A DNA stretch of 64,000 bases from Frateuria flava (lineage in GTDB: Bacteria; Pseudomonadota; Gammaproteobacteria; Xanthomonadales; Rhodanobacteraceae): NCBI RefSeq assembly GCF_017837635.1, contig NZ_JAGJRS010000017.1, forward strand, positions 1 through 64,000, read 5' to 3'. Shown here piece after piece: positions 1-64,000 of the stretch (the first letter of the stretch is position 1; every line of letters starts with the position of its first letter). Under the pieces are notes generated by a model, which saw only the letters and a list, made by a program, of their open reading frames with translations, searched no databases and was not told the DNA's origin. Position numbers and translations under genes: made by a program.

Positions 1-44
1 GCTTCGATCCGGCCCTCCACAGCACTTGACCGGCAACACAGTTG

Positions 45-66
45 CTTCCCCCGTAAACGGGGGAAG
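45..66. repeat. Perfect inverted repeat in intergenic DNA
   Basis: Arms CTTCCCCCGT and ACGGGGGAAG around an AA loop. A related imperfect copy lies at 160-185 and a third at 27652-27677, so this is a dispersed element. The first 195 bases hold no gene that I can support; the sppA stop codon follows at 196-198. It could act as a terminator stem, but no T-run follows. Confidence 0.6.
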
Positions 67-159
67 GCATCAAACCTTGGCGCGGCGCGCAGAGGCGGCA
101 AGCGGACACGCTTGAGGCGACCGGACTGCGCACGGCGCGGCAGCGCCCCGCGATCGGAT

Positions 160-185
160 CCTTCCTCCGCGAACGCGAGGGAAGG
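160..185. repeat. Imperfect inverted repeat just past the sppA stop
   Basis: Arms CCTTCC-TC-CGCG and CGCG-AG-GGAAGG around AA. Same family as the repeats at 45-66 and 27652-27677. On the minus strand it lies directly downstream of sppA and may shield or terminate its mRNA. Confidence 0.5.
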
Positions 186-195
186 AATCGACGTT

Positions 196-2073
196 TCAGC
201 GCGGGGCGCAGAAGCAGTAGGCGTAGACGTTCGGGCGACCGGCCTGCGCATGGCGCAGCAGCTTGAGCTCAGGGGCCAGCTGCGGCAGTTCGGCCAGCCA
301 TGAGGGCAGGCGCAGTCCGTAGCCCTGGGCCACCTTCAGCATGGCGCTCTGGTTCATGCCCACCAGGAATTGCTCGAAGCCGCCCAGCGGCGCCTCGACG
401 TAGTGCACGCGGTAGCCCTTGCCCAGCTTTGCCAGCGTCGCGGCGTCATCGAGTGCGGCATCCAGGCCGCCGAGCTGGTCGACCAGGCCGCGCTCGAGCG
501 CCTGGCGGCCGGTCCACACGCGGCCCTGTGCAATCGCGTCGATCGCCTCGAAGCTCTTGCCGCGCGCCTTGGCGACCTTGCCGACGAAATCGCGGTAACC
601 CTTGTTGATGATCGCCTGGATCACCTGGCCCGCCTGCGGGTCGAGCGGCCGGGTGATGTCGAAGGCGCCGGCCATCGGCCCGGTCCCCACGCCGTCGCTG
701 TGGATGCCGATTTTCTCCAGCGCGCCCGGTACCGCGTAGTACATGCCGAAGATGCCGATCGAACCGGTGATGGTGTTCGGATCGGCGTAGATGCGATCGG
801 CGTTCATCGCGATCCAGTAGCCGCCGCTGGCGGCCACGTTGCCCATCGAGACCACGACCGGGATGCCGGCCTTGCGGGTGAGCTCGACCTCGCGGCGGAT
901 CTGCTCGGCGGCATAGACCTCCCCGCCGGGCGAGTTGACCCGAAGCACCAGTGCCTTGGTGCGGCGGTCATGCCGCGCGGCGCGGATCAGCGCCGCGGTC
1001 GAGTCGCCGCCGACGCTGCCCTGCGGCTGTTTGCCACCGACGATCTCGCCCTCGGCCACCACCACCGCCACGCCCGCGGCGAACGGGCTGTCGTGCTCGA
1101 TGTTGGCGACGTAGCGCGAGAGGTCGACCTGGCGGAAACCTTCCTGCGGCTTGTCGCCCGCCGGCACGCCGGCCTTGCGCATCATCGCGTCCAGCTCGGC
1201 GCGGGTGGCGGTGCCGTCGATCAGGTGTTCGTCCTGGGCCAGCTGCGCAAGGTCGCCCTGGGTACGCTCGATCGCCTGCGGCAGGTTGTCGATGTCTGCG
1301 CGGAAGGTGGCCGGCTCCAGCCCGCGCAGCTTCGCTACCTCAGCGATGTATTCGTCCCACAGCCCGCCCATCCAGAAGCGGTCGGCCGCCTTGGAGTCAT
1401 CCGAGGCATGGTCGAGGATGTACGGCTCGGCGGCACTCTTGTAGCGGCCGACGCGGAACAGGTGCACGTCCACGCCGAGCTTGTCGAGCAGATCCTTGTA
1501 GAACAGCCGGTAGCTGGCCAGGCCGGTGATCATCACCCCGCCCTGCGGATCGAGCAGGATGCGGTCGGCATGCGCGGCCAGGTAGTACTGGCCCTGGTCG
1601 AAGTTCACCCCCCACACGATCACCGGCTTGCCGCTGGCGCGGAAGCGGTCCAGCGCCGCGCCGACCTCGCGCAGCGAAGCGAAGCCGCCGCCCTTGAGCT
1701 CGTCCGGCAGAAGCAGGATGCGGCTGATGCGCTTGTCCTTGGCCGCCGCGTCGATGGCGCCGACCAGGTCGCGCATCTGCACCTGTTTCGGTGGCTCGCC
1801 GGAGAGACTTTCCAGCGCACGCTGCAGCGGCTCGATGCTGTACTGCTCGACCAACTCGCCCTTGGGCTGGAGCACCAGCACGCTGGCGTCCTTGATGGTG
1901 TGCGCCAGGCGGCTGCCCGTCGTCACGCCGACCAGTAGCAACAACACGAAGAACAGCAGCACGAAGAACACCAGGTTGAGGATCACCAGCCGCACCACGT
2001 TGAAGCCGCGGCCGATCACGCAAAGGAAGGCCCAGAATCCGTTCGGGCGGCGCAGGGGCGGCGGGGTGCTCAT
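196..2073 (-). CDS. sppA: Signal peptide peptidase SppA, 67K type
   Basis: Membrane-bound serine protease (family S49) that degrades signal peptides left in the inner membrane after export. The 625-aa product has one N-terminal membrane segment (about residues 27-49) and the tandem S49 repeats of the long, E. coli-like form (618 aa there). The Ser/Lys dyad is visible: Lys212 in RYKSAAEPY from the N-terminal repeat and Ser417 in AASGGYW from the C-terminal repeat, matching the two-domain arrangement of E. coli K209/S409. The ATG at 2073 is used because the membrane segment follows within 30 residues. The C-terminus (RPNVYAYCFCAPR) is poorly conserved-looking and may be recently drifted. A MATE exporter gene lies 18 bp upstream on the same strand, so the two may be cotranscribed. 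Confidence 0.95.
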   Translation of the reverse strand: MSTPPPLRRPNGFWAFLCVIGRGFNVVRLVILNLVFFVLLFFVLLLLVGVTTGSRLAHTIKDASVLVLQPKGELVEQYSIEPLQRALESLSGEPPKQVQMRDLVGAIDAAAKDKRISRILLLPDELKGGGFASLREVGAALDRFRASGKPVIVWGVNFDQGQYYLAAHADRILLDPQGGVMITGLASYRLFYKDLLDKLGVDVHLFRVGRYKSAAEPYILDHASDDSKAADRFWMGGLWDEYIAEVAKLRGLEPATFRADIDNLPQAIERTQGDLAQLAQDEHLIDGTATRAELDAMMRKAGVPAGDKPQEGFRQVDLSRYVANIEHDSPFAAGVAVVVAEGEIVGGKQPQGSVGGDSTAALIRAARHDRRTKALVLRVNSPGGEVYAAEQIRREVELTRKAGIPVVVSMGNVAASGGYWIAMNADRIYADPNTITGSIGIFGMYYAVPGALEKIGIHSDGVGTGPMAGAFDITRPLDPQAGQVIQAIINKGYRDFVGKVAKARGKSFEAIDAIAQGRVWTGRQALERGLVDQLGGLDAALDDAATLAKLGKGYRVHYVEAPLGGFEQFLVGMNQSAMLKVAQGYGLRLPSWLAELPQLAPELKLLRHAQAGRPNVYAYCFCAPR

Positions 2074-2091
2074 GGGTGGTTGTCGCTGATG

Positions 2092-3507
2092 CTAGAGATG
2101 GTCGTTGAGCGTAACCGCTTGGGCGCGCACCGTCATGGTGTCTTCCGGGGGAGCCGCCTGCCAGCGATGCCGCCAGGCGCTACGCCAGAAGCGCGCGAAC
2201 AGCAGCACCGCGGCCACGCTCAGGCCCGCGATCAGCCCCATCCACATGCCGCGCGCACCGTAGCCCTGGCGGAAGGCGAGCCACCAGCCCACCGGCATGC
2301 CCACGCCCCAGTAGGCGAACAGGGTGATCGCCATCGGCACGCGGGTGTCCTTCAGGCCCCTGAGCGCGCCGTTGGAGGCGACCTGGATGCCGTCGGAGAA
2401 CTGGAACAATCCGGCCAGCACCAGCAGTTGCGCGGCCAGCGCGATGACCGTGGCGTTGCCGGTGTAGAGCGAGGCGATCGCGTGCGGCAGCCCCAGCATC
2501 ACCCCGGCCGACACCAGCTGGGTGACCAGCGCCAGGCCGATGCCGCAGAAACCGGCGTAGCGCACGCCGCGCGCATCGTCGCGGCCCACCGCGTTGCCCA
2601 CGCGCACGGTGATCGCCATCGCCACGCCCAGCGGGATCATGAAGAACACCGAGGCGACGTTGATCGCCACCTGGTGGCTGGCCACCACGTCCTCGCCCAT
2701 CGTGCCGATCAACAGCGCGGTGGCCACGAACAGCCCGGCCTCGGCCAGCAGCGTCACCGCCATCGGCAGGCCGATGTGCAGCAGCGCGCCGATGCGCCGC
2801 CAGTTGGGCCACTCGAACCGCTCGAAAAGGTTGAGGCCGCGGTAGTTGCGGTGGCACGACACGTAGATGAGGAAACCCAGCATCTCCAGCCACAGCACCA
2901 GCGCCGTGGCGATGCCGCAGCCGCGCGCGCCCTGCGGCGGCAGGCCCAGCTTGCCGAACATGAACACGTAGCCCAGCGGCGCCAGGATGGCCAGGCCGCC
3001 GAGGCTGAACAGCATCGACGGCCGCGTCAGCGACAGCCCCTCCGACAGCCCGCGCAGGGTGAAGTAGCAGGCCAGCGCCGGCGCGCCCCAGCTGATCGCG
3101 TGCAGGAACGCGTTGACGTCCTGGCGCAGGCTGGGCGTCACGCCGATCAGGTTGACCAATGGTTCGGCGTGGCGCACGCCGAACCACAGCAACAGGCCGA
3201 GCATGGCCGCCAGCCACAGCGCCTGGCGGAACACCGCGCCCACCTCGTGGCGCCGGTTGGCGCCATCGAGCTGCGCCACCGACGGTGGCACCGCCATCAT
3301 CACGCCGATGCCGCTGACGATCGCCAGCGACCACACGCTGGTGCCGACCGCCACCGCGCCCAGCACGTGCGCGCTGAAATGGCCGGAGAGCAGCGCGTCG
3401 ACCACGTTGGTGCCGACCGCTGCCAGTTGCGCGAGCACCAGCGGCAGGGCCAGGCGCACGGTGGCGCCGACCTCGTGCACGACACGCGCGCGGTCGATCG
3501 TCTTCAT
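2092..3507 (-). CDS. MATE family efflux transporter
   Basis: Inner-membrane multidrug/sodium or proton antiporter of the NorM branch of the MATE family. The 471-aa protein has about twelve hydrophobic segments in two homologous halves, with polar loops such as GHFSAHVLGAVAVGTS near residue 45 that resemble the first-helix region of NorM proteins. Length is typical (450-480 aa). The ATG at 3507 is preceded by a weak AAGAG. It sits 18 bp upstream of sppA in the same direction and diverges from the DUF3667 gene at 3613. The substrate cannot be inferred from sequence. Confidence 0.92.
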   Translation of the reverse strand: MKTIDRARVVHEVGATVRLALPLVLAQLAAVGTNVVDALLSGHFSAHVLGAVAVGTSVWSLAIVSGIGVMMAVPPSVAQLDGANRRHEVGAVFRQALWLAAMLGLLLWFGVRHAEPLVNLIGVTPSLRQDVNAFLHAISWGAPALACYFTLRGLSEGLSLTRPSMLFSLGGLAILAPLGYVFMFGKLGLPPQGARGCGIATALVLWLEMLGFLIYVSCHRNYRGLNLFERFEWPNWRRIGALLHIGLPMAVTLLAEAGLFVATALLIGTMGEDVVASHQVAINVASVFFMIPLGVAMAITVRVGNAVGRDDARGVRYAGFCGIGLALVTQLVSAGVMLGLPHAIASLYTGNATVIALAAQLLVLAGLFQFSDGIQVASNGALRGLKDTRVPMAITLFAYWGVGMPVGWWLAFRQGYGARGMWMGLIAGLSVAAVLLFARFWRSAWRHRWQAAPPEDTMTVRAQAVTLNDHL

Positions 3508-3612
3508 GGCTCTTGGGTCCGGAGAGGGCGAGGCATTCTAGTCCAGTCGCCAGGGCTGCCCGGGGCGACGCGCTGTGCCAAGATCGCACGCTTTCCCAGG
3601 GGCGGCCTACCG

Positions 3613-4809
3613 ATGAACGAGCTGATCGAAGCCGGCAAACTGCACTGCGCCAATTGCGCCACGCCGCTGGAGGGCGAGTTCTGCCACCACTGCGGCCAGT
3701 CCGTGCACAGCGTGCTCAAGCCCGTGCACCACATGCTCGAGGACAGCATGGACATGTTCCTGCACGTGGACGGGCGCATCTTCCATACGGTACCGCCGCT
3801 GCTGGGCAAGCCGGGCTTCCTCACCCTGGAGTACTTCTCGGGCCGCCGGCAGCGCTACGTGGCGCCCTTCCGGCTCATGTTCGTCCTGTGCCTGCTGGCC
3901 TTCTTTGCCATGCACCTGGCCGTGAACCGGGTGATCGAAGGCCACGGCGTGAACCTGGTCGATGCGCCGCACGTGAACGAGGACGCCTTCGCCGGCGCCG
4001 ACACCCCGCAAGAGGTGCGCGCGCAACTGGCCGAACAGCTGCACGGCCTGGCTATTTCCCGCAAGGTGACCCCGGCGGTGGCATACCCCGCGCTGGATGC
4101 GAGCGAGCGGCAGCTTCGGGCGTTGGCGGACAAGCGGCTGGTCGCGCTGGGCGCCGTCCCGCTTGCCCCGGGCGCCGTGCCGGCCACGGGTGCCAGCGTC
4201 GCGGCGCCCGCGAAGCCCTCCGCGGGCGGGGATGGCCCGATCCAGGTCAACAGCAAACTGGACGGCGAGAAGATCGAGTTTGCCTGGCTGCCGGCTTTCG
4301 CGAACGAGCGGATGAACACCTACATCCAGCGCACGGTGGCCAACCTCAAGGAGCTGGGCAACCGCGACGCAACGGTTCGGCAAACGGCACGCGACCGCCT
4401 GATCACGGGCGTCTTCTCGGTGCTGCCGCAGGCGATGGTCGTGATGATCCCGCTCTTCGCCCTGCTGCTGAAGCTGTTCTACGTATTCCGGCGCCGGCTC
4501 TACATGGAGCACCTGATCGTGGCCCTGCACAGCCACGCCTTCCTGTTCCTGGCCCTGCTGCTGGCCACCCTGCTGGGCATGCTCTCGGGTTGGCTGCTAC
4601 CGCACGCGGCCTGGGCCAGCCGTGGCGTGAACTACCTGCAGACGGCCGTTTTCCTGTGGATGCCCGCCTACCTGCTGGTGATGCAGAAGCGCGTCTACCG
4701 CCAGGGATGGGCCATGACGCTGCTCAAATACTGGTGCGTGGGCTGGTGCTATTTCTGGCTGCTTTGCGTGGTGCTGCTGGTGGCGGGGGTCATGGGCGCC
4801 AGCCACTGA
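3613..4809 (+). CDS. DUF3667-like membrane protein with N-terminal zinc ribbon
   Basis: Function unknown. The 398-aa product starts MNELIEAGKLHCANCATP and has a CxxC...CxxC zinc-ribbon-like pair (CANC and CHHC) within the first 35 residues, as in DUF3667 proteins. One hydrophobic segment follows near residue 90 (LMFVLCLLAFFAMHLAV), then a polar, Ala-rich stretch of about 130 residues, then several membrane segments from about residue 270 to the end. The start is the ATG at 3613; an open frame upstream is antisense to the MATE gene and was ignored. It is transcribed away from the MATE gene and is probably monocistronic, since an AT-rich regulatory-looking spacer follows. Confidence 0.8.
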   Translation: MNELIEAGKLHCANCATPLEGEFCHHCGQSVHSVLKPVHHMLEDSMDMFLHVDGRIFHTVPPLLGKPGFLTLEYFSGRRQRYVAPFRLMFVLCLLAFFAMHLAVNRVIEGHGVNLVDAPHVNEDAFAGADTPQEVRAQLAEQLHGLAISRKVTPAVAYPALDASERQLRALADKRLVALGAVPLAPGAVPATGASVAAPAKPSAGGDGPIQVNSKLDGEKIEFAWLPAFANERMNTYIQRTVANLKELGNRDATVRQTARDRLITGVFSVLPQAMVVMIPLFALLLKLFYVFRRRLYMEHLIVALHSHAFLFLALLLATLLGMLSGWLLPHAAWASRGVNYLQTAVFLWMPAYLLVMQKRVYRQGWAMTLLKYWCVGWCYFWLLCVVLLVAGVMGASH

Positions 4810-5176
4810 AGCGACCGCGGTCCGGAATGCCTGTCATAGCGGTTGTGCACAGCGTCATGAACCTGTCAAGGCCGGTTCCTGCCGCATGAGCGGCACGTGA
4901 ACAGCGTCACACGACGTCTTCCAAGTTATTGATTCTTCGTTGCTAAATTTGCTGGTTATTTTTTGCCCAGGGCGTGCCCGAAGCCACCGTGACGGGGCTT
5001 TGACAGCGCTCTCCCCGGCCCGTCCACAGACTTATCCACAGGCTTTGTGGATAAGGGAATTTTCTCCCGGGGCAGAGCCACTTAGGAAAGATTCCTAGAT
5101 GACCGGGCAGCACTCCCCTGCGCGCCCGCAGAGCACCGTGGGCGAGCCGCTACACTGGCCCGCCCACGAGGTGTCC
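4810..5176. other. Non-coding, AT-rich spacer upstream of priA
   Basis: No gene is supported here. The left half contains an AT-rich block (about 4919-4967) that stands out in a GC-rich window. It is followed by a back-to-back pair of consensus DnaA boxes (5032-5054) and a short inverted repeat, TAGGAA-AGA-TTCCTA (5083-5097). A near-consensus box TTGTGCACA is at 4843-4851. See the separate entry and finding. Confidence 0.6.
5032..5054. promoter_or_regulatory. Inverted pair of consensus DnaA boxes
   Basis: TTATCCACA at 5032-5040 and its reverse complement TGTGGATAA at 5046-5054, separated by 5 bp. Both match the TTATNCACA consensus fully. They lie about 120 bp upstream of the preferred priA start and about 65 bp downstream of an AT-rich block. 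They may make priA responsive to DnaA or act as a DnaA-titrating or origin-like site; the sequence alone does not decide. Confidence 0.6.
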
Positions 5177-7342
5177 ATGCCCGCCGTCGTCCGCGTCGCC
5201 CTGCCGGTTCCGCTCGCCCGCCTGTTCGACTACCTGCCGCCCGCCGGCGGGGTGGCGGTCGGGAGCCGGGTGCTGGTGCCGTTCGGACGCAAGAAGCTGG
5301 TTGGCGTGGTCGTGGCGAGCGGGGTCGAGGCGGCGGTGGCCGGCGGGCGGCTCAAGGCGGTGCTGTCCGTGCTGGACGACGGGCCGCTGCTCGACGCCGA
5401 GCTGATGCAGACCCTGGCCTGGGCCGCGGACTACTGGCTGGCGGCGCCGGGCGAGGCCTACGCCAATGCGCTGCCGCTGGCGCTGCGCGAACCGCGGCCG
5501 CTGCCGGAAACCACCGAGCCCTGCTACGCGCTCACCGTCGCCGGGCAGAGTGCGCGCGACGCGGGCAGCCGGCGCGGGTCCAGCCGCAGACTGCTCGACC
5601 TGCTCCTCGCCGCGCCGCTCGGGGCGGCCGAACTGGACCTCGCCCTGCCCGGCTGGCGCCCGGCCGCAAAGCGGCTGCGGGACGCGGGGCTGATCGAACA
5701 ACGCGTGCCCGACCCTTTGCCACCAACCCCTTCGGCGGCTCCGCCGCTGAATGCCGAGCAGGACGCCGCCGTGGCGGCGGTCGCCGGCGCTTTCGATCGT
5801 TTCCAGCCGTTCCTGCTCGATGGCGTCACCGGCAGCGGCAAGACCGAGGTCTACCTGGCGCTGATCGCGCAGGCGCTGGCCGCGGGAAAACAGGCGTTGA
5901 TGCTGGTGCCGGAGATCGGCCTGGCGCCGCAGACCGTGCGCCGCCTGCGCGAGCGGCTGGGCGTGCCGGTGGAAGTGATCCATTCGAACCTGGCCGAGGG
6001 CGAACGCGCGCGCGCCTGGCTGCGCGCGCGCAACGGCGAGGCGCGGGTGGTGCTGGGCACCCGCTCGGCGGTGTTCACGCCCCTGCCGCAGGCCGGCCTG
6101 ATTGTGGTCGACGAGGAGCATGACGGCGCCTACAAGCAGCAGGAAGGCTTCCGCTACCACGCGCGCGACCTGGCGCTGGTGCGCGCCCGCGCACTGGGCG
6201 TACCGGTGCTGCTGGGTTCGGCCACGCCGTCGCTGGAAACGTTGGCCAACGTGGAGGCGGGCCGCTACCGCGCGCTGCACCTGCGCGCGCGACCCGGCGC
6301 GGCGCGCCCGCCGCAGGTGCAGATCGTGGACATGCGCGCGCAGCGGCTGGACCACGGCCTGTCGCCGGCGCTGCTGGCGGCGGTGGCCGAGGCCGCCGGT
6401 CGTGGCGAACAGGCGCTGGTGTTCCGCAACCGTCGCGGCTATGCGCCGGTGCTGCTGTGCCATGCCTGTGGCTGGCACGCCGAGTGCCCGCGCTGCGAAC
6501 ACCCGATGACCCTGCACGCGCAGCGCCGCACGCTGGCGTGCCACCACTGCGACCGGCACGCGGCCGTGCCATCGGCCTGCCCCGCCTGCGGCAGCGTCGA
6601 ACTCAAGCCCCAGGGCCAGGGCACCGAGCGGCTGGAGGAAGCCCTCACCGCGCGCTTCGACGACGTACCGGTACTGCGCATCGACCGCGAAACCACGCGT
6701 CGCCGCGACGCCTTCGAACAGTTGCTCGATGGCCTGCGGGACGATGCGCCGGCCATCCTGGTCGGCACGCAGATGCTGGCCAAGGGCCATGACCTGCCCA
6801 ACCTCACGCTGGTCGCGATCGTGGGCGTGGACGAGGGCCTGCACAGCGTCGATTTCCGCGCCGGCGAGCGGCTCGCCCAGCTGGTGGTGCAGGTGGCCGG
6901 ACGCGCCGGGCGCGCGCGCAAGCCCGGCCGCGTGTTGCTGCAGACTCACCACCCGGACCACCCGCTGCTGCGCGGCCTGCTCGCCCAGGGTTATGCCGCG
7001 GCCGCGCGCGAACTGCTGGCCGAGCGGCGCGAGGCGCTGCTGCCGCCTTTCAGCCACCAGGCCCTGCTGCGCGTGGAAGCGCACCAGCGCGCGGACGTGG
7101 ACGCCTTTCTCGGCGAGGCACATGCCGCGCTGCCGGACGATCCGGCGCTGCGCATCGCCGGACCCATGCCCGCGCCGATGCCGCTGCGCGCCGGCCGCCA
7201 TCGCGGGCAGTTGCTGGTGGAAGCCGACACCCGTGGGCCGTTGCACGCCGCGCTGCGGCCCTGGCAGCACGCGCTGGCGGCGCTGCCGTCAGTGCGCAAG
7301 GTGCGCTGGTCGCTCGACGTCGACCCGATCGACCTTTACTAG
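5177..7342 (+). CDS. priA: Primosomal protein N' (replication restart helicase PriA)
   Basis: Superfamily 2 DNA helicase that recognises stalled forks and reloads the replisome. The 721-aa product begins MPAVVRVALPVPLARLFDYL, the usual N-terminal DNA-binding start of PriA. Walker A is GVTGSGKTEVYL and motif II is DEEHD. The zinc-binding insertion with eight cysteines in CxxC pairs (CHAC, CPRC, CHHC, CPAC) follows, then helicase motifs ending with QVAGRAGRA. The ATG at 5177 is chosen over the in-frame ATG at 5099 because the extra 26 residues are not PriA-like and a TACACT -10-like element lies between them (5151-5156). The DnaA-box pair upstream is a plausible link to replication control. Confidence 0.95.
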   Translation: MPAVVRVALPVPLARLFDYLPPAGGVAVGSRVLVPFGRKKLVGVVVASGVEAAVAGGRLKAVLSVLDDGPLLDAELMQTLAWAADYWLAAPGEAYANALPLALREPRPLPETTEPCYALTVAGQSARDAGSRRGSSRRLLDLLLAAPLGAAELDLALPGWRPAAKRLRDAGLIEQRVPDPLPPTPSAAPPLNAEQDAAVAAVAGAFDRFQPFLLDGVTGSGKTEVYLALIAQALAAGKQALMLVPEIGLAPQTVRRLRERLGVPVEVIHSNLAEGERARAWLRARNGEARVVLGTRSAVFTPLPQAGLIVVDEEHDGAYKQQEGFRYHARDLALVRARALGVPVLLGSATPSLETLANVEAGRYRALHLRARPGAARPPQVQIVDMRAQRLDHGLSPALLAAVAEAAGRGEQALVFRNRRGYAPVLLCHACGWHAECPRCEHPMTLHAQRRTLACHHCDRHAAVPSACPACGSVELKPQGQGTERLEEALTARFDDVPVLRIDRETTRRRDAFEQLLDGLRDDAPAILVGTQMLAKGHDLPNLTLVAIVGVDEGLHSVDFRAGERLAQLVVQVAGRAGRARKPGRVLLQTHHPDHPLLRGLLAQGYAAAARELLAERREALLPPFSHQALLRVEAHQRADVDAFLGEAHAALPDDPALRIAGPMPAPMPLRAGRHRGQLLVEADTRGPLHAALRPWQHALAALPSVRKVRWSLDVDPIDLY

Positions 7343-7360
7343 ATGGTCATCCGCGTTTGG

Positions 7361-7445
7361 CAGGAGCGCCCTTGGGCGCGACTGCACTTCTTGCCGCCCG
7401 AGCAGACCCGGGCATGGCGGTCGCGCCCAAGGGCGCGCCTACAAG
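7361..7445. repeat. REP-like inverted repeat
   Basis: A near-perfect palindrome with arms at 7361-7382 and 7420-7445, carrying the AGGAGCGC...GCGCGCCT ends seen in the other REP copies of this window (13136, 33299, 34345, 42780, 52438, 62984). It fills most of the gap between priA and the next gene. Confidence 0.75.
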
Positions 7446-7499
7446 GGCCTGCGGGGCGTGAGACAATGGCGTGCGCCCTTTCCTGCGCAAGGTAAGCCC

Positions 7500-8801
7500 A
7501 TGGACGATGCCCCGACGCTTCCCCACGTCGTGATCCTCGGCGGCGGTTTTGGCGGACTGACCGCCGCTCGCGGCCTCGCCGGCGCCTCGGTACGTATCAC
7601 CCTGGTCGACCGGCGCAACCATCACCTGTTCCAGCCGCTGCTCTATCAGGTCGCCACCGCCGGCCTCTCCGCGCCCTCGATCGCCGCGCCGCTGCGGCAG
7701 ATCCTGCGCCGGCAGGACAACCTCACCGTGCTGCTGGACGAGGCGCTGGACGTGGATCTCCAGGAGCGTCGCGTGCGCTTCGCCCACGAGACGCTCGACT
7801 ACGACTTCCTGGTCGTCGCCACCGGCGCCACCCACGCCTACTTCGGCCACGACGCATGGGCACGCTGGGCGCCCGGGCTGAAGACGCTGGACGACGCCTT
7901 CGCGATCCGCCGCCGCGTGCTGCTCGCCTTCGAGCGTGCCGAGCGCGAGAACGACCCGGCCGAGCGCCGCGCCTGGCTCAACTTCGTGGTGGTCGGCGGC
8001 GGCCCGACCGGCGTGGAACTGGCCGGCACGCTGGCCGAGATCGCCCGGCACACGCTGCCGCGCGAGTTCCGCCGCAGCAACCCGCACAGCGCGCGGGTGG
8101 TGCTGGTCGAGGCCGGGCCGCGGCTGCTGGCGGCGTTCGATCCGGTACTGTCGGCCAAGGCACAGCGCCAGCTCGAACGCCTGGGCGTGGAGGTGCGCAC
8201 CGGTACCGCCGTCACCGCGATCGACGGCGCCGGCGTGTGCCTGGGCGAGGCACCCCTGCCCGCCTATACCGTGTTGTGGGCCGCGGGCGTGGCCGCCTCG
8301 CCGCTTGGACGACAGCTCGACACCCCGCTGGACCGCGCCGGCCGCGTGCGCGTGGCGGCGGACCTGAGCCTGCCGGCGCATCCGGAGGTGTTCGTGATCG
8401 GCGACCTGGCCTGCGTCGAGCGCGCCGACGGCTCGCTGGTGCCAGGCGTGGCGCCGGCGGCCAAGCAGATGGGCAAGCATGTGGCCGGTCGCATTCGCGC
8501 GCGCGTCGACGCCGATTCGACGCCCGCTCCGTTCCACTACCGTGACCAAGGTGCGCTCGCCACCATCGGGCGCATGGCCGCGGTGGCACAATTCGGACGG
8601 CTGCGGCTGTCCGGCCCGCCGGCGTGGTGGGTCTGGCTCGTCGCCCACATCTACTTCCTGATCGGCTTCCGCAACCGGCTGGTGGTGCTGCTGGACTGGG
8701 CCTGGGCCTACTGGACCTACGAGCGTTCCGCCCGCATCGTCACCGGTGCCGACGCGGACGACATACCCACCGCGGACGAACGCCCTGCCGACTCTCCCTA
8801 A
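7500..8801 (+). CDS. Type II NADH dehydrogenase-like FAD oxidoreductase
   Basis: Non-proton-pumping NADH:quinone oxidoreductase (NDH-2 family, pyridine nucleotide-disulphide reductase fold), peripheral to the inner membrane. The 433-aa product opens with an FAD-binding [13 protein letters not shown] dinucleotide motif (residues about 13-25) and has a second, NADH-binding motif [13 protein letters not shown] near residue 165. A second FAD contact, VFVIGDLA, lies near residue 300. The C-terminal 60 residues contain a hydrophobic, aromatic helix ([20 protein letters not shown]) of the type that anchors NDH-2 to the membrane. Start is the ATG at 7500. It feeds electrons to quinone and so to the aa3 oxidase encoded at 52-56 kb. 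The transaldolase gene follows 16 bp downstream, perhaps in the same transcript. Confidence 0.9.
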
Positions 8802-8817
8802 GCTTTCGGAACCCATC

Positions 8818-9771
8818 GTGCCTTCCCAACTCGAACAACTGCGCCAGTACACCACCGTGGTCGCCGACACCGGCGACATTGACGCGATCGCCCGCTGGCG
8901 GCCGGTCGACGCCACCACCAATCCCTCGCTGCTGCTCAAGGTGGTCACGCAGAGCAGCTTCGCACCGCTGCTGGAGGAATCGCTCGCCTGGGCGCGCGGC
9001 AAGAGCCACTCGCGCGAACAGCAGCTGGTCGACGCCGGCGACCACCTGGCGGTGGCGGTCGGGCGCAAGATCCTGGAGCTGGTCCCCGGACGCGTCTCCA
9101 CCGAGGTGGACGCGCGGTTGTCGTTCGACACCGACGCCAGCATCGCCAAGGCGGAGCGGCTGATCGGCTTGTACGAAGATGCCGGCATCAAGCGCGACCG
9201 CGTGCTGATCAAGCTGGCCTCCACCTGGGAAGGCGTGCGTGCGGCGCGCGAACTGGAGCGCCGCGGCATCCAGTGCAACATGACGCTGCTGTTCGCCTTC
9301 GAACAGGCCGTGGCCAGCGCCGAGATGGGCGTGTTCCTGATCTCGCCGTTCGTCGGCCGCATCATGGACTGGTACGTGGCCAACACCGGGGTCAAGCAGT
9401 ACGCGCCGGACGAGGATCCGGGCGTGCAGTCGGTGCGGCGCATCTACCGCTACTACAAGACCCACGGCTACGACACCGTGGTGATGGGCGCCAGCTTCCG
9501 TAACGTGGGCCAGATCCAGGCCCTGGCGGGCTGCGATCGACTGACCATCAGCCCCGAGCTGATGGAACAGCTGGATGCGTCGGACGAACCGTTGCCGCGC
9601 CGCCTGTCCGACGACGGCATCCGCACCGAACGTCCGCCGGCGATCGACGAGGCGCGCTTCCGCTGGGGCATGAACGAGGATGCGATGGCGAGCGACAAAC
9701 TGGCCGAGGGCATCCGCAAGTTCGCGGCGGACCAGCGGCAACTGGAAAAGCTGCTGGCCGAGCGGCTGTAG
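8818..9771 (+). CDS. tal: Transaldolase
   Basis: Transfers a dihydroxyacetone unit between sedoheptulose 7-phosphate and glyceraldehyde 3-phosphate in the non-oxidative pentose phosphate pathway (cytosol). The 317-aa product is the length of E. coli TalB and aligns from its start: [17 protein letters not shown]. The Schiff-base lysine is Lys132 in [12 protein letters not shown], and the [11 protein letters not shown] motif is at residues 31-41. The GTG at 8818 is chosen because homology begins there; an in-frame ATG at 8746 lies inside the upstream dehydrogenase gene and would add 24 unrelated residues. Spacing of 16 bp suggests cotranscription with the NDH-2 gene. Confidence 0.95.
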
Positions 9772-9882
9772 CTTTCCATCCGCTGACGGGCGTGCGGCTG
9801 ACGGGGCAATCCCTCTTTCACGACCGTTCGTGCTGAGCGTGGGCGCGCGGCGTCGCGCCGACACTCACCCTACAATGCAGCC

Positions 9883-10443
9883 ATGCCCCTCCTGCGCCTG
9901 CACGACTGCCCCGCCCGCCCCTGGAAGAATGGCCTGGGCCGCACCCGCGAACTGGCCGTCGCACCGCCGGGCGCCGGCATGGACGACTTCCTCTGGCGCG
10001 TGAGCGTGGCCGAGGTCGACAGCGCCGCGCCCTTCTCCGCCTTTCCCGGGATCGACCGCACCATCGTGCTGCTGGAGGGCGAAGGCTTCGCCATGACGCT
10101 CGACGACGGCCGCGTGCATGCCCTGACCGAACCGTTCGTACCGTTCGCGTTTGCAGGCGAGACACAGGTGACCATCACGCTGGCCGGCGGCGCCACCCGG
10201 GACTTCAACCTGATGGTCCGCCGCGATCGCGCGTGCGGCCGCGTTGCGGTCTGGCGCGGGCCCGATCAGGCCCGACCCCGGGCGGAGACGGTGTTGCTGT
10301 TCTGCGCACGCGGCCGGCTGGAACTGGATGACGACATGCTGGGACCGGGCGATGCGTGGCTGCAGGCGGCGACGCCCCCGGCACACCTGCGGCTGGCACC
10401 CGGCAGCGTCGTGCTCGCGGTGGACGTGCTGCCGGTCGGCTGA
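9883..10443 (+). CDS. HutD/Ves family cupin-like protein
   Basis: A 186-aa protein of the HutD/Ves (DUF886) family, a bicupin fold of uncertain role. Members lie in histidine-utilisation operons or, as E. coli Ves, are induced by cold. The family start RPWKNGLGRTRELAVAP is clear, as is DDFLWRVSVAEVDSAAPFSAFPGIDRTIVLLEG in the first half (quoted here only as a landmark, residues about 31-60). No hut genes are nearby, so a link to histidine catabolism is not supported by context. There is no Shine-Dalgarno sequence; a TACAAT hexamer at 9871-9876 ends six bases before the ATG, which fits a leaderless mRNA. Confidence 0.82.
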   Translation: MPLLRLHDCPARPWKNGLGRTRELAVAPPGAGMDDFLWRVSVAEVDSAAPFSAFPGIDRTIVLLEGEGFAMTLDDGRVHALTEPFVPFAFAGETQVTITLAGGATRDFNLMVRRDRACGRVAVWRGPDQARPRAETVLLFCARGRLELDDDMLGPGDAWLQAATPPAHLRLAPGSVVLAVDVLPVG

Positions 10444-10527
10444 GCCAGCCGCCGTGCCGTGATGCCATCGTCACGAAGGCTCGCCGCGGCGTGCCTATGA
10501 TCGATGTCGAACCCGGGGAGAAGCGCG

Positions 10528-11115
10528 ATGCAGCTGATGATCTACGGCCTGTTCGTTTTCCTCGGCATCCACGTGGTGCCGCTGGTGTTTCCGCGCTGGC
10601 GCCGCCGGCAGATCGACCGGTTCGGCGAGCGCGCCTGGAAGGGCGTGTTTGCCCTGGTGGCGCTGGCCGGCCTGGTGCTGATCTGCATCGGGTTCGGCCA
10701 GGCGCGGCGGTTGCCGCTGGTGCTCTACGCGCCGCCGCCGTCGATGGATCACCTCAACGCGCTGTTCACCCTGGTGGCCTTCGTGCTGGTGGTCGCCGCC
10801 TACGTGCCGCGCAACCACATCAAGTCGGCGCTGGGCCAGCCCATGCTGCTGGGCGTCGTGGTGTGGGCGTCGGGCCACCTGCTCGCCACCGGCCTGCTGC
10901 ACGACGTGGTGCTGTTCGGCGCGTTCCTGTCCTGGGCGTTGCCGATGGCGATCTGGTTGCGCCAGCGCGACCGGCTGGAAGGCATCGTCTACCCCGCCGG
11001 CACGCTGCGCGGCGATGCGGTCGCGGTGGTGATCGGCATCGTCGCCTGGTGCCTGTTCGCGTTCTGGCTGCACGGCTGGCTGATCGGGGTCGACCCGATG
11101 GCTGGCATGCACTGA
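10528..11115 (+). CDS. NnrU family membrane protein
   Basis: A 195-aa inner-membrane protein of the NnrU family, first named from nitrite/nitric-oxide reductase gene clusters but widespread in genomes without them. Five to six hydrophobic segments run through the whole length, beginning MQLMIYGLFVFLGIHVVPLVF. The conserved-looking segment VVWASGHLLATGLLHDVVLFG is typical of the family (residues about 112-132). The ATG at 10528 has a GGGGAG Shine-Dalgarno 7-8 bases upstream and is preferred to an in-frame ATG at 10504 that lacks one. A TATGAT -10-like hexamer is at 10496-10501. No denitrification genes are in the window. Confidence 0.8.
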   Translation: MQLMIYGLFVFLGIHVVPLVFPRWRRRQIDRFGERAWKGVFALVALAGLVLICIGFGQARRLPLVLYAPPPSMDHLNALFTLVAFVLVVAAYVPRNHIKSALGQPMLLGVVVWASGHLLATGLLHDVVLFGAFLSWALPMAIWLRQRDRLEGIVYPAGTLRGDAVAVVIGIVAWCLFAFWLHGWLIGVDPMAGMH

Positions 11116-11192
11116 CGGGTGCCGCCAGTCATCTACGCGCCGGCAACCGGCCGCGCTAGAGTCTTTTCCTTCCCACCACCCGAGGTACGGCC

Positions 11193-11390
11193 ATGGTCGG
11201 TTTCCTGCTCTGGTTGCTGCTGCTCGTGTTCTGCTGGCCGCTGGCGCTGCTGGCGCTGGTGCTGTGGCCGATCGTCTGGTTGATCTCGCTGCCGTTCCGG
11301 CTGGTGGGGATCACCCTGCACGCGTTGTTTGCCTTCCTCGGCGCGCTGCTGATGCTGCCTGCCCGCGTGCTGCGCGGCCGCCCGGCCTGA
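11193..11390 (+). CDS. Small hydrophobic membrane protein, 65 aa
   Basis: Unrecognised. Almost the whole product is hydrophobic (MVGFLLWLLLLVFCWPLALL...), with two or possibly three membrane segments and a short basic tail RVLRGRPA that should face the cytoplasm. A GAGG Shine-Dalgarno lies 8-9 bases before the ATG. It stops 1 base before the start of the DUF938 methyltransferase gene, so the two are likely translated from one mRNA. GC-rich codon use matches its neighbours, supporting a real gene. Confidence 0.65.
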   Translation: MVGFLLWLLLLVFCWPLALLALVLWPIVWLISLPFRLVGITLHALFAFLGALLMLPARVLRGRPA

Positions 11391-11391
11391 G

Positions 11392-11991
11392 ATGGACAAG
11401 CCGTTCGCGCCGGCCTGCGAACGCAACCGCGAGCCGATCCTGGACGTACTGCGCGAGGCCTTCGCCGGATGCACGCGCGTGCTGGAAATCGGCAGCGGCA
11501 CCGGCCAGCACGCGGTGCATTTCGCCGCGGCGATGCCGTGGCTGAACTGGCAGTGTTCCGACCGCGCCGAGTATCTGCCCGGCATTCGCGCCTGGCTTGA
11601 TGAGGCCGCACTGCCGAACACGCCGGCACCGGTCCAACTGGACGTCGCAGGCGCCTGGCCCCGCGCACGCTACGACGCGGTGTTCAGCGCCAACACGTTG
11701 CACATCATGGGCTGGGCGGAGGTCGGTCAGCTGTTCGCGCACCTGCCCGCCGTCACTACCGATGGCGCGGTGCTGGTGATCTATGGCCCGTTCAACTACG
11801 AGGGCCGCTACACCAGCGAAAGCAACGCGGCGTTCGACCGCTCGCTGAAGCTGCGCGACCCGGACATGGGCCTGCGCGATGCGGAGGCAGTGGACGCGCT
11901 GGCGCGCGCCGCCGGTTTCGCGTTGCTCGAGGACCGTGCGATGCCAGCCAACAACCGCTGCCGCGTATGGCGCCGGCAAGGTGGTGCGTAA
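11392..11991 (+). CDS. DUF938 class I SAM-dependent methyltransferase-like protein
   Basis: A 199-aa protein of the DUF938 family, which has the Rossmann methyltransferase fold; substrate unknown. The S-adenosylmethionine motif I is VLEIGSGTGQHAVHFA (residues about 28-43) and motif II is near LNWQCSDRAEYLPGI. The segment FSANTLHIMGW (about residue 100) and YGPFNYEGRYTSESNAAFD (about 130) are typical of this family. Start ATG at 11392 lies directly after the stop of the small membrane protein gene, so translational coupling is likely. Confidence 0.85.
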   Translation: MDKPFAPACERNREPILDVLREAFAGCTRVLEIGSGTGQHAVHFAAAMPWLNWQCSDRAEYLPGIRAWLDEAALPNTPAPVQLDVAGAWPRARYDAVFSANTLHIMGWAEVGQLFAHLPAVTTDGAVLVIYGPFNYEGRYTSESNAAFDRSLKLRDPDMGLRDAEAVDALARAAGFALLEDRAMPANNRCRVWRRQGGA

Positions 11992-12083
11992 CACCAGCCG
12001 ACCTTCGGCGGATCGCGCACGCTTGACGCCGGGTTGATCGCCCGGCGTGCTTCATGAAGGGGCTTTCGTCATTCGGGGAGCCC

Positions 12084-12629
12084 ATGCAACAGCACACAGG
12101 CAGGCGATCGTCGCAACGGCCGGCGCGCAGCAACGGCGGCGCCACGCGTGGCGTGGAGGCCGTGCCATGGCTGGACCTCGAACGCTACATCGGGCGATGG
12201 CACGGCCTGGCCTGGCTGCCACTGCCGTTCCAGCGCCGCTGTTCGGGCGAACTCACGCTGGAATACGTGCCACGCGACGATGGCCTGGTCGCGGTGGTCA
12301 GCGCCTGCCGCGACGAGGCGGGCCGGCTGAGCGAAGCGCATGGCGTGCTGCGCCAATCCGAACCGTTGCGCGAACCGGCACGGCTGCAGCTGCGTTTCGC
12401 ACCGGCCTGGTTGCACCGCCTGCGCTTCGTGTGGAACGAGCATTGGGTGATCGCCCTGGATGCGGACTACCGCTGGGCCGTGGTCGGCGAACCGCGGCGG
12501 CGCTACCTGTGGATCCTTGGCCGCGAACCGCGCATGGATTACCACCTGTTCGAGGAGCTCAAGGCGATCCCGCGCCGCATGGGCTATGACCTGGCGCCGC
12601 TGCTGGTTTCGCGCCAGCGGACCGACTGA
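12084..12629 (+). CDS. Blc-like lipocalin without lipoprotein signal
   Basis: A lipocalin of the bacterial Blc/apolipoprotein D group, which binds lipids in the cell envelope. The family motif YIGRWHGLAWLPLPFQRRC matches the YxGxWYEIARxxxxFxxxC start region, and WVIALDADYRWAVVGEPRRR followed by YLWILGREPRM matches the C-terminal strands of Blc. The 181-aa form starts at the ATG at 12084, which has GGGGAG upstream; an in-frame ATG at 12054 has none. Unlike E. coli Blc there is no signal peptide or lipobox: the N-terminus (MQQHTGRRSSQRPARSNGG) is basic and polar. Either the protein is cytoplasmic or the export signal has been lost. Confidence 0.85.
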   Translation: MQQHTGRRSSQRPARSNGGATRGVEAVPWLDLERYIGRWHGLAWLPLPFQRRCSGELTLEYVPRDDGLVAVVSACRDEAGRLSEAHGVLRQSEPLREPARLQLRFAPAWLHRLRFVWNEHWVIALDADYRWAVVGEPRRRYLWILGREPRMDYHLFEELKAIPRRMGYDLAPLLVSRQRTD

Positions 12630-12701
12630 TCGCTCGGCGCGTTGCATTTTCCGTCCCAGCCGTCAGGATGACCGGAAGCCACTTCCGGGATCCTGCACAA
12701 C

Positions 12702-13100
12702 GTGCGCGCCGTCGACATCCTTACGCCCTGCCCTTGCGGCAATCCCGCCGGCTACGCGCACTGCTGCGGGCCGCTGCATGAGGGGCGCGCCGCGCCGGAC
12801 GCCGAAGCGCTGATGCGTTCGCGCTACAGCGCGTACGTGTTGAAACGCGAGGACTACCTGCTGGCCACCTGGCATCCGAGTACGCGCCCGGCGCACCTGA
12901 AGCTCGCCGCACAGCAGCCGGCACCAAGCTGGCTCGGGCTGTCGGTAAAGCGCCACGAGGATGGCGCTGTCAAGGCGGTGGTCGAGTTCGTCGCGCGGCT
13001 GCGCTACGGCGGCGGGCGGGCACAACGCCTGCACGAGGTGAGCCGGTTCCTGCGCGAGGACGGCCGCTGGTATTACGTGGACGGCGAGATCCTGGCCTAG
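12702..13100 (+). CDS. YchJ family protein (UPF0225) with SEC-C motif
   Basis: A 132-aa protein of the YchJ/UPF0225 family, function unknown. The N-terminal SEC-C zinc-binding motif is [14 protein letters not shown] (residues about 10-23), followed by the family signature [11 protein letters not shown] and a DUF6884/NTF2-like domain with [15 protein letters not shown] near the end. The start is the GTG at 12702, needed to keep the zinc motif close to the N-terminus. It converges on ligB, with a REP element between them. Confidence 0.85.
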
Positions 13101-13135
13101 CGCCGGCTCGCCTGTTCGCTGGGGTGAACGCTGCC

Positions 13136-13211
13136 GGAGCGACCTGTGCGTGACCGCGATAGGCGGTCACGCAATGGAGGCGCGCGGTCGCGCACAGATT
13201 CGCTCCTGCAG
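13136..13211. repeat. REP element between the YchJ-like gene and ligB
   Basis: Long imperfect palindrome running from GGAGCGAC (13137) to GTCGCGCACAGATTCGCTCC (13188-13207), with an inner hairpin GTGACCGC/GCGGTCAC at 13150-13171. It sits between two convergent genes, a usual place for REP elements, and may serve as a bidirectional terminator or RNA-stabilising stem. Confidence 0.7.
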
Positions 13212-13223
13212 CTTCCACGTCGA

Positions 13224-15150
<1,927 letters not shown>

Positions 15151-15903
15151 TCACCAGACCATGTCGCTCTGGCCGTCCGGGCGTCCTTCCGGCCCGAACC
15201 GGCGCTCGATGATCCGCCCGCCACCGGTGCGATCGATCAGCACCAGCGTGCTCGCGCGCGTGCCGTATTCGCGCCCGCGGATGAACGCGGGCGAGAGCCA
15301 GCGTTCCCGCTCGCGGCCGACGCCGGTATCGGGAAGTTCGTGGTCGAGGGCGGGCTGCTCGTCGGCCAGGGCCGCGAACAGCGGCGCGACGTCTTCTGCG
15401 CCTTCGTCCAGCCATGCCTGCAGGCGCGCCATCAACTGGCGCGTCTTGGGCCAGGGCGTGTTGAAGTCGGCGTTGGACAGCCCGTGCACACCGGGCGTCA
15501 CCGCCTGCAGGCGCGGCTCCGGCCGGTTGCCGAGGTAGAAGGCCGCCTGCGCATCGAAGGTGAGCAGGTTGAACGGGCGATAGCGGGCTGCATCCCGGCA
15601 CAGCGCGCGCGCGTGCGCGGGAGCGTCCGCCTTGCCCGCCAGCCAGTCGGTGACCAGCAGGCCGCGCGAGCGCCCGGTCTGCGGCAGGCGCGGGTCGCGC
15701 ACGTTGGTGACCACGCCGCATCGTCCGAGTGGACTGACCCCGAGCCAGGTGCCGCCGGCCTCCAGGTCGCGCCCGGCGATCACCGGCATGTCGTTCCAGC
15801 GGTCCAGCGGCGCGCTGGGACGGGCGTGGTACTCGTCGCGGTTGCCCGCCAGCACCAGCCGCCAGCGCGGGTGGATGTTCCAGGCGAAAGCGATCAGGCA
15901 CAT
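15151..15903 (-). CDS. NRDE/TANGO2 family protein
   Basis: A 250-aa protein of the NRDE (TANGO2) family, an Ntn-hydrolase-like fold; the human homologue affects heme and lipid handling, but the bacterial role is unsettled. It begins MCLIAFAWNIHPRWRLVLAGNRDE, with Cys2 as potential N-terminal nucleophile and the name-giving NRDE motif at residues 21-24. The conserved GGTWLGVSPLGRCGVVTNVRDP is near residues 50-71. The start at 15903 is chosen because Cys2 is the family hallmark; an in-frame upstream start would bury it. It is followed on the same strand by ligB after about 240 bp. Confidence 0.88.
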   Translation of the reverse strand: MCLIAFAWNIHPRWRLVLAGNRDEYHARPSAPLDRWNDMPVIAGRDLEAGGTWLGVSPLGRCGVVTNVRDPRLPQTGRSRGLLVTDWLAGKADAPAHARALCRDAARYRPFNLLTFDAQAAFYLGNRPEPRLQAVTPGVHGLSNADFNTPWPKTRQLMARLQAWLDEGAEDVAPLFAALADEQPALDHELPDTGVGRERERWLSPAFIRGREYGTRASTLVLIDRTGGGRIIERRFGPEGRPDGQSDMVW

Positions 15904-15993
15904 GGTCGGCTCGGGCCCATGGGGAGGGACTATTGTCGCCGACAAAAGAGGCGCGCCGATGGCGGCGCGCCCCGAAGACCCGCATGCGCGGGT

Positions 15994-18812
15994 TTACATC
16001 TTGTACTTCACGCCCACCGTGTAGAACCGCCCGACCATGCCCATCTGCGACCAGGTCGGGTTGTAGTTGACGCCGGCGTAGTTCGCCGGATCGAACGGCG
16101 CGCGGCGATCGAACGCGTTGAGGACCGACGCATAGACCGAGAAGTGGTCGTTGAAGTCGTAGTTGCCGGTGAGGTCGAACTGCGTCCAGGCGCCCACGTG
16201 GCAGCTCGGCGGGAACGGATCGCCGTTGTCGTCGGTGGAGATGCAACCCTCGCCCGCGTCCGGCGACTCCATGCTGATGCCGCTGGTGTAGTACAGCGTG
16301 CCGGTGATCGTCGCCGGGCCGAACACGAAGCTGTTCGACCAGGTCGCGCGGTCACGTGGCGTACCGGCGCCGGAGGACACGGCGTACACGCCGTGCGTGC
16401 CGACGAAGCGCTGCACCGTGCCGTCCTGCAGGGTGAGGTTCCACTCGAAGATGCGCGTGGCACTGAACTCGCTGCGCAGCTTCACGCCGCCGAAGTCGAA
16501 GTTGCCGATCAGGTCCAGGTCCACGCCCTTGGTCTGCAACGCGTTCTGGTTGACGTAGGGGGCCTGTACCACCACCGGCTTGGGCAACAGCGTCGGGTGC
16601 TCCGGGTCGGGCACGTCGGGAATGATTGCCGAGCCCGGCGGCAGCGGCTGGCCGGCGAAGTAGGCATCGAGCACCGCCTGCGGATCGAACTGGCCGATCA
16701 CCCCGGTCTTCTTGATGTCGTAGTAGTCCACCGACGCGCTGAACTGCCCGGTCGGCTGCCACAGCACGCCGAAGGTCCAGCTCTTGGATTTTTCCGGCTG
16801 GATATCGGGGTTGCCGATGGTGTCGTAGGCCAGGCCGTAGGGACGGGTGTAGGCATCGCTGCGATGCGCCGCCACGTAGTCGTCCGGCAGGTTGTAGGTA
16901 GCGAAACCCTCCGACTCGCTCGATCCGTTCTCGGCGAAGCTCGGTGCACGGAAGCCCTTCGACCAGGTGCCGCGGATCGCCAGCGATTCGATCGGCTTCC
17001 ACTTGAGGCCGGCCTTCGGCGAGAAATTGCCGCCGAAGTCGGAATAGCGGTCGTAGCGGCCGGACACGTCCACCTCCAGCGATTCCAGGAGCGGCGCGTC
17101 CAGCTCGGCATAGACGCCCTTGACCGTGCGCTTGCCGAAGGTGTGCGCCACGCCCAGACCCTGGGCCGACAGGCCGGGATTGAGGTCCGGATCGGACTGC
17201 TTCTCCCGGCGCAGATCGATGCCGGTGGCCAGGCCCAGCGAACCGCCCGGCAGATCCATCAACAGGCGGGTGAGGTGGAAGCCCAGCGACTGCAGGTCGG
17301 TGGTCGACTTCTTGTGCAGCACCGGCGCGAGCTGGGCGAGCAGCTCGGACGAGTTCTGCGACGGGTCGATGAAGTTGTACGTGCCGTTGTTCACGGCACT
17401 GATCAGCGCGGCGTAGTTGAGGAAGCCGTAGTTGTCCACGTCCAGCAAGCTGTGGTTGAGCACCAGCGCGCTGTCGTAGTTCCACTCGCCCCACAGGCCG
17501 TGGATGCCGCCGACCATGCGCAGGTTGTCGTTGACGGTCCTGGCACCGCCCTGGATGTCGCCGAAGGCGTAGGTGATCAGCGCCGGCTGGCCGGGGAACG
17601 GGTTGTTCGGATTGTCCGAACCGTCCGGCAGGGTCGCCGGCAGCACGATCGAGCGGGTGTCCACCGGCGTGCCGGCACGGATCTGCGGCGGCGTGGCCGC
17701 GGCTTCCACCTTGTTGTGGTAGTAGCTGCCGCTGACGTAGGCCTCGCTGTTGTCGCCGACCTTCACGGTCAGCCGGCCGTAGACGCCCGCGCGTTCCTGC
17801 TTGGGTGCCAGGTCGATGTAGTCGGCGATCTGGTTCTGCTCGCACCCGCTGCCCAGTTCGTTGGTCACCAGGGTGGAGCCCGGTCCGCACGGGCGCAGCG
17901 GTTGCCACAGCGAACCGTCGACCGCGGTGCCGGTCTGCTGGCCGCCCGGTCCCGGCACGCCCGGCACGGCGGGCTGCACCATGCCCCAGATGGAGCCGTT
18001 GTTGAATCCCGGCTGGCCCCAGTTGAGATCGCTCCCGCCGCCCGGACTGAGGTCGGTGGTGTTGTACGGATAATCGCGGTCGCGGGCCCAGATGCGGTCG
18101 TCCTTCTGCGCCTCGATGCTGCCGTAGGCGTTCCAGCCGTTCTTCTGCAGGTCGCCGCCGCCGAACAGCAGGGTGACGCGGCGCGTGGTGCCGCCACCAC
18201 GCTGGGAAGTACCGATCTCGGCGGTTCCCTCCAGGCCCTTGTAGTCGAGCTTGAGGATGATGTTGACCACGCCGGCAATCGCGTCGGCGCCGTAAAGCGA
18301 CGAGGCGCCATCCTTGAGCACGTCGATGCGTTCGATCGCGTTGACCGGGATCGTGTTGAGGTCGACGAAGGTGCGCTGGCCGTCGTCCGCCAGCGGGTAA
18401 TTGGTCGAGCGGCGGCCGTCGACCAGCACAAGCGTCGAGTTGACCGTCAGGCCGCGCAGGGCGACGCCGGCGGAGCCCGCCGCGAAACCGGCAGTGAAGG
18501 CGGTCGGGATCGAACCGCTGTTGTCGGCGGAGATCGCGCGCACGACGTCGCTGACCGTCTTCAGGCCGCTGCGCTCGATCTGCGCGGCGGTGATCACCGT
18601 GACTGGCGAAGGCGTCTCCACGTCGATGCGCGGGATCGCCGAGCCGGTGACGGTGATCGTCTGCAGTTGCTGCGCCTGTTGGGGGTTGGCCTGCTGGTCC
18701 TGCGGTGGCGGCGCAGGCACGGGGGTGTCCGCAGGCGGGGTGGTCTGGGCGTAAACAGAACCTAGAGGCGTCAACAGCAAAGCAACGCCGTAGCGAGCTT
18801 GTTCGGCTTCAT
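15994..18812 (-). CDS. TonB-dependent receptor with apparent frameshift in the signal peptide
   Basis: Outer-membrane TonB-dependent transporter of about 940 aa; ligand unknown. Plug domain: ITVTGSAIPRIDVETPSPVTV, then VRAISADNSG, LVLVDGRR and YGADAIAGVVNII. The C-terminal beta-barrel ends in VGRFYTVGVKYKM, a typical outer-membrane insertion signal. The body is open from 15994 to 18817. The only start with a Shine-Dalgarno (GAGGA at 18820-18824) is the ATG at 18812, which reads MKPNKLATALLCC and stops. One extra base near 18785 would give a normal signal peptide, MKPNKLATA-x-ALLLTPLGSVYA, cleaved before QTTPPAD. The in-frame TTG at 18819 touches the Shine-Dalgarno, so it is an unlikely start. 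Either a 1-base deletion inactivates the gene or the base was missed in sequencing. Confidence 0.8.
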
Positions 18813-19061
18813 GACTCAATCCTCGGTTGTGGGGTGCGCAATGCGCCCGAGGACTGGTGGTGTGTTGTGCGCACCGCCAGCACTGCAGGCGAGGGGAATT
18901 GCGCGAGCGCAGTCTTCCACTTTCCGAAGGTGCTTACAAGCAATTAACCACGCGTGGCGAAACCGGCACGGAGCAGCTGTTGGCACGTTGTATGCCTTGT
19001 GCCACGGTCGTTTCGGGGCCGCCAGGCGCTTGCCGTCGTAGACGCCTATACCGCCATACCC

Positions 19062-21167
19062 TCACAGCTCCAGACGCATGCCGAGCGTTACGCTCCGGCC
19101 CGGTGCCGGTTCGTAGTAGCGGCCGTTGCCATCGTTGACGATCACCGAACCGGTGATGCGGCGGTCGAACAGGTTGTCCACTCGCGCGGAGACGTGCAGC
19201 CGGGTGCCGCCAAGCGCCAGGCCGTAGCCCAGGTCCAGGCCCGTGCGCAGGTAGCCGGGCGCGGTGGCGCTGTTGCGGTCGTCCACCGGCACCGCGCCCA
19301 CGCCTTCGAGTTCAAGGCCGCCGCGCCATCCCAGGTCGCTGCCGCGCTCCAGCCGCAACGCGCCGTAGCGCCGAGGCACGCCGGGGATGCGCGTGCCCGC
19401 CGGTACCCGCAGGTCCGGTGCGAGGCAGGGCGTGTCGGCACAGGCCAGGAACCCGCTGCGGAAACGCGCATCCAGCCAGGTCAGCCCCAGGCGCAGCCTC
19501 CAGCCGGCGCCGAGCTCGCCGTCGACCGACAGTTCCGCGCCCTGCCGACGGCTGCGCCCCACGTTGCGATACGTCGAGCGTCCGTCGTGGCTGCTCGCCA
19601 CCGCCAGTTCGTCGCGGCTGTCCGCGCGGAACAGCGCCAGTTCGACGCCGAGCTCGTCGTGCGGCCGCCACTTCAGGCCCACTTCGCCGTTGCGGCTGCG
19701 CACCGGCGCAAGGTCGAGCGCCAGGCCCGCGCCGCCATCGTTGCGGTAACCGAGCTCGTTGAAGGTGGGCGTCTCGAAGCCCTCGCCGTAGCTGGCGTAC
19801 AGGCGCAGGTGTGCGCCGGGCCGGTAATCGAGTCCGGCCACCGGCGTCGTCGCGCGGTAACGCACGCGACCGCTGTCGTCGGGGTTGCCGGGGGTGACGT
19901 AGCGGTCGCGCGTGCGGAAGGCGACCTCGCTGTGGCGCGCGCCGAGCAGCAGGGCCCAGCGCTCGGCGACGTGCCAGTACAGCTGCGCGTACTGATCGAA
20001 CGCCTGCACGCGGTCGCGCTCGTCGCGACGCAGCGCGCCCGCCACGCCGAGGACGTCGCCGACGAAATTCTCGTAGCCGCGGCGATGCTGGTCCTGCGCG
20101 TCCCAGCTCGCGCCCAGCACCGCTTCCAGCGGGCGCCCCAGCGCCTGTCCGCGATGGGTCCAGCGCGCGTCGGCGCCACCGTAGACGCCCGCCAGGTCGA
20201 TCACTCCGCCAGCGCTGAGCGGGCTCTGCTGCGCCACCGGCGGGATCGACAGCACCTGGTCCACCGCGCGCTGGCCGGCGTAGCCCATCAGGCGCACGCC
20301 ATCGTGCTCGCCCTCGGCGCGCCAGGTCGCACCCAGCTGCTGTTGCTGCACGCGCTTGCGGGTGTCGAAGGCGGTGGCGGCGTCGACCGACTGGCGTGGA
20401 TCGGCCCGCCACTGCGCGCGGGTGAGGCCCAACGGGTCCTGCGTCCACGGCTGCGCCAGCGTGTTGAGTACGACGGTGAGCGTCCGTCCGTTGCCCAGGT
20501 CGAATCCCAGCCGTGCGTTGCCGGAGGTGCGTTGCGCACGACTGTGCGCACGGTAGCCGTTGGTGCGGAACTGGCCCAACGCCACGTTGTAGTCGAGTGG
20601 GCCGGCCATGCCCCGCGCTGCGGCATCCAGGTGCCAGCTGGCATCGGCGCCGGCGAACGCTTCCAGCGTGCGCACCGGCACCGGCCCGCCGGCGGCCGTC
20701 CACACCTGCACCACGCCGCCGGACGAGTTGCCGTACAGCGCCGAAAACGGCCCGCGCAACACTTCCACGCGATCGGCCGCGGCCAGCGCGATGTGCGAGA
20801 GCTGCCCCTGCCCGTCCGGCATCGTGGCGGGGATGCCGTCGACGTACAGCCGCACGCCGCGCACGCCGAAGCTGGCCCGCGCGCCGAAGCCGCGGATCGA
20901 GAGCTGCTCGTCCTGCGCGTAGTTCTGCCGGTCGCGTGCCAGCACGCCGGGTACGCCGACCAGCGCCTCGGAAAGGTTCACGCCCGGCTTGCCGCTGGCG
21001 CGGGTGGCCACGGGAACGACGGACAGCGCGGCCGGCAGGTCGAACGGCGGAATGTCCAGCCGCACCGCCTGCACCGGCACCGGAGGCAGGTCGGTGACGG
21101 CCTGCGCCGCGAGCGCCAGTGGCCAGCCGGCCACCGCGATCGCGATCCACGTTCGACGCTTGCCCAT
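19062..21167 (-). CDS. TonB-dependent receptor, PqqU/YncD-like
   Basis: Outer-membrane TonB-dependent transporter of 701 aa. It resembles E. coli YncD (PqqU), reported as the receptor for the cofactor pyrroloquinoline quinone. Shared landmarks include NLSEALVGVPGV, RDRQNYAQDEQLSIRGFGAR, GVRLYVDGIPATMPDGQGQ, EVLRGPFSALYGNSSGGVV and DPLGLTRAQWRADPRQ, in the order seen in YncD. The ATG at 21167 gives a signal peptide MGKRRTWIAIAVAGWPLALAA with AGGTG upstream; longer in-frame starts would overlap the divergent envC gene. The barrel ends in VTLGMRLEL. PQQ uptake would serve apo-quinoproteins such as glucose dehydrogenase. The ligand is inferred from similarity that I recognise by eye, not from an alignment. 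Confidence 0.82.
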   Translation of the reverse strand: MGKRRTWIAIAVAGWPLALAAQAVTDLPPVPVQAVRLDIPPFDLPAALSVVPVATRASGKPGVNLSEALVGVPGVLARDRQNYAQDEQLSIRGFGARASFGVRGVRLYVDGIPATMPDGQGQLSHIALAAADRVEVLRGPFSALYGNSSGGVVQVWTAAGGPVPVRTLEAFAGADASWHLDAAARGMAGPLDYNVALGQFRTNGYRAHSRAQRTSGNARLGFDLGNGRTLTVVLNTLAQPWTQDPLGLTRAQWRADPRQSVDAATAFDTRKRVQQQQLGATWRAEGEHDGVRLMGYAGQRAVDQVLSIPPVAQQSPLSAGGVIDLAGVYGGADARWTHRGQALGRPLEAVLGASWDAQDQHRRGYENFVGDVLGVAGALRRDERDRVQAFDQYAQLYWHVAERWALLLGARHSEVAFRTRDRYVTPGNPDDSGRVRYRATTPVAGLDYRPGAHLRLYASYGEGFETPTFNELGYRNDGGAGLALDLAPVRSRNGEVGLKWRPHDELGVELALFRADSRDELAVASSHDGRSTYRNVGRSRRQGAELSVDGELGAGWRLRLGLTWLDARFRSGFLACADTPCLAPDLRVPAGTRIPGVPRRYGALRLERGSDLGWRGGLELEGVGAVPVDDRNSATAPGYLRTGLDLGYGLALGGTRLHVSARVDNLFDRRITGSVIVNDGNGRYYEPAPGRSVTLGMRLEL

Positions 21168-21247
21168 CGACGCACCTGTCCGCTGACGAACGGCCATGGT
21201 AGCGGCCGCCCGTGCAGGCGCCGTCGCCGCTGGCGCGGGCGGGCGCA

Positions 21248-21303
21248 GGGTCGGTTTCAGCCACCGACCCTTCCGGCCAGCGCCGGTGGGCTCAAGCCCC
21301 ACC
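21248..21303. repeat. Two adjacent hairpins in the receptor-envC divergent spacer
   Basis: First hairpin: GGGTCGGT (21248-21255) and ACCGACCC (21263-21270). Second: GGTGGGCT (21285-21292) and AGCCCCACC (21295-21303), with one bulged C. They lie between divergent genes, so they are not terminators of either; they may belong to another dispersed repeat family or be operator-like. Confidence 0.5.
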
Positions 21304-21331
21304 CCACGCCCTACGACGCGTCCGCTTCGGG

Positions 21332-21337
21332 GATAAT
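21332..21337 (+). promoter_or_regulatory. -10-like GATAAT just before envC
   Basis: The hexamer ends 8 bases before the envC ATG, and no Shine-Dalgarno lies between. Transcription starting at the usual distance would give an almost leaderless mRNA. No convincing -35 was seen. Confidence 0.35.
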
Positions 21338-21345
21338 CGGTCCCC

Positions 21346-22521
21346 ATGCGTCGACCCACCCTTCGTGCCCTCGCCCGCCTGCTGACCTTCATCGCACTGG
21401 CCGCCGCCGTGCCGGCCATCGCGCAGGACGCCTCCGTGCACAAGCAGACCCAGGCCAGGCAGCAACTGGCCGAACTGCGCAGCAAGATGGAGGCGCTGGC
21501 CCGTGAGCAGGCACAGACCGCCGCCCGACGCGACAGCGCCAACGCCCTGCTGGCGCGCCAGGCCAACGCACTGGCCGAGGCCGCCCGCGCGCTGCGCGAG
21601 GCCGACGCCGCGCTGGCGGCCAAGCAGCAGGAACTGGAACGGTTGCAACAGCAGCGCAGCGAACTGGATCAACGCCTGGCCGGCCAGCGCGCGGCCATCG
21701 CCGACCTGCTGCGCGCCACCTACACCCTCGGCAGGGGCACCGACCTGCGCCTGCTCCTGGGCGACCAGGACCTCGCGCAGATCGCCCGCGCGCTGGCCTA
21801 CTCGAAGTATTTCCAGCAGGACCGGGCCGCACGCGTGGCCGCACTGATGAACGAACTCGGCCGCCTGCAACAGCTGGAGGCCGACATCACCGCCGAACAG
21901 CAGGCCCTGGCCGCCACCCGTGCCGAGCGCGCCGACAAGGCCCAGGCGCTCGCCGCCCAGCGTGCCGCGCAACAGAAGCTGGTCGCCCAGGCCAACGCCA
22001 AGTACAAGGACGAGGGCCAGCGCCTGGCCGCGATGAAGCAGAACGCGCAGTCGCTGGACCATCTGGTCGACCAGCTGCAGCGAGCGATCGACGAAGCCGC
22101 CCGCGAAGCGGCGCGCAACGAGCGCGCCAGCCCCGCCGCGCCCAACCGGGCCGGGGGCAAGGCCGACATCCGCGGCAACCTGCCCTGGCCCGCATCCGGC
22201 GCCGTGGTGAACTACGGCAATGGCGTGCTGATCAAGGCCGAAGGTGGCAGCGACGTGCACGCGGTGGCGCGCGGCCGGGTGGTCTACGCCGCCTTCCTGC
22301 GCGGCTACGGCCTGCTGGTGATCCTCAACCACGGCGATGGCTGGCTGAGCATGTACGGCAACAACGAAAGCGTGCTGCACACCGTGGGCGACCAGGTCGA
22401 CGCGGGCGAAGCGATCGCCACCGCCAGTCCCACCACCGGCGTCAACACCGGCGTGTATTTCGAACTGCGTCACAAGAACAAGCCGGTCGACCCGCGCGGC
22501 TGGCTCGCCAGGCGCCGTTGA
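21346..22521 (+). CDS. envC: Murein hydrolase activator EnvC family protein
   Basis: Periplasmic activator of septal amidases (AmiA/AmiB), needed for daughter-cell separation. The 391-aa product has a signal peptide (cleavage after AIA at residue 26), a long Ala/Gln/Arg-rich coiled coil (about 30-265) and a C-terminal LytM (M23) domain (about 280-391). In the LytM domain the zinc-binding HxxxD position is replaced (GVLIKAEGGSDVHAVARG), while NHGDGWLSMYGN and YFELRHKNKPVDP are kept. Loss of the metal site is the mark of EnvC-type activators rather than active endopeptidases. The ctpA gene follows by 86 bp, an arrangement common in Xanthomonadales and Pseudomonas. Confidence 0.92.
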   Translation: MRRPTLRALARLLTFIALAAAVPAIAQDASVHKQTQARQQLAELRSKMEALAREQAQTAARRDSANALLARQANALAEAARALREADAALAAKQQELERLQQQRSELDQRLAGQRAAIADLLRATYTLGRGTDLRLLLGDQDLAQIARALAYSKYFQQDRAARVAALMNELGRLQQLEADITAEQQALAATRAERADKAQALAAQRAAQQKLVAQANAKYKDEGQRLAAMKQNAQSLDHLVDQLQRAIDEAAREAARNERASPAAPNRAGGKADIRGNLPWPASGAVVNYGNGVLIKAEGGSDVHAVARGRVVYAAFLRGYGLLVILNHGDGWLSMYGNNESVLHTVGDQVDAGEAIATASPTTGVNTGVYFELRHKNKPVDPRGWLARRR

Positions 22522-22607
22522 CGCCCCCTGCCGCGCACCGCACGCTAACTTTGGAACGACCACGCTGCCGCGCGGTCGAAATACGCCGGATACCCAGGAG
22601 TCTTTGC

Positions 22608-23951
22608 ATGCATCCGATCCCCCGTGCCCTGGCCTGCGCCGTGACCGCCGCGCTGGCGTTCGCGCCGCTGCATGCACAGCAGGCTCCGGCCAGCGCCGCA
22701 AGCTCGGCGACACCGGCCAAGGCCGCCAGCGCCCCCGATCCGGTCGACCTGGACGACGTGCGCAACTTCAGTCGCGTGTATGAAGTGATCCGCCAGGCCT
22801 ACGTCGAGCCGGTGGACAACAAAACGCTGATGAAGGCGGCGATCAGCGGCATGCTGAGCGGCCTGGACCCGCACAGCGAATACCTGGACAAACAGGGCCT
22901 GCAGCAGCTTTCCGAAGACACCACCGGCCAGTACAGCGGCCTGGGCATCGAGGTGCTGGAAGTGGACGGCACGCTGCGCATCATCGCCCCGATCGACGAC
23001 ACCCCGGCCGCGCGCGCCGGCATCAAGCCCGGCGATACCATCGCCAAGATCAACGGCAAGCCGGTCGATCCGGAAAACGTGGACGACATGTTCAAGCTGC
23101 TGCGCGGCGAACCGGGCAGCAAGGTCACGCTTTCGATCCTGCACGAGAACAGCGACCAGCCGATCGACATGCACCTGGTGCGCGAGCAGATCTCGGTGAC
23201 CAGCGTGAAGCTGCGCGAGCTGCAGCCCGGCTACACCTACATCCGCGTCAGCCAATTCCAGGAAGACACCGCCGACGACCTGGAGCGCAAGTTCGCCGCC
23301 TATGTGACCAAGCACGGCCAGCCCAAGGGTGCCGTGCTCGACCTGCGCTCCAATCCCGGCGGCCTGCTCACCTCGGCGGTGGCGGTCAGCGACGATTTCC
23401 TCGACGCAGGCGGCATCGTCAGCACGCGCGGACGGCTGGCTGACGCCAATATGAAGTTCGACGCGCACCCGGGCGATCTGCTGCAGGGCGCGCCGATGGT
23501 GCTGCTGGCTGACAACGGCACCGCCTCGGCGGCAGAGATCGTCGCCGGCGCGCTCAAGGACAACCATCGTGCACTGATCGTGGGCCGGCGCACCTTCGGC
23601 AAGGGCGTGGTGCAGACCGTGCTGCCGCTGGATGCCGACCACGCGGTCAAGCTCACCACCGCCCGCTACTACACCCCCAACGGCACCTCGATCCAGGCCG
23701 AAGGCATCAAGCCGGACATCGCGCTGGCCGAACTCACCGTCAACCAGGCGGACAGCCAGCCGGAGCTGATCAACTCGGAGGCCGACCTCAAGCACCACCT
23801 GGCCAACGAAAACACGGCCGCCATGCAGGACATCGACAACGACGGCAGTGCGGAGAACGCCAAGCTGGCCACCCAGGACTACACGCTGGCGCAGGCGCTG
23901 AACATCCTCAAGGGGCTGGCGCTGGGGCATCGCGCGGACGCCGTGAAGTAG
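22608..23951 (+). CDS. ctpA: Carboxyl-terminal processing protease (S41 family)
   Basis: Periplasmic serine protease that trims or degrades envelope proteins from the C-terminus; in Pseudomonas CtpA controls peptidoglycan hydrolases. The 447-aa product has a signal peptide (cleavage after LHA, residue 23), a PDZ domain (about 105-190, with YSGLGIEVLEVDGTLRI) and the S41 catalytic core. The Ser/Lys dyad is Ser306 in NGTASAAEIV and Lys331 in RRTFGKGVVQT, at the usual 25-residue spacing. The ATG at 22608 has AGGAG seven bases upstream. Its position after envC supports a shared role in cell-wall turnover during division. Confidence 0.94.
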   Translation: MHPIPRALACAVTAALAFAPLHAQQAPASAASSATPAKAASAPDPVDLDDVRNFSRVYEVIRQAYVEPVDNKTLMKAAISGMLSGLDPHSEYLDKQGLQQLSEDTTGQYSGLGIEVLEVDGTLRIIAPIDDTPAARAGIKPGDTIAKINGKPVDPENVDDMFKLLRGEPGSKVTLSILHENSDQPIDMHLVREQISVTSVKLRELQPGYTYIRVSQFQEDTADDLERKFAAYVTKHGQPKGAVLDLRSNPGGLLTSAVAVSDDFLDAGGIVSTRGRLADANMKFDAHPGDLLQGAPMVLLADNGTASAAEIVAGALKDNHRALIVGRRTFGKGVVQTVLPLDADHAVKLTTARYYTPNGTSIQAEGIKPDIALAELTVNQADSQPELINSEADLKHHLANENTAAMQDIDNDGSAENAKLATQDYTLAQALNILKGLALGHRADAVK

Positions 23952-24265
23952 CGCTTCCACCTTGCGGCTTGCTCCCCACCTCTCGGGGAGAGGGCGGGAC
24001 TGAACGGGGAAAGTTTGGGTGGAATGCGGCGAGCCGCGCCTTTGCGGCGAAGAGCAACCGCTCCATGCAACCGCCGGGCGAGCCCCGGCCCCTCACCCCA
24101 ACCCTCTCCCCGGAGGGGAGAGGGAGCCAGAAGCTGGTCTGCTCGCAGAGACCCGCACACCCTGCGCTCAACATCATCGGCAGCCCTCTCTGCATGCCGA
24201 CTGCCACCACGGCACGCGAGCGCCTTGCTCCCTCTCCCCTGCGGGGAGACGGAGCTGAGCGCGAG
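23952..24265. other. Intergenic region with three CCCTCTCC-type repeats
   Basis: No gene is supported in these 314 bases between convergent ctpA and tatC. Three copies of the dispersed CCCTCTCC/GGAGAGGG palindrome lie at 23971-23995, 24091-24126 and 24226-24252. Any of them could act as transcription stops for the two converging genes, although none has a clean T-run. Confidence 0.6.
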
Positions 24266-25024
24266 TTACTCCGAAGCCACGTCGCGCGGCTTGACCAGCC
24301 AACGCACGGCCAGCACGCCCAGCTCGTAGAGCAGGCACATGGGCACGGCCAGCATGATCATCGAGGTGATATCAGGCGGCGTGATCACCGCAGCGATGGC
24401 GAACGCACCCACGATGGCGTACCGGCGCACGGCGCGCAGCTTGGCGACATCGACCACGCCCACGGCGGCCAGGATCACCACCGCCACCGGCACCTCGAAG
24501 CACAGGCCGAAGGCGAAGAACATCAGCATCACGAAATCCAGGTAATGCGTGATGTCGGTCATCATCTCCACGCCCGCGGGCGTCACCGCGGTGAGGAAGC
24601 GGAACGCCGCCGGCAGCACCAGGAAATAGGCGAACGCGCAGCCGATGTAGAACAGCGCCAGCGCCGCCAGCAGCAGCGGCCGCGCCAGCCGCTTCTCGTG
24701 CCTGTACAGGCCGGGGCTGACGAAGGCCCACAGCTGATAGAGGATCACCGGCATGCTGATGAACAGCGCGGTGTAGAAGGCGAGCTTGAGCGGCGTGATG
24801 AACGGACTGGCCACCTCGGTCGCGATCAGGTGCGCGCCCTGCGGCAGGTGCGCCACCAGTGGCGCGGCCAGCAGGGTGTAGAGCCGGTTGGCGAAGGGAA
24901 TCAGCGCCAGCAGTACGAGCAGCACCATCGCGCATGCCTTGAGCAGGCGCGAGCGCAGTTCGATCAGGTGGGAAAACAGACCCTGCTGCAGGTCGACCTG
25001 CGGCTCGGGCTCAGGCGATGCCAT
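24266..25024 (-). CDS. tatC: Sec-independent protein translocase TatC
   Basis: Twin-arginine signal receptor of the Tat export complex (inner membrane). The 252-aa product has six hydrophobic segments and the family landmarks HLIELRSRLLKAC near residue 20 and ALFISMPVILYQLWAFVSPGLYRHEKR around residues 85-112. The end of tatB overlaps its start by 14 bases, so the two are translationally linked. Part of the tatA-tatB-tatC operon transcribed to the left. Confidence 0.96.
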   Translation of the reverse strand: MASPEPEPQVDLQQGLFSHLIELRSRLLKACAMVLLVLLALIPFANRLYTLLAAPLVAHLPQGAHLIATEVASPFITPLKLAFYTALFISMPVILYQLWAFVSPGLYRHEKRLARPLLLAALALFYIGCAFAYFLVLPAAFRFLTAVTPAGVEMMTDITHYLDFVMLMFFAFGLCFEVPVAVVILAAVGVVDVAKLRAVRRYAIVGAFAIAAVITPPDITSMIMLAVPMCLLYELGVLAVRWLVKPRDVASE

Positions 25025-25469
25025 GCGGAGGTTCCTTCACCGGCGCGTGCTTGGGATCGTCGGCGAACAGGTCGCCGGTGAGCGTGTCGCGTTCGGGCGC
25101 GGTCTCGTCGCCCTCGTTGGTCCCATCCGCCACGTCGCTGGCCAACCGCGCCTCCGGTCCGGATCCGGACGACATCGCTGGGGCGGGCGCCGCCGCCACC
25201 GAGCCGACCACCTCGCGCACTTCGCGGGCGGTGGCGTTCATCTGCGCCTGCGCCGCCTCGGCGCGCGCGGCGGCCTCGCGGGCAGTCCGCTTGATCTCCT
25301 CGATCTCCAGCTCGCGCTCGACCTCGGCGCGCACGCTGTCCCAGGTGTTGCGCACGCGGCGTACCAACGCACCGGCGGTGCGTGCCGCACCGGGAAGCTT
25401 TTCAGGCCCGAGCACCAGCAGCGCAATAAGCGCCAGCAGCAGCATCTTGCCGAAGCTGATCTCGATCAT
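25011..25469 (-). CDS. tatB: Sec-independent protein translocase TatB
   Basis: TatB subunit that binds Tat substrates together with TatC. The 152-aa product starts MIEISFGKMLLLALIALLVLGPEKLP, the single membrane helix with the conserved Glu and GPEKLP hinge, then an amphipathic charged helix and a Glu/Pro-rich tail. It begins 18 bases after tatA and overlaps tatC by 14 bases. Confidence 0.94.
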   Translation of the reverse strand: MIEISFGKMLLLALIALLVLGPEKLPGAARTAGALVRRVRNTWDSVRAEVERELEIEEIKRTAREAAARAEAAQAQMNATAREVREVVGSVAAAPAPAMSSGSGPEARLASDVADGTNEGDETAPERDTLTGDLFADDPKHAPVKEPPHGIA

Positions 25470-25487
25470 CGTCGCGCCACCGCGCGC

Positions 25488-25733
25488 TTACTTGGTTTCG
25501 CTGGTGTCGCGCGCCTTGCTGGCGGTGGCGTCCGAGGCCGGCGGGTCGGCGCGCAGCTGTTCCTGCGCCTTGCGCTTGGCCTCTTCGTCGTCCTCGTCGC
25601 CCTGCATGGCTTTCTTGAAGCCACGCACGGCGTTGCCCAGGTCCGGGCCCATCTTCGCCAGCTTGCCGGTGCCGAAGATCACCAGCACCACGATCAGCAG
25701 GATGATCCAATGCCAAAAACTGTCCAGACCCAT
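25488..25733 (-). CDS. tatA: Sec-independent protein translocase TatA
   Basis: Pore-forming subunit of the Tat translocase. The 81-aa product begins MGLDSFWHWIILLIVVLVIF and has FGTGKLAKMGPDLGNAVRGFKKA, the TatA hinge and amphipathic helix, in place of TatB's GPEKLP. The charged tail (GDEDDEEAKRK) is usual. The ATG at 25733 is chosen because the membrane helix then starts at residue 7; the frame is open further upstream without TatA-like sequence. First gene of the tat operon; the SYLF gene upstream ends 67 bp away. Confidence 0.95.
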   Translation of the reverse strand: MGLDSFWHWIILLIVVLVIFGTGKLAKMGPDLGNAVRGFKKAMQGDEDDEEAKRKAQEQLRADPPASDATASKARDTSETK

Positions 25734-25800
25734 GACTTCAAACCTCTGACGGACTGTGCCGAAAACCGTTGTGTTGCCAAGCGCTATGCCAGCAACGGGA

Positions 25801-26487
25801 TCAACGCGCAGTGTACTCCTCAAGCTGGTCGCGGAAGTCCACGACCGGGCCGGGCACGTTGCTGACGCCGCCTTCGAAGATGCGGCGCGGCGTAATGCCG
25901 GGGCCGTAGATCGCCTCGTTGGCGTCGTAGTCGATGCGCAGCACCGAGCCGTCCAGCGCCACGCCGGCGAACAGCCCGCGCGAGCGCGAGTAGGAGTAGA
26001 TCTCCGCCTTCATCTGCGCGTCCGTGGCGGCGCTGGCGGTGCGGCCTACCGGGCCGGCGGCGGCGGCGGCATCGGCGCCGACGGTGAACTTGCCGTTGAC
26101 GATCGAATCGACCCCGCGCCGGGTGCGGAACACCAGCACCACGTCGGTGGAGGACACCCCCGCCTGGAAGCCCACGCTGCCGCCGGTCAGGGTGATGAAG
26201 CTCGGGTTGGACCAGGTGCCATCCGGGCTGCGCACCGAGATCAGCCCTTCGCCGCGACGGCCGCCGAAGATGAAGCCGGCCTTGACCATGTCGGGGATCA
26301 CCGCGATCGCCTTGGCGTTTTCAAGCAGTTCCTTCGGAATCGCCTTGTCCGGCGCCTGCATGACCTCGTGCAGCACGCGCACCGCGTTCTGCGCGCGCAC
26401 CAGCGGCGGATCCTCGGCATGGGCCGCCATCGACGGCAGCAACAGGGCCAGCGCGATCAGCGAGCAACGACGCAATGCCTTGAACAT
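25801..26487 (-). CDS. SYLF (Ysc84-like) lipid-binding domain protein
   Basis: A 228-aa secreted protein with a SYLF/DUF500 domain, named for lipid binding in eukaryotic SH3YL1 and Ysc84; the bacterial role is unknown. Signal peptide MFKALRRCSLIALALLLPSMAAHA is cleaved before EDPP. Landmarks: AIAVIPDMVKAGFIFGGRRGEG (residues about 65-86), GGSVGFQAGVSSTDVVLVF, and YSYSRSRGLFAGVALDGS. AAGGAG lies seven bases before the ATG at 26487. It lies upstream of tatA in the same direction, 67 bp away, and diverges from hemH. Confidence 0.9.
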   Translation of the reverse strand: MFKALRRCSLIALALLLPSMAAHAEDPPLVRAQNAVRVLHEVMQAPDKAIPKELLENAKAIAVIPDMVKAGFIFGGRRGEGLISVRSPDGTWSNPSFITLTGGSVGFQAGVSSTDVVLVFRTRRGVDSIVNGKFTVGADAAAAAGPVGRTASAATDAQMKAEIYSYSRSRGLFAGVALDGSVLRIDYDANEAIYGPGITPRRIFEGGVSNVPGPVVDFRDQLEEYTAR

Positions 26488-26580
26488 GGGTGAACTCCTT
26501 GCAAGGGAATGGGGGTGCGGCACCGCGCCCGGAGGCCGGTCGGGCGGCTTGTGGCAGACTCCACCGCCTGCCTGCCGCCG

Positions 26581-27636
26581 ATGCCTTCGATGCCACAGCG
26601 CGACCACTATACCGGCCCTTCAGACCACGCCCCTGACCGGAACGTTCAGGCAGGCGCGCGTGCGACCGGCGTGCTGCTGGTCAACCTGGGCACGCCCGAA
26701 GCGCCGACCGCGCGCGCGCTCCGGCCCTACCTGGCCGAGTTTCTCTCCGACCGTCGCGTGATCGACTACCCGCGCTGGAAGTGGTGGCCGATCCTGCAGG
26801 TCATCCTGGCGATCCGCCCGCGTCGATCGGCGCACGCCTATGCGCGGATCTGGACCGACGCCGGCTCGCCGCTGCGCGTGCTGAGCGAGGCGTTGGCCAC
26901 GGCACTGCAGGCCGAACTCGGTGACCAGGCGCACGTCGCGCTGGCGATGCGCTACGGGGCGCCATCAGTGGCTGCAAAAATCGCCGAGCTGCAGGCCGCC
27001 GGCGTGCAGCGGCTGCTGGTGCTGCCGCTGTATCCGCAGTATTCGGCGACCTCCACCGGTTCGGTGATCGATGCGGTGGCCGATACGCTCAAGCGCCTGC
27101 GCTGGCCGCCGGAGCTGCGGCTGGTCAACACCTACCACGACGATCCGACCCACATCGAGGCACTGGCCAGCCGCATCGAACGCTGGTGGGAGGCCAACGG
27201 CCGCGGCGAGAAGCTGCTGCTGTCCTTCCACGGTATCCCGGAGCGCTACGTGCGCCTGGGCGATCCGTACCTGGCGCAGTGCCAGGCCACCACCGCGCGG
27301 CTGCGCGCGCGGCTGGGCCTGGACGAGAGCCAGTTGCTGCTGAGTTTCCAGTCGCGCGTGGGCCGCGAGACGTGGCTGCAGCCCTATACCGACGCCACCG
27401 TGCGCCGACTTGCCAGCGAAGGCGTCAAGCGGCTGGACGTGGCCTGTCCCGGCTTTGCCGTGGATTGCCTGGAGACGCTGGAGGAAATCGCCATGCAAAA
27501 CCGCGATTTCTTCCTCGAAGCCGGTGGCGACGCGCTGCGCTACATTCCCGCGCTCAATGACTCGCCCGAACAGGTGGCAAGCCTGGCGGCGATCATCCGC
27601 CGGCACACACAGGGGTGGCCGGGCTTCGACTCGTAG
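26581..27636 (+). CDS. hemH: Ferrochelatase
   Basis: Inserts Fe2+ into protoporphyrin IX, the last step of protoheme synthesis. The 351-aa product contains GVLLVNLGTPEAPTARALRP at the N-terminus, the substrate-binding/catalytic histidine in LLSFHGIPERYV (about residue 215) and CPGFAVDCLETLEEI carrying the conserved acidic residues. Length is typical of proteobacterial HemH. The ATG at 26581 is a choice; a second ATG at 26590 is equally possible, and neither has a clear ribosome-binding site. Heme made here feeds the heme O/A branch encoded at 48.7-50.8 kb. Confidence 0.93.
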   Translation: MPSMPQRDHYTGPSDHAPDRNVQAGARATGVLLVNLGTPEAPTARALRPYLAEFLSDRRVIDYPRWKWWPILQVILAIRPRRSAHAYARIWTDAGSPLRVLSEALATALQAELGDQAHVALAMRYGAPSVAAKIAELQAAGVQRLLVLPLYPQYSATSTGSVIDAVADTLKRLRWPPELRLVNTYHDDPTHIEALASRIERWWEANGRGEKLLLSFHGIPERYVRLGDPYLAQCQATTARLRARLGLDESQLLLSFQSRVGRETWLQPYTDATVRRLASEGVKRLDVACPGFAVDCLETLEEIAMQNRDFFLEAGGDALRYIPALNDSPEQVASLAAIIRRHTQGWPGFDS

Positions 27637-27651
27637 CGGCGTTTGTATCGA

Positions 27652-27677
27652 GCCTTCCCCGCGAACGTGGGGGAAGC
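27652..27677. repeat. Inverted repeat after hemH
   Basis: GCCTTCCCCGCG-AA-CGTGGGGGAAGC, nearly perfect. Same family as the copies at 45-66 and 160-185. It lies between the convergent hemH and VanZ genes, so it may contribute to termination. Confidence 0.55.
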
Positions 27678-27772
27678 TGACAACAGGCGGAGGGGCGCTC
27701 CTGGGCGAAAGCACGGTCAGCCCTTCGCAAGGCCTCCGGGCACCTTCCGCCGTGAACCGGGAAGGATCTGCG

Positions 27773-28204
27773 TCAGCGGCGTTCCGGTTGCAGGCCAAGC
27801 ACGCGCTCGATGCACGCGAGCACACCGGCCAATGGCGTGCGCAGCAACAGCGCGCCCAGGCCCAGGCCGAGTGCATCGGCCGCCAGATCCCACACGCTCG
27901 CATCCCTGGGGTTGTGCGGCCATTGCGCCAGCTCGATCAGCAGGCCGAACAGCAGGCAGGCGGCGGCCACGCCCAGGCGGGGGCGCGGCCGGTGGTAGAG
28001 ATTGCCCCACCAGCCCATCAACGCGGCAAAGGCGAGCATGTGCAGCAGCTTGTCGCCCGCCGGCAGGGCCAATGCCATCGCGGTGAGGCGACGGGTCGCC
28101 GGCAGCAGCGCAATGGCAGCCGTGGCGGCCATCAGCAGCACGCCCAGCACGGCCCAGCCGCGCCGCCAGCGCAACGGCGCGGCCTCCTGCGCCAGCGCGT
28201 TCAC
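27773..28204 (-). CDS. VanZ-like family membrane protein
   Basis: A 143-aa inner-membrane protein of the VanZ-like family, named after a teicoplanin-resistance accessory protein; most members have no proven role. Four hydrophobic segments; the family motifs DKLLHMLAFAALMGWW (about residue 50) and LLIELAQ...DLAADALGLGLG are present. The GTG start at 28204 overlaps the stop of the upstream methyltransferase gene in a GTGA arrangement, so translation is probably coupled. Confidence 0.8.
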   Translation of the reverse strand: MNALAQEAAPLRWRRGWAVLGVLLMAATAAIALLPATRRLTAMALALPAGDKLLHMLAFAALMGWWGNLYHRPRPRLGVAAACLLFGLLIELAQWPHNPRDASVWDLAADALGLGLGALLLRTPLAGVLACIERVLGLQPERR

Positions 28205-29394
28205 AGCCGCCCGCCCTGGTCGGCGGCAAGCAGCTCGGCGGCCAGCGGCAGCGCTGGCAGTCCGCGCGCGAACAGCATCGCCTGGAAGCGTTCACCCATC
28301 TGCTCGGGCAGGGTCAGCCGACGTACCTGCTGTGCCAGGCGCTGGCGGGCGAGGTCGTCGCCGGCCTGCGCGTAGGCCTGTTCGAAGGCCGCCTGCAGCC
28401 CGCTGGCGAGCAGGAACTGCGCCTGCGGCAGGTAGGCCGCGACGCCGAAGCCGGCGCTGTTGCCGGCCTCGGCCAGCGCGGTGAAATCCACCGAGGCGGT
28501 GAGGTCGTTCAGGCCCGGCAGATGCAACGGATCGGCGTGCGCGTGATGGCGGTAGTGCGCCATCAGCGTGCCGTCGCTGCGCTCGGGCAGGTAGAACTCG
28601 CGGCGCACGTAGCCGTAGTCGATGAACAGCATCAGTCCCGCCTCGAGCGTGCCGGCGACCGCCTGCACCCAGTACGGCAGCTGCGGCAGCACTTCGGAGC
28701 GGTAGCCGTCCTCGAAGGGCCGGCCCAGGTCGCGTTCCAGGTGGCGCACCGCGCCGGCGACCAGCGCGTCGGCCGGGCGGTCGGTGCGCATCAGCCGGCC
28801 TTCGCCGTCGAGCGTGACGTGTTCCTCGTAGACCTCGCCCGCACGCAGTGTGAAGCGCGTGGTCGGCAGCGCGTCGACCACCTCGTTGGCGAACAGCACG
28901 CCGCGCCAGTTCTCTTCCGGCGGGCGGTCCAGCCAGGCCAAGCGTGCGTTGAGGTCGGCCGGCAGCGCGGCGGCAAGCCGATCGCGCTGGCGCTCGCGCA
29001 GGTCGGCGCTCGGTTCCAGGATCAGGTAGCGACGCGGCAAGGTGCCTGCGTCGGCGGAAGCCTTCAGCACGGCCTCGGCGAAGGCGCCGCTGCCGCCGCC
29101 CAGTTCGAGGAAGTCGGCCCGGTCACCCAGCATCGCCAGCACCGGCTGCACCGCGTTGGCCACGCACTGCGCGAACAGGCCGCCCAGCTCCGGCGCGGTG
29201 ATGAAATCGCCGGCCTCGCCGAACTTGGTTTTGCCGGCGCTGTAGTAGCCCAGGCCAGGCGCGTACAGGCAGCGCTCCATGTACTGGGCGAACGGCATCG
29301 GTCCGTGCGAGGCGATCTGCTCGCGCAGGAGCTGCAGCAGGCGATCGGAGTGGGCGCGCTCGTCGGGGCCGGGATCGGGGAGTCGTGAGGCCAT
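28201..29394 (-). CDS. MidA/NDUFAF7 family SAM-dependent methyltransferase
   Basis: A 397-aa class I methyltransferase of the COG1565 family; the eukaryotic member NDUFAF7 methylates an arginine in complex I subunit NDUFS2. Landmarks: MPFAQYMERCLYAPGLGYYS at residues about 33-52, GDFITAPELGGLFAQ, the SAM-binding FLELGGGSGAFAEAVL (about 95-110) and GLMLFIDYGYVRREFY. The start ATG at 29394 lies 17 residues before the first conserved segment. Whether it methylates complex I in bacteria is unproven. Followed by VanZ with a 4-base overlap. Confidence 0.88.
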   Translation of the reverse strand: MASRLPDPGPDERAHSDRLLQLLREQIASHGPMPFAQYMERCLYAPGLGYYSAGKTKFGEAGDFITAPELGGLFAQCVANAVQPVLAMLGDRADFLELGGGSGAFAEAVLKASADAGTLPRRYLILEPSADLRERQRDRLAAALPADLNARLAWLDRPPEENWRGVLFANEVVDALPTTRFTLRAGEVYEEHVTLDGEGRLMRTDRPADALVAGAVRHLERDLGRPFEDGYRSEVLPQLPYWVQAVAGTLEAGLMLFIDYGYVRREFYLPERSDGTLMAHYRHHAHADPLHLPGLNDLTASVDFTALAEAGNSAGFGVAAYLPQAQFLLASGLQAAFEQAYAQAGDDLARQRLAQQVRRLTLPEQMGERFQAMLFARGLPALPLAAELLAADQGGRL

Positions 29395-29479
29395 GGCGTG
29401 ATGATGTGCAAAAGGTGAAGGTTAGCCGATGGGATGTTGCGAGCCCGTCGGGGTGTCGAAATGGCCTCCCCTGTCCGCA

Positions 29480-29511
29480 GCCCTCTCTCCCGGCGGGGCC
29501 CGGGAGAGGGC
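29480..29511. repeat. CCCTCTCTCCC palindrome
   Basis: CCCTCTCTCCCGG followed by CCCGGGAGAGGG, a good stem of the dispersed CCCTCTCC family. It lies in the 167-base gap between two minus-strand genes and may act as the terminator of the upstream receptor gene. Confidence 0.6.
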
Positions 29512-29561
29512 GCGCATCACGGAAGCCTGCCCTCTTTCGCGAGAACGCCAAGCGCCCTCAC

Positions 29562-31697
29562 TCAGAAGTCCTTCTGCAGGCTCAGGTAGACCCCGCGTCG
29601 GGGTCCGAACTGCGGCGCGCCCACGCCGATGCCGCTGCCGTCGCGCAGCTGGTAGCTGCGGTCCAGCGCGTTGATCATCGCCAGTTGGGTATGCAAATCG
29701 CCGAAGCGGCCCACGCTGAAGTCGTGCGCGACACTCAGGTTCAGCTGGAAGTACGCCGGCAGGTGATCGCCATTGGGCACCGCACCGTCGCGCCGCAGGC
29801 CGCTGCCGAAGAGATAGTCCGCGCCAACCCGCGTGCGCTCGCCGAGCACGTAGCTGATGCCGCCGGAGGAGGCCAGCGTCTGGTCGTGGTCGAGGTGGAT
29901 GTAGTGCTGGGCGACGTAGGCCAGGTCGTCCGGATCGAAGTTGTACTGGCTGGTGATGATGCCTTTGCCGATCGCCTGGCTAGCCGCGACATTGACGTAC
30001 GCCGACAGCGGACCGGCGCGGTAGTCGGCCGTGAACTCCACGCCCTTGACCCTGCCCTGGGCGAGGTTGAAGGTCGAATAGACCAGCGCGGCGCCGAACT
30101 GGCCCTCGTCCTGCAACCGGTGGACCTTTCGGTAGTAGGCGTCCACGCCCAGCGTCCACGCTCCCAGCGTCTGTTGCACGCCGGCGTCGAAGTAGTCCGA
30201 GCGCTCGGCCAGCGGCGTGTTGTTGCCCAGGTCTGGCACCGCATTGGTGGTGCCCTCGAAACGGGCGATGTTCTCGCTGGTGATCATCTCGGTCGCCGGC
30301 GGCGTGAAGTAGCGTGCGTAACCGGCGTGCACCACCGTGTTGCCGCCGGCCTGCCAGACCAGGCCGACGCGCGGGCTGAGCTGGCTTTCTGTGCGCTGCA
30401 GTTGGTAGCGGTCGCCGCGCAGGCCCAGGTTGAGGGTCCAGGCCTCGCCAAGGCTCCATTCGTCCTGCACGTAGGCGGACCAGGTCCTGGCGGTAAGGCG
30501 GCCGGCGGCGCGGATCTCCAGCGGCGCGGTGCTGGCCTGTGCACCCTCGGCATCGGCCGGGAACACCCAGGCATCGTTGCCGCTGCCGGCGCGCTCGAAG
30601 CTGCCGTAGAGGCCGTAGCGCAAGGTGTGGACGTCGCCCAGCGGCGTGGCGAAATCCGCCTGCAACGTGCTGGCGCGGTTGCTGCGGGTGACCGCCGAGG
30701 CGACCCCGTTGAACATCAGCTCGCCGATCCGGTCGGGGCTGTAGTCCACGTCGGTGTAGCGCTGGCCGAGCGAGACCTGGTAATCGGTGTGGCCCAGCTT
30801 GCCTTGCAGCGCGAGCACGCCGAAGCGGGTGTCCTCCCGCTGGCGGGCATCGAGCCGTGACGAGTCGAAGCTCGTGCGGTCGAGGTAGCCGAACCGCGGC
30901 TGCTGGCCCGGCACGTTGGGAATCTCGAAGCGGTTGTCGGCCGTGCCGAACAGGAAGCTCAACCGCGTGTCGGCGCCGAGCAGGTAGCTGACGTCACCGA
31001 AGCTCTTGAGCTGGTTCGTGTGGTCGTGGACCGGCTTGCGGCTGGCGGTGGGGTTCTCGATGCCCACATCGCTTTGCTGATAGCTGGCGGTGAAGAAGCT
31101 GCTCCAGCGGTCGCTGCTGCCCCACAACGCAAGGTTCGGATTGAGTGTCCCGAACGAGCCGCCGGTGACGCCCACGCTGCCGCCGTTGCCCAGTTGGTGG
31201 CCGCCCCGGGTGGTGATGTCGACCACCGCGGCGGTACGCAAGCCGTACTGTGCCGGGAGCGCGCCGTCGAGCAGCTTCATGCTCTGGATCGTGCGCGCGT
31301 CCAGCGTCTGGCCGAAGCCGGAGATGGACTCCGGAACGATCACGCCGTTGATGCGGTATTGCAGGTTGCCGTGGTCGCCGCGCACGTGCAGCCCGCCGTA
31401 GGCGTCCTGCACCACGCCCGGCGCCTGCAGCAGCACCTGGTTGACCGGCGTGGAAGCGCCCAGCGGCAGTTGCGCGATGGCCTGCCGGTCGATCACATAC
31501 TGGCTGGAGCCGGTGTCGGGCGAGAGCGCGTTGCGCGACAGGTCCAGCGCGGCGCTGACGTCGACCGTGTCGAGCTGGCGCACCTGCGGCGGGGGGGGTG
31601 GTGCCGTGGCGTCGCCGACCGTGGTATCCGTCGCCGGCACGGCGAAGGCCGGGCCGAGGGCGCAGGCAAGGCTGAAGGCAAGCAGGGTGCGGGGCAT
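29562..31697 (-). CDS. TonB-dependent receptor, candidate zinc-regulated
   Basis: Outer-membrane transporter of 711 aa. Signal peptide MPRTLLAFSLACALGPAFA; then a proline run and plug domain (QLDTVDVSAALDLSRNALSP, YVIDRQAIAQLPLGASTP, HVRGDHGNLQYRINGV, KLLDGALPAQYGLRTAAVVDI). The barrel ends in RGVYLSLQKDF with terminal Phe. Two loops are rich in His and Asp (KPVHDHTNQ and QHYIHLDHDQ), as expected of a metal ligand site. A Zur-like palindrome lies 33 bp upstream (31730-31744). This suggests zinc or a zinc chelate as ligand, but that rests on the operator and loops, not on a characterised homologue. The ATG at 31697 is used because the signal peptide starts there. Confidence 0.85.
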   Translation of the reverse strand: MPRTLLAFSLACALGPAFAVPATDTTVGDATAPPPPPQVRQLDTVDVSAALDLSRNALSPDTGSSQYVIDRQAIAQLPLGASTPVNQVLLQAPGVVQDAYGGLHVRGDHGNLQYRINGVIVPESISGFGQTLDARTIQSMKLLDGALPAQYGLRTAAVVDITTRGGHQLGNGGSVGVTGGSFGTLNPNLALWGSSDRWSSFFTASYQQSDVGIENPTASRKPVHDHTNQLKSFGDVSYLLGADTRLSFLFGTADNRFEIPNVPGQQPRFGYLDRTSFDSSRLDARQREDTRFGVLALQGKLGHTDYQVSLGQRYTDVDYSPDRIGELMFNGVASAVTRSNRASTLQADFATPLGDVHTLRYGLYGSFERAGSGNDAWVFPADAEGAQASTAPLEIRAAGRLTARTWSAYVQDEWSLGEAWTLNLGLRGDRYQLQRTESQLSPRVGLVWQAGGNTVVHAGYARYFTPPATEMITSENIARFEGTTNAVPDLGNNTPLAERSDYFDAGVQQTLGAWTLGVDAYYRKVHRLQDEGQFGAALVYSTFNLAQGRVKGVEFTADYRAGPLSAYVNVAASQAIGKGIITSQYNFDPDDLAYVAQHYIHLDHDQTLASSGGISYVLGERTRVGADYLFGSGLRRDGAVPNGDHLPAYFQLNLSVAHDFSVGRFGDLHTQLAMINALDRSYQLRDGSGIGVGAPQFGPRRGVYLSLQKDF

Positions 31698-31729
31698 CGT
31701 CGGGCGGTTTCCTGGGTCGCTGGGCTTAA

Positions 31730-31744
31730 TGTTATAACGTAACA
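31730..31744. promoter_or_regulatory. Zur-like operator upstream of the TonB receptor
   Basis: TGTTATAACGTAACA: perfect 5-bp arms TGTTA/TAACA around a 5-bp spacer. It differs at one position from the TGTTAT-N3-ATAACA pattern known for Zur boxes in proteobacteria. It lies 33 bp upstream of the receptor ATG, over the expected promoter, so binding should repress when zinc is plentiful. Fur-type sites would be richer in GATAAT units, which are absent. Confidence 0.45.
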
Positions 31745-31845
31745 ATCCCACCCGGCACCCGCCACGGGTCGAAAGTCACGCCCGGGTCGCATGCGCCATT
31801 CACGGCCAGTCACCGACACTGGCCTGCCCATTCGCAGGAGTCGCC

Positions 31846-32508
31846 ATGGCTGATTCACCGACCCAGGTCCCCGCCGTGCCCGCCCCGGTCGAGCACGGAC
31901 GCATTGCCGCGGCGATCCTCGACTTCGCCAGCCAGATTCCCGACAGCCGGGTGCACCGGGGGCTGCATCCGGAGGCGAAGGCGCGTGAGCTGGCCTCCCA
32001 GGCCGCGCGCAAGGCAGCGCTAACCGCCGGCTCGCTGGCGCTGCCGCCCGGGCCGCTGGGCTGGCTTACGGTGCTGCCCGAGCTGGTGGCGATCTGGCGG
32101 ATCCAGGGGCAGATGGTCAGCGACATCGCGGCCGCCTTCGGCCAGCACGCCAGCCTGGGTCGCGAACAGATGCTGTGGTGCCTGTTCCGCCACACCGCGG
32201 CGCAGGCGTTCCGTGACCTGGTGGTGCGCATGGGCGACCGGCTGCTGTTCCGCCAGCTGTCGGCCACGCTGGCCGAGCGCGTGGCCCGGCGGATCGGGAT
32301 CAGCCTGACCCAGCGCACGGTGGGCGCCGGGATCTCGCGCTGGCTGCCGGTGATCGGCGCCGCGGGGGTGGGAGCCTACGCCTGGTACGACACCCGCAGC
32401 GTGGCGCGCACCGCGATCGAGCTGTTCGGCAGCGGCAGCCTGGTGCGCACCGAGCCGCTGGCGGTGCCCGACGAGGCCGTCGTGCCGGAAGATCCGCCCC
32501 CGCCGTGA
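31846..32508 (+). CDS. EcsC family protein
   Basis: A 220-aa protein that resembles the EcsC family, which is named after the third gene of a Bacillus ABC-transporter operon; function unknown. Landmarks are the LPPGPLGWLTVLPELVAIWRIQGQMVSDIAAAFG segment (residues about 66-99; a membrane-associated helix) and a second hydrophobic stretch WLPVIGAAGVGAYAWYDT near residue 170. The tail is acidic and proline-rich (VVPEDPPPP). GGAG lies upstream of the ATG at 31846. It is followed by the pteridine reductase gene after 31 bp on the same strand. Confidence 0.65.
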   Translation: MADSPTQVPAVPAPVEHGRIAAAILDFASQIPDSRVHRGLHPEAKARELASQAARKAALTAGSLALPPGPLGWLTVLPELVAIWRIQGQMVSDIAAAFGQHASLGREQMLWCLFRHTAAQAFRDLVVRMGDRLLFRQLSATLAERVARRIGISLTQRTVGAGISRWLPVIGAAGVGAYAWYDTRSVARTAIELFGSGSLVRTEPLAVPDEAVVPEDPPPP

Positions 32509-32539
32509 CGGCCCGCGCGCTTTGCGGCAAGCTCGACGG

Positions 32540-33286
32540 ATGAGCCACCCGCATCCCCGTCCTGTCGCACTGGTCACCGGCGGCGCCCGCCGCGTCGGCG
32601 CCAGCATCGCCCGCACGTTGCACGCCGCCGGCTACGACCTGGCCCTGCACTACCGCCACTCCGCCGGGGAGGCCGCCGCGCTGCTGGCGGAACTGGAGCG
32701 CGCACGCGCCGGCAGCACGCTGGCGCTACAGGCCGACCTGGCCGCGGTCGACCGCCTGCCCGCGCTGGTGGACCAGGTGCTGACCCGTTTCGGGCAGCTG
32801 GACGCACTGGTCAACAACGCATCGGCGTTCTTTCCCACCCCGGTCGGCAGCGCCACGCCGGCACAGTGGGACGAGCTCTTCGCATCCAACGCACGAGCCC
32901 CGTTCTTCCTCGCCCAGGCGGCGTGGCCGGCACTGCGCGAGGCGCGCGGGGCAATCGTCAACCTGGTCGACATCTACGCCGAGCGCGCGCTGGCCGAACA
33001 CCCGATCTACGTGATGGCCAAGGCCGCGCTCGCTGCGATGACACGCACGCTCGCGCAGGACCTGGCGCCCGAAGTGCGCGTCAACGGCGTGGCCCCCGGC
33101 GCGGTGCTGTGGCCCTCCGACGGCAAGAACTACGACGATCGCGCGACACTGCTGGCGCGCACGCCGCTCCAGCGCGCGGGCACGCCGGAGGACGCCGCCT
33201 CCGCGGTGCTCTGGCTGCTGCGCGATGCACCGTTCGTCACCGGACAGATCATCCGCGTGGATGGCGGCCGCACGTTGCCCGTATAG
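32540..33286 (+). CDS. Pteridine reductase-like short-chain dehydrogenase
   Basis: NADPH-dependent reductase of the SDR family, close to pteridine reductases/FolM, which reduce dihydrobiopterin or dihydrofolate. The 248-aa product has TGGARRVGASIA in place of the usual TGxxxGxG; the Arg-containing form TGxxRRxG marks the pteridine reductase group. The catalytic YxxxK is YVMAKAA (about residue 157), NNAS is near residue 92 and DGGRTL ends the protein. The ATG at 32540 gives the normal N-terminus. folK (34448) and folB (36277) are nearby, which fits a pterin/folate role. Confidence 0.87.
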   Translation: MSHPHPRPVALVTGGARRVGASIARTLHAAGYDLALHYRHSAGEAAALLAELERARAGSTLALQADLAAVDRLPALVDQVLTRFGQLDALVNNASAFFPTPVGSATPAQWDELFASNARAPFFLAQAAWPALREARGAIVNLVDIYAERALAEHPIYVMAKAALAAMTRTLAQDLAPEVRVNGVAPGAVLWPSDGKNYDDRATLLARTPLQRAGTPEDAASAVLWLLRDAPFVTGQIIRVDGGRTLPV

Positions 33287-33298
33287 CCGTTGCCTCTC

Positions 33299-33376
33299 GT
33301 AGGAGCCCACTTGTGGGCGATGCTTTTCTTGGGCGCCAGACCGGGCCAGGAGCATCGCCCACAAGTGGGCTCCTAC
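33299..33376. repeat. GTAG-type REP element, perfect palindrome
   Basis: Arms at 33299-33324 and 33351-33376 are exact reverse complements over 26 bases, starting GTAGGAGCCCAC and ending GTGGGCTCCTAC. It lies between two convergent genes. GTAG at the base of an imperfect palindrome is the mark of REP elements moved by RAYT (REP-associated tyrosine) transposases in Xanthomonadales. No RAYT gene is in the window. Confidence 0.85.
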
Positions 33377-33388
33377 AAGGGACCCGCG

Positions 33389-34243
33389 CTATTTCTTCGG
33401 GCGGAAAGCCCCCTGCAGCAGCGCCGGTTCGAAGCCCGCGCCGCCCTCGCCGGCTTCGGCATAGCGGTAGAGCGCGGCCGCGTAGATACCCTGCAGCGAG
33501 GCCTGCACCAGGCTCAGCAACACCAGCGCAACGACCACCACGATGACGGCGGCCACCACGGCCGGCATCGAATGCAGCGCGAACGCGCCGCCGATCAACA
33601 ACGCCCCCAGCAGCACGGCCAGGAAGGTCATCAGCCCGAACGCGGCGCCCAGCCCCACGGTACCGATCAGGTTCTCGCCCCAGGTCCGCTTGAGCAGCTC
33701 CACGCTGCGCTTGACCGCATCGACCGGCCCCACCGCCTGGCTCGCCAGCACCGGCACCACCAGGAACGTCGCCACCGTCCAGGCCAGGCCGAGCAGGCCG
33801 GCCACCAGCCGGCCGACCAGGCCCAGCCGCTCCTGCAGCGCGCGCAGGAACAGGCCCACCGTGGCGGCGATCAGCGCGTAGCCCAGGATGCTGGCCCAAC
33901 GCGAACCGGCCAGCGCGAGGCCGTCGGACAGGCGGGTCGGCTCGCCACGCAGGTGGCGCAGCGCGCACCCGGCCAGCGCGGTGTTGAAGAACACGATGAC
34001 GAAGTACTGCACCAGGTAGAAGGCGAACATCAGCAGCCACGTGGCCGCGGACCAGTGCCCGCGATCGAGCGTGCGCCCGTCGCTGGCGATGGCCGCCAGC
34101 GCCACCGGCACGAGGAAGCTCGCCGCCACCACCAGCGAACACAACCCGGACAGCAGCGGAAAGGCCAGCAACGCCTTGTCCGACCGCAGCACCGCGGCGC
34201 TCGCCTTCATCAATCCCCAACTGCGCGCAAACTTGCCGGCCAT
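33389..34243 (-). CDS. DUF6159-like membrane protein
   Basis: A 284-aa multi-pass inner-membrane protein of unknown function. About six hydrophobic segments; the N-terminus FARSWGLMKASAAVLRSDKALLAFP and the AVKRSVELLKRTWGENLIGTVGLGAA segment (residues about 170-195) are typical of this family. The short cytoplasmic tail is Gly/Lys-rich. ATG at 34243. It lies between two REP elements and is oriented towards the pteridine reductase gene. Confidence 0.7.
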   Translation of the reverse strand: MAGKFARSWGLMKASAAVLRSDKALLAFPLLSGLCSLVVAASFLVPVALAAIASDGRTLDRGHWSAATWLLMFAFYLVQYFVIVFFNTALAGCALRHLRGEPTRLSDGLALAGSRWASILGYALIAATVGLFLRALQERLGLVGRLVAGLLGLAWTVATFLVVPVLASQAVGPVDAVKRSVELLKRTWGENLIGTVGLGAAFGLMTFLAVLLGALLIGGAFALHSMPAVVAAVIVVVVALVLLSLVQASLQGIYAAALYRYAEAGEGGAGFEPALLQGAFRPKK

Positions 34244-34344
34244 GCGACTCCCCCGTCGATCCGTGAATGCCGGCGCCTTTCTAGCACTCGCTCCGCGGTA
34301 ACGACAGTGACCGACCGCATTTCAAGGGGTTCCGACGCTCCCTT

Positions 34345-34421
34345 GTAGGAGCGCACCCTGTGCGCGACCGCGATGCAATCGCGGAACCGGCTGCGCGGTC
34401 GCGCACAGGGTGCGCTCCTAC
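34345..34421. repeat. GTAG-type REP element, perfect palindrome
   Basis: Arms at 34345-34372 and 34394-34421 are exact reverse complements over 28 bases, opening GTAGGAGCGCACCC and closing GGGTGCGCTCCTAC. It lies between the DUF6159-like gene and folK. The arm differs in its centre from the copy at 33299, so at least two REP subtypes exist in this genome. Confidence 0.85.
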
Positions 34422-34447
34422 AGGCGTCTGGCCGATCCGGGCATTGC

Positions 34448-34930
34448 CTACAGCGACAGTAGCTCCAGCGGCTCGCTGTCGTGCGGGAAGGCCGCCCACA
34501 GCTCGGCCATGCTGCGCCCATCCAGCGGGTGGCGCAGGTCGGGCGCGATGTCGACCAGGGGTTTCAGGACGAAGGCGTGGCGCAGCTCCTTGCGCGGGAT
34601 CTGCAGATGCCCGGGGCCGTCGAGCACGTACTGGTCATAGAGCACAATGTCCACGTCCAGCGTGCGGTCCGAATAGCGCGGCACGTCGCGGCGGCGGCCG
34701 TGGCGGTCTTCCAGCGCGTGCAGCCAGTCGTTCAGCGGTTCGGGTTCGAGTTCGGTCTCGAGCGCCACCGCGAGGTTGACGAAATCGCTGCCCTCGAAGC
34801 CGACCGCGCGGCTGCGGTAGGCCGGCGATACGTCGATCGCGCCGAAGCGTGCGCGCAGTTCGTCCAGTGCCGCGCGCAGGTGGCGCTGCGGCTCCAGGTT
34901 GGAACCCAGGCTCAGGTAGGCGCGGCCCAT
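34448..34930 (-). CDS. folK: 2-amino-4-hydroxy-6-hydroxymethyldihydropteridine diphosphokinase
   Basis: Transfers pyrophosphate from ATP to 6-hydroxymethyl-7,8-dihydropterin in folate synthesis. The 160-aa product starts MGRAYLSLGSNLEPQRHL, and has YRSRAVGFEGSDFVNLAVAL and the signature RYSDRTLDVDIVLYD (about residues 86-100), which binds ATP and Mg2+. Length is normal. The ATG at 34930 lies 4 bp past the stop of the channel gene (34935), so the two genes are probably cotranscribed. The partner enzyme FolB is encoded just upstream at 36277-36636. Confidence 0.94.
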   Translation of the reverse strand: MGRAYLSLGSNLEPQRHLRAALDELRARFGAIDVSPAYRSRAVGFEGSDFVNLAVALETELEPEPLNDWLHALEDRHGRRRDVPRYSDRTLDVDIVLYDQYVLDGPGHLQIPRKELRHAFVLKPLVDIAPDLRHPLDGRSMAELWAAFPHDSEPLELLSL

Positions 34931-34934
34931 GGCC

Positions 34935-36197
34935 TCAGGCCCCGGCCCGCGCCACGGCGCGTGAGGGCGCCTCGCCAGCGAGGCCGAGTGCCGCGCGCAC
35001 GTCCTGCCCGGACGGCTGCTGGTACAGCGCCAGGCCGAACTCGGGCAACAGCGCGAACAGGTGGTCGAAGATGTCCGCCTGGATGCCCTCGTACTCGGCC
35101 CATGCCACCGTATTGGTGAAGCAGTACAACTCCAGCGGAATGCCCTGCGGCCCGCTGGCAAGCTGGCGCACCAGGCAGAACAGGCCGTGGTGGATGTGCG
35201 GATGGCCGTCCAGATAGGCCTGCACGTAGGCGCGGAACGTGCCCAGGTTGGTCAGCCGGCGCCGATTGCCCGGCACCGCGGCGTCCTCGCCCAGCGCATG
35301 GTTCCACTGCGCCACGTCGCGGGTCTTCGGCGGCAGGTAGTCGGCCAGCAGGCGCAACCGCGCCAGCCGCGCCAGCTGCGCCTCGTCCAGGAAATGCACG
35401 CTGGCGGCGTCGATGGTCAGCGCGCGCTTGATCCGCCGGCCGCCGGTTTCCTGCATCCCGCGCCAGTTCTTGTACGGCTCGGACATCAACCGCCAGCTCG
35501 GGATACTGGTGACGGTCTTGTCCCAGTTGCGCACCTTGATCGTGTGCAGGGCGATGTCGATCACGTCGCCGTCGGCATGCAGCTGCGGCATCTCGATCCA
35601 GTCGCCCACCCGCAGCAGGTCGTTGGACGACAGCTGCACGCCGGCGACGAAGCCCAGGATGGTGTCCTTGAAGATCAGCATCAGCACCGCCGACATCGCG
35701 CCCAGGCCCGACAGCAGCAGGCCCACCTGCTTGCCGGTCACCGCCGCGATCACCACCAGCGCGCCGACCAGGCACAGGCCCAGCTTGGTCAGCTGCACTG
35801 CGCCCTTGATCGAGCGCTGCTGCCCGGCGGGCGTCTGCCGGTACACGTCTTCGGCGGCCGACAAGGCCGCGTTGAGCGCCATCACCACGCACAGCACCAC
35901 CAGTGCCAGCATGGCCTTGGCGACCGCGGCCTCGGCCGCGTCGGGCACACCGGGTACCAGCGCGATGCCGTAGGAAAGCGCCAGCGGCGGCACCAGCCGC
36001 GCCAGCCAGCGGAAGACACCGTGCTGCAGCAGCGCATCGTCCCAGTGCCAGGCCGTGCGCCTGGCCAGGCCAAGGACCAGACGCAGCAGCAGCCGCCGGC
36101 ACAGCTCGCCGGCCAGCCACGCCAGCACCAGCACGGCCAGCACGCCCAGCAGGGTGTGCATCCAGGGAAGGTCGATCAGTTCGGACAGGGAAGGCAT
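34935..36197 (-). CDS. MscS-like mechanosensitive channel, YbdG/MscM type
   Basis: Inner-membrane channel of the YbdG subfamily of MscS-like proteins. The 420-aa product resembles E. coli YbdG (415 aa) throughout its second half: LLSGLGAMSAVLMLIFKDTI, LGFVAGVQLSSNDLLRVGDW, KVRNWDKTVTSIPSWRLMS, LTNLGTFRAYVQAYLDGHP and EYEGIQADIFDHLFALLPEFG. About five membrane segments precede the pore helix. The ATG at 36197 has AAGGAG six bases upstream; in-frame codons further upstream overlap the folB region. It sits inside a folate gene group (folB, channel, folK), and no functional link is known. Confidence 0.9.
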   Translation of the reverse strand: MPSLSELIDLPWMHTLLGVLAVLVLAWLAGELCRRLLLRLVLGLARRTAWHWDDALLQHGVFRWLARLVPPLALSYGIALVPGVPDAAEAAVAKAMLALVVLCVVMALNAALSAAEDVYRQTPAGQQRSIKGAVQLTKLGLCLVGALVVIAAVTGKQVGLLLSGLGAMSAVLMLIFKDTILGFVAGVQLSSNDLLRVGDWIEMPQLHADGDVIDIALHTIKVRNWDKTVTSIPSWRLMSEPYKNWRGMQETGGRRIKRALTIDAASVHFLDEAQLARLARLRLLADYLPPKTRDVAQWNHALGEDAAVPGNRRRLTNLGTFRAYVQAYLDGHPHIHHGLFCLVRQLASGPQGIPLELYCFTNTVAWAEYEGIQADIFDHLFALLPEFGLALYQQPSGQDVRAALGLAGEAPSRAVARAGA

Positions 36198-36276
36198 GCG
36201 GTCTCCTTTCGGGGCCGGTCGCGCGCGACATGCCACGGCCGCGGCGGACGGCGCCTGCGCGGCGCCGCCGATGGGT

Positions 36277-36636
36277 TTACTGCGGGCGGGTGCCGCGCTC
36301 GATGCGCACGCCGACCGATTTCGCACCGCGCACGGCGCCGGGCTTGGACAGCTTCAGGCGCACCCAGGCCACGCCGAATTCCTCGCGGATGATCGCCGCG
36401 CAACGCTCGGCCAGCGTCTCGACCAGGCCGAAGCGGGAGCTGCCGACGTAGTCGATCAGCCGCTTGGAGACGTCCTTGTAGTTGAGCGTGTGCGCGATGT
36501 CGTCGCTGGCGGCCGGCACGGTGTTGTCAAAGGCCATCTCGATGTCGAACGCGAGCGTCTGGCGCACGCGCCGCTCCCAGTCGTAGATGCCGATCACCGC
36601 GTCGATGCGCAGGTCTTCGATGAAAACGGTGTCCAT
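36277..36636 (-). CDS. folB: Dihydroneopterin aldolase
   Basis: Cleaves 7,8-dihydroneopterin to 6-hydroxymethyldihydropterin and glycolaldehyde. The 119-aa product starts MDTVFIEDLRIDAVIGIYDWERRVRQ, the family N-terminus, and has LNYKDVSKRLIDYV, with VETLAERCAAIIREEF near residue 75 carrying the conserved Glu, and RLKLSKPGAVRGAKSVGV containing the catalytic Lys. Start ATG at 36636. It is followed by the YbdG-like channel and folK on the same strand. Confidence 0.95.
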   Translation of the reverse strand: MDTVFIEDLRIDAVIGIYDWERRVRQTLAFDIEMAFDNTVPAASDDIAHTLNYKDVSKRLIDYVGSSRFGLVETLAERCAAIIREEFGVAWVRLKLSKPGAVRGAKSVGVRIERGTRPQ

Positions 36637-36647
36637 GGAGGGCAAAT

Positions 36648-36672
36648 AGGGAATCGTGAATGGGGAATCGTC
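36648..36672. repeat. GGGAATCG/GGGAATGG repeat
   Basis: Units AGGGAATCG, TGAATGGGGAATCG in plus orientation. The inverse units CCATTCCC and CCCGATTCCC are at 36793-36822, so the 166-base gap between folB and tsaD is bracketed by inverted copies of one repeat. Confidence 0.6.
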
Positions 36673-36792
36673 GTGAGCGTCACGCGCTGCCGTTTCCCGA
36701 GGATAACGGGTTTGTCCATGTCCCACTCGCCCGACGAAGGCAGGAGTCGTGCGGGCTCCTGCCGCCCTCACCCCTCAGCGGAAACGGCTTGC

Positions 36793-36822
36793 CCATTCCC
36801 TATCAACCATTCCCGATTCCCG
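36793..36822. repeat. CCATTCCC/CGATTCCC repeat forming the tsaD 3' end
   Basis: Read on the minus strand this is the repeat GGGAATCGGGAATGG followed by TTGATAGGGAATGG; it supplies the last codons (PGIGNG) and the TGA stop of tsaD. Inverse of the copy at 36648-36672. Confidence 0.6.
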
Positions 36823-37873
36823 GCAAGGACTCCAGGTCCCAGCGTGGCGACACGCGCACCGCCTCGTCCTGGCCCTGGCCGGCGGCCAGCCGGATCGCGC
36901 CGGCCAGGGCGATCATGGCGCCGTTGTCGGTGCAGAACTGCAGCCGCGGGAAGTAGGTGCGGAAGCCGTCTTTCTCGCCGGCGGCCGCCAGCGTCTCGCG
37001 CAGGCGCTTGTTGGCGCCGACGCCGCCGGCGATCACGAGCCGGTGCGTGCCGGTGGCTTCCAGCGCGCGGCGGCACTTGATCACCAGCGTATCGACGATG
37101 GCTTCCTCGAAGCCGCGCGCGACGTCGGCGCGGGTCTGTTCGGACTGGTCGGACTGTTTCCAGGCCAGCAGCACCTGGGTCTTCAGGCCCGAGAAGCTGA
37201 AGTCCAGCCCGGGCCGGTCGGTCATCGGACGGGAGAAGCGGAACGCGCCGGGCCGGCCCTGCTCGGCCAGCTTGGCCAGCGCCGGGCCGCCCGGGTAGGG
37301 CAGGCCCATCAGCTTGGCGGTCTTGTCGAACGCCTCCCCCGCCGCGTCGTCCAGGGTGTCGCCGAGCAGACGGTACTGGCCGATCGCACGCACCTCCACC
37401 AGCATCGAATGGCCGCCGGAGACCAGCAGCGCCAAGAACGGCGGCTCGGGCGGATCCGGTTCCAGCAGCGGCGCCAGCAGGTGGCCTTCCATGTGGTGCA
37501 CGCCGATCGCCGGCACATCCAGTGCCCAGGCCATCGCCCGCGCCGCCGCCGCGCCAACCAGCAGTGCGCCGACCAGGCCGGGCCCGGCGGTGTAGGCCAC
37601 GCCGCCGAGGTCGGCCGGGGTCATGCCTGCCTGCGCCAGCGCCTCGCGCACCAGCGGGAGCAGCTTGCGCACGTGGTCGCGGCTGGCCAGTTCGGGGACC
37701 ACGCCGCCGTAGTCGGCATGCAGCTTGATCTGGCTGTACAGCGTATGCGCCAGCAGGCCCCGGCCAGGTGCCTCGGGCTCCCAGCGCAGCAGCGCCACGC
37801 CGGTCTCGTCGCAGGAGGTTTCCACGCCGAGGACGGGCTTGACAGGCGGGTTTGAAATTTCTTTTTTGTCCAC
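36803..37873 (-). CDS. tsaD: tRNA N6-adenosine threonylcarbamoyltransferase TsaD
   Basis: Transfers the threonylcarbamoyl group to A37 of tRNAs that read ANN codons, with TsaB and TsaE. The 356-aa product has [15 protein letters not shown] near the start, the metal-binding [13 protein letters not shown] (about residue 127) and [10 protein letters not shown]; the late motif [10 protein letters not shown] (about residue 288) is also present. The start is a GTG at 37873, giving [18 protein letters not shown]; an earlier or later start would lose or add odd sequence. The rpsU promoter region overlaps the first tsaD codons on the other strand. The C-terminus PGIGNG is encoded by a dispersed repeat (see 36793). 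Confidence 0.95.
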
Positions 37874-37881
37874 GCTATAAT
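37852..37881 (+). promoter_or_regulatory. Sigma70-like promoter of rpsU
   Basis: -35 TTGAAA at 37852-37857 and a perfect -10 TATAAT at 37876-37881, 18 bases apart. The predicted start near 37889 gives a leader of about 57 bases to the rpsU ATG at 37946. The -35 lies in the first codons of the divergent tsaD. Confidence 0.75.
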
Positions 37882-37945
37882 TCGCGGCTCGCCCTATTCC
37901 ACAGGCGCGCCAGGTTGGCGGGCCAGTTTACCACTCGGAGTTTTC

Positions 37946-38161
37946 ATGCCCAGCGTCAAAGTCCGCGAGAACGAGCCGTTCGAGCTTGCCCTGCGCCGCT
38001 TCAAGCGTACCTGCGAAAAGGCCGGCGTCCTGGCCGAGACCCGCAAGCGCGAGTTCTACGAGAAGCCGACCCAGGAGCGCAAGCGCAAGCGTGCCGCCGC
38101 GGTGAAGCGCCACCTGCGCCGCCTCTCGCGCGACGTATCGCGCAAGACCCGGATGTATTGA
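37946..38161 (+). CDS. rpsU: 30S ribosomal protein S21
   Basis: Small basic ribosomal protein near the mRNA exit-side platform of the 30S subunit; needed for efficient initiation. The 71-aa product [20 protein letters not shown] has the usual family N-terminus and length, and the basic tail ends [18 protein letters not shown] lies before the ATG. It heads the familiar rpsU-yqeY-dnaG gene order and has its own strong promoter; a terminator-like hairpin follows at 38209. Confidence 0.97.
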
Positions 38162-38208
38162 TCCCCGCTGCCGCTGCGTAGCGCGCGGCACGGTGTTCTG
38201 ACATCCCG

Positions 38209-38244
38209 AGGCCGGTGTTGCCCCAAGGCGACACCGGCCTTTCG
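38209..38244 (+). terminator. Terminator-like hairpin between rpsU and the YqeY-like gene
   Basis: AGGCCGGTGT (38209-38218) pairs exactly with ACACCGGCCT (38231-38240), with an inner TGCC/GGCG pairing in the loop. TTTCGCGTTT follows. The weak T-run suggests partial termination, which would lower expression of the downstream genes relative to rpsU, as the internal terminator does in the E. coli rpsU-dnaG-rpoD operon. Confidence 0.65.
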
Positions 38245-38263
38245 CGTTTCCGGAGACAAGCCC

Positions 38264-38710
38264 ATGAGCCTCAAGCAGCGCATCACCGACGACATGAAGG
38301 CCGCCATGCGCGGCGGCGAGAAGGATCGGCTGGCGGTGATCCGCCTGATCCTGGCCGCGATCAAGCAGCGCGAGGTGGACGAGCGTATCGAGCTGGACGA
38401 GACGCAGGTGCTCGGCGTGCTGGAGAAGATGCTCAAGCAGCGGCGCGACTCGATCGTGCAGTACGACGCGGCCGGTCGCGTGGACCTGGCCGACGTCGAG
38501 CGCGCCGAGATGGTGGTGATCGAGGCCTACCTGCCGGCCAAGCTCAGCGAGACCGAGGTCGACACACTCATCGACGCGGCCATCACGCAGACCGGCGCCA
38601 GCTCGCCGCGCGACATGGGCAAGGTGGTCGGCGTGGTCAAGCAGCAGGCTGCCGGACGCGCCGACATGGCGCAGGTGTCCGCCCGCATCAAGGCACGCCT
38701 GGGCGGCTGA
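38264..38710 (+). CDS. GatB/YqeY domain protein
   Basis: A 148-aa protein of the YqeY family, related to the tail of amidotransferase GatB; thought to act on tRNA, but not defined. Landmarks: ITDDMKAAMRGGEKDRLAVIRLILAAIKQREVD (start region, residues about 6-38) and KMLKQRRDSIVQYDAAGR, then AYLPAKLSETEVDTLID and MGKVVGVVKQQAAGRADMAQVS. Usual length. It lies between rpsU and dnaG, which is a common arrangement in gammaproteobacteria. Confidence 0.92.
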   Translation: MSLKQRITDDMKAAMRGGEKDRLAVIRLILAAIKQREVDERIELDETQVLGVLEKMLKQRRDSIVQYDAAGRVDLADVERAEMVVIEAYLPAKLSETEVDTLIDAAITQTGASSPRDMGKVVGVVKQQAAGRADMAQVSARIKARLGG

Positions 38711-39016
38711 GCCCCGCTGGTACGGCTTTTTTGCCTTGGCCTCCTCCCCCCTCCGGGCAACGGACCGAGGTGAGCGGCCGGGGCTCGCAGGAAACCCGAT
38801 CAAAGCCGCGCTCCGACCTGCTCCGTCGCGAGAGCAGCCCTCTCCCCGGCGGTGAGAGGGCGCAAAGATCGCCTCCCCTGAGAAGAGCAAAGCCAGTCCG
38901 CATCACGCCCCGCACAGCGAGCTGATGCGCACCCTTCACGCCCCATCGCCTACAACAGCGCGGCGTCGCCTGATCGGAGGCCCCCGCCTCCGGCCGCGCG
39001 GCGAGGGAGAAGCCGC
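38711..39016. other. Non-coding stretch with a CCCTCTCC palindrome
   Basis: No gene is supported in this 306-base stretch before the DUF1328 gene. One dispersed repeat, CCCTCTCC-ccggcggt-GAGAGGG, is at about 38838-38860, and a weaker G/C-rich stem lies near 38740-38780. These separate the rpsU-yqeY part from dnaG, so dnaG probably has its own promoter. Confidence 0.5.
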
Positions 39017-39187
39017 ATGCTCAAGTGGGCCATCATCTTCGCCATTATCTCGCTGGTCGCCGGCTGGCTCGGTTTCGGCGGGATTTCCGGCATCGCTGCG
39101 ACGATCGCCAAGGTGCTGTTCGTGATCTTCGTGATCCTGTTCATCATCGCCCTGCTGGCGGTGATCGGGGTGTTCCACATCCTGTAG
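39017..39187 (+). CDS. DUF1328 (UPF0391) small membrane protein
   Basis: A 56-aa protein, [20 protein letters not shown]..., with two membrane helices, of the DUF1328/YtjA family of stress-associated small membrane proteins. [20 protein letters not shown] in the middle and VIGVFHIL at the end are family-like. A GAGGGAGA ribosome-binding site precedes the ATG by about seven bases. It is shorter than the usual 60-codon cut-off and is easy to miss. It sits between yqeY and dnaG, but a promoter for it is not clear. Confidence 0.85.
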
Positions 39188-39210
39188 GCGCACGCAGAGT
39201 GGGCTCCGGC

Positions 39211-39240
39211 CCATCGTCCGCGCCGCAACGCGGATGATGG
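39211..39240. repeat. Hairpin after the DUF1328 gene
   Basis: CCATCGTCCGCG (39211-39222) pairs with CGCGGATGATGG (39229-39240), twelve pairs with one G-U. A following AGTCCACC stretch partly pairs with AGTGGGCT before it. Could terminate DUF1328 transcription or be part of another repeat family. Confidence 0.5.
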
Positions 39241-39323
39241 ACCAAGTCCACCCTGCCGCCGCCGCCCTACATGGCGTCGCAGGCGTCCCGCAGCGCGCGC
39301 GCAAGCCCTAGACTAGGCCGTCT

Positions 39324-41057
39324 ATGCGCGGCCGTATTCCTGACAGCTTCATCGACGAACTGCTTGCCCGCGTCGACATCGTCGACGTGATCGAGCGGCG
39401 CGTGCCGTTGAAGAAGGCCGGGCGCGAGTGGACCGCCTGCTGCCCGTTCCACAACGAGCGCACGCCCTCGTTCTACGTCAGTCCCGCCAAGCAGTTCTTT
39501 CACTGTTTCGGTTGCGGCGCGCACGGCAGCGCCGTGAAATTCCTGATGGACTACGAGCGGCTGGAGTTCCCGGACGCCGTGGAGGAGCTGGCCCAGGCGG
39601 TCGGCCTCACCGTGCCGCGCGAGGGCGGGCGCGAGGCGGCGCCGCGCGAGGACAAGACCGACCTCTACGCGCTGCTCGACAGCGCCGCGCGTTGGTATGA
39701 GGGCGAGCTGCCGAAGAACGCCGAAGTGCAATCGTATTGCCGCAAGCGTGGACTGGACGCCGATACCATCGCGCGCTTCCGGCTGGGCTGGGCTCCGGCC
39801 GGTTACGACGGCCTGATCAAGGCACTCGGCGGCAGCGACCGGCGCATGCAGTTGCTGACCGAGGCAGGCATGGTTGCCAGCGGCGAGCGCGGCCACCGCT
39901 ACGACCGCTTCCGCGAGCGATTGATGTTCCCCATCCTCGATCGCCGCGGCCGGGTGATCGCCTTCGGCGGCCGGGTGCTCAGTCCGGACCAGGGCCCGAA
40001 GTACCTCAACTCCCCGGAGACCCCGCTCTTCCACAAGGGCCGCGAGCTGTTCGCGCTGTGGCAGGTCAAGCAGGCGAACAGCAACCTGCAGCGCATCGTG
40101 GTGGTCGAGGGCTACATGGACGTGATCGCGCTGCACCAGGCCGGCCTGCCGATCGCCGTGGCCACGCTCGGTACCGCGACCACGCCCGAGCACACCGAGG
40201 TGCTGTTCCGCGCCGCACCGGATGTGGTGTTCTGTTTCGACGGCGACCGCGCAGGCCGCGCCGCCGCCTGGAAGGCGCTCGACGCCGCGCTGCCGCGGCT
40301 GCGCGACGGCCGCCAGGCGTACTTCCTGTTCCTGCCCGAGGGCGAGGACCCGGATTCACTGGTACGCAAGGAGGGCAAGGACGGCTTCGAGAAGCGCCTG
40401 AAGGAGGCCACGCCGCTGTCGGACTATTTCTTTGGCGAACTCTCGCACGATGTCGACACCGCCAGCCTCGACGGCCGCGCGCGGCTGGCCGAGCGCGCGC
40501 GTCCGCTGATCGCCAAGCTTCCCGACGGCGCCTTTCGCGACCTGATGGCGCAGGAGCTGGAGAAGCGCACCGGCGCCCGCGCCAACGTCCCGGCCGAACC
40601 GGCCGCGCGCCGCGCGGTGCAGCGGCCGGTGGCGGTGCAGCGCTCGCTGGTGCGCAGCGCCATCGCGCTGCTGCTGGCGCAGCCAGGGCTGGCCGATCTG
40701 GTCGAGGCGCCCTACCGCTTCCTGCGCCTGGACAAGCCGGGCGTGGGGCTGCTCGCCGAGCTGATCGACCTGTGCCGCGCGCGGCCGGGCATCAATCCGG
40801 CGATGCTGGTCGAGCACTTCGCCGAGCGACCCGAATATCCGTCGCTGCAGAAACTGATGGCCGCGATGGTGGTCGGCGAGCCGGAGACCCAGCGCGAGGA
40901 ATTCCTGGGCGCGCTGGCGCGGATGGACGAACAGGCCACCGCGCTTCGCCGCGAAGCGCTTACCGCCCGGCATCGCGAAGGCACGCTGACCAGCGCCGAA
41001 AAGGCCGAGCTGCGCGAACTGCTGGCGGCCCGCCGCCCGACCCAGGCGCAGGGCTGA
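39324..41057 (+). CDS. dnaG: DNA primase DnaG
   Basis: Synthesises RNA primers for replication forks with helicase DnaB. The 577-aa product starts MRGRIPDSFIDELLARVDIVDVIERRVPL. The CHC2 zinc finger is CCPFHNERTPSFYVSP...HCFGCGAHG (residues about 38-65), the catalytic Toprim part contains VVVEGYMDVIAL and FDGDRAGRAAAWKALD (near residue 300), and the C-terminal helicase-binding domain is alpha-helical. ATG at 39324 has no Shine-Dalgarno; a TAGACT hexamer at 39309-39314 ends nine bases upstream, so a short or absent leader is possible. rpoD, the usual next gene of this operon, is absent; a DedA gene follows. Confidence 0.95.
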   Translation: MRGRIPDSFIDELLARVDIVDVIERRVPLKKAGREWTACCPFHNERTPSFYVSPAKQFFHCFGCGAHGSAVKFLMDYERLEFPDAVEELAQAVGLTVPREGGREAAPREDKTDLYALLDSAARWYEGELPKNAEVQSYCRKRGLDADTIARFRLGWAPAGYDGLIKALGGSDRRMQLLTEAGMVASGERGHRYDRFRERLMFPILDRRGRVIAFGGRVLSPDQGPKYLNSPETPLFHKGRELFALWQVKQANSNLQRIVVVEGYMDVIALHQAGLPIAVATLGTATTPEHTEVLFRAAPDVVFCFDGDRAGRAAAWKALDAALPRLRDGRQAYFLFLPEGEDPDSLVRKEGKDGFEKRLKEATPLSDYFFGELSHDVDTASLDGRARLAERARPLIAKLPDGAFRDLMAQELEKRTGARANVPAEPAARRAVQRPVAVQRSLVRSAIALLLAQPGLADLVEAPYRFLRLDKPGVGLLAELIDLCRARPGINPAMLVEHFAERPEYPSLQKLMAAMVVGEPETQREEFLGALARMDEQATALRREALTARHREGTLTSAEKAELRELLAARRPTQAQG

Positions 41058-41125
41058 TCCATGCAGTGTGTTTGCTGGCGCGTGCGCCATTCCCGATCGA
41101 CGCGCGCCCCGGGGCGGAAGCACCC

Positions 41126-41749
41126 ATGACGCTGCTTGAACGCCTGATCCTGCTGTTTGCCGAAAGCGGCTACCTGGCGGTGTTCGCCGCGCTGCTGCTG
41201 TGCGGTGCGGGCGCGCCCTTGCCGGAGGACATCACACTGGTGGCCGGTGGAGTGATCGCCGGGCTGGGCTTCGCCAACGTGCACGTGATGGCCGCGGTCG
41301 CGCTGGTCGGCGTGCTCGCCGGCGACGCGGCCATGTTCCTGCTCGGGCACCGGCACGGCGCACGCATCATGCAGTGGCCGCTGGTGGCGCGCCTGCTCAC
41401 GCCCGAACGCTATGGCCGGGTGCAGGAGAAGTTCGCCCGCTATGGCAACCGTCTGCTGTTCCTGGCGCGTTTCCTGCCCGGCATGCGCACGGCGGTGTAC
41501 GTGACGGCGGGCGCCACGCACCGGGTGTCGTTCCTGCGCTTCTTCCTGCTCGACGGGCTGGCCGCGCTGATCAGCGTGCCGGTGTGGGTCTACCTCGGTT
41601 ACTTCGGCGCGAACAACCGCGAGTGGCTGGCGATGTGGATCGGCCGCGGGAAGCACGGCATCTGGATCCTCGCCGGGCTGCTGGCGGTGGCGGGACTGGT
41701 GCTGTGCTGGCGCCGACGCCGGCACGCGCGCTGCGGCATGGACGACTGA
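41126..41749 (+). CDS. DedA family membrane protein
   Basis: A 207-aa inner-membrane protein of the DedA family, involved in membrane potential and, in some members, undecaprenyl phosphate or phosphatidylethanolamine flipping. The motifs GAGAPLPEDITLVAGGVIAG (residues about 27-46), FLLGHRHG and FLARFLPGMRTAVYVTAG (about 112-129), containing conserved Arg, are present, with five or six hydrophobic segments. ATG at 41126. It follows dnaG by 68 bp and shares direction with the next transporter gene. Confidence 0.9.
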   Translation: MTLLERLILLFAESGYLAVFAALLLCGAGAPLPEDITLVAGGVIAGLGFANVHVMAAVALVGVLAGDAAMFLLGHRHGARIMQWPLVARLLTPERYGRVQEKFARYGNRLLFLARFLPGMRTAVYVTAGATHRVSFLRFFLLDGLAALISVPVWVYLGYFGANNREWLAMWIGRGKHGIWILAGLLAVAGLVLCWRRRRHARCGMDD

Positions 41750-41796
41750 GCCTGCCCGTTACAATTGGCGCTGCACGCGTCTTTCGCCCGAGTCCC

Positions 41797-42783
41797 ATGC
41801 GCCTTGCCCCGTTGCGTCGTCTGCTTCCCGACGGCTTCACCCTCGCCCTGCTCGCCGCGGTCGCCCTGGCGACGGTGTTGCCGTGCCGCGGCAGCGCCGC
41901 GGTCGGGCTGGACCGCATCACCGACGCGGCGATCATGCTGCTGTTCTTTCTGCACGGGGCGAAGCTCTCGCGCGCGGCGATCGTTGGCGGCCTGACGCAC
42001 TGGCGACTGCACCTGGCGGTGTTCGCCAGCACGTTCGTGCTGTTTCCGCTGCTGGGCCTGCTGCTGGCACCGTTCTCGCACGCGCTGCTGACGCCGTCGC
42101 TGGCCATGGGCATGCTGTTCGTCTGCACGCTGCCGTCGACGGTGCAATCGTCGATCGCGTTCACTTCGATCGCCGGCGGCAACGTGCCGGCTGCGGTGGT
42201 GAGCGCGTCGCTGTCGAGCCTGATCGGAATCGTGCTGACGCCGCTGCTGGTCGAGCTGCTGCTGGCCACGCATGGCGGGCATGCGCCCGGCGCCGAGGGC
42301 GTGTGGCAGATCGTCAGGCTGTTGCTGCTGCCATTCGCGGTCGGGCACCTGCTGCGCCCATGGATTGGCCACTGGGTCGATCGCCATCGGCCGCTGCTGG
42401 GGTTCACCGACCGCGGCACGATCCTGCTGGTGGTCTACGCCGCGTTCGGCGAGGCGGTGGTCGGGGGCCTGTGGCGCGCCACCGCGCCGCTGGCCCTGCT
42501 GGCCACGCTCGGCGTGGGCGCGTTGTTGCTGGCACTGGCGCTGCTGTGCACCAGCATGGCCGGGCGACTGTTCGGTTTCGCCCGCGCCGACCGCATCACG
42601 CTGGTGTTCTGCGGATCGAAGAAGAGTCTCGCGAGCGGCGTGCCGATGGCCAAGATCCTGTTCGCCTCCCAGGCCGGTGGACTGGGCGCGCTGCTGCTGC
42701 CGCTGATGATCTTCCATCAGCTGCAGCTGATGGTGTGCGCGGTACTGGCGCGCCGGTATGCCAAGGCGCGGCCGCCCCTGTAG
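41797..42783 (+). CDS. Bile acid:sodium symporter family protein (YfeH-like)
   Basis: A 328-aa multi-pass transporter of the bile acid/Na+ symporter superfamily, YfeH-like branch; the natural substrate is unknown. Nine or ten hydrophobic segments; the signature TLPSTVQSSIAFTSIAGGN (residues about 113-131) and FCGSKKSLASGVPMAKIL (about 270-287) correspond to the substrate-crossing helices. The ATG at 41797 follows a TACAAT -10-like hexamer (41760-41765). The TAG stop codon is the GTAG start of the REP element at 42780, so the element defines the protein's end. Confidence 0.87.
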   Translation: MRLAPLRRLLPDGFTLALLAAVALATVLPCRGSAAVGLDRITDAAIMLLFFLHGAKLSRAAIVGGLTHWRLHLAVFASTFVLFPLLGLLLAPFSHALLTPSLAMGMLFVCTLPSTVQSSIAFTSIAGGNVPAAVVSASLSSLIGIVLTPLLVELLLATHGGHAPGAEGVWQIVRLLLLPFAVGHLLRPWIGHWVDRHRPLLGFTDRGTILLVVYAAFGEAVVGGLWRATAPLALLATLGVGALLLALALLCTSMAGRLFGFARADRITLVFCGSKKSLASGVPMAKILFASQAGGLGALLLPLMIFHQLQLMVCAVLARRYAKARPPL

Positions 42784-42851
42784 GAGCCCACTTGGGGCGA
42801 TGCCTCGCTACGGTCCGGCTGGAAGGGCGTCGCCCGCAAGCGGGCTCCTAC
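42780..42851. repeat. GTAG-type REP element, overlaps a stop codon
   Basis: Begins GTAGGAGCCCACTTGGGG and ends CGGGCTCCTAC; the arms pair imperfectly in the middle. The first TAG is the stop of the YfeH-like gene. It separates that gene from the convergent PHP-hydrolase gene. Confidence 0.8.
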
Positions 42852-42862
42852 AGGCCTTGCGC

Positions 42863-45319
42863 TTACTGGGTCTTGACCGCCACGTCGTCCACCACGAACG
42901 AGGTCTGCAGGCTACCGTCCTCCACCCCGTAGAAGTTCACCTGCACCGTCTGGCCCTTGTAACCATTCAGGCTGAGGGTGTGGTGCTGGTAGCCGCCGGC
43001 GGCGTCCTTGTTGGAGTAGGTGGCCAGCGTGATGTACTTGCCGGTGGAGGTGATCACCTGCACCTGCAGCGTGTCGTAGGCCGTGCCGGTACCCTCGGCG
43101 CTGTCGACGTGCAGGTAGAAGTCCAGCGTCGCGCTTGTCACCATCGAGGGAATGCTCACCTTCTGCCGCACGTAGTCGGTGTGGCTGCTGCCGTAGCCGT
43201 CCAGCCAGGCCTTCCAGCTGCCGGCGTGGGCTGCCTCGCTGCTGTCGCTGGTCATCACCCCGCTGGTCTGCGTCCAGGCGGTGGCGCCGCTCTCGAAGCC
43301 GCCGTTGCTCAGCAACTGGCTGCTGCCGCCACCGCTGCCGTTGGCGACGCTGAAGCCCACGCCGGTGCTGCTGCCGACATTGCCGGCCGCGTCATAGGCC
43401 TTGGCAACCAGCGTGTGCGAACCATCGATGAGCGTGGTCGAGTCGAGGCTGGCCTGGTAGGGCGAGCTGCTGTCGGTGGCCTTGAGCGCGCCATCGACAT
43501 GGAACTCCACGCGGCTGACGCCGACGTTGTCGCTCGCCGTGGCGGCCAGCGTGATGGTGCCCGCGCTGCCGCTTTCGGAGGCACTGACCGTCGGCGGCGT
43601 GGTATCGCCGCCGCCACCGCCGCTGCCCTGGCTCACCCAGACTGGCGCCGACCACAGCCGGTTGCCGTCGGCCTGGGTGATTTTGGCGTAGTAGAAGTGC
43701 TCGCCTGCGGCTGGCGTGATGGTGGTGGTGGCGGTGTCGGACAGCTGCGTGACCGTGCCATTGCTGCCGGGCACGCCCTGGAACACCTGCACGCGCTGCG
43801 CACTGTCGCCGGATGTGCTGGCGTAGTTCACGGTCAGCGTGAGCGACCCCGAGTTGCTGAAGCGCTCGCCCATGACATGGCCGTTGGCGGTGAGCACGAT
43901 CTGGTCGGTCTTGTCCTCGGTGGCGAACACGCGGCGCGCGCGCAGCGCATCGAGGAAGCTGCTCAGGCTGAGGGCAGTGCCGGCGGGGATGAGCACGCCG
44001 GTGCGATTGGTGTAGCTCGCTCCCCAATTGGCGCAGTGGTTGTCCTGGTCCGAACTGGGCGCCACGTGGTAGCCGCGCTCCAGGATGGTATTGAAGGCGG
44101 TCTCGTAGTTCGGCCGCGAGGTCTCGGTCTCGCTGGTGTTGGCCGAGAACGCGGAGCTGTTGAGTACCTCGGCCAGCACCATCACCGCGTCGCCGTCGGC
44201 CGTGTAGCCGAAGTTGGTGCCGTTGACCACGAACTGGCCGCTGGACGCGGGATGGTTGAACTGGCCGATCCAGCCGTGCTGGCGCATCAGCGTGTACAGC
44301 GAGGCGTAGTCGCCCTTGGCGATGTAGTAGTCGCCGATCACCTGGCCGGCACTGTTCTTCTCCCACTCGATCAGGCCGTCGGCGTTGATGATGTTCATGT
44401 GGCCGCCATTGCTGATCACGCCCCACTCCTGGCCGTACACGGCGAGGAAGTTGGGGTGCGCGGCACGGAACGCGCTGGCCGCCTGCAGGCCGGAGGCGAA
44501 CAGGCTTTTCGCGGTGGCCGGATCGGCCGAGGTGTTGGTGCCGGTGGAACCGTCGAACATGTGGTTGTGTTCGGAGGTCATGAGCATGTCCAGCCCGCGG
44601 TTCATCGCGTACTGGTAGGCGTCGGCCGGACCGTAGGCGCTGCTCTGCGGCGCCTGTTCGCTGTCGCAGGTGGCCAGGTCGCCGCCGCCGTCGCTGTGGT
44701 TGGTCTGGCTGTGCAGGTTGCCGTAGTAGATCGTGTAGGGCAGCGAGCCGGCACTCACCGACTGCGCCTGCAGCGTCTGGCCGTGGCGCGGCAGCGCGCG
44801 GAACGCCGGCACGCGCGCGGGCGCCACGTGACCGACCTGGATGTCGTAGCGCTGCTCCTCGATGCGCCCGGGCGCGCGATCGACGGCCAGGGCCAGCGCG
44901 TGCCCGGGCAGGCCGGTTCCCAGCTGGCGGATGCTGGCTTCGTCCAGCGCGATCGCGCGCAGGCGCACCGTGTAGTAACCGGCCGGCAGGGCTTCGCCGT
45001 GGCCGCCCTTGCCGTCCCAGCGCAGGCGGGCCGTGGCAGTGCGCGCGTGCAGCGTGCTGTGTCCCTCCCACGCGCGCAGCACGCGGCCGTCGCGGTCGAG
45101 CAGCGCGACCTCCCAGGCGACCGGCGTGCCGACCGCGGCGCCCGGATAGGCGAAGTGCAGCGCCACCGGCCGGCCGGCGGTCGCCTGGAACGGCACCTGC
45201 AGCGACGCCTCGAATTCCTGGTGGTCAGGCAGCGCCGCGGCGGCCGACACGGCCGGAAGACCGCAGCATCCCAGGCCCGCGAACATCAGCGCGCGAGCCA
45301 GCGAGAACCTTGCATGCAT
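42863..45319 (-). CDS. Secreted PHP (CehA/McbA-type) metallohydrolase with Ig and C-terminal beta domains
   Basis: An 818-aa exported protein. Signal peptide MHARFSLARALMFAGLGCC... (AxA near residue 24). A PHP phosphoesterase-like domain spans about 200-460: YYGNLHSQTNHSDG (metal-binding HxxxxxH), TSEHNHMF, GQEWGVISNGGHMN, QFNHPASSG and SSDQDNHC carry the expected His/Asp/Glu ligands. After a beta region comes an Ig-like domain (about 571-660; begins DTTPPTVSAS, ends AYDAAGNVG), a Gly/Ser linker and a C-terminal sandwich (668-818; QLLSNGGFESGATAW) of the kind found in carbohydrate- or surface-binding modules. AGGGG lies six bases before the ATG at 45319. Substrate unknown: CehA/McbA relatives hydrolyse carbamates or phosphoesters. 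Confidence 0.82.
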   Translation of the reverse strand: MHARFSLARALMFAGLGCCGLPAVSAAAALPDHQEFEASLQVPFQATAGRPVALHFAYPGAAVGTPVAWEVALLDRDGRVLRAWEGHSTLHARTATARLRWDGKGGHGEALPAGYYTVRLRAIALDEASIRQLGTGLPGHALALAVDRAPGRIEEQRYDIQVGHVAPARVPAFRALPRHGQTLQAQSVSAGSLPYTIYYGNLHSQTNHSDGGGDLATCDSEQAPQSSAYGPADAYQYAMNRGLDMLMTSEHNHMFDGSTGTNTSADPATAKSLFASGLQAASAFRAAHPNFLAVYGQEWGVISNGGHMNIINADGLIEWEKNSAGQVIGDYYIAKGDYASLYTLMRQHGWIGQFNHPASSGQFVVNGTNFGYTADGDAVMVLAEVLNSSAFSANTSETETSRPNYETAFNTILERGYHVAPSSDQDNHCANWGASYTNRTGVLIPAGTALSLSSFLDALRARRVFATEDKTDQIVLTANGHVMGERFSNSGSLTLTVNYASTSGDSAQRVQVFQGVPGSNGTVTQLSDTATTTITPAAGEHFYYAKITQADGNRLWSAPVWVSQGSGGGGGDTTPPTVSASESGSAGTITLAATASDNVGVSRVEFHVDGALKATDSSSPYQASLDSTTLIDGSHTLVAKAYDAAGNVGSSTGVGFSVANGSGGGSSQLLSNGGFESGATAWTQTSGVMTSDSSEAAHAGSWKAWLDGYGSSHTDYVRQKVSIPSMVTSATLDFYLHVDSAEGTGTAYDTLQVQVITSTGKYITLATYSNKDAAGGYQHHTLSLNGYKGQTVQVNFYGVEDGSLQTSFVVDDVAVKTQ

Positions 45320-45421
45320 ATGAACCCCTACACGTTGGCAAGGATTCCCCCGACAGGTTTTATAGCCCTCGACCGATGGCGGCGGTATCGCCAAAATTCG
45401 TAGGAAAAATTCCCGGCATGT

Positions 45422-48070
45422 TCATAGCCAGCGGCCGTAGCGCCGGATGTACACGCGCTTGACCAGCTGCGTCAGTGCGGCGTAGCAAAGCAGCGTCAAC
45501 GCCAGCCAGCCGAAGTAGGCCATCGGCAAGCCGGTCATCCCGAGCTTGGCGCCCAGACCGCTGTAGGGGACGAGCAGGCCGATCACGCCGATCGCGAGCG
45601 TCAGCGCCAGCACGGGCGCCGCGGCAATGCTCTGCACGAACGGAATCCGCCGCGTACGGATCATGTGCACGATCAAGGTCTGCGACAGCAGGCCCTCGAC
45701 GAACCAGCCGGACTGGAACAACCCCTGGTGTGCCACGTCGTTTGCGCCGAACACGTGCCACAGCAGCCAGAACGTGGTGAGGTCGAAGATCGAGCTGACC
45801 GGCCCCACCCAGGCCATGAAGCGGCCGATGTCGCTGGCATCCCACTGCCGCGGCGACTTCAGGTACTCCTCGTCCATGCGATCGAACGGGATCGCCAGCT
45901 GCGAGATGTCGTAGAGCAGGTTCTGCACCAGCAGCTGCAGCGGCAGCATCGGCAGGAACGGCAGGAAGGCGCTGGCCACCAGCACGCTGAACACGTTGCC
46001 GAAGTTCGAGCTGGCGGTCATCTTGATGTACTTCATGACGTTGCCGAAGGTGACGCGTCCCTCGATCACGCCCTCCTCCAGCACCATCAGGTTCTTTTCC
46101 AGCAGGATGATGTCGGCCGATTCCTTGGCGATGTCGGTGGCGCTGTCCACCGAGATGCCCACGTCGGCCTCGCGCAGCGCGGGCGCGTCGTTGATGCCAT
46201 CGCCGAGGAAGCCGACGGTGTGGCCCTGGCGCTGCAGCGAGCTGACCACGCGCGCCTTCTGCAGCGGCGACATCTTGGCGAACACGGTGGTGCGCGCGAC
46301 CAGCGCGTCGAGCGCCGGTTCATCCAGCGGCTCGATGTCGCGGCCTTGCGCGGAATGGGTGACTTCCAGCCCGACCTCGCGGCAGATCTTGCGGGTCACC
46401 GCTTCGTTGTCGCCGGTGATCACCTTCACCGCCACGCCGTGTTCGCGCAGCGCGGCGATGGCGGTGGCGGCCGAGTCCTTCGGTGGATCGAGGAAGGCCA
46501 GGCAGCCGATCGCCGTCAGACCCGCCTCGTCGGCCAGGCCATAGGCGCGCCCGCTCGGGTCCTGTCGTTTGACCGCCACCACCAGCACGCGCAGGCCGTC
46601 CTCGTTGAGCCGGCGGGTCATTGCGCGGATCTCCGCGCGTTGTGCGTCGTCCAGCGTGGTGTCGACGCCATCCAGCCGCGCAGCGGTGCAGATGGCGAGC
46701 ATTTCCTCGACCGCGCCCTTACACACCAGCAGGTGCTGACCGTCGTCGCCGGCGAGCACCACGGACATGCGCCGGCGCTGGAAGTCGAACGGGATCTCGT
46801 CGACCAGCCGGAAGCGCGCGGCCATCGGCTCGAGGTTGCGGTGCGCGAGCACCGCCTTGTCCATCAGGTTCTTCAGTCCGGTCTGGAAGCGGCTGTTGAG
46901 GTAGCCGAATTCCAGCGCCTCGTCCGAAGCCTCGCCGTGCAGGTCCAGGTGGCGCTCGAGCACGATCCGGTCGAGCGTCAGCGTGCCGGTCTTGTCGGTG
47001 CACAGCACGTCCATCGCACCGAAGTTCTGGATCGCGTTGAGGCGCTTGACCACCACCTTGCGGCGCGACATCGCCATCGCGCCCTTGCCCAGGTTCGCGG
47101 TGACGATCAGCGGCAGCATCTCCGGCGTCAGGCCCACCGCCACGGAGAGCGCGAACAGGAAGGCCTGCAGCCAGTCGTGCTTGTCCAGCCCGTTGATGGC
47201 GAACACCACCGGCACCATCACCGCCATGAAGCGGATCAGCAGCCAACTGACCGAGCGCACGCCGCGGTCGAAGCTGGTCTGCACGCGCTGGCCGGAGAGC
47301 GTGTGCGCCAGCGAACCCAGATAGCTGCGGGAACCGGTCGCCACCACCACGGCGGTCGCGGTGCCGCTGACCACGTTGGTACCCATGTAGCAGATGCCGG
47401 GCAAGTCGAGCGGATTGGCGTTGCCCTCGGCCAGGTCGCGCGTCATCGGCGCTGCCTTCTCCACCGGCAGCGATTCGCCGGTCAGGATGGCCTGGCTGAT
47501 GAACAGGTCCTTGGCCGAGAGCAGCCGCAGGTCCGCGGGCACCATGTCGCCCGCGGCCAGGTGAACGATGTCGCCGGCGACCAATTCGCCGACCGGCACC
47601 TCGATGCGCTCGCTGTGGCCGTCGGCCGCGCGGCGGGTCACGCTAGCGGTGTTGCGCACCATCGCCTTGAGTTGCTCGGCGGCGCGCGAGGAGCGGTATT
47701 CCTGGGTGAAGCTGAGCAGCACGCTGATGCCGACCATCACGGCGATGATCAGCGGCCCGGTGAGATCCTCGCGATCGGTCGCAAGCTGGACGATGGCCAG
47801 CAGCACCAGTACCGCGATGAACGGGTTGCGGCAGGCGCGCAGCAGCTGGCGCGACCAGTGCGGCGGCTTCTCGTGCGAGACCTCGTTGGTGCCGTCGCGG
47901 TGCAGGCGCGCGGCGATGCGTTCGGCATCCAGGCCGCTCGTGCCGGTATCCATGCGGGCCAGCAGGTCGTCGTTGCGCAGCCGCGCGTAGTCGGCCGCCG
48001 TCACGCGTGCGGGGGACGCGCTCCTGCCGGTCGCCCGGGCCGCCGCGCTGTGGAGGGTGTGCCTGATCAT
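45422..48070 (-). CDS. mgtA: Magnesium-translocating P-type ATPase MgtA
   Basis: Imports Mg2+ through the inner membrane, driven by ATP. The 882-aa product closely resembles E. coli MgtA (898 aa). TGES is at 197-200 (actuator), Asp359 in DKTGTLT is the phosphorylation site, GDGINDAPALREADVGISVD is the hinge, and GRVTFGNVMKYIKMTASSNF then NVFSVLVASAFLPFLPMLPL (after the hinge) lead into the C-terminal helices with the LFQSGWFVEGLLSQTLIVHMI run. The ATG at 48070 fits the usual N-terminus. It is preceded by a roughly 550-nt leader with a promoter, two small ORFs and several hairpins (see findings). E. coli mgtA is also leader-controlled, by PhoP, Mg2+ and the MgtL peptide. Confidence 0.95.
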   Translation of the reverse strand: MIRHTLHSAAARATGRSASPARVTAADYARLRNDDLLARMDTGTSGLDAERIAARLHRDGTNEVSHEKPPHWSRQLLRACRNPFIAVLVLLAIVQLATDREDLTGPLIIAVMVGISVLLSFTQEYRSSRAAEQLKAMVRNTASVTRRAADGHSERIEVPVGELVAGDIVHLAAGDMVPADLRLLSAKDLFISQAILTGESLPVEKAAPMTRDLAEGNANPLDLPGICYMGTNVVSGTATAVVVATGSRSYLGSLAHTLSGQRVQTSFDRGVRSVSWLLIRFMAVMVPVVFAINGLDKHDWLQAFLFALSVAVGLTPEMLPLIVTANLGKGAMAMSRRKVVVKRLNAIQNFGAMDVLCTDKTGTLTLDRIVLERHLDLHGEASDEALEFGYLNSRFQTGLKNLMDKAVLAHRNLEPMAARFRLVDEIPFDFQRRRMSVVLAGDDGQHLLVCKGAVEEMLAICTAARLDGVDTTLDDAQRAEIRAMTRRLNEDGLRVLVVAVKRQDPSGRAYGLADEAGLTAIGCLAFLDPPKDSAATAIAALREHGVAVKVITGDNEAVTRKICREVGLEVTHSAQGRDIEPLDEPALDALVARTTVFAKMSPLQKARVVSSLQRQGHTVGFLGDGINDAPALREADVGISVDSATDIAKESADIILLEKNLMVLEEGVIEGRVTFGNVMKYIKMTASSNFGNVFSVLVASAFLPFLPMLPLQLLVQNLLYDISQLAIPFDRMDEEYLKSPRQWDASDIGRFMAWVGPVSSIFDLTTFWLLWHVFGANDVAHQGLFQSGWFVEGLLSQTLIVHMIRTRRIPFVQSIAAAPVLALTLAIGVIGLLVPYSGLGAKLGMTGLPMAYFGWLALTLLCYAALTQLVKRVYIRRYGRWL

Positions 48071-48090
48071 CGGGTCCGCTTCCGTCTGTC

Positions 48091-48122
48091 GCCTGATCGA
48101 CCGGCGCGCGCTTCGATCAGGC
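48091..48122 (-). promoter_or_regulatory. Hairpin upstream of mgtA that can also pair with the start codon
   Basis: In the mRNA, arm A GCCTGATCG (48122-48114) pairs perfectly with arm B CGATCAGGC (48099-48091) across a 14-nt loop. Arm C, TGATCAGGC at 48069-48061, overlaps the mgtA start codon (ATGATCAGGC) and can pair with arm A by eight Watson-Crick pairs plus one G-U. So either A:B (start open) or A:C (start closed) can form. Confidence 0.55.
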
Positions 48123-48210
48123 GCGCGCGGCTACCGAAGATCCGGACGTCTGGACGGCCGGACCGGGTGCCGACCTGGCGGAGGCCAGCTGTTGTGCACC
48201 CGATGCAGAC

Positions 48211-48399
48211 TCACCCTTTCACCACGTGCGGCAATGGCACCGCCTGGGTCACCACCACGGGATGGTGCCCTCCGGTCACGCCCGCAGCGGCCAGCGGCGC
48301 GGGAACGGTAACGGTGTAGACCGGCCGCGTTACACGGCGGCGGTCGATGGCAAGGCGGCGCCACAGGCGCAGCCACGAAACATCGCGAAGCAGGTTCAT
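48211..48399 (-). CDS. Small ORF 2 of the mgtA leader, 62 aa
   Basis: Unrecognised. GAGGAG lies seven bases before the ATG at 48399, one of the best ribosome-binding sites in the window. The product MNLLRDVSWLRLWRRLAIDR is strongly basic at its start and ends in a Pro/Val/His-rich tail (GGHHPVVVTQAVPLPHVVKG). It is read on the mgtA strand, between the promoter and mgtA, and ends 140 bases before the mgtA start. It could be a leader peptide whose translation governs mgtA, or a small protein regulator of MgtA. Confidence 0.55.
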   Translation of the reverse strand: MNLLRDVSWLRLWRRLAIDRRRVTRPVYTVTVPAPLAAAGVTGGHHPVVVTQAVPLPHVVKG

Positions 48400-48418
48400 G
48401 ACCCGACTCCTCGTAACG

Positions 48419-48491
48419 GTGCCGGCGGCACCGCGGGAGTGGGCCGGGCGTTTCCTAGTCGAGGAAAGCGCCGGCCGACCGCAGGCGGTCG
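48419..48491 (-). promoter_or_regulatory. Three hairpins between leader ORF 1 and ORF 2
   Basis: H1: CGACCGC/GCGGTCG at 48476-48491, inside the end of ORF 1. H2: TTTCCT/AGGAAA at 48451-48467, which covers the ORF 1 stop codon (48455-48457). H3: GGTGCC/GGCACC at 48419-48433, just upstream of the GAGGAG site of ORF 2. A ribosome finishing or stalling in ORF 1 would open H1 and H2. Confidence 0.45.
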
Positions 48492-48571
48492 CCCCAGGCG
48501 TTCAGTTTGTAATGCGACGCCGGCACCCGATGCGAGCGGATGTCGACGTTGCGACTAGGGTAGACGTCCAT
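48455..48571 (-). CDS. Small ORF 1 of the mgtA leader, 38 aa
   Basis: Unrecognised 38-aa product, MDVYPSRNVDIRSHRVPASH followed by YKLNAWGDRLRSAGAFLD, on the mgtA strand. Start ATG at 48571 has AAGG three bases upstream, a poor site. A TTG start at 48655 would add 28 residues but falls on the -35 element of the predicted promoter, so the ATG is preferred. The mix of Pro, Arg and Tyr residues and its position resemble a leader peptide such as MgtL, but the sequences are not alike. Confidence 0.4.
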   Translation of the reverse strand: MDVYPSRNVDIRSHRVPASHYKLNAWGDRLRSAGAFLD

Positions 48572-48626
48572 AAGCCTTGGAAGGTCTCGGGGAATGCCGC
48601 GGCGCAGCGCGCCGGACGGCGCGCGC

Positions 48627-48655
48627 ATTCTGTTTTGCGAACCCTTGCCTGTCAA
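48627..48655 (-). promoter_or_regulatory. Sigma70-like promoter of the mgtA leader
   Basis: Consensus -35 TTGACA at 48655-48650 and -10 CAGAAT (4 of 6) at 48632-48627, 17 bases apart. It starts 13 bases past the cyoE stop codon, so mgtA need not be read from the oxidase operon. The predicted start near 48620 gives a leader of about 550 nt before mgtA. Confidence 0.6.
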
Positions 48656-48667
48656 GCAGGCAACAGG

Positions 48668-49573
48668 TCAGGCGGCTCGCTGCAGTACGACGCCGGCGTC
48701 CTGCACCGGCCCGATCAGCCAGTGGTCGGCAAGCAGGAACGCAAACAACGCCATCAGGTACACGATCGAGTACTTGAACACGCGCATGGCGAAGAACTCG
48801 TCCGGCGGGTTCATCAGGCGGATGGCGTAGTAGAGGAAGCCCGCACCCAGCACCACCGCGCCACCTAAGTACACGCCGCCGCTGAAGCCGGTCAGCGCCG
48901 GCAGCAGGGTCACCAGCACCAGCAGCACGGTGTAGAACAACACGTGCCAGCGCGTGTAGGTGACGCCGTGGGTGACCGGGAGCATCGGGATCTCCGCGCG
49001 CGCGTAGTCCTCGCGGCGGAAGATCGCCAGCGCCCAGAAATGCGGCGGCGTCCACACGAAGATGATCAGGCACAGCTGCAGCGCAAAGGCGTGCAGCTGT
49101 CCGGTGACGGCGGTCCAGCCCAGCACCGGCGGGATCGCGCCCGCCAGGCCGCCGATCACGATGTTCTGCGGCGTGGCGCGCTTGAGGTAGGCGGTGTAGA
49201 CCAGCGCGTAACCGATCAGGCCGCCAAAGGTCAGCCACGCGGTCAGCGGGTTGACCAGCAGCGCCAGCACCAGCATCGAGGCGATGCCGAGCGCGATGGC
49301 GAACAACAGCACCTGACGCGGCTTGAGCGCGCCGGTGGCCAACGGCCGCCGCTGCGTGCGTGCCATCAGCTTGTCGATGCGCTCGTCGATCAGATGATTG
49401 AAGGCCGCGGCCGAGCCGGAGGCCATCCAGATTCCCAGCGTGCCGAATACCAGCGCGCGCCACGGCGGGATACCCGGCACCGCCAGGAACATCCCGATCA
49501 CGGCGCAGAACACCAGCAGCGCGACCACGCGCGGCTTGGTCAGTTGCAGGTATTCGCGCAGGTGCGCGCTCAT
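48668..49573 (-). CDS. cyoE: Protoheme IX farnesyltransferase (heme O synthase)
   Basis: Adds a farnesyl group to protoheme to make heme O (inner membrane, UbiA family). The 301-aa product has the prenyltransferase motif [20 protein letters not shown] (residues about 58-77) with its two aspartates, a second Asp-rich loop region and nine hydrophobic segments. The ATG at 49573 overlaps the ctaA stop in an ATGA arrangement. It also goes by ctaB. Heme O from here is turned into heme A by CtaA for the aa3 oxidase. Confidence 0.94.
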
Positions 49574-50793
49574 CGTCCGGACTCCGGGGACCGCATCGGT
49601 GCATCATCCGTTTGCGGCTGCGTGCGCGCCAGTGTCGCCAGCAGGGTGAACAACAGCAGTGCCGCCACGCCGTTGTGCGCGGTGGCCACCGGCAGCGGCA
49701 GGCCGAAGTGCACATTGCTGATGCCCAGCAGCACCTGGGCCACGAGCACCGTTCCGATCGCCGCACCCGCCAGGCGCAGGCCGCGCCGGGCCACCCGATG
49801 GCCCAGCCACATCAGGTAGATGAACACCACCAGCGCGCCGAAGCGGTGTGCGATCTGGATCGCGCTGCGCGCGGCCATGTCCAGGACGCCGCCCTCGTAG
49901 TTCACACCGATGCCGCGCCATAGCACGAACCCTTCCTTGAAGTCGGTCGGCGGCATCCATTGGCCTAGGCACTTGGGGAACGCGTCCGGCCCGGTGCCGC
50001 AGGCGAGCGCGGCGTAGTTGGAAGAGGTCCAGCCGCCCAGCGCGATCTGCCCCACCAGCAGCACGATGCCGAGCACGATCCAGCGGCGCAGCGGCGCGTG
50101 GCGTGCGTCGGGGGCGCCGATCCCGGCGAAGCGCAAGGCCGCATAGGCCAGCAACGCGAACGTCGTGATGCCGCCGAGCAGATGGCCCATCACGACGATC
50201 GGCTTGAGCAGCAGAGTGACGGTCCACATGCCCAGCATCGCCTGGAAGATGATCACCGCCAGCGCCAGCACGGCGATCCGCCACGCGCCGGGGCTGCGCA
50301 ATCGGATCGCGGCAGCCAGCGGCAGCGCGATCGCCACCACGGCCAGCAACGACGACCAGGCATGTTCCCCTCGCATGTACAGCGAGACGCCGCCGGCAGC
50401 AAAGACGGCGCCCAGGATCACCGCCACGCGCGCCCAGCGCGGGCGCCCGGCGGCGATCATCGCCAACGCCAGCACCAGCACGCCCAGCGTGCCGGCGAGG
50501 AAGCGGTGGACCTGTTCGCGCCAGGCCTTGGTCGCCTCGTAAGGGCGATCCGGGAAGGCCGCATCGGCACGCGCCACCGCCTGCTCGTGGTGGGGCCAGG
50601 TCACCTGGCCGTAGCAAGTGGGCCAGTCCGGGCAGGACAGCCCCGCATTGGACAGGCGCACGAACGCGCCGAACATCACCACGCCGAAGGCGAACACCGC
50701 TGCGCACACCGCGAGCCAGCGCATGACACGTCGCGCCCGGACCGATGCCGTTACGTTCGAGGCCTGCATGCGGCCGCCACCCTCGCCGTTCAT
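49570..50793 (-). CDS. ctaA: Heme A synthase (COX15/CtaA)
   Basis: Oxidises the C8 methyl of heme O to a formyl group, giving heme A. The 407-aa product has eight hydrophobic segments; [18 protein letters not shown] with two cysteines is at about residues 47-64, and the [20 protein letters not shown] His-containing helix follows. A second half repeats the fold ([15 protein letters not shown]). The ATG at 50793 overlaps the stop of the upstream SCO-like gene (ATGA), so translation is coupled; in-frame alternatives at 50769 or later are possible. Ends in an ATGA overlap with cyoE. Confidence 0.93.
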
Positions 50794-51365
50794 TTGATCA
50801 CCTTGTGCATGTCGCGCAGCAGCCCCGTGCCATCGAAGCCCGCCGGGTAGTACGCCAGCGCCGTGCCGTTGGACTCCACCAGCAGCGCACTCACGCTGTC
50901 GGACGCCTGCGGACGGAAGGCGCCCAGCTTGCCGCCCGCGTCACGACCCAGCGTCCAGAACGACTTCATCGCCTCCAGCCGACCCGCATCGGCCGGCGGC
51001 TCGCCTACGTACAGCAGGCGCAGGCGCTTCTGGTTGCGGTTGAGCGTGACCCAGGCCTTGGCCATGCCGGTAAGCGTCTCGAAGCAACGCGCGGCGCAGC
51101 CCGGGCCGGCCAGCGCGACCAGCGTCATGCGCGGCTCTTCGGGATCGCGCCAGGCGTAGTCGCCACCGTCGGCGAGGGTCACGCGCAGGTGCTCATCGAC
51201 AAAGTTGCGCTGCGGCTGGATCGGCTGACCGTAGCCCTTGCCGCTGGGCTGCCAGCCGGTGAAGGTCAGCACGCCGGCGGCGATGATCGGCAGCGCGAAG
51301 ACCGCCATGATCGCCAGCAACTTGGCACGGCTGGCCTTGAGGGAGGGAGGCGCGGGAGTATTCAT
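50790..51365 (-). CDS. SCO-like thioredoxin-fold membrane protein
   Basis: A 191-aa protein with one N-terminal membrane anchor (LLAIMAVFALPIIAAGVLTF, residues about 17-36) and a periplasmic domain carrying the dithiol CAARC in LAGPGCAARCFETL, spaced CxxxC as in SCO copper chaperones (CPDVC). The distal copper-binding His of true SCO proteins is not obvious, so it may be a divergent assembly factor. Start ATG at 51365 overlaps the SURF1 stop; its own stop overlaps ctaA. The genes SURF1, this one, ctaA and cyoE thus form one tightly coupled operon. Confidence 0.75.
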   Translation of the reverse strand: MNTPAPPSLKASRAKLLAIMAVFALPIIAAGVLTFTGWQPSGKGYGQPIQPQRNFVDEHLRVTLADGGDYAWRDPEEPRMTLVALAGPGCAARCFETLTGMAKAWVTLNRNQKRLRLLYVGEPPADAGRLEAMKSFWTLGRDAGGKLGAFRPQASDSVSALLVESNGTALAYYPAGFDGTGLLRDMHKVIK

Positions 51366-52099
51366 CGGATGTCCGTGCGTCGGGGGCGGCGCTTGCGGTG
51401 CAGGACCAGGAAGATCACCACCACCGCGACCGCAAAGCTGAACCACTGGAAGGCATAGGCCCGGTGCCGCGACGGCGGCATCGAGGAAAAATCGAACGGG
51501 TGCTCGCGCTGGTAGCGGGCGGCCGGGTTGGCGTCGAGCGCGAGCACCCGCGGGTACAACGGGCGGCCGAGGTCTTTTGCCACCTGTCCGAGATCAAGAT
51601 AGATGGTCGTCTTGGGCCAGTGCGCCTGGCCAGCCAGCGCATCGCCGCCCAGCTCCAGGCCCACGCCCGGCGGCGGCAGGTAGAGTCCATGCAGGTCGAC
51701 CTCGCCAGCCGGCAGCGACGGCAGCGCCGGCGCCTGTTCGCGCGCCGTTGGCAGGAAGCCAAGGTCCACCAGCAACAGGCGCGAATCGCCGGGCAGCGCC
51801 AGCGGTACGTAGACCTCCACCCCGCCACGTGCGTCGTGATGCGGGTTGTCGAGCAGGTAGACCCGGTCGGTCAGCCAGCTTCCGCGCACGGCCACCCGTG
51901 GAAAGGCATCGGCCGGCGGGGTCGCCGCCACCTTCCCGAAGGGTATCGGCGATGCGACGGCCGCAGCGGCGTAACGCCGCACCAGGCTGTCCTTGTAGGC
52001 CGCCCGGTCCAGCTGCCATAGACCGAGGCGCACGAACAGCGCCGCGGCAGCCACGGTCAGCAGCACGCTCCACCAGGCAGGCCTGCGCCAACGTGTCAC
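51362..52099 (-). CDS. SURF1 family cytochrome oxidase assembly protein
   Basis: Assists heme A insertion into subunit I of aa3 oxidase. The 245-aa product has the two-helix hairpin plan: an N-terminal helix WWSVLLTVAAAALFVRLGLW followed by QLDRAAYK, the family motif GxWQLxR, and a C-terminal helix YAFQWFSFAVAVVVIFLVL followed by Arg/Lys. The periplasmic loop contains VRGSWLTDRVYLLDNPHHDARGG. Start is a GTG at 52099. It diverges from the DUF2909 gene, so the two probably share a regulatory region. Confidence 0.93.
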   Translation of the reverse strand: MTRWRRPAWWSVLLTVAAAALFVRLGLWQLDRAAYKDSLVRRYAAAAVASPIPFGKVAATPPADAFPRVAVRGSWLTDRVYLLDNPHHDARGGVEVYVPLALPGDSRLLLVDLGFLPTAREQAPALPSLPAGEVDLHGLYLPPPGVGLELGGDALAGQAHWPKTTIYLDLGQVAKDLGRPLYPRVLALDANPAARYQREHPFDFSSMPPSRHRAYAFQWFSFAVAVVVIFLVLHRKRRPRRTDIR

Positions 52100-52158
52100 G
52101 CGGAGGCACCGTCAGCGGTGGCTATACTGCCGGCTCGCAAGTTGATCGGACCGCTCAC

Positions 52159-52374
52159 GTGGAAACCATCTACAAAGTCGCGCTGGTGATCATGTTCCTG
52201 GTCGTGGTGTTCAACCTCGGCCAGGCGCTGTACTACATGATGACCGACAAGGACGGCAGCAAACGCACCGCCTGGGCGCTGACCCGGCGCATCGGCCTGT
52301 CGATCGTGCTGATCGCCATGATCATGCTGGGCATCTGGATGGGCTGGCTGCAGCCCCACGGCGTCGGCCGCTAA
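52159..52374 (+). CDS. DUF2909 twin transmembrane protein
   Basis: A 71-aa membrane protein (METIYKVALVIMFLVVVFNLGQALYYMM when started at GTG 52159) with two helices, of the DUF2909 family. This family is usually found next to cytochrome oxidase genes and may act in oxidase assembly; the role is unproven. A TATACT -10-like hexamer is at 52123-52128. It is transcribed opposite to the surrounding oxidase genes. Confidence 0.82.
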   Translation: METIYKVALVIMFLVVVFNLGQALYYMMTDKDGSKRTAWALTRRIGLSIVLIAMIMLGIWMGWLQPHGVGR

Positions 52375-52437
52375 TTGTAGCGGTCCGGCGCGGGCGAAGC
52401 CTGCCAGCGCGACATTTAGCGCACGCCTTCGGATATC

Positions 52438-52510
52438 TGCAGGTGCCCGCTTGCGGGCGATGCTCTCCCATCGAGGCCATTCGAAGCATCACCCGCAAGC
52501 GGGTTCGAGC
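52438..52510. repeat. Degenerate REP element
   Basis: TGCAGGTGCCCGCTTGCGGGCGATGC and its mirror GCATCACCCGCAAGCGGGTTCGAGC, with 18-19 conserved pairs and several mismatches. A worn copy of the GTAG-type REP family, between DUF2909 and ctaE (convergent). Confidence 0.65.
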
Positions 52511-52515
52511 AAAAG

Positions 52516-52541
52516 AAAAGCCCGCCGTTCGGCGGGCTTTT
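52516..52541. terminator. Bidirectional intrinsic terminator after ctaE
   Basis: AAAAGCCCGCC (52516-52526) pairs perfectly with GGCGGGCTTTT (52531-52541) over a GTTC loop, with T-runs on both strands. It stops the ctaC-ctaD-ctaE transcript (minus strand) and any read-through from DUF2909. Confidence 0.85.
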
Positions 52542-52561
52542 TCGTGCGGCGCGGGCTGGTC

Positions 52562-53446
52562 TCAGAGGATGTAGACGAACATGAACAGGCCCAGCCACAC
52601 CACGTCGACGAAGTGCCAGTACCAGGCCACCGCCTCGAAGCCGAAATGGTGATCCGGGCTGAAATGGCCCTTGAGCACGCGCAGCCAGATGATCGCCAGC
52701 ATGATCGTGCCCAGCGTCACGTGCAGGCCGTGGAAACCGGTCAGCATGAAGAAAGTCGAGCCGTACACGCCGGTGTGCAGCGTGAGGTTGAGTTCCTTGT
52801 AGGCCTCGATGTACTCGTGCGCCTGGGCATACACGAACGTTGCGCCCAGCAGCACGGTCAGGCCCAGGAACACCAGGATCTTGCCGCGGTGGCCCGCCTT
52901 CAGCGCATGGTGCGCGATGGTCACGGTGACGCTGGAAGTAAGCAGGATCAGGGTGTTGAGCAGCGGCAGACCCCACGGCGCCACCGTCTGGAAATCACCG
53001 CCGATGTTGGCCGGGCCATTGCCGCCGCCAGCACCCCAGGCTGCCGCGTACTCGCTCCACAGGAACTGGTGGGTCAGCACGCCATGGCCCTCGCCACCGA
53101 GCCACGGTACGGAGAACATGCGGGTGTAGAACAGCGCGCCGAAGAACGCGGCGAAGAACATCACCTCGGAAAAGATGAACCACATCATGCCCATGCGGAA
53201 GGAGCGGTCGACCTGGGCGTCGTACTTGCCGGCCAGCGACTCGTGGATCACCGAGCGGAACCAGCCGAAGAACATCAGCAGGATGCCGATGAAGCCGATC
53301 GTGATGATCGTCTTGCCGAAGCCCGCCTCGCCCGGCGCGGCATTCAACCAATGCGCGGCACCGAACACGGTGAGAAACATGACCACCGCGGCCACGATCG
53401 GCCAATGGCTCTTGGCCGGTACGAAATACGCTTGCTGCTGACCCAT
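52562..53446 (-). CDS. ctaE: Cytochrome c oxidase subunit III
   Basis: Subunit III of the aa3-type heme-copper oxidase. The 294-aa product has seven hydrophobic segments; the conserved MMWFIFSEVMFFAAFFGALFY (residues about 87-107) includes the Glu typical of helix III, followed by NTLILLTSSVTVTIAHHALK; FHGLHVTLGTIMLAII and FEAVAWYWHFVDVVWLGLF close the protein. ATG at 53446. No ctaG (cox11) gene lies between ctaD and ctaE, where it often occurs. Confidence 0.95.
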   Translation of the reverse strand: MGQQQAYFVPAKSHWPIVAAVVMFLTVFGAAHWLNAAPGEAGFGKTIITIGFIGILLMFFGWFRSVIHESLAGKYDAQVDRSFRMGMMWFIFSEVMFFAAFFGALFYTRMFSVPWLGGEGHGVLTHQFLWSEYAAAWGAGGGNGPANIGGDFQTVAPWGLPLLNTLILLTSSVTVTIAHHALKAGHRGKILVFLGLTVLLGATFVYAQAHEYIEAYKELNLTLHTGVYGSTFFMLTGFHGLHVTLGTIMLAIIWLRVLKGHFSPDHHFGFEAVAWYWHFVDVVWLGLFMFVYIL

Positions 53447-53548
53447 GAGTGATCCCCGTGGATATCTCTTTGTTTGCTTCCATCCCCGCCATGTTGCGCG
53501 GGGAACTGCTTGCCGGGCCGCCGCGACGGACCCGGGGAATATCTGACG

Positions 53549-53677
53549 CTAGCCGATCTTCACCATACTGAGGATCGAGAGCAGGAACAGCACCACCGCG
53601 ATCGTCCCGGTGATCCAGAGGGTGCGCCGTACGCCCTTCCGGCGTGCCAGCTCCCCATCGTTGCCCTGCCCGTTCAT
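53549..53677 (-). CDS. Small single-helix membrane protein between ctaD and ctaE
   Basis: A 42-aa product (MNGQGNDGELARRKGVRRTL, then one membrane helix WITGTIAVVLFLLSILSMV). An in-frame ATG at 53734 would make it 61 aa and overlap the ctaD end by 8 bases. Small proteins of this type between ctaD and ctaG/ctaE are known as cytochrome oxidase small assembly proteins; their role is not settled. Either start is plausible; coding for a basic stretch before the helix agrees with a cytoplasmic N-terminus. Confidence 0.65.
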   Translation of the reverse strand: MNGQGNDGELARRKGVRRTLWITGTIAVVLFLLSILSMVKIG

Positions 53678-53726
53678 CACCCTGCGCCCATCCGGTGCAC
53701 CGGCCAGGGCCGGCGCACCCGTTGCA

Positions 53727-55343
<1,617 letters not shown>

Positions 55344-55399
55344 GGCCTTGCACCTCTACCTAATGCGAATACTTGAAAAGCGGATGGGCTGGATGGGCC

Positions 55400-56365
55400 T
55401 CAGCCCTGCTTGCCCGGCGTCTTGGCTGCCGGGGCGGCCGTGGTCGAAGCGGATGCCGGGGCAGCGGCGGTCGACGCCGGTGCCGGAACGGCCGGTGTCG
55501 CGGGGGTAGCCGGCGGCGCCTTGCCGGCGGCCTCCTGCTGCGCCAGCCACTGGGCGAACTCGGCCTTGGAGACCGCCTTCACCACGATCGGCATGAAGCC
55601 GTGGTCCTGGCCGCACAGCTCGGCACACTGGCCGCGGTAGGTGCCCGGCACCTTGATGTTGGTCCAGGCCGCGTTGACGATGCCCGGGATGGCGTCGATC
55701 TTCCAGCCCAGCGCCGGCACCCACCAGGAATGGATGACGTCGCCGGCGGTGATCACGAAGCGCACCTTGGTGTCGACCGGCAGCACCAGCGGCTTGTCGA
55801 CGTTGAGCAGGTAGGTGTTCTCGTCACCGACCTTGACCGACTTCGGATCAAGGCCCGAATCGAGCTGGCGGGTCTCGTTGCTCTGGTCGTCGAGCTTGGA
55901 CATGAAGCCGACGCCGTCGATCGCCTTACCCTGGTAGTCGACGTAGTCATAGCGCCACTTCCACTGGTAGCCGGTGACCTTGACGGTCATCTGCGAGCCG
56001 GTGGTGTCGGCGAAGGAGACCAGGCCGCCGGTGGACATCCAGGCCAGCACGATCAGGATGATCACCGGAATGGTGGTCCAGACCACTTCGAGCATGGTGT
56101 TGTGCGACCACTTCTCGGCCACCGCGCCGCGCGATTTGCGGAAGCGGAACATGGCGACGAACATCGCGCCGAACACGAGCACGCCGATGACGGTGCACAC
56201 GCCGAGCGCGACGTTGTTGAGGAAGTAGGCCTCGGGCGACCACTCGCTGACGCCGCGCGTCATGTTGAGCTGGCCCGGCTGGGGGTTGGCCCATGCCGCG
56301 CCGCTGAACAGCGCAAAGGCCGCTGCCGCTGCCCATGCCTTGATCCTGATGCCGCCAGATGTCAT
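55400..56365 (-). CDS. ctaC: Cytochrome c oxidase subunit II
   Basis: Carries the binuclear CuA centre that takes electrons from cytochrome c. The 321-aa product has a signal peptide (IRIKAWAAAAAFALFSGAAWA), two membrane helices, YQWKWRYDYVDY, and the CuA motif CAELCGQDHGFMPI preceded by HSWWVPALG (residues about 190-240). The C-terminal tail is Ala/Pro-rich (about 40 residues) and not conserved. ATG at 56365 is chosen for the signal peptide; the frame is open far upstream on the antisense of putA. First structural gene of ctaC-ctaD-ctaE. Confidence 0.95.
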   Translation of the reverse strand: MTSGGIRIKAWAAAAAFALFSGAAWANPQPGQLNMTRGVSEWSPEAYFLNNVALGVCTVIGVLVFGAMFVAMFRFRKSRGAVAEKWSHNTMLEVVWTTIPVIILIVLAWMSTGGLVSFADTTGSQMTVKVTGYQWKWRYDYVDYQGKAIDGVGFMSKLDDQSNETRQLDSGLDPKSVKVGDENTYLLNVDKPLVLPVDTKVRFVITAGDVIHSWWVPALGWKIDAIPGIVNAAWTNIKVPGTYRGQCAELCGQDHGFMPIVVKAVSKAEFAQWLAQQEAAGKAPPATPATPAVPAPASTAAAPASASTTAAPAAKTPGKQG

Positions 56366-56385
56366 GTCCTGCACCTTTGTTGTAG

Positions 56386-56871
56386 CTACCTGCGCTGCTG
56401 GCCTCGCACGTCCGCCAGCAGCACCTTGAGTTTTCTCGACAACTCCAGGCGTTCCTCTTCGGCGAGGAACGCCCCGATCTCCAGCTCGCGTCCGTGCGAC
56501 CCCAGCAGCAGACGCCCGTGCCCGTTGCCGGGCGCCAGCCGCACGCGCACCCAGTAGGACTGGAAGCACGCGCGCCGTCGCCCAGGCAGCGAGCGCACCT
56601 CCAGCGACGATTCGTCGAGGCGGATGCGTTCGCTGCGGTCGCCCGCGCGCCAGGCCCGCCACAGGGCGAGGGCCATCGCGCAGGACTCGATCAGGGCAAA
56701 CAGCGGAGCAAACACATTCCCCTGCCACGCGCCCAACCCGGCCGTCGTCAGCGCCAGAGCCGCCAGCACCATGATCAGACGACGCAGTCCGCGTCGGCTG
56801 AGTGCGCGATTGGGCCGGAGCCACATCGTCACGCACGGCAGGCCGGCGCCAGCTGGTCGAAGCACGATCAT
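56386..56871 (-). CDS. DUF2244 domain membrane protein
   Basis: A 161-aa protein of the DUF2244 family with two adjacent hydrophobic helices (IMVLAALALTTAGLGAW and VFAPLFALIESCAMALALWRAW), then a cytoplasmic part with RIRLDESSLEVRSLPGR and FLAEEERLELSRKL. Function unknown. Family members often lie next to cytochrome oxidase genes, and here it ends 20 bases before the ctaC start. ATG at 56871 is chosen because an Arg-rich GC stretch upstream is not protein-like. Confidence 0.82.
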   Translation of the reverse strand: MIVLRPAGAGLPCVTMWLRPNRALSRRGLRRLIMVLAALALTTAGLGAWQGNVFAPLFALIESCAMALALWRAWRAGDRSERIRLDESSLEVRSLPGRRRACFQSYWVRVRLAPGNGHGRLLLGSHGRELEIGAFLAEEERLELSRKLKVLLADVRGQQRR

Positions 56872-57202
56872 GGGAATCCGGCGTGCCTGGAACCGGGGAA
56901 TGATAGGCCGCTGAATCGCTGCGAGGCAAGAATGTCGCACCCCCATGACCTGGATCATGCCGCGGCAGAGCTGGCACGGCGAACCGGAAACCCGCGGTTG
57001 GGCGCGCGCCTGCGCGGACCGCGCAACCCCTCTGGCTGCGCGCCGGGCCCGTGGCGCATGGCGTGGAACCAGCACGCCCGTGCCGCGCGTTCAGCCGTGG
57101 CCGTCGATGCGCCCGCGCACGGATGCGCCTGCCTGCGCACGGGGCGTACAATCGCGGGCTTCGCCGCCGCCCCGGGCGGTTCTCAGCCAGCAGATCCCCC
57201 AC
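56872..57202. other. Divergent spacer between DUF2244 and putA
   Basis: No gene is supported in these 331 bases. It holds a TACAAT -10-like hexamer at 57147-57152, pointing to putA, without a convincing -35. The regulatory sites of putA and the DUF2244-oxidase genes must lie here. Confidence 0.4.
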
Positions 57203-60200
57203 GTGACGCAATCTATCCTGAGCCCCGAAATCCCCGCGGTCGACGAGCCCGCTCGCGCCCGCATCACCGCCGCCTGGCTGCGCGACGAGACCGAGGCGGT
57301 GCTCGACCTGCTCGACCAGGCCGACCTGCCGCCGGAAGAGCGCGTGGCGGTGGTCGACCGGGCGGCCGGCCTGGTCACCCGCGTGCGTGCGCGCGCCAAG
57401 GACCAGAGCATGGTCGAGGCATTCATGCGCCAGTACGACCTGTCCAGCGAGGAAGGCGTGCTGCTGATGTGCGTGGCCGAGGCGCTGCTGCGCATCCCCG
57501 ACCAGCGCACCGCCGACAAGCTGATCCGCGACAAGCTCGGCGACGCCGACTGGCGCAAGCACCTGGGCCAGAGCGAATCGGCGCTGGTCAACGCCTCGAC
57601 CTGGGGCCTGCTGCTGACCGGCCGGCTGGTCAACCTGGCCGACACCACCCGCGACGACTTCACCGGCTCGCTGCGCCGACTGGTGGCGCGCCTGGGTGAG
57701 CCGGCGATCCGCGCCGCGGTGCGCCAGGCGATGCGCCTGATGGGCCACCAGTTCGTGATGGGCCGCACCATCGACGAGGCGCTGGACCGGGCGAAGAAGA
57801 AAGAGAACGCGGCCTACCGCTATTCGTTCGACATGCTGGGCGAGGCCGCGCTGACCGCCGCCGATGCCGAGCGTTACCAGCAGGCCTACCGCGACGCGAT
57901 CGGTGCGATCGGCCAGCGCGGCCCGTTTGCCAACCACACCGACGCACCGTCGATCTCGGTCAAGCTCTCGGCGCTCTATCCGCGCTACGAGCCCGGCCAG
58001 CGCGAGCGCGCCCGCAAGGTGCTGGTTGCGCGGCTGCTGGAGCTTTCGCAGCTGTCGATGAAGGCCGGCATCGCCCTGTCGGTCGACGCCGAGGAAGCCG
58101 ACCGCCTGGAGCTCTCGCTCGACATCATCGGCGAGGTGTTCGCGCACCCGTCGCTGGCCGGCTGGAACGGCCTGGGCATCGTGGTGCAGGCCTACTCCAA
58201 ACGCACCCCGTTCGTGATCGACTGGCTGGTGGAGATGGCGCTGGCGCACGGCCGGCGCTGGTACGTGCGCCTGGTCAAGGGCGCCTACTGGGACGCCGAG
58301 GTCAAGCGCGCGCAGGAAGGCGGCCTGGCCGGCTATCCGGTGTACACGCGCAAGCCGAGCACCGACGTTTCCTACATCGCCTGCGCTCGTCGACTGTTCA
58401 ATGCCGGCCCGACGCTGATCTACCCCCAGTTCGCCACGCACAACGCGCACACGATCGCCGCGGTACACCATCTGTCGCAGGGTCGACCGTTCGAATACCA
58501 GCGTCTGCACGGCATGGGCGCGGACCTGTATGCCGAAGTGATCGGCGCGAACGGTCTCGGCGCGCCGTGCCGCGTCTACGCGCCGGTGGGCACGCACGAG
58601 GACCTGCTGCCCTACCTGGTGCGCCGCCTGCTGGAGAACGGCGCCAACACCAGCTTCGTCAATCGCGTGGTGGACGAGGACGTGCCGGCGCGCGAACTGG
58701 TCGCCGACCCCTGCCAGACGGTGCGTGCGTTCGAGTCGATCCCGCACCCGCGCATCCCGCTGCCGGCCAACCTCTACGGTGAACTACGGAAGAATTCCAT
58801 GGGCGTGAACTTTGCCAACGACAACGAACTGAAGGCGCTGGCCGACGAAGCCAACGCCCACCAGGGTCCGTGGACCGCAGGTCCCCTCGTGCCCGGCGCC
58901 ACCAGCCAGGGCCCGACCGTCGAGGTCACCGACCCGTCCGACCGCCGCCGCAGGCTGGGCACCTACGTCGCTGCCGACGAGGCCACCGTGCAGCAGGCGC
59001 TGGCCAACGCGCACGCCGCGCAGGACCGCTGGAGCAATTTCCCGGTCGCCAACCGCGCCGCCATGCTCGAGTACGCCGCCGAGCAGCTCGAAGCCCGCCG
59101 CGGCGAGTTCATCGCCCTGTGCGTGCGCGAAGCCGGCAAGAGCCTGCCCGACGCGATCGCCGAAATCCGCGAGGCAGCCGACTTCCTGCGCTACTACGCC
59201 ACCATGGCCAAGCGCCTGTTCGGCGAGCCGATCGCGCTGCCGGGCCCGACCGGCGAAACCAACCAGTTGTTCCTGGAAGGCCGCGGCGTGTTCGTCGGCA
59301 TCAGCCCGTGGAACTTCCCGCTGGCGATCTTCATCGGCCAGGTCAGCGCCGCGCTGGCCGCCGGCAACACGGTGATCGCCAAGCCGGCCGAGCAGACCAG
59401 CCTGATCGGCTACGTCGCCACCCAGCTGTTGCACGACGCAGGCATCCCGAAGGACGTGCTGCAGTTCGTGCCCGGCGACGGCCCGACCGTCGGCGCCGCG
59501 CTGACCCGCGATCCGCGCGTGGCCGGCGTGGTGTTCACCGGCTCGACCGAGACCGCCTGGGCGATCAACCGCGCGCTGGCCGCGCGCAAGGCGCAGATCG
59601 CCATCCTGATCGCCGAGACCGGCGGCCAGAACGCGATGATCGCCGACTCCTCCGCACTGCCGGAGCAGATCGTCAAGGACGTGATGGCCTCGGCCTTCCA
59701 GTCCGCCGGCCAGCGTTGCTCGGCCGCGCGCGTGCTGTACGTGCAGGAAGACATCGCCGACAAGGTGATCACCATGCTCGCCGGCGCGATGGCCGAGCTG
59801 AAGGTCGGCGACCCGGCCCTGCTCTCCACCGACGTGGGCCCGGTCATCGACGAGGACGCCAAGGCGATCCTGGTCGCCCACGCCGAGCGCATGGACAAGG
59901 AGGCGAAGAAGATCGCCGAAGCGCCGATGGACCCGGCCGCGACGGCGCACGGCACCTTCTTCGCGCCACGGGCCTACGAGATCCCGACGCTGTCGATCCT
60001 CGACCGCGAAATCTTCGGTCCGGTGCTGCACGTGCTGCGCTGGAAGGCCAGCGAGCTGCCGCAGGTGATCGAGAAGATCAACGAGACCGGTTATGGCCTG
60101 ACGTTGGGCGTGCACAGCCGCATCGACGCGACCATCGACTACATCGCCCGCCACACCCGCGTGGGCAACTGCTACGTCAACCGCAACCAGATCGGCGCGG

Positions 60201-60358
60201 TGGTCGGCGTGCAGCCGTTCGGCGGCGAAGGCCTCTCCGGCACCGGCCCCAAGGCCGGCGGTCCGCACTACCTGCTGCGCTTCGCCAGCGAGCGCACGCT
60301 GACCATCAACACCACCGCCGCCGGCGGCAACGCTTCGTTGCTGACCATCGGCGAGTAA
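57203..60358 (+). CDS. putA: Bifunctional proline dehydrogenase / L-glutamate gamma-semialdehyde dehydrogenase PutA
   Basis: Oxidises proline to glutamate in two steps, passing electrons to quinone. The 1051-aa product starts with a GTG at 57203 ([20 protein letters not shown]). It has the FAD-binding proline dehydrogenase barrel (about residues 150-470; [34 protein letters not shown]) and the aldehyde dehydrogenase (about 540-1030) with Glu in ETGGQNAMI and catalytic Cys839 in [10 protein letters not shown]. There is no N-terminal ribbon-helix-helix DNA-binding domain, so this PutA should not repress its own gene. The C-terminal domain of long type B PutAs is also absent. Start: homology begins here. 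Confidence 0.95.
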
Positions 60359-60380
60359 GCGGAAAGCGGCAGGTATATTG

Positions 60381-60420
60381 CTCCCTCTCCCCTCCGGGGA
60401 GAGGGTTGGGGTGAGGGGTC
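60381..60420. repeat. CCCTCTCCCC palindrome before the Mrr gene
   Basis: CTCCCTCTCCCC-tcc-GGGGAGAGGG, followed by TTGGGGTGAGGGG, so it is the reverse of the copies at 15061 and 24091. One of two copies that bracket the Mrr-type gene (the other is at 61355-61388). Confidence 0.65.
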
Positions 60421-60450
60421 ATGCTGGCCTTGAACCAACGAGGGGGAAGC

Positions 60451-61326
60451 ATGCCTACGCGCAAGAAAGGCCAAACCGAATTCGTGCAGTGGATGGGGCC
60501 ATTGCTGGATTGCCTTCGCGCATTGGGGGGCTCCGCGAAGCCAAAAGAAGTATCCAGTTGGATTGCCCGCAAGCTTGGTTTGCCGCCGGAGATAACCGAA
60601 GCAACCATTAAGTCGGGCGCCAACCGCTTTCACAATCAGGTGCAGTGGGCTCGCCAATACCTTGTGTGGGAAGGTTTGCTGGACGACAGCAAACGCGGCG
60701 TTTGGACGCTTAGCCCTTTAGGTTGGAAAACTCAGATCAATGATGGATTGGCGCGCACGATTTTCCTCGAACGAGTCAAAGTCGGCAGATCCATGCGGGA
60801 CCAGTCGCTACCAAAAGCTTCCACCCAAGAAGTAGCGGACACCGTGCCTCCAGACGAAGTCCAAGAGCTCAGCCTTCTTGGTGTGCTTCGCGAACTGCCG
60901 CCCTACGGCTTCGAGCTGATCTGTGGCAGGTTGCTTCGTGAACATGGTTTTGAAGACGTGGAAGTCACACAACGTTCCCGCGACGGAGGCATCGATGGGT
61001 ACGGATTGCTGCGCCTGAGCCCTTTCGTCAGCTTGCGCGTGGCCTTCCAGGCCAAGCGCTACAAAGACGTAGTTTCCCGTAGTGCGGTGGGAGAGTTTCG
61101 CAACGCACTCTTGGGGCGTGCCGAAAAAGGGGTTTTCATTACGACAGGCCGTTTCACTGCGGATGCGGCCGCTGAGGCGACGAGGGGCGGCGTGGTTCCC
61201 ATCGAGCTCATCGACGGCGAAGAGCTGGTCGAGTTGTTCCAGAGCGCAGGCATCGGTGTCAAGCCAAAAACTGTCTACGAAATCGATCACGCATTCTTTG
61301 ACGAATTTCGTCGCCAAGTCGCTTAA
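60451..61326 (+). CDS. Mrr-family type IV restriction endonuclease
   Basis: Cleaves DNA carrying foreign methylation marks in relatives such as E. coli Mrr. The 291-aa product has an N-terminal winged-helix Mrr_N domain (MPTRKKGQTEFVQWMGPLLD, RFHNQVQWARQYLVWEGLLD, GVWTLSPLG) and a C-terminal PD-(D/E)xK-like domain: GFELICGRLLREHGFEDVEV, RDGGIDGYG (Asp) and VAFQAKRYKD (QxK), with GVFITTGRFTADA after it. The ATG at 60451 has GGGGGAAGC upstream; an in-frame ATG at 60421 has no site. Codons are clearly more AT-rich than in neighbours, and the gene lies between two copies of a dispersed repeat, which suggests acquisition by transfer. Confidence 0.88.
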   Translation: MPTRKKGQTEFVQWMGPLLDCLRALGGSAKPKEVSSWIARKLGLPPEITEATIKSGANRFHNQVQWARQYLVWEGLLDDSKRGVWTLSPLGWKTQINDGLARTIFLERVKVGRSMRDQSLPKASTQEVADTVPPDEVQELSLLGVLRELPPYGFELICGRLLREHGFEDVEVTQRSRDGGIDGYGLLRLSPFVSLRVAFQAKRYKDVVSRSAVGEFRNALLGRAEKGVFITTGRFTADAAAEATRGGVVPIELIDGEELVELFQSAGIGVKPKTVYEIDHAFFDEFRRQVA

Positions 61327-61354
61327 GGGGGCGGTGGAGGGGTGTCGCGCGGTG

Positions 61355-61388
61355 CTCCCCTCTCCCCAGCCTTGAGGGAGAGGGCGCA
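61355..61388. repeat. CCCTCTCCCC palindrome after the Mrr gene
   Basis: CCCCTCTCCCCAGCC-TTGAGGGAGAGGG. With the copy at 60381-60420 it brackets the restriction gene. Confidence 0.6.
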
Positions 61389-61458
61389 GAGCAGCCACGC
61401 AACAGTATTCGCTGTAGTGCCGTGCAACCATGTGTCTAATCTCCATCAGGCGCACGCT

Positions 61459-62868
61459 ATGGCGGACACCCTCGAACTGAAGGCCACCCTGCATCGCATG
61501 CGCGCCGCGCAGGCGTGCGATCCGCTGCCGGCCTGGTCGGTGCGTGCCGACCGGTTGCAGCGTCTTGAGCGCATGTTGCGCGAACAGCGCGCCGCCTTTG
61601 CCGCGGCGATCGACGCCGACTTCGGCCAGCGCCCGGCCGAGGAAACCGAGCTGCTGGAGCTGTTTCCCTCGCTCTCGGCCGTCCGCCACGCGCTACGCCA
61701 CGGCAAGCGCTGGATGCGTCCGCGACGCGCGCCGACGGCGCTGGCTTTCCTGCCCGGGCACAATCGCCTGCTGCCGCAACCGCGCGGCGTGGTCGGCATC
61801 GTCGTGCCATGGAATTACCCGCTGTTCCTGGCGGTCGGCCCGCTGGTGGACGCGCTGGTCGCGGGTAACCGGGCCATGGTCAAGATGAGCGAGTTCACGC
61901 CACGCTTCTCGGCGCTTTTCGCCGGGCAGGTGGCGGCGTACTTCGCCGACGACGAGGTCGTCGTGGTCACCGGCGACGCGGCAGTGGCACAGACCTTCTC
62001 CGGCCTGGCTTTCGACCATCTGCTGTTCACCGGCTCCACCGCCGTCGGACACCACGTGATGCGTGCCGCGTCGGCCCATCTTACGCCGGTGACGCTGGAG
62101 CTTGGCGGCAAGTCGCCAGCGATCATCGGGCCGGGCGCGGACATGAGACGGGCGGTCGAACGCATCCTGGTAGGCAAGCTGGTCAATGCCGGCCAGACCT
62201 GCATCGCACCGGATTACGTACTGTTGCCGGGCGCGCGAGTGGAAGAGTTCGTAACCGTGGCGCGCGCCACGATGACGCGGCTGTACCCCGACCTGGCGCG
62301 CAACCGGCAGTACACCAGCCTCATCTCCGACCGCCACTTCGAACGCATGGCGGCGCTGCGCAACGAGGCGGCGGATGCCGGCGCGCGGGTCGAGCCGCTG
62401 GACGACGCCCCCGCCGATCCCGCACGCCGCCTGTTCCCACCGCAGTTGCTGCTCGACGTGCCGGACGATGCGAGGGTGATGCACGAGGAGATTTTCGGCC
62501 CGCTGCTGCCGCTGGTCGCCTGCGACTCGGTCGCGCAGGCGGTCGACTACGTCAACGCCCGGCCACACCCGCTCGCGCTGTACCTGTTCGAGCGTGACCG
62601 CTCGACCATCGATGCGGTGCTCGCCCACACGCAGGCCGGCGGCGTCACCGTCAACGACACGCTCTACCACATCGCCCAGCACGGCCTGCCGTTCGGCGGC
62701 GTCGGCGCTTCGGGCATGGGCGGCTACCACGGCAAGGCCGGTTTCGAGACGTTCTCGCATCTGAAGCCGGTGTTCGCGCAGTCGCGCTGGAACGGCGCGG
62801 GCCTGCTGCGCCCGCCCTACGGCCCGCGCTTCCGGCGCCTGCTGGAACTGCTGCTGCGCCACGGCTGA
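61459..62868 (+). CDS. Coniferyl-aldehyde-dehydrogenase-like ALDH
   Basis: NAD(P)-dependent aldehyde dehydrogenase, 469 aa, of the coniferyl aldehyde dehydrogenase (CalB) group, which oxidises aromatic or long-chain aldehydes. The catalytic Cys248 is in NAGQTCIAPDYV, the general base Glu214 in LELGGKSP, PWNYPLFLAVGPLVDALVAG near residue 115 binds the cofactor, and the late motif MHEEIFGPLLPL is near residue 342. Start ATG at 61459, no strong ribosome site. The substrate is not defined by context. The 3' end of the gene has a diverged copy about 100 bp downstream (see findings). Confidence 0.88.
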   Translation: MADTLELKATLHRMRAAQACDPLPAWSVRADRLQRLERMLREQRAAFAAAIDADFGQRPAEETELLELFPSLSAVRHALRHGKRWMRPRRAPTALAFLPGHNRLLPQPRGVVGIVVPWNYPLFLAVGPLVDALVAGNRAMVKMSEFTPRFSALFAGQVAAYFADDEVVVVTGDAAVAQTFSGLAFDHLLFTGSTAVGHHVMRAASAHLTPVTLELGGKSPAIIGPGADMRRAVERILVGKLVNAGQTCIAPDYVLLPGARVEEFVTVARATMTRLYPDLARNRQYTSLISDRHFERMAALRNEAADAGARVEPLDDAPADPARRLFPPQLLLDVPDDARVMHEEIFGPLLPLVACDSVAQAVDYVNARPHPLALYLFERDRSTIDAVLAHTQAGGVTVNDTLYHIAQHGLPFGGVGASGMGGYHGKAGFETFSHLKPVFAQSRWNGAGLLRPPYGPRFRRLLELLLRHG

Positions 62869-62983
62869 GGCTCTCACATGCAGGTGCTGCTTGCGGTGCC
62901 GGCGCGCGCCTGCCGCGCCCGCCCTGCGACAGTGCTTCCGGCGCCCGCTGGAACTGCGGCGGCGCCACGGCAGGGACTCTTCA

Positions 62984-63050
62984 CAGGAGCCCGCTCGCGG
63001 CGATGCTCTCCCGTTTGGTCGGGGAGCATCACTCGCAGGCGGGCTGCTAC
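62984..63050. repeat. REP element, diverged copy
   Basis: ACAGGAGCCCGCTCGCGGCGATGC pairs with GCATCACTCGCAGGCGGGCTGC, with a GTAG complement (CTAC) at 63047-63050. Same family as the other REP elements, with several mismatches. It lies between the ALDH gene and the small disordered protein gene. Confidence 0.65.
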
Positions 63051-63115
63051 ATGCACGTGCTGCTTACGGCCAGGCCATGACACTGCGCAGAAGGCATCGC
63101 ATCGGAGGAGTCGCC

Positions 63116-63454
63116 ATGGCCAACCCGAACCTTCCCAACGACGAGCACACCCCCGCGCCTGCCGGCGTCAACGCCGGACCGCAGAGCGGCGCGGTCGGAG
63201 CGGGCGGCGAGCCCAAAGGCGCGCGGCTGAACGCCCAGGCGCGCGAGGGCTCCCCGGGCGGTCTATCGGTTGGCAAACACGGCCATCGCCCCGAACACAG
63301 CTCGGACAAGGCACAACCGGGCTACCGCGCCCGCCCCGCCGGGCAAAGCGGCATGGGCGAGCAGGACGACCTCGCCTCGACCTTCCGCGAGCCACAGGGC
63401 GAGGGCAACTATCTCGCCACCGACCGCGGCGACAAGCCCCTGCGCAACGGTTGA
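63116..63454 (+). CDS. Small hydrophilic, disordered protein, 112 aa
   Basis: Unrecognised. The product MANPNLPNDEHTPAPAGVNA... is rich in Gly, Ala, Pro, Asp and charged residues, with no hydrophobic stretch and no signal peptide. Repeated Gly-Gly and Ala-Gly pairs resemble low-complexity stress-type proteins. GGAGGAG lies five bases before the ATG at 63116, a strong site that supports translation. A strong terminator follows at 63484. Confidence 0.65.
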   Translation: MANPNLPNDEHTPAPAGVNAGPQSGAVGAGGEPKGARLNAQAREGSPGGLSVGKHGHRPEHSSDKAQPGYRARPAGQSGMGEQDDLASTFREPQGEGNYLATDRGDKPLRNG

Positions 63455-63483
63455 GCGACCCCGCGCCGGCCACCGGGCACAAA

Positions 63484-63513
63484 AAAACCTCCCCGCTCGC
63501 GCGGGGAGGTTTT
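63484..63513. terminator. Bidirectional intrinsic terminator
   Basis: AAAACCTCCCCGC (63484-63496) pairs exactly with GCGGGGAGGTTTT (63501-63513) over a TCGC loop. A-run and T-run on the two sides make it work in both directions, so it ends the small protein gene (plus) and the FadL-like gene (minus). Confidence 0.9.
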
Positions 63514-63527
63514 CGTCGGTCGGGCGA

Positions 63528-64000
63528 TCAGAACTTGTACTGCGCCGACAGGCTCAGCAGGTTGCCGTAGTCGTCGAAGTTGCCGGTCAGACGGTCACCC
63601 GTGCTGCTGGTGGCGTTGACGTGCGCCTGGTTGACGAAGATATGCGCATACGAGGCGTTGATCTCGAAATGCTCGCTGGCCTTGTAGCCCAGGCCGACCG
63701 CGGCGAACTTGCGGGTCGAATCGGGCACGCGCGGCGTGCGGGTGGCGTTGTAGGTCGGCGTGGTGTCGACCGAAATGCCGGCACGCAGGGTCAGCTTGTC
63801 GTTGACGTAATAGTCGCCGCCGATCGCTGCATAGAACGTGTTGCGCCAGTTGTAGGTTTCCACGCTGTCCGGCTGGGTGTTGCCGTACTGCACGCGCAGC
63901 TCCTTGAATACGTCCCACTTGGTCCAGGCCAGGTCGATACCCAGACCGAACTTCTCGCCCTGGTGCCAGTAGCTGGCGGTGGCGGTGGCCGGGGTGGTGA
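63528..64000 (-). CDS. OmpP1/FadL family outer-membrane porin (C-terminal part, runs off the window)
   Basis: Long-chain fatty acid or hydrophobic-compound transporter of the outer membrane. Only the last 157 codons are inside the window; the frame stays open at 64000. Landmarks: TTPATATASYWHQGEKFGLG, IDLAWTKWDVFKELRV, YNWRNTFYAAIGGDYYVNDK, LRAGISVDTTPTY, FAAVGLGYKASEHFEINASY and the final strand GNLLSLSAQYKF with terminal Phe, typical of FadL barrels. The gene ends next to the terminator at 63484. Confidence 0.9.
   Translation of the reverse strand, partial: TTPATATASYWHQGEKFGLGIDLAWTKWDVFKELRVQYGNTQPDSVETYNWRNTFYAAIGGDYYVNDKLTLRAGISVDTTPTYNATRTPRVPDSTRKFAAVGLGYKASEHFEINASYAHIFVNQAHVNATSSTGDRLTGNFDDYGNLLSLSAQYKF

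Follow-up and report, generated by a model that had tools for sequence, protein, structure and literature searches.

The window analysed here, a 64,000-nt stretch of the Frateuria flava genome, carries mgtA on its reverse strand (45422-48070), encoding a magnesium-translocating P-type ATPase (TIGR01524, 1277 bits against a cut-off of 611). All features described below lie on the same strand. The predicted promoter TTGACA-N17-CAGAAT (48627-48655) has its TTGACA at 48655-48650 and its CAGAAT at 48632-48627 with a 17-nt spacer, as the initial annotation had described. TTGAC is found 5' of ORF 1 in 116 of 117 related loci, at any position in a 90-nt stretch, and many of 51 printed relatives have a -10 of the GACAAT or CAGAAT type. 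Directly 3' of the -10, the sequence would allow a 5'-end hairpin, P0 (GCGCGCC-GTCC-GGCGCGC, 48607-48624), and a similar GC hairpin was recognized by eye in many printed relatives. The leader then contains ORF 1 (48455-48571; 38 codons) and ORF 2 (48211-48399; 62 amino acids), the latter preceded by GAGGAG at 48412-48407. Both had been annotated initially, and their relatives occur in 59/97 (ORF 1) and 29/97 (ORF 2) family genomes, above what chance would give. mgtA follows 59 of the 65 ORF 1 matches examined; a short upstream ORF before a Mg2+ transporter gene is a feature of MgtL-type leaders. The distance from ORF 2 to mgtA has a median of 165 nt, a long gap that does not correspond to classical coupling. 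Leaders of mgtA also contain a hairpin, H4 (CUGGC-CUCC-GCCAG, 48175-48188), with a loop complementary to ribosome-binding sites and a core present in 39 of 59 mgtA leaders.

The initial annotation proposed a dual-ORF, structure-switching leader unlike MgtL in sequence, in which arm A (GCCTGATCG) pairs alternately with arm B (CGATCAGGC) or with arm C (TGATCAGGC) over the mgtA start codon. All three arms exist in the window, yet A and B are absent in the congeneric loci L031 and L034, B is altered in L033, and arm C simply represents the conserved first codons of MgtA. Such an exchange of arms is extremely improbable. The broader notion of a dual-ORF switching leader is supported, with the covarying switch located within ORF 1 and at the ribosome-binding site of ORF 2 rather than at the mgtA start. 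The three hairpins annotated at 48491-48476, 48467-48451 and 48433-48417 are in place and conserved. That annotation lacked helix P2, the pseudoknot and the helix that can cover the ribosome-binding site of ORF 2.

The structured RNA element covers approximately 140 nt (48435-48576) and is coextensive with ORF 1. The window matches model R2 at 154 bits (E 2.1e-41), a score obtained with the window itself among the training sequences. The fold consists of helix P2, hairpins H1 and H2 and a pseudoknot, followed by P5 around hairpin H3. Across 46 aligned sequences, P2 (48515-48551) shows two-sided changes at 8/12 main pairs; its 2 apical pairs lack such changes, and two outer pairs are unpaired in 18/46 and 33/46 sequences. 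Two-sided changes are found at 3/6 pairs of H1 (48476-48491), and at 2/5 outer (GCCGG/CCGGC) and 3/5 inner (UUUCC/GGAAA) pairs of H2 (48443-48475), which contains the ORF 1 stop. The pseudoknot joins UAGUCG at the start of ORF 1 (48552-48557) to CGACUA in the H2 loop (48456-48461), overlapping the ORF 1 stop codon. Two-sided changes affect two of its six pairs: one goes from U-A to C-G in 3/46 sequences, the other from C-G to A-U in 3/46. At the level of aligned sequences, each predicted helix named here is supported by covariation. Pair cells were able to pair in 90.0% of cases against 25-48% when the alignment was slid, a value inflated by the relatedness of the sequences and by their structure having been assigned by eye. 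Pairs with two-sided changes numbered 18 against 7.8 in shuffled alignments (0/500 shuffles), and an alignment slid by +2 still had double changes in 25 cells, compared with 49 unslid. The 200-nt fold is moderately stable compared to shuffles (z -2.31, 6/200 equally good). Rfam 15, whose families include the Mg sensor, M-box and Mn riboswitch, gave no gathering-level match in the window or in 12 relatives, and a known RNA family was thus rejected as a candidate. With E values of 10 or below allowed, Rfam 15 gave just two matches in 47900-48800, both weak and unrelated. A literature search, with most subscription papers outside its reach, returned no paper title describing the element.

ORF 1 spans this RNA and ends with its UAG in the H2 loop. 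Its frame is kept in 84/90 rows, and an in-frame stop lies 2, 5 or 8 nt beyond the H2 5' arm in 82/90. Frame 0 across ORF 1 is stop-free in 89/90 rows, against 26 and 12 for the other frames. The encoded peptide shows little sign of constraint, with a pN/pS of 0.92 and equal variation at the three codon positions (63 loci). As read from these alignments, ORF 1 is mainly conserved RNA kept open and in frame. Since the frame stays open though the peptide is not conserved, translation itself rather than its product seems to be selected. ORF 1 might instead encode a functional or ribosome-arresting micropeptide, the RNA fold being a side effect of codon constraint. Relatives 68-92% identical in many genomes would agree with this, as would the nearly invariant Asp2 (117/117 copies) and Pro5 (116/117), though RNA constraint may fix both residues. 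The codon statistics, the pairs changing on both sides and the persistence of the fold at L086 and L167 despite a broken frame argue against such a peptide and make it very unlikely. A conserved ORF 1 micropeptide was rejected as a candidate on the codon statistics. For ORF 2, the conserved N-terminal part with a TVTVPAPL-like motif has a pN/pS of 0.63, and third codon positions are the most variable (53 loci; 10/63 loci lack ORF 2 by the rule applied). ORF 2 is, on these codon statistics, a weakly constrained peptide.

The 3' strand of H2 can alternatively base-pair with the ribosome-binding site of ORF 2 through P5 and H3, and the two folds therefore partly exclude each other. The left strand of P5 (GGCCCACUCC, 48436-48445) has GGC in common with the outer stem of H2. 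Its right strand (GGAGUCGGGUC, 48400-48410) is the ORF 2 ribosome-binding site plus start linker, and H3 (CGGUGCC-GCC-GGCACCG, 48417-48433) forms the apical part of the P5 hairpin. The P5 duplex energy is -20.6 kcal/mol with its own partner, -16.6 across loci and -12.5 when shuffled; the own partner beats the mean cross-locus energy in 110/117 loci. In 111 anchored loci, one P5 position is C-G in 88 and U-A in 23, and the adjoining one is C-G in 85, G-C in 11 and U-A in 6. An expression platform exclusive with part of the fold is, together with a conserved covarying fold in the leader, characteristic of riboswitches; the fold is found here, and the platform is predicted from sequence only. Nested folding of the window placed the minimum at the P5 state (-86.2 kcal/mol), with a long-range helix replacing H2, against -73.5 kcal/mol with the ORF 2 site free and the pseudoknot unscored. 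The open state therefore needs the pseudoknot, a bound factor or a folding order. An intrinsic terminator was rejected as the platform, with no U-run seen in the sequence 3' of H3 or H4.

The element was detected at E<=0.01 in 159/233 Rhodanobacteraceae genomes. Among 299 genomes of the order, model R1 matched 62, with the matches listed all in Rhodanobacteraceae, and model R2 matched 64, with only one of those listed outside the family (20.8 bits). In a sample of the class, 4/274 genomes matched, namely the genome itself and three at 19.7-21.7 bits. The strict filters of these wider searches may lose distant members. Downstream genes, named by Pfam and NCBIfam, were tabulated for 117 of 123 loci. 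Six loci were left out: L093 (chance match within another gene), L086 (ORF 1 frame broken), L164 (without the ORF 1 stop, followed by NRAMP), L181 (24.6 bits and no recognised ion gene), and L169 and L170 (both at contig ends, L169 followed by mgtA). The first downstream gene is mgtA at 73 loci, AdoMet-decarboxylase-like at 14, CzcB at 13, OprB at 7 and Na/Pi at 5, with others at 3 and a contig end at 2. L160 was counted as OprB, its CzcB match having come from an over-extended query. Efflux by CzcB/CzcA is a poor fit with low-Mg2+ induction. At L171 (CzcB-like), L173 and L176 (Na/Pi) and L175 (OprB), the right strand of P5 coincides with the start of the transporter gene itself; L177 was excluded from these directly controlled loci with a P5 of only -6.6 kcal/mol. 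At L125, L126 and L161, ORF 2 and the start of the Na/Pi gene overlap in an ATGA.

The identity of the downstream genes suggests Mg2+ control. The same RNA might respond to another signal, such as a polyamine, another divalent cation or pH, and the AdoMet-decarboxylase-like, CzcB and OprB genes, as well as a Na+/H+ antiporter downstream at one locus, would fit. However, mgtA predominates, and at 8/14 AdoMet-decarboxylase-like loci the next transporter is an NRAMP protein resembling the Mg2+ transporter EleNRMT (7qia, 187 bits; next 74). According to PMC8806188, NRMT Mg2+ transporters are marked by DxxG in helix 1 together with a helix 6 TxxA/T. The downstream NRAMP copies agree in helix 6 (TxxA in 10/10) but deviate in helix 1, with DxxA in 9/10 and DxxG in 1/10, the register being read by eye. 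A signal other than Mg2+ is the less likely option, though a sizeable one.

We suggest that the element is probably a cis-acting, ribosome-read RNA switch for the homeostasis of a cation, probably Mg2+, with both signal and sign inferred. At low Mg2+, ribosomes would not load or would fail early in ORF 1, where codons 2 and 5 encode Asp and Pro, as they do in Mg2+ leaders that destabilise the ribosome. The pseudoknot and H2 would then stay folded, leaving the ORF 2 site open, and ORF 2 translation would turn the operon on through coupling or through protection against an early stop of transcription. A ribosome reading ORF 1 to its stop would melt H2, allowing P5 to form and shutting off ORF 2 and the operon. 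At some loci, the same hairpin may act directly on the transporter gene. A true riboswitch is an unlikely alternative reading of the same layout, in which Mg2+ or another small ligand would bind the pseudoknotted fold, stabilise H2 and open the ORF 2 site, with ORF 1 translation being secondary. The site-hiding hairpin is riboswitch-like, and pseudoknots need Mg2+. ORF 2 translation would then have to shut importers such as MgtA, in the manner of MgtL and CorL, while efflux genes would be turned on. High uORF translation does repress mgtA and corA in enterobacteria, as stated in PMC11552253. Yet the ORF 1 frame and stop kept across the RNA are unexpected for a pure aptamer, and regulation would need opposite signs at different loci even though the Na/Pi genes are under direct control or coupled.

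Related copies precede other ion-transport genes, and the element therefore resembles a novel kind of ion-control switch within a single bacterial family. Somewhat more tentatively than the ribosome-read switch itself, the element could represent a new class of cation-sensing regulatory RNA. Its sensing fold would be a translated ORF with the stop codon in a pseudoknot, integrating folding and ribosome passage, and redeployed upstream of six or more kinds of ion-related genes. If true, Mg2+ or cation control would have a third RNA solution, in addition to the M-box and the mgtA leader of enterobacteria, and in bacteria for which Rfam 15 lists none. Mg2+ import, polyamine-type, phosphate and metal-efflux genes would form a single set under RNA control. 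A coding sequence under selection for folding and translation, rather than for its peptide, would be a clear test case for Mg2+ sensing by RNA versus the ribosome.

The enterobacterial mgtA, mgtCBA and corA leaders (MgtL, MgtP, MgtQ, CorL) likewise place small translated ORFs within alternative RNA folds ahead of genes for Mg2+ transporters. Asp and Pro occur near the ORF start in them as in ORF 1, where RNA constraint may be the cause. MgtL-type leaders also involve Mg2+-dependent translation and Rho termination. They differ from the element, which has no Rfam match or sequence likeness to them, and in which the ORF spans a covarying pseudoknotted RNA with the stop in a loop. The element also precedes non-Mg2+ genes, and its platform lies at a ribosome-binding site, either that of a second ORF or the gene's own. 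The M-box is another structured leader before Mg2+ transport genes, and according to PMC12810186 the M. tuberculosis pe20 M-box controls a small uORF through its ribosome-binding site. That uORF is situated 3' of the M-box. ORF 1, in contrast, is contained within the structured RNA, which has no Rfam match. The Thioalkalivibrio mgtE motif, a strong riboswitch candidate according to PMC11109978, is similarly a lineage-restricted RNA before a Mg2+ transporter gene; it is set apart by lineage and gene. Riboswitches with platforms sequestering ribosome-binding sites are also built on mutually exclusive helices, and one of these conceals the site. Unlike riboswitches in general, the putative aptamer here is translated.

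The initial annotation placed a promoter, ORF 1 (48571-48455, minus strand), ORF 2 (48399-48211, minus strand), three hairpins and three short arms in this leader, and a check of the sequence finds all of them. Arms A and B, proposed as part of a switch over the start codon of mgtA, are not kept in congeners. The leader lies between a heme o synthase gene upstream and mgtA downstream (TIGR01524, 1277 bits). Directly 3' of mgtA on the same strand, 42863-45394 encodes a CehA/McbA-family metallohydrolase-like protein with an Ig-like domain.

As judged from alignments, the conservation of the ORF 1 region is as RNA. The helices of this structured element (48576-48435, minus strand) were drawn by eye on alignment A1, then tested on A2 and A3. 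In A2 (37 sequences), 92.2% of cells are paired versus 23.5-46.7% when slid, and 10 pairs carry changes on both sides versus 3.6 in shuffles. A3 (46 sequences, divergent copies included) gives 90.0% versus 25.4-47.7%, 18 such pairs versus 7.8 (0 of 500 shuffles reach this) and a covariation score of 0.181 versus 0.124; these statistics are tilted towards the structure, because shuffles ignore relatedness and the same sequences served to derive it. A +2 slide still yields 25 double-changed cells, with 49 for the structure itself. At least two double-changed pairs each fall in the pseudoknot, P2, H1 and both parts of H2; in P2, two apical pairs lack double changes and two outer pairs are often open. 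Run alone on A1, RNAalifold predicts 30 pairs, of which 8 are double-changed. The 200-nt fold of the leader is modestly better than those of shuffled copies (z -2.31; 6 of 200 doing as well).

Across 63 loci, ORF 1 has a pN/pS of 0.92 and varies equally across codon positions (0.097, 0.114, 0.090), i.e., without peptide constraint beyond the RNA. For ORF 2 (53 loci), the ratio is 0.63 over the N-terminal part and 0.91 over the remainder. Among the 90 rows of alignment A4, which are fitted to the model and related to one another, the length from ATG to H2 keeps the ORF 1 frame in 84, and 89 have no stop in frame 0 (26 and 12 in the other frames). In 82 rows the in-frame stop falls 2, 5 or 8 nt beyond the H2 arm, and in four more it falls 1, 3 or 4 nt beyond it; the exceptions are L086, L164, L167 and L177. 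Therefore, the selected property of ORF 1 seems to be its translation up to a stop within H2. L086 and L167 keep the element before mgtA with a broken ORF 1 frame and are natural test cases.

Following H2 comes a strand, GGCCCACUCC (48445-48436, minus strand), whose complement is found in the ribosome-binding site and start linker of ORF 2 (48410-48400, minus strand). Hairpin H3 sits between these two strands of helix P5, and a GGC is common to P5 and the H2 outer stem. Over 117 loci, mean duplex energy is -20.6 kcal/mol with the own partner, -16.6 across loci and -12.5 when shuffled; the own partner is better than the mean cross-locus partner at 110. In predicted duplexes of 111 anchored loci, pair types co-vary, with C-G 88 and U-A 23 at one position and C-G 85, G-C 11, U-A 6 and a few others at the next. 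The nested minimum for the window's leader (-86.2 kcal/mol) hides the site, with a long-range helix using the strands of the pseudoknot. Freeing the site costs 12.7 kcal/mol with the pseudoknot not yet credited; across the 117 loci the cost ranges over 2.6-19.8 (mean 12.9). In 39 of 59 mgtA leaders there is one more hairpin (48188-48175 in the window), whose CUCC-type loop is a complement of ribosome-binding sites; its bare core also turns up, in different settings, at 5 of the 25 remaining loci.

The first gene behind the element is mgtA at 73 of the 117 loci; the others have AdoMet-decarboxylase-like (14), CzcB (13), OprB (7) and Na/Pi (5) genes, one each of a CPA1 antiporter, NRAMP and TonB receptor, and two contig ends; examples of these families were confirmed by Pfam or NCBIfam and the remainder assigned by similarity. 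The small AdoMet-decarboxylase-like gene comes first at L128, L162 and 12 further loci, often followed by NRAMP; AdoMet_dc scores are 31.6 bits at L128 (above the cut-off of 25) and 23.6 at L162 (just under). In the 11 of these 14 loci covered, the second gene is NRAMP at 8 and a Pfam-confirmed TonB receptor at 3. At L171, L173, L175 and L176, the start that is hidden belongs to the transporter gene itself; these four loci score near the bottom of the membership (29.7-41.1 bits). At L125, L126 and L161, ORF 2 overlaps the Na/Pi start in an ATGA.

Of 97 Rhodanobacteraceae genomes, 59 have relatives of ORF 1 and 29 have relatives of ORF 2, and mgtA lies downstream in 59 of 65 fetched ORF 1 matches. 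A pattern scan of named genomes gave 109 stretches; the 80 listed include Dyella, Rhodanobacter, Luteibacter, Frateuria and Fulvimonas, and otherwise come from metagenome bins or from isolates named at a higher rank. At E<=0.01, the search model R2 matched 159 of 233 family genomes and 22 of 26 genera, with at least G001 and G360 as weak partial matches. Outside the family, the matches listed comprise only ~20-bit ones for R2 and none for the model R1. In 39 hand-picked genomes, the nine MgtA copies preceded by the element reach 1244-1311 bits, whereas no other copy exceeds 1191, so the element follows one MgtA clade. One genome of the window's genus (G060) is without both the element and that clade. 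Second, more distant MgtA-like ATPases (~800 bits) occur in G005:C10 and G031 (1.53 Mb), with no element there among the model matches listed.

Among the open-site loci are genes under direct control as well as coupled ones, so an open site meaning operon ON would be the simplest common sign. Completed ORF 1 translation would then close the site. We infer both this sign and Mg2+ as the signal. The NRAMP copies behind the element resemble EleNRMT, which is described as a Mg2+ transporter (PMC8806188). ORF 1 starts with M-D-x-x-P at 116 of 117 loci, which recalls MgtQ, where Asp2 and Glu5 are described as mattering (PMC8092293).
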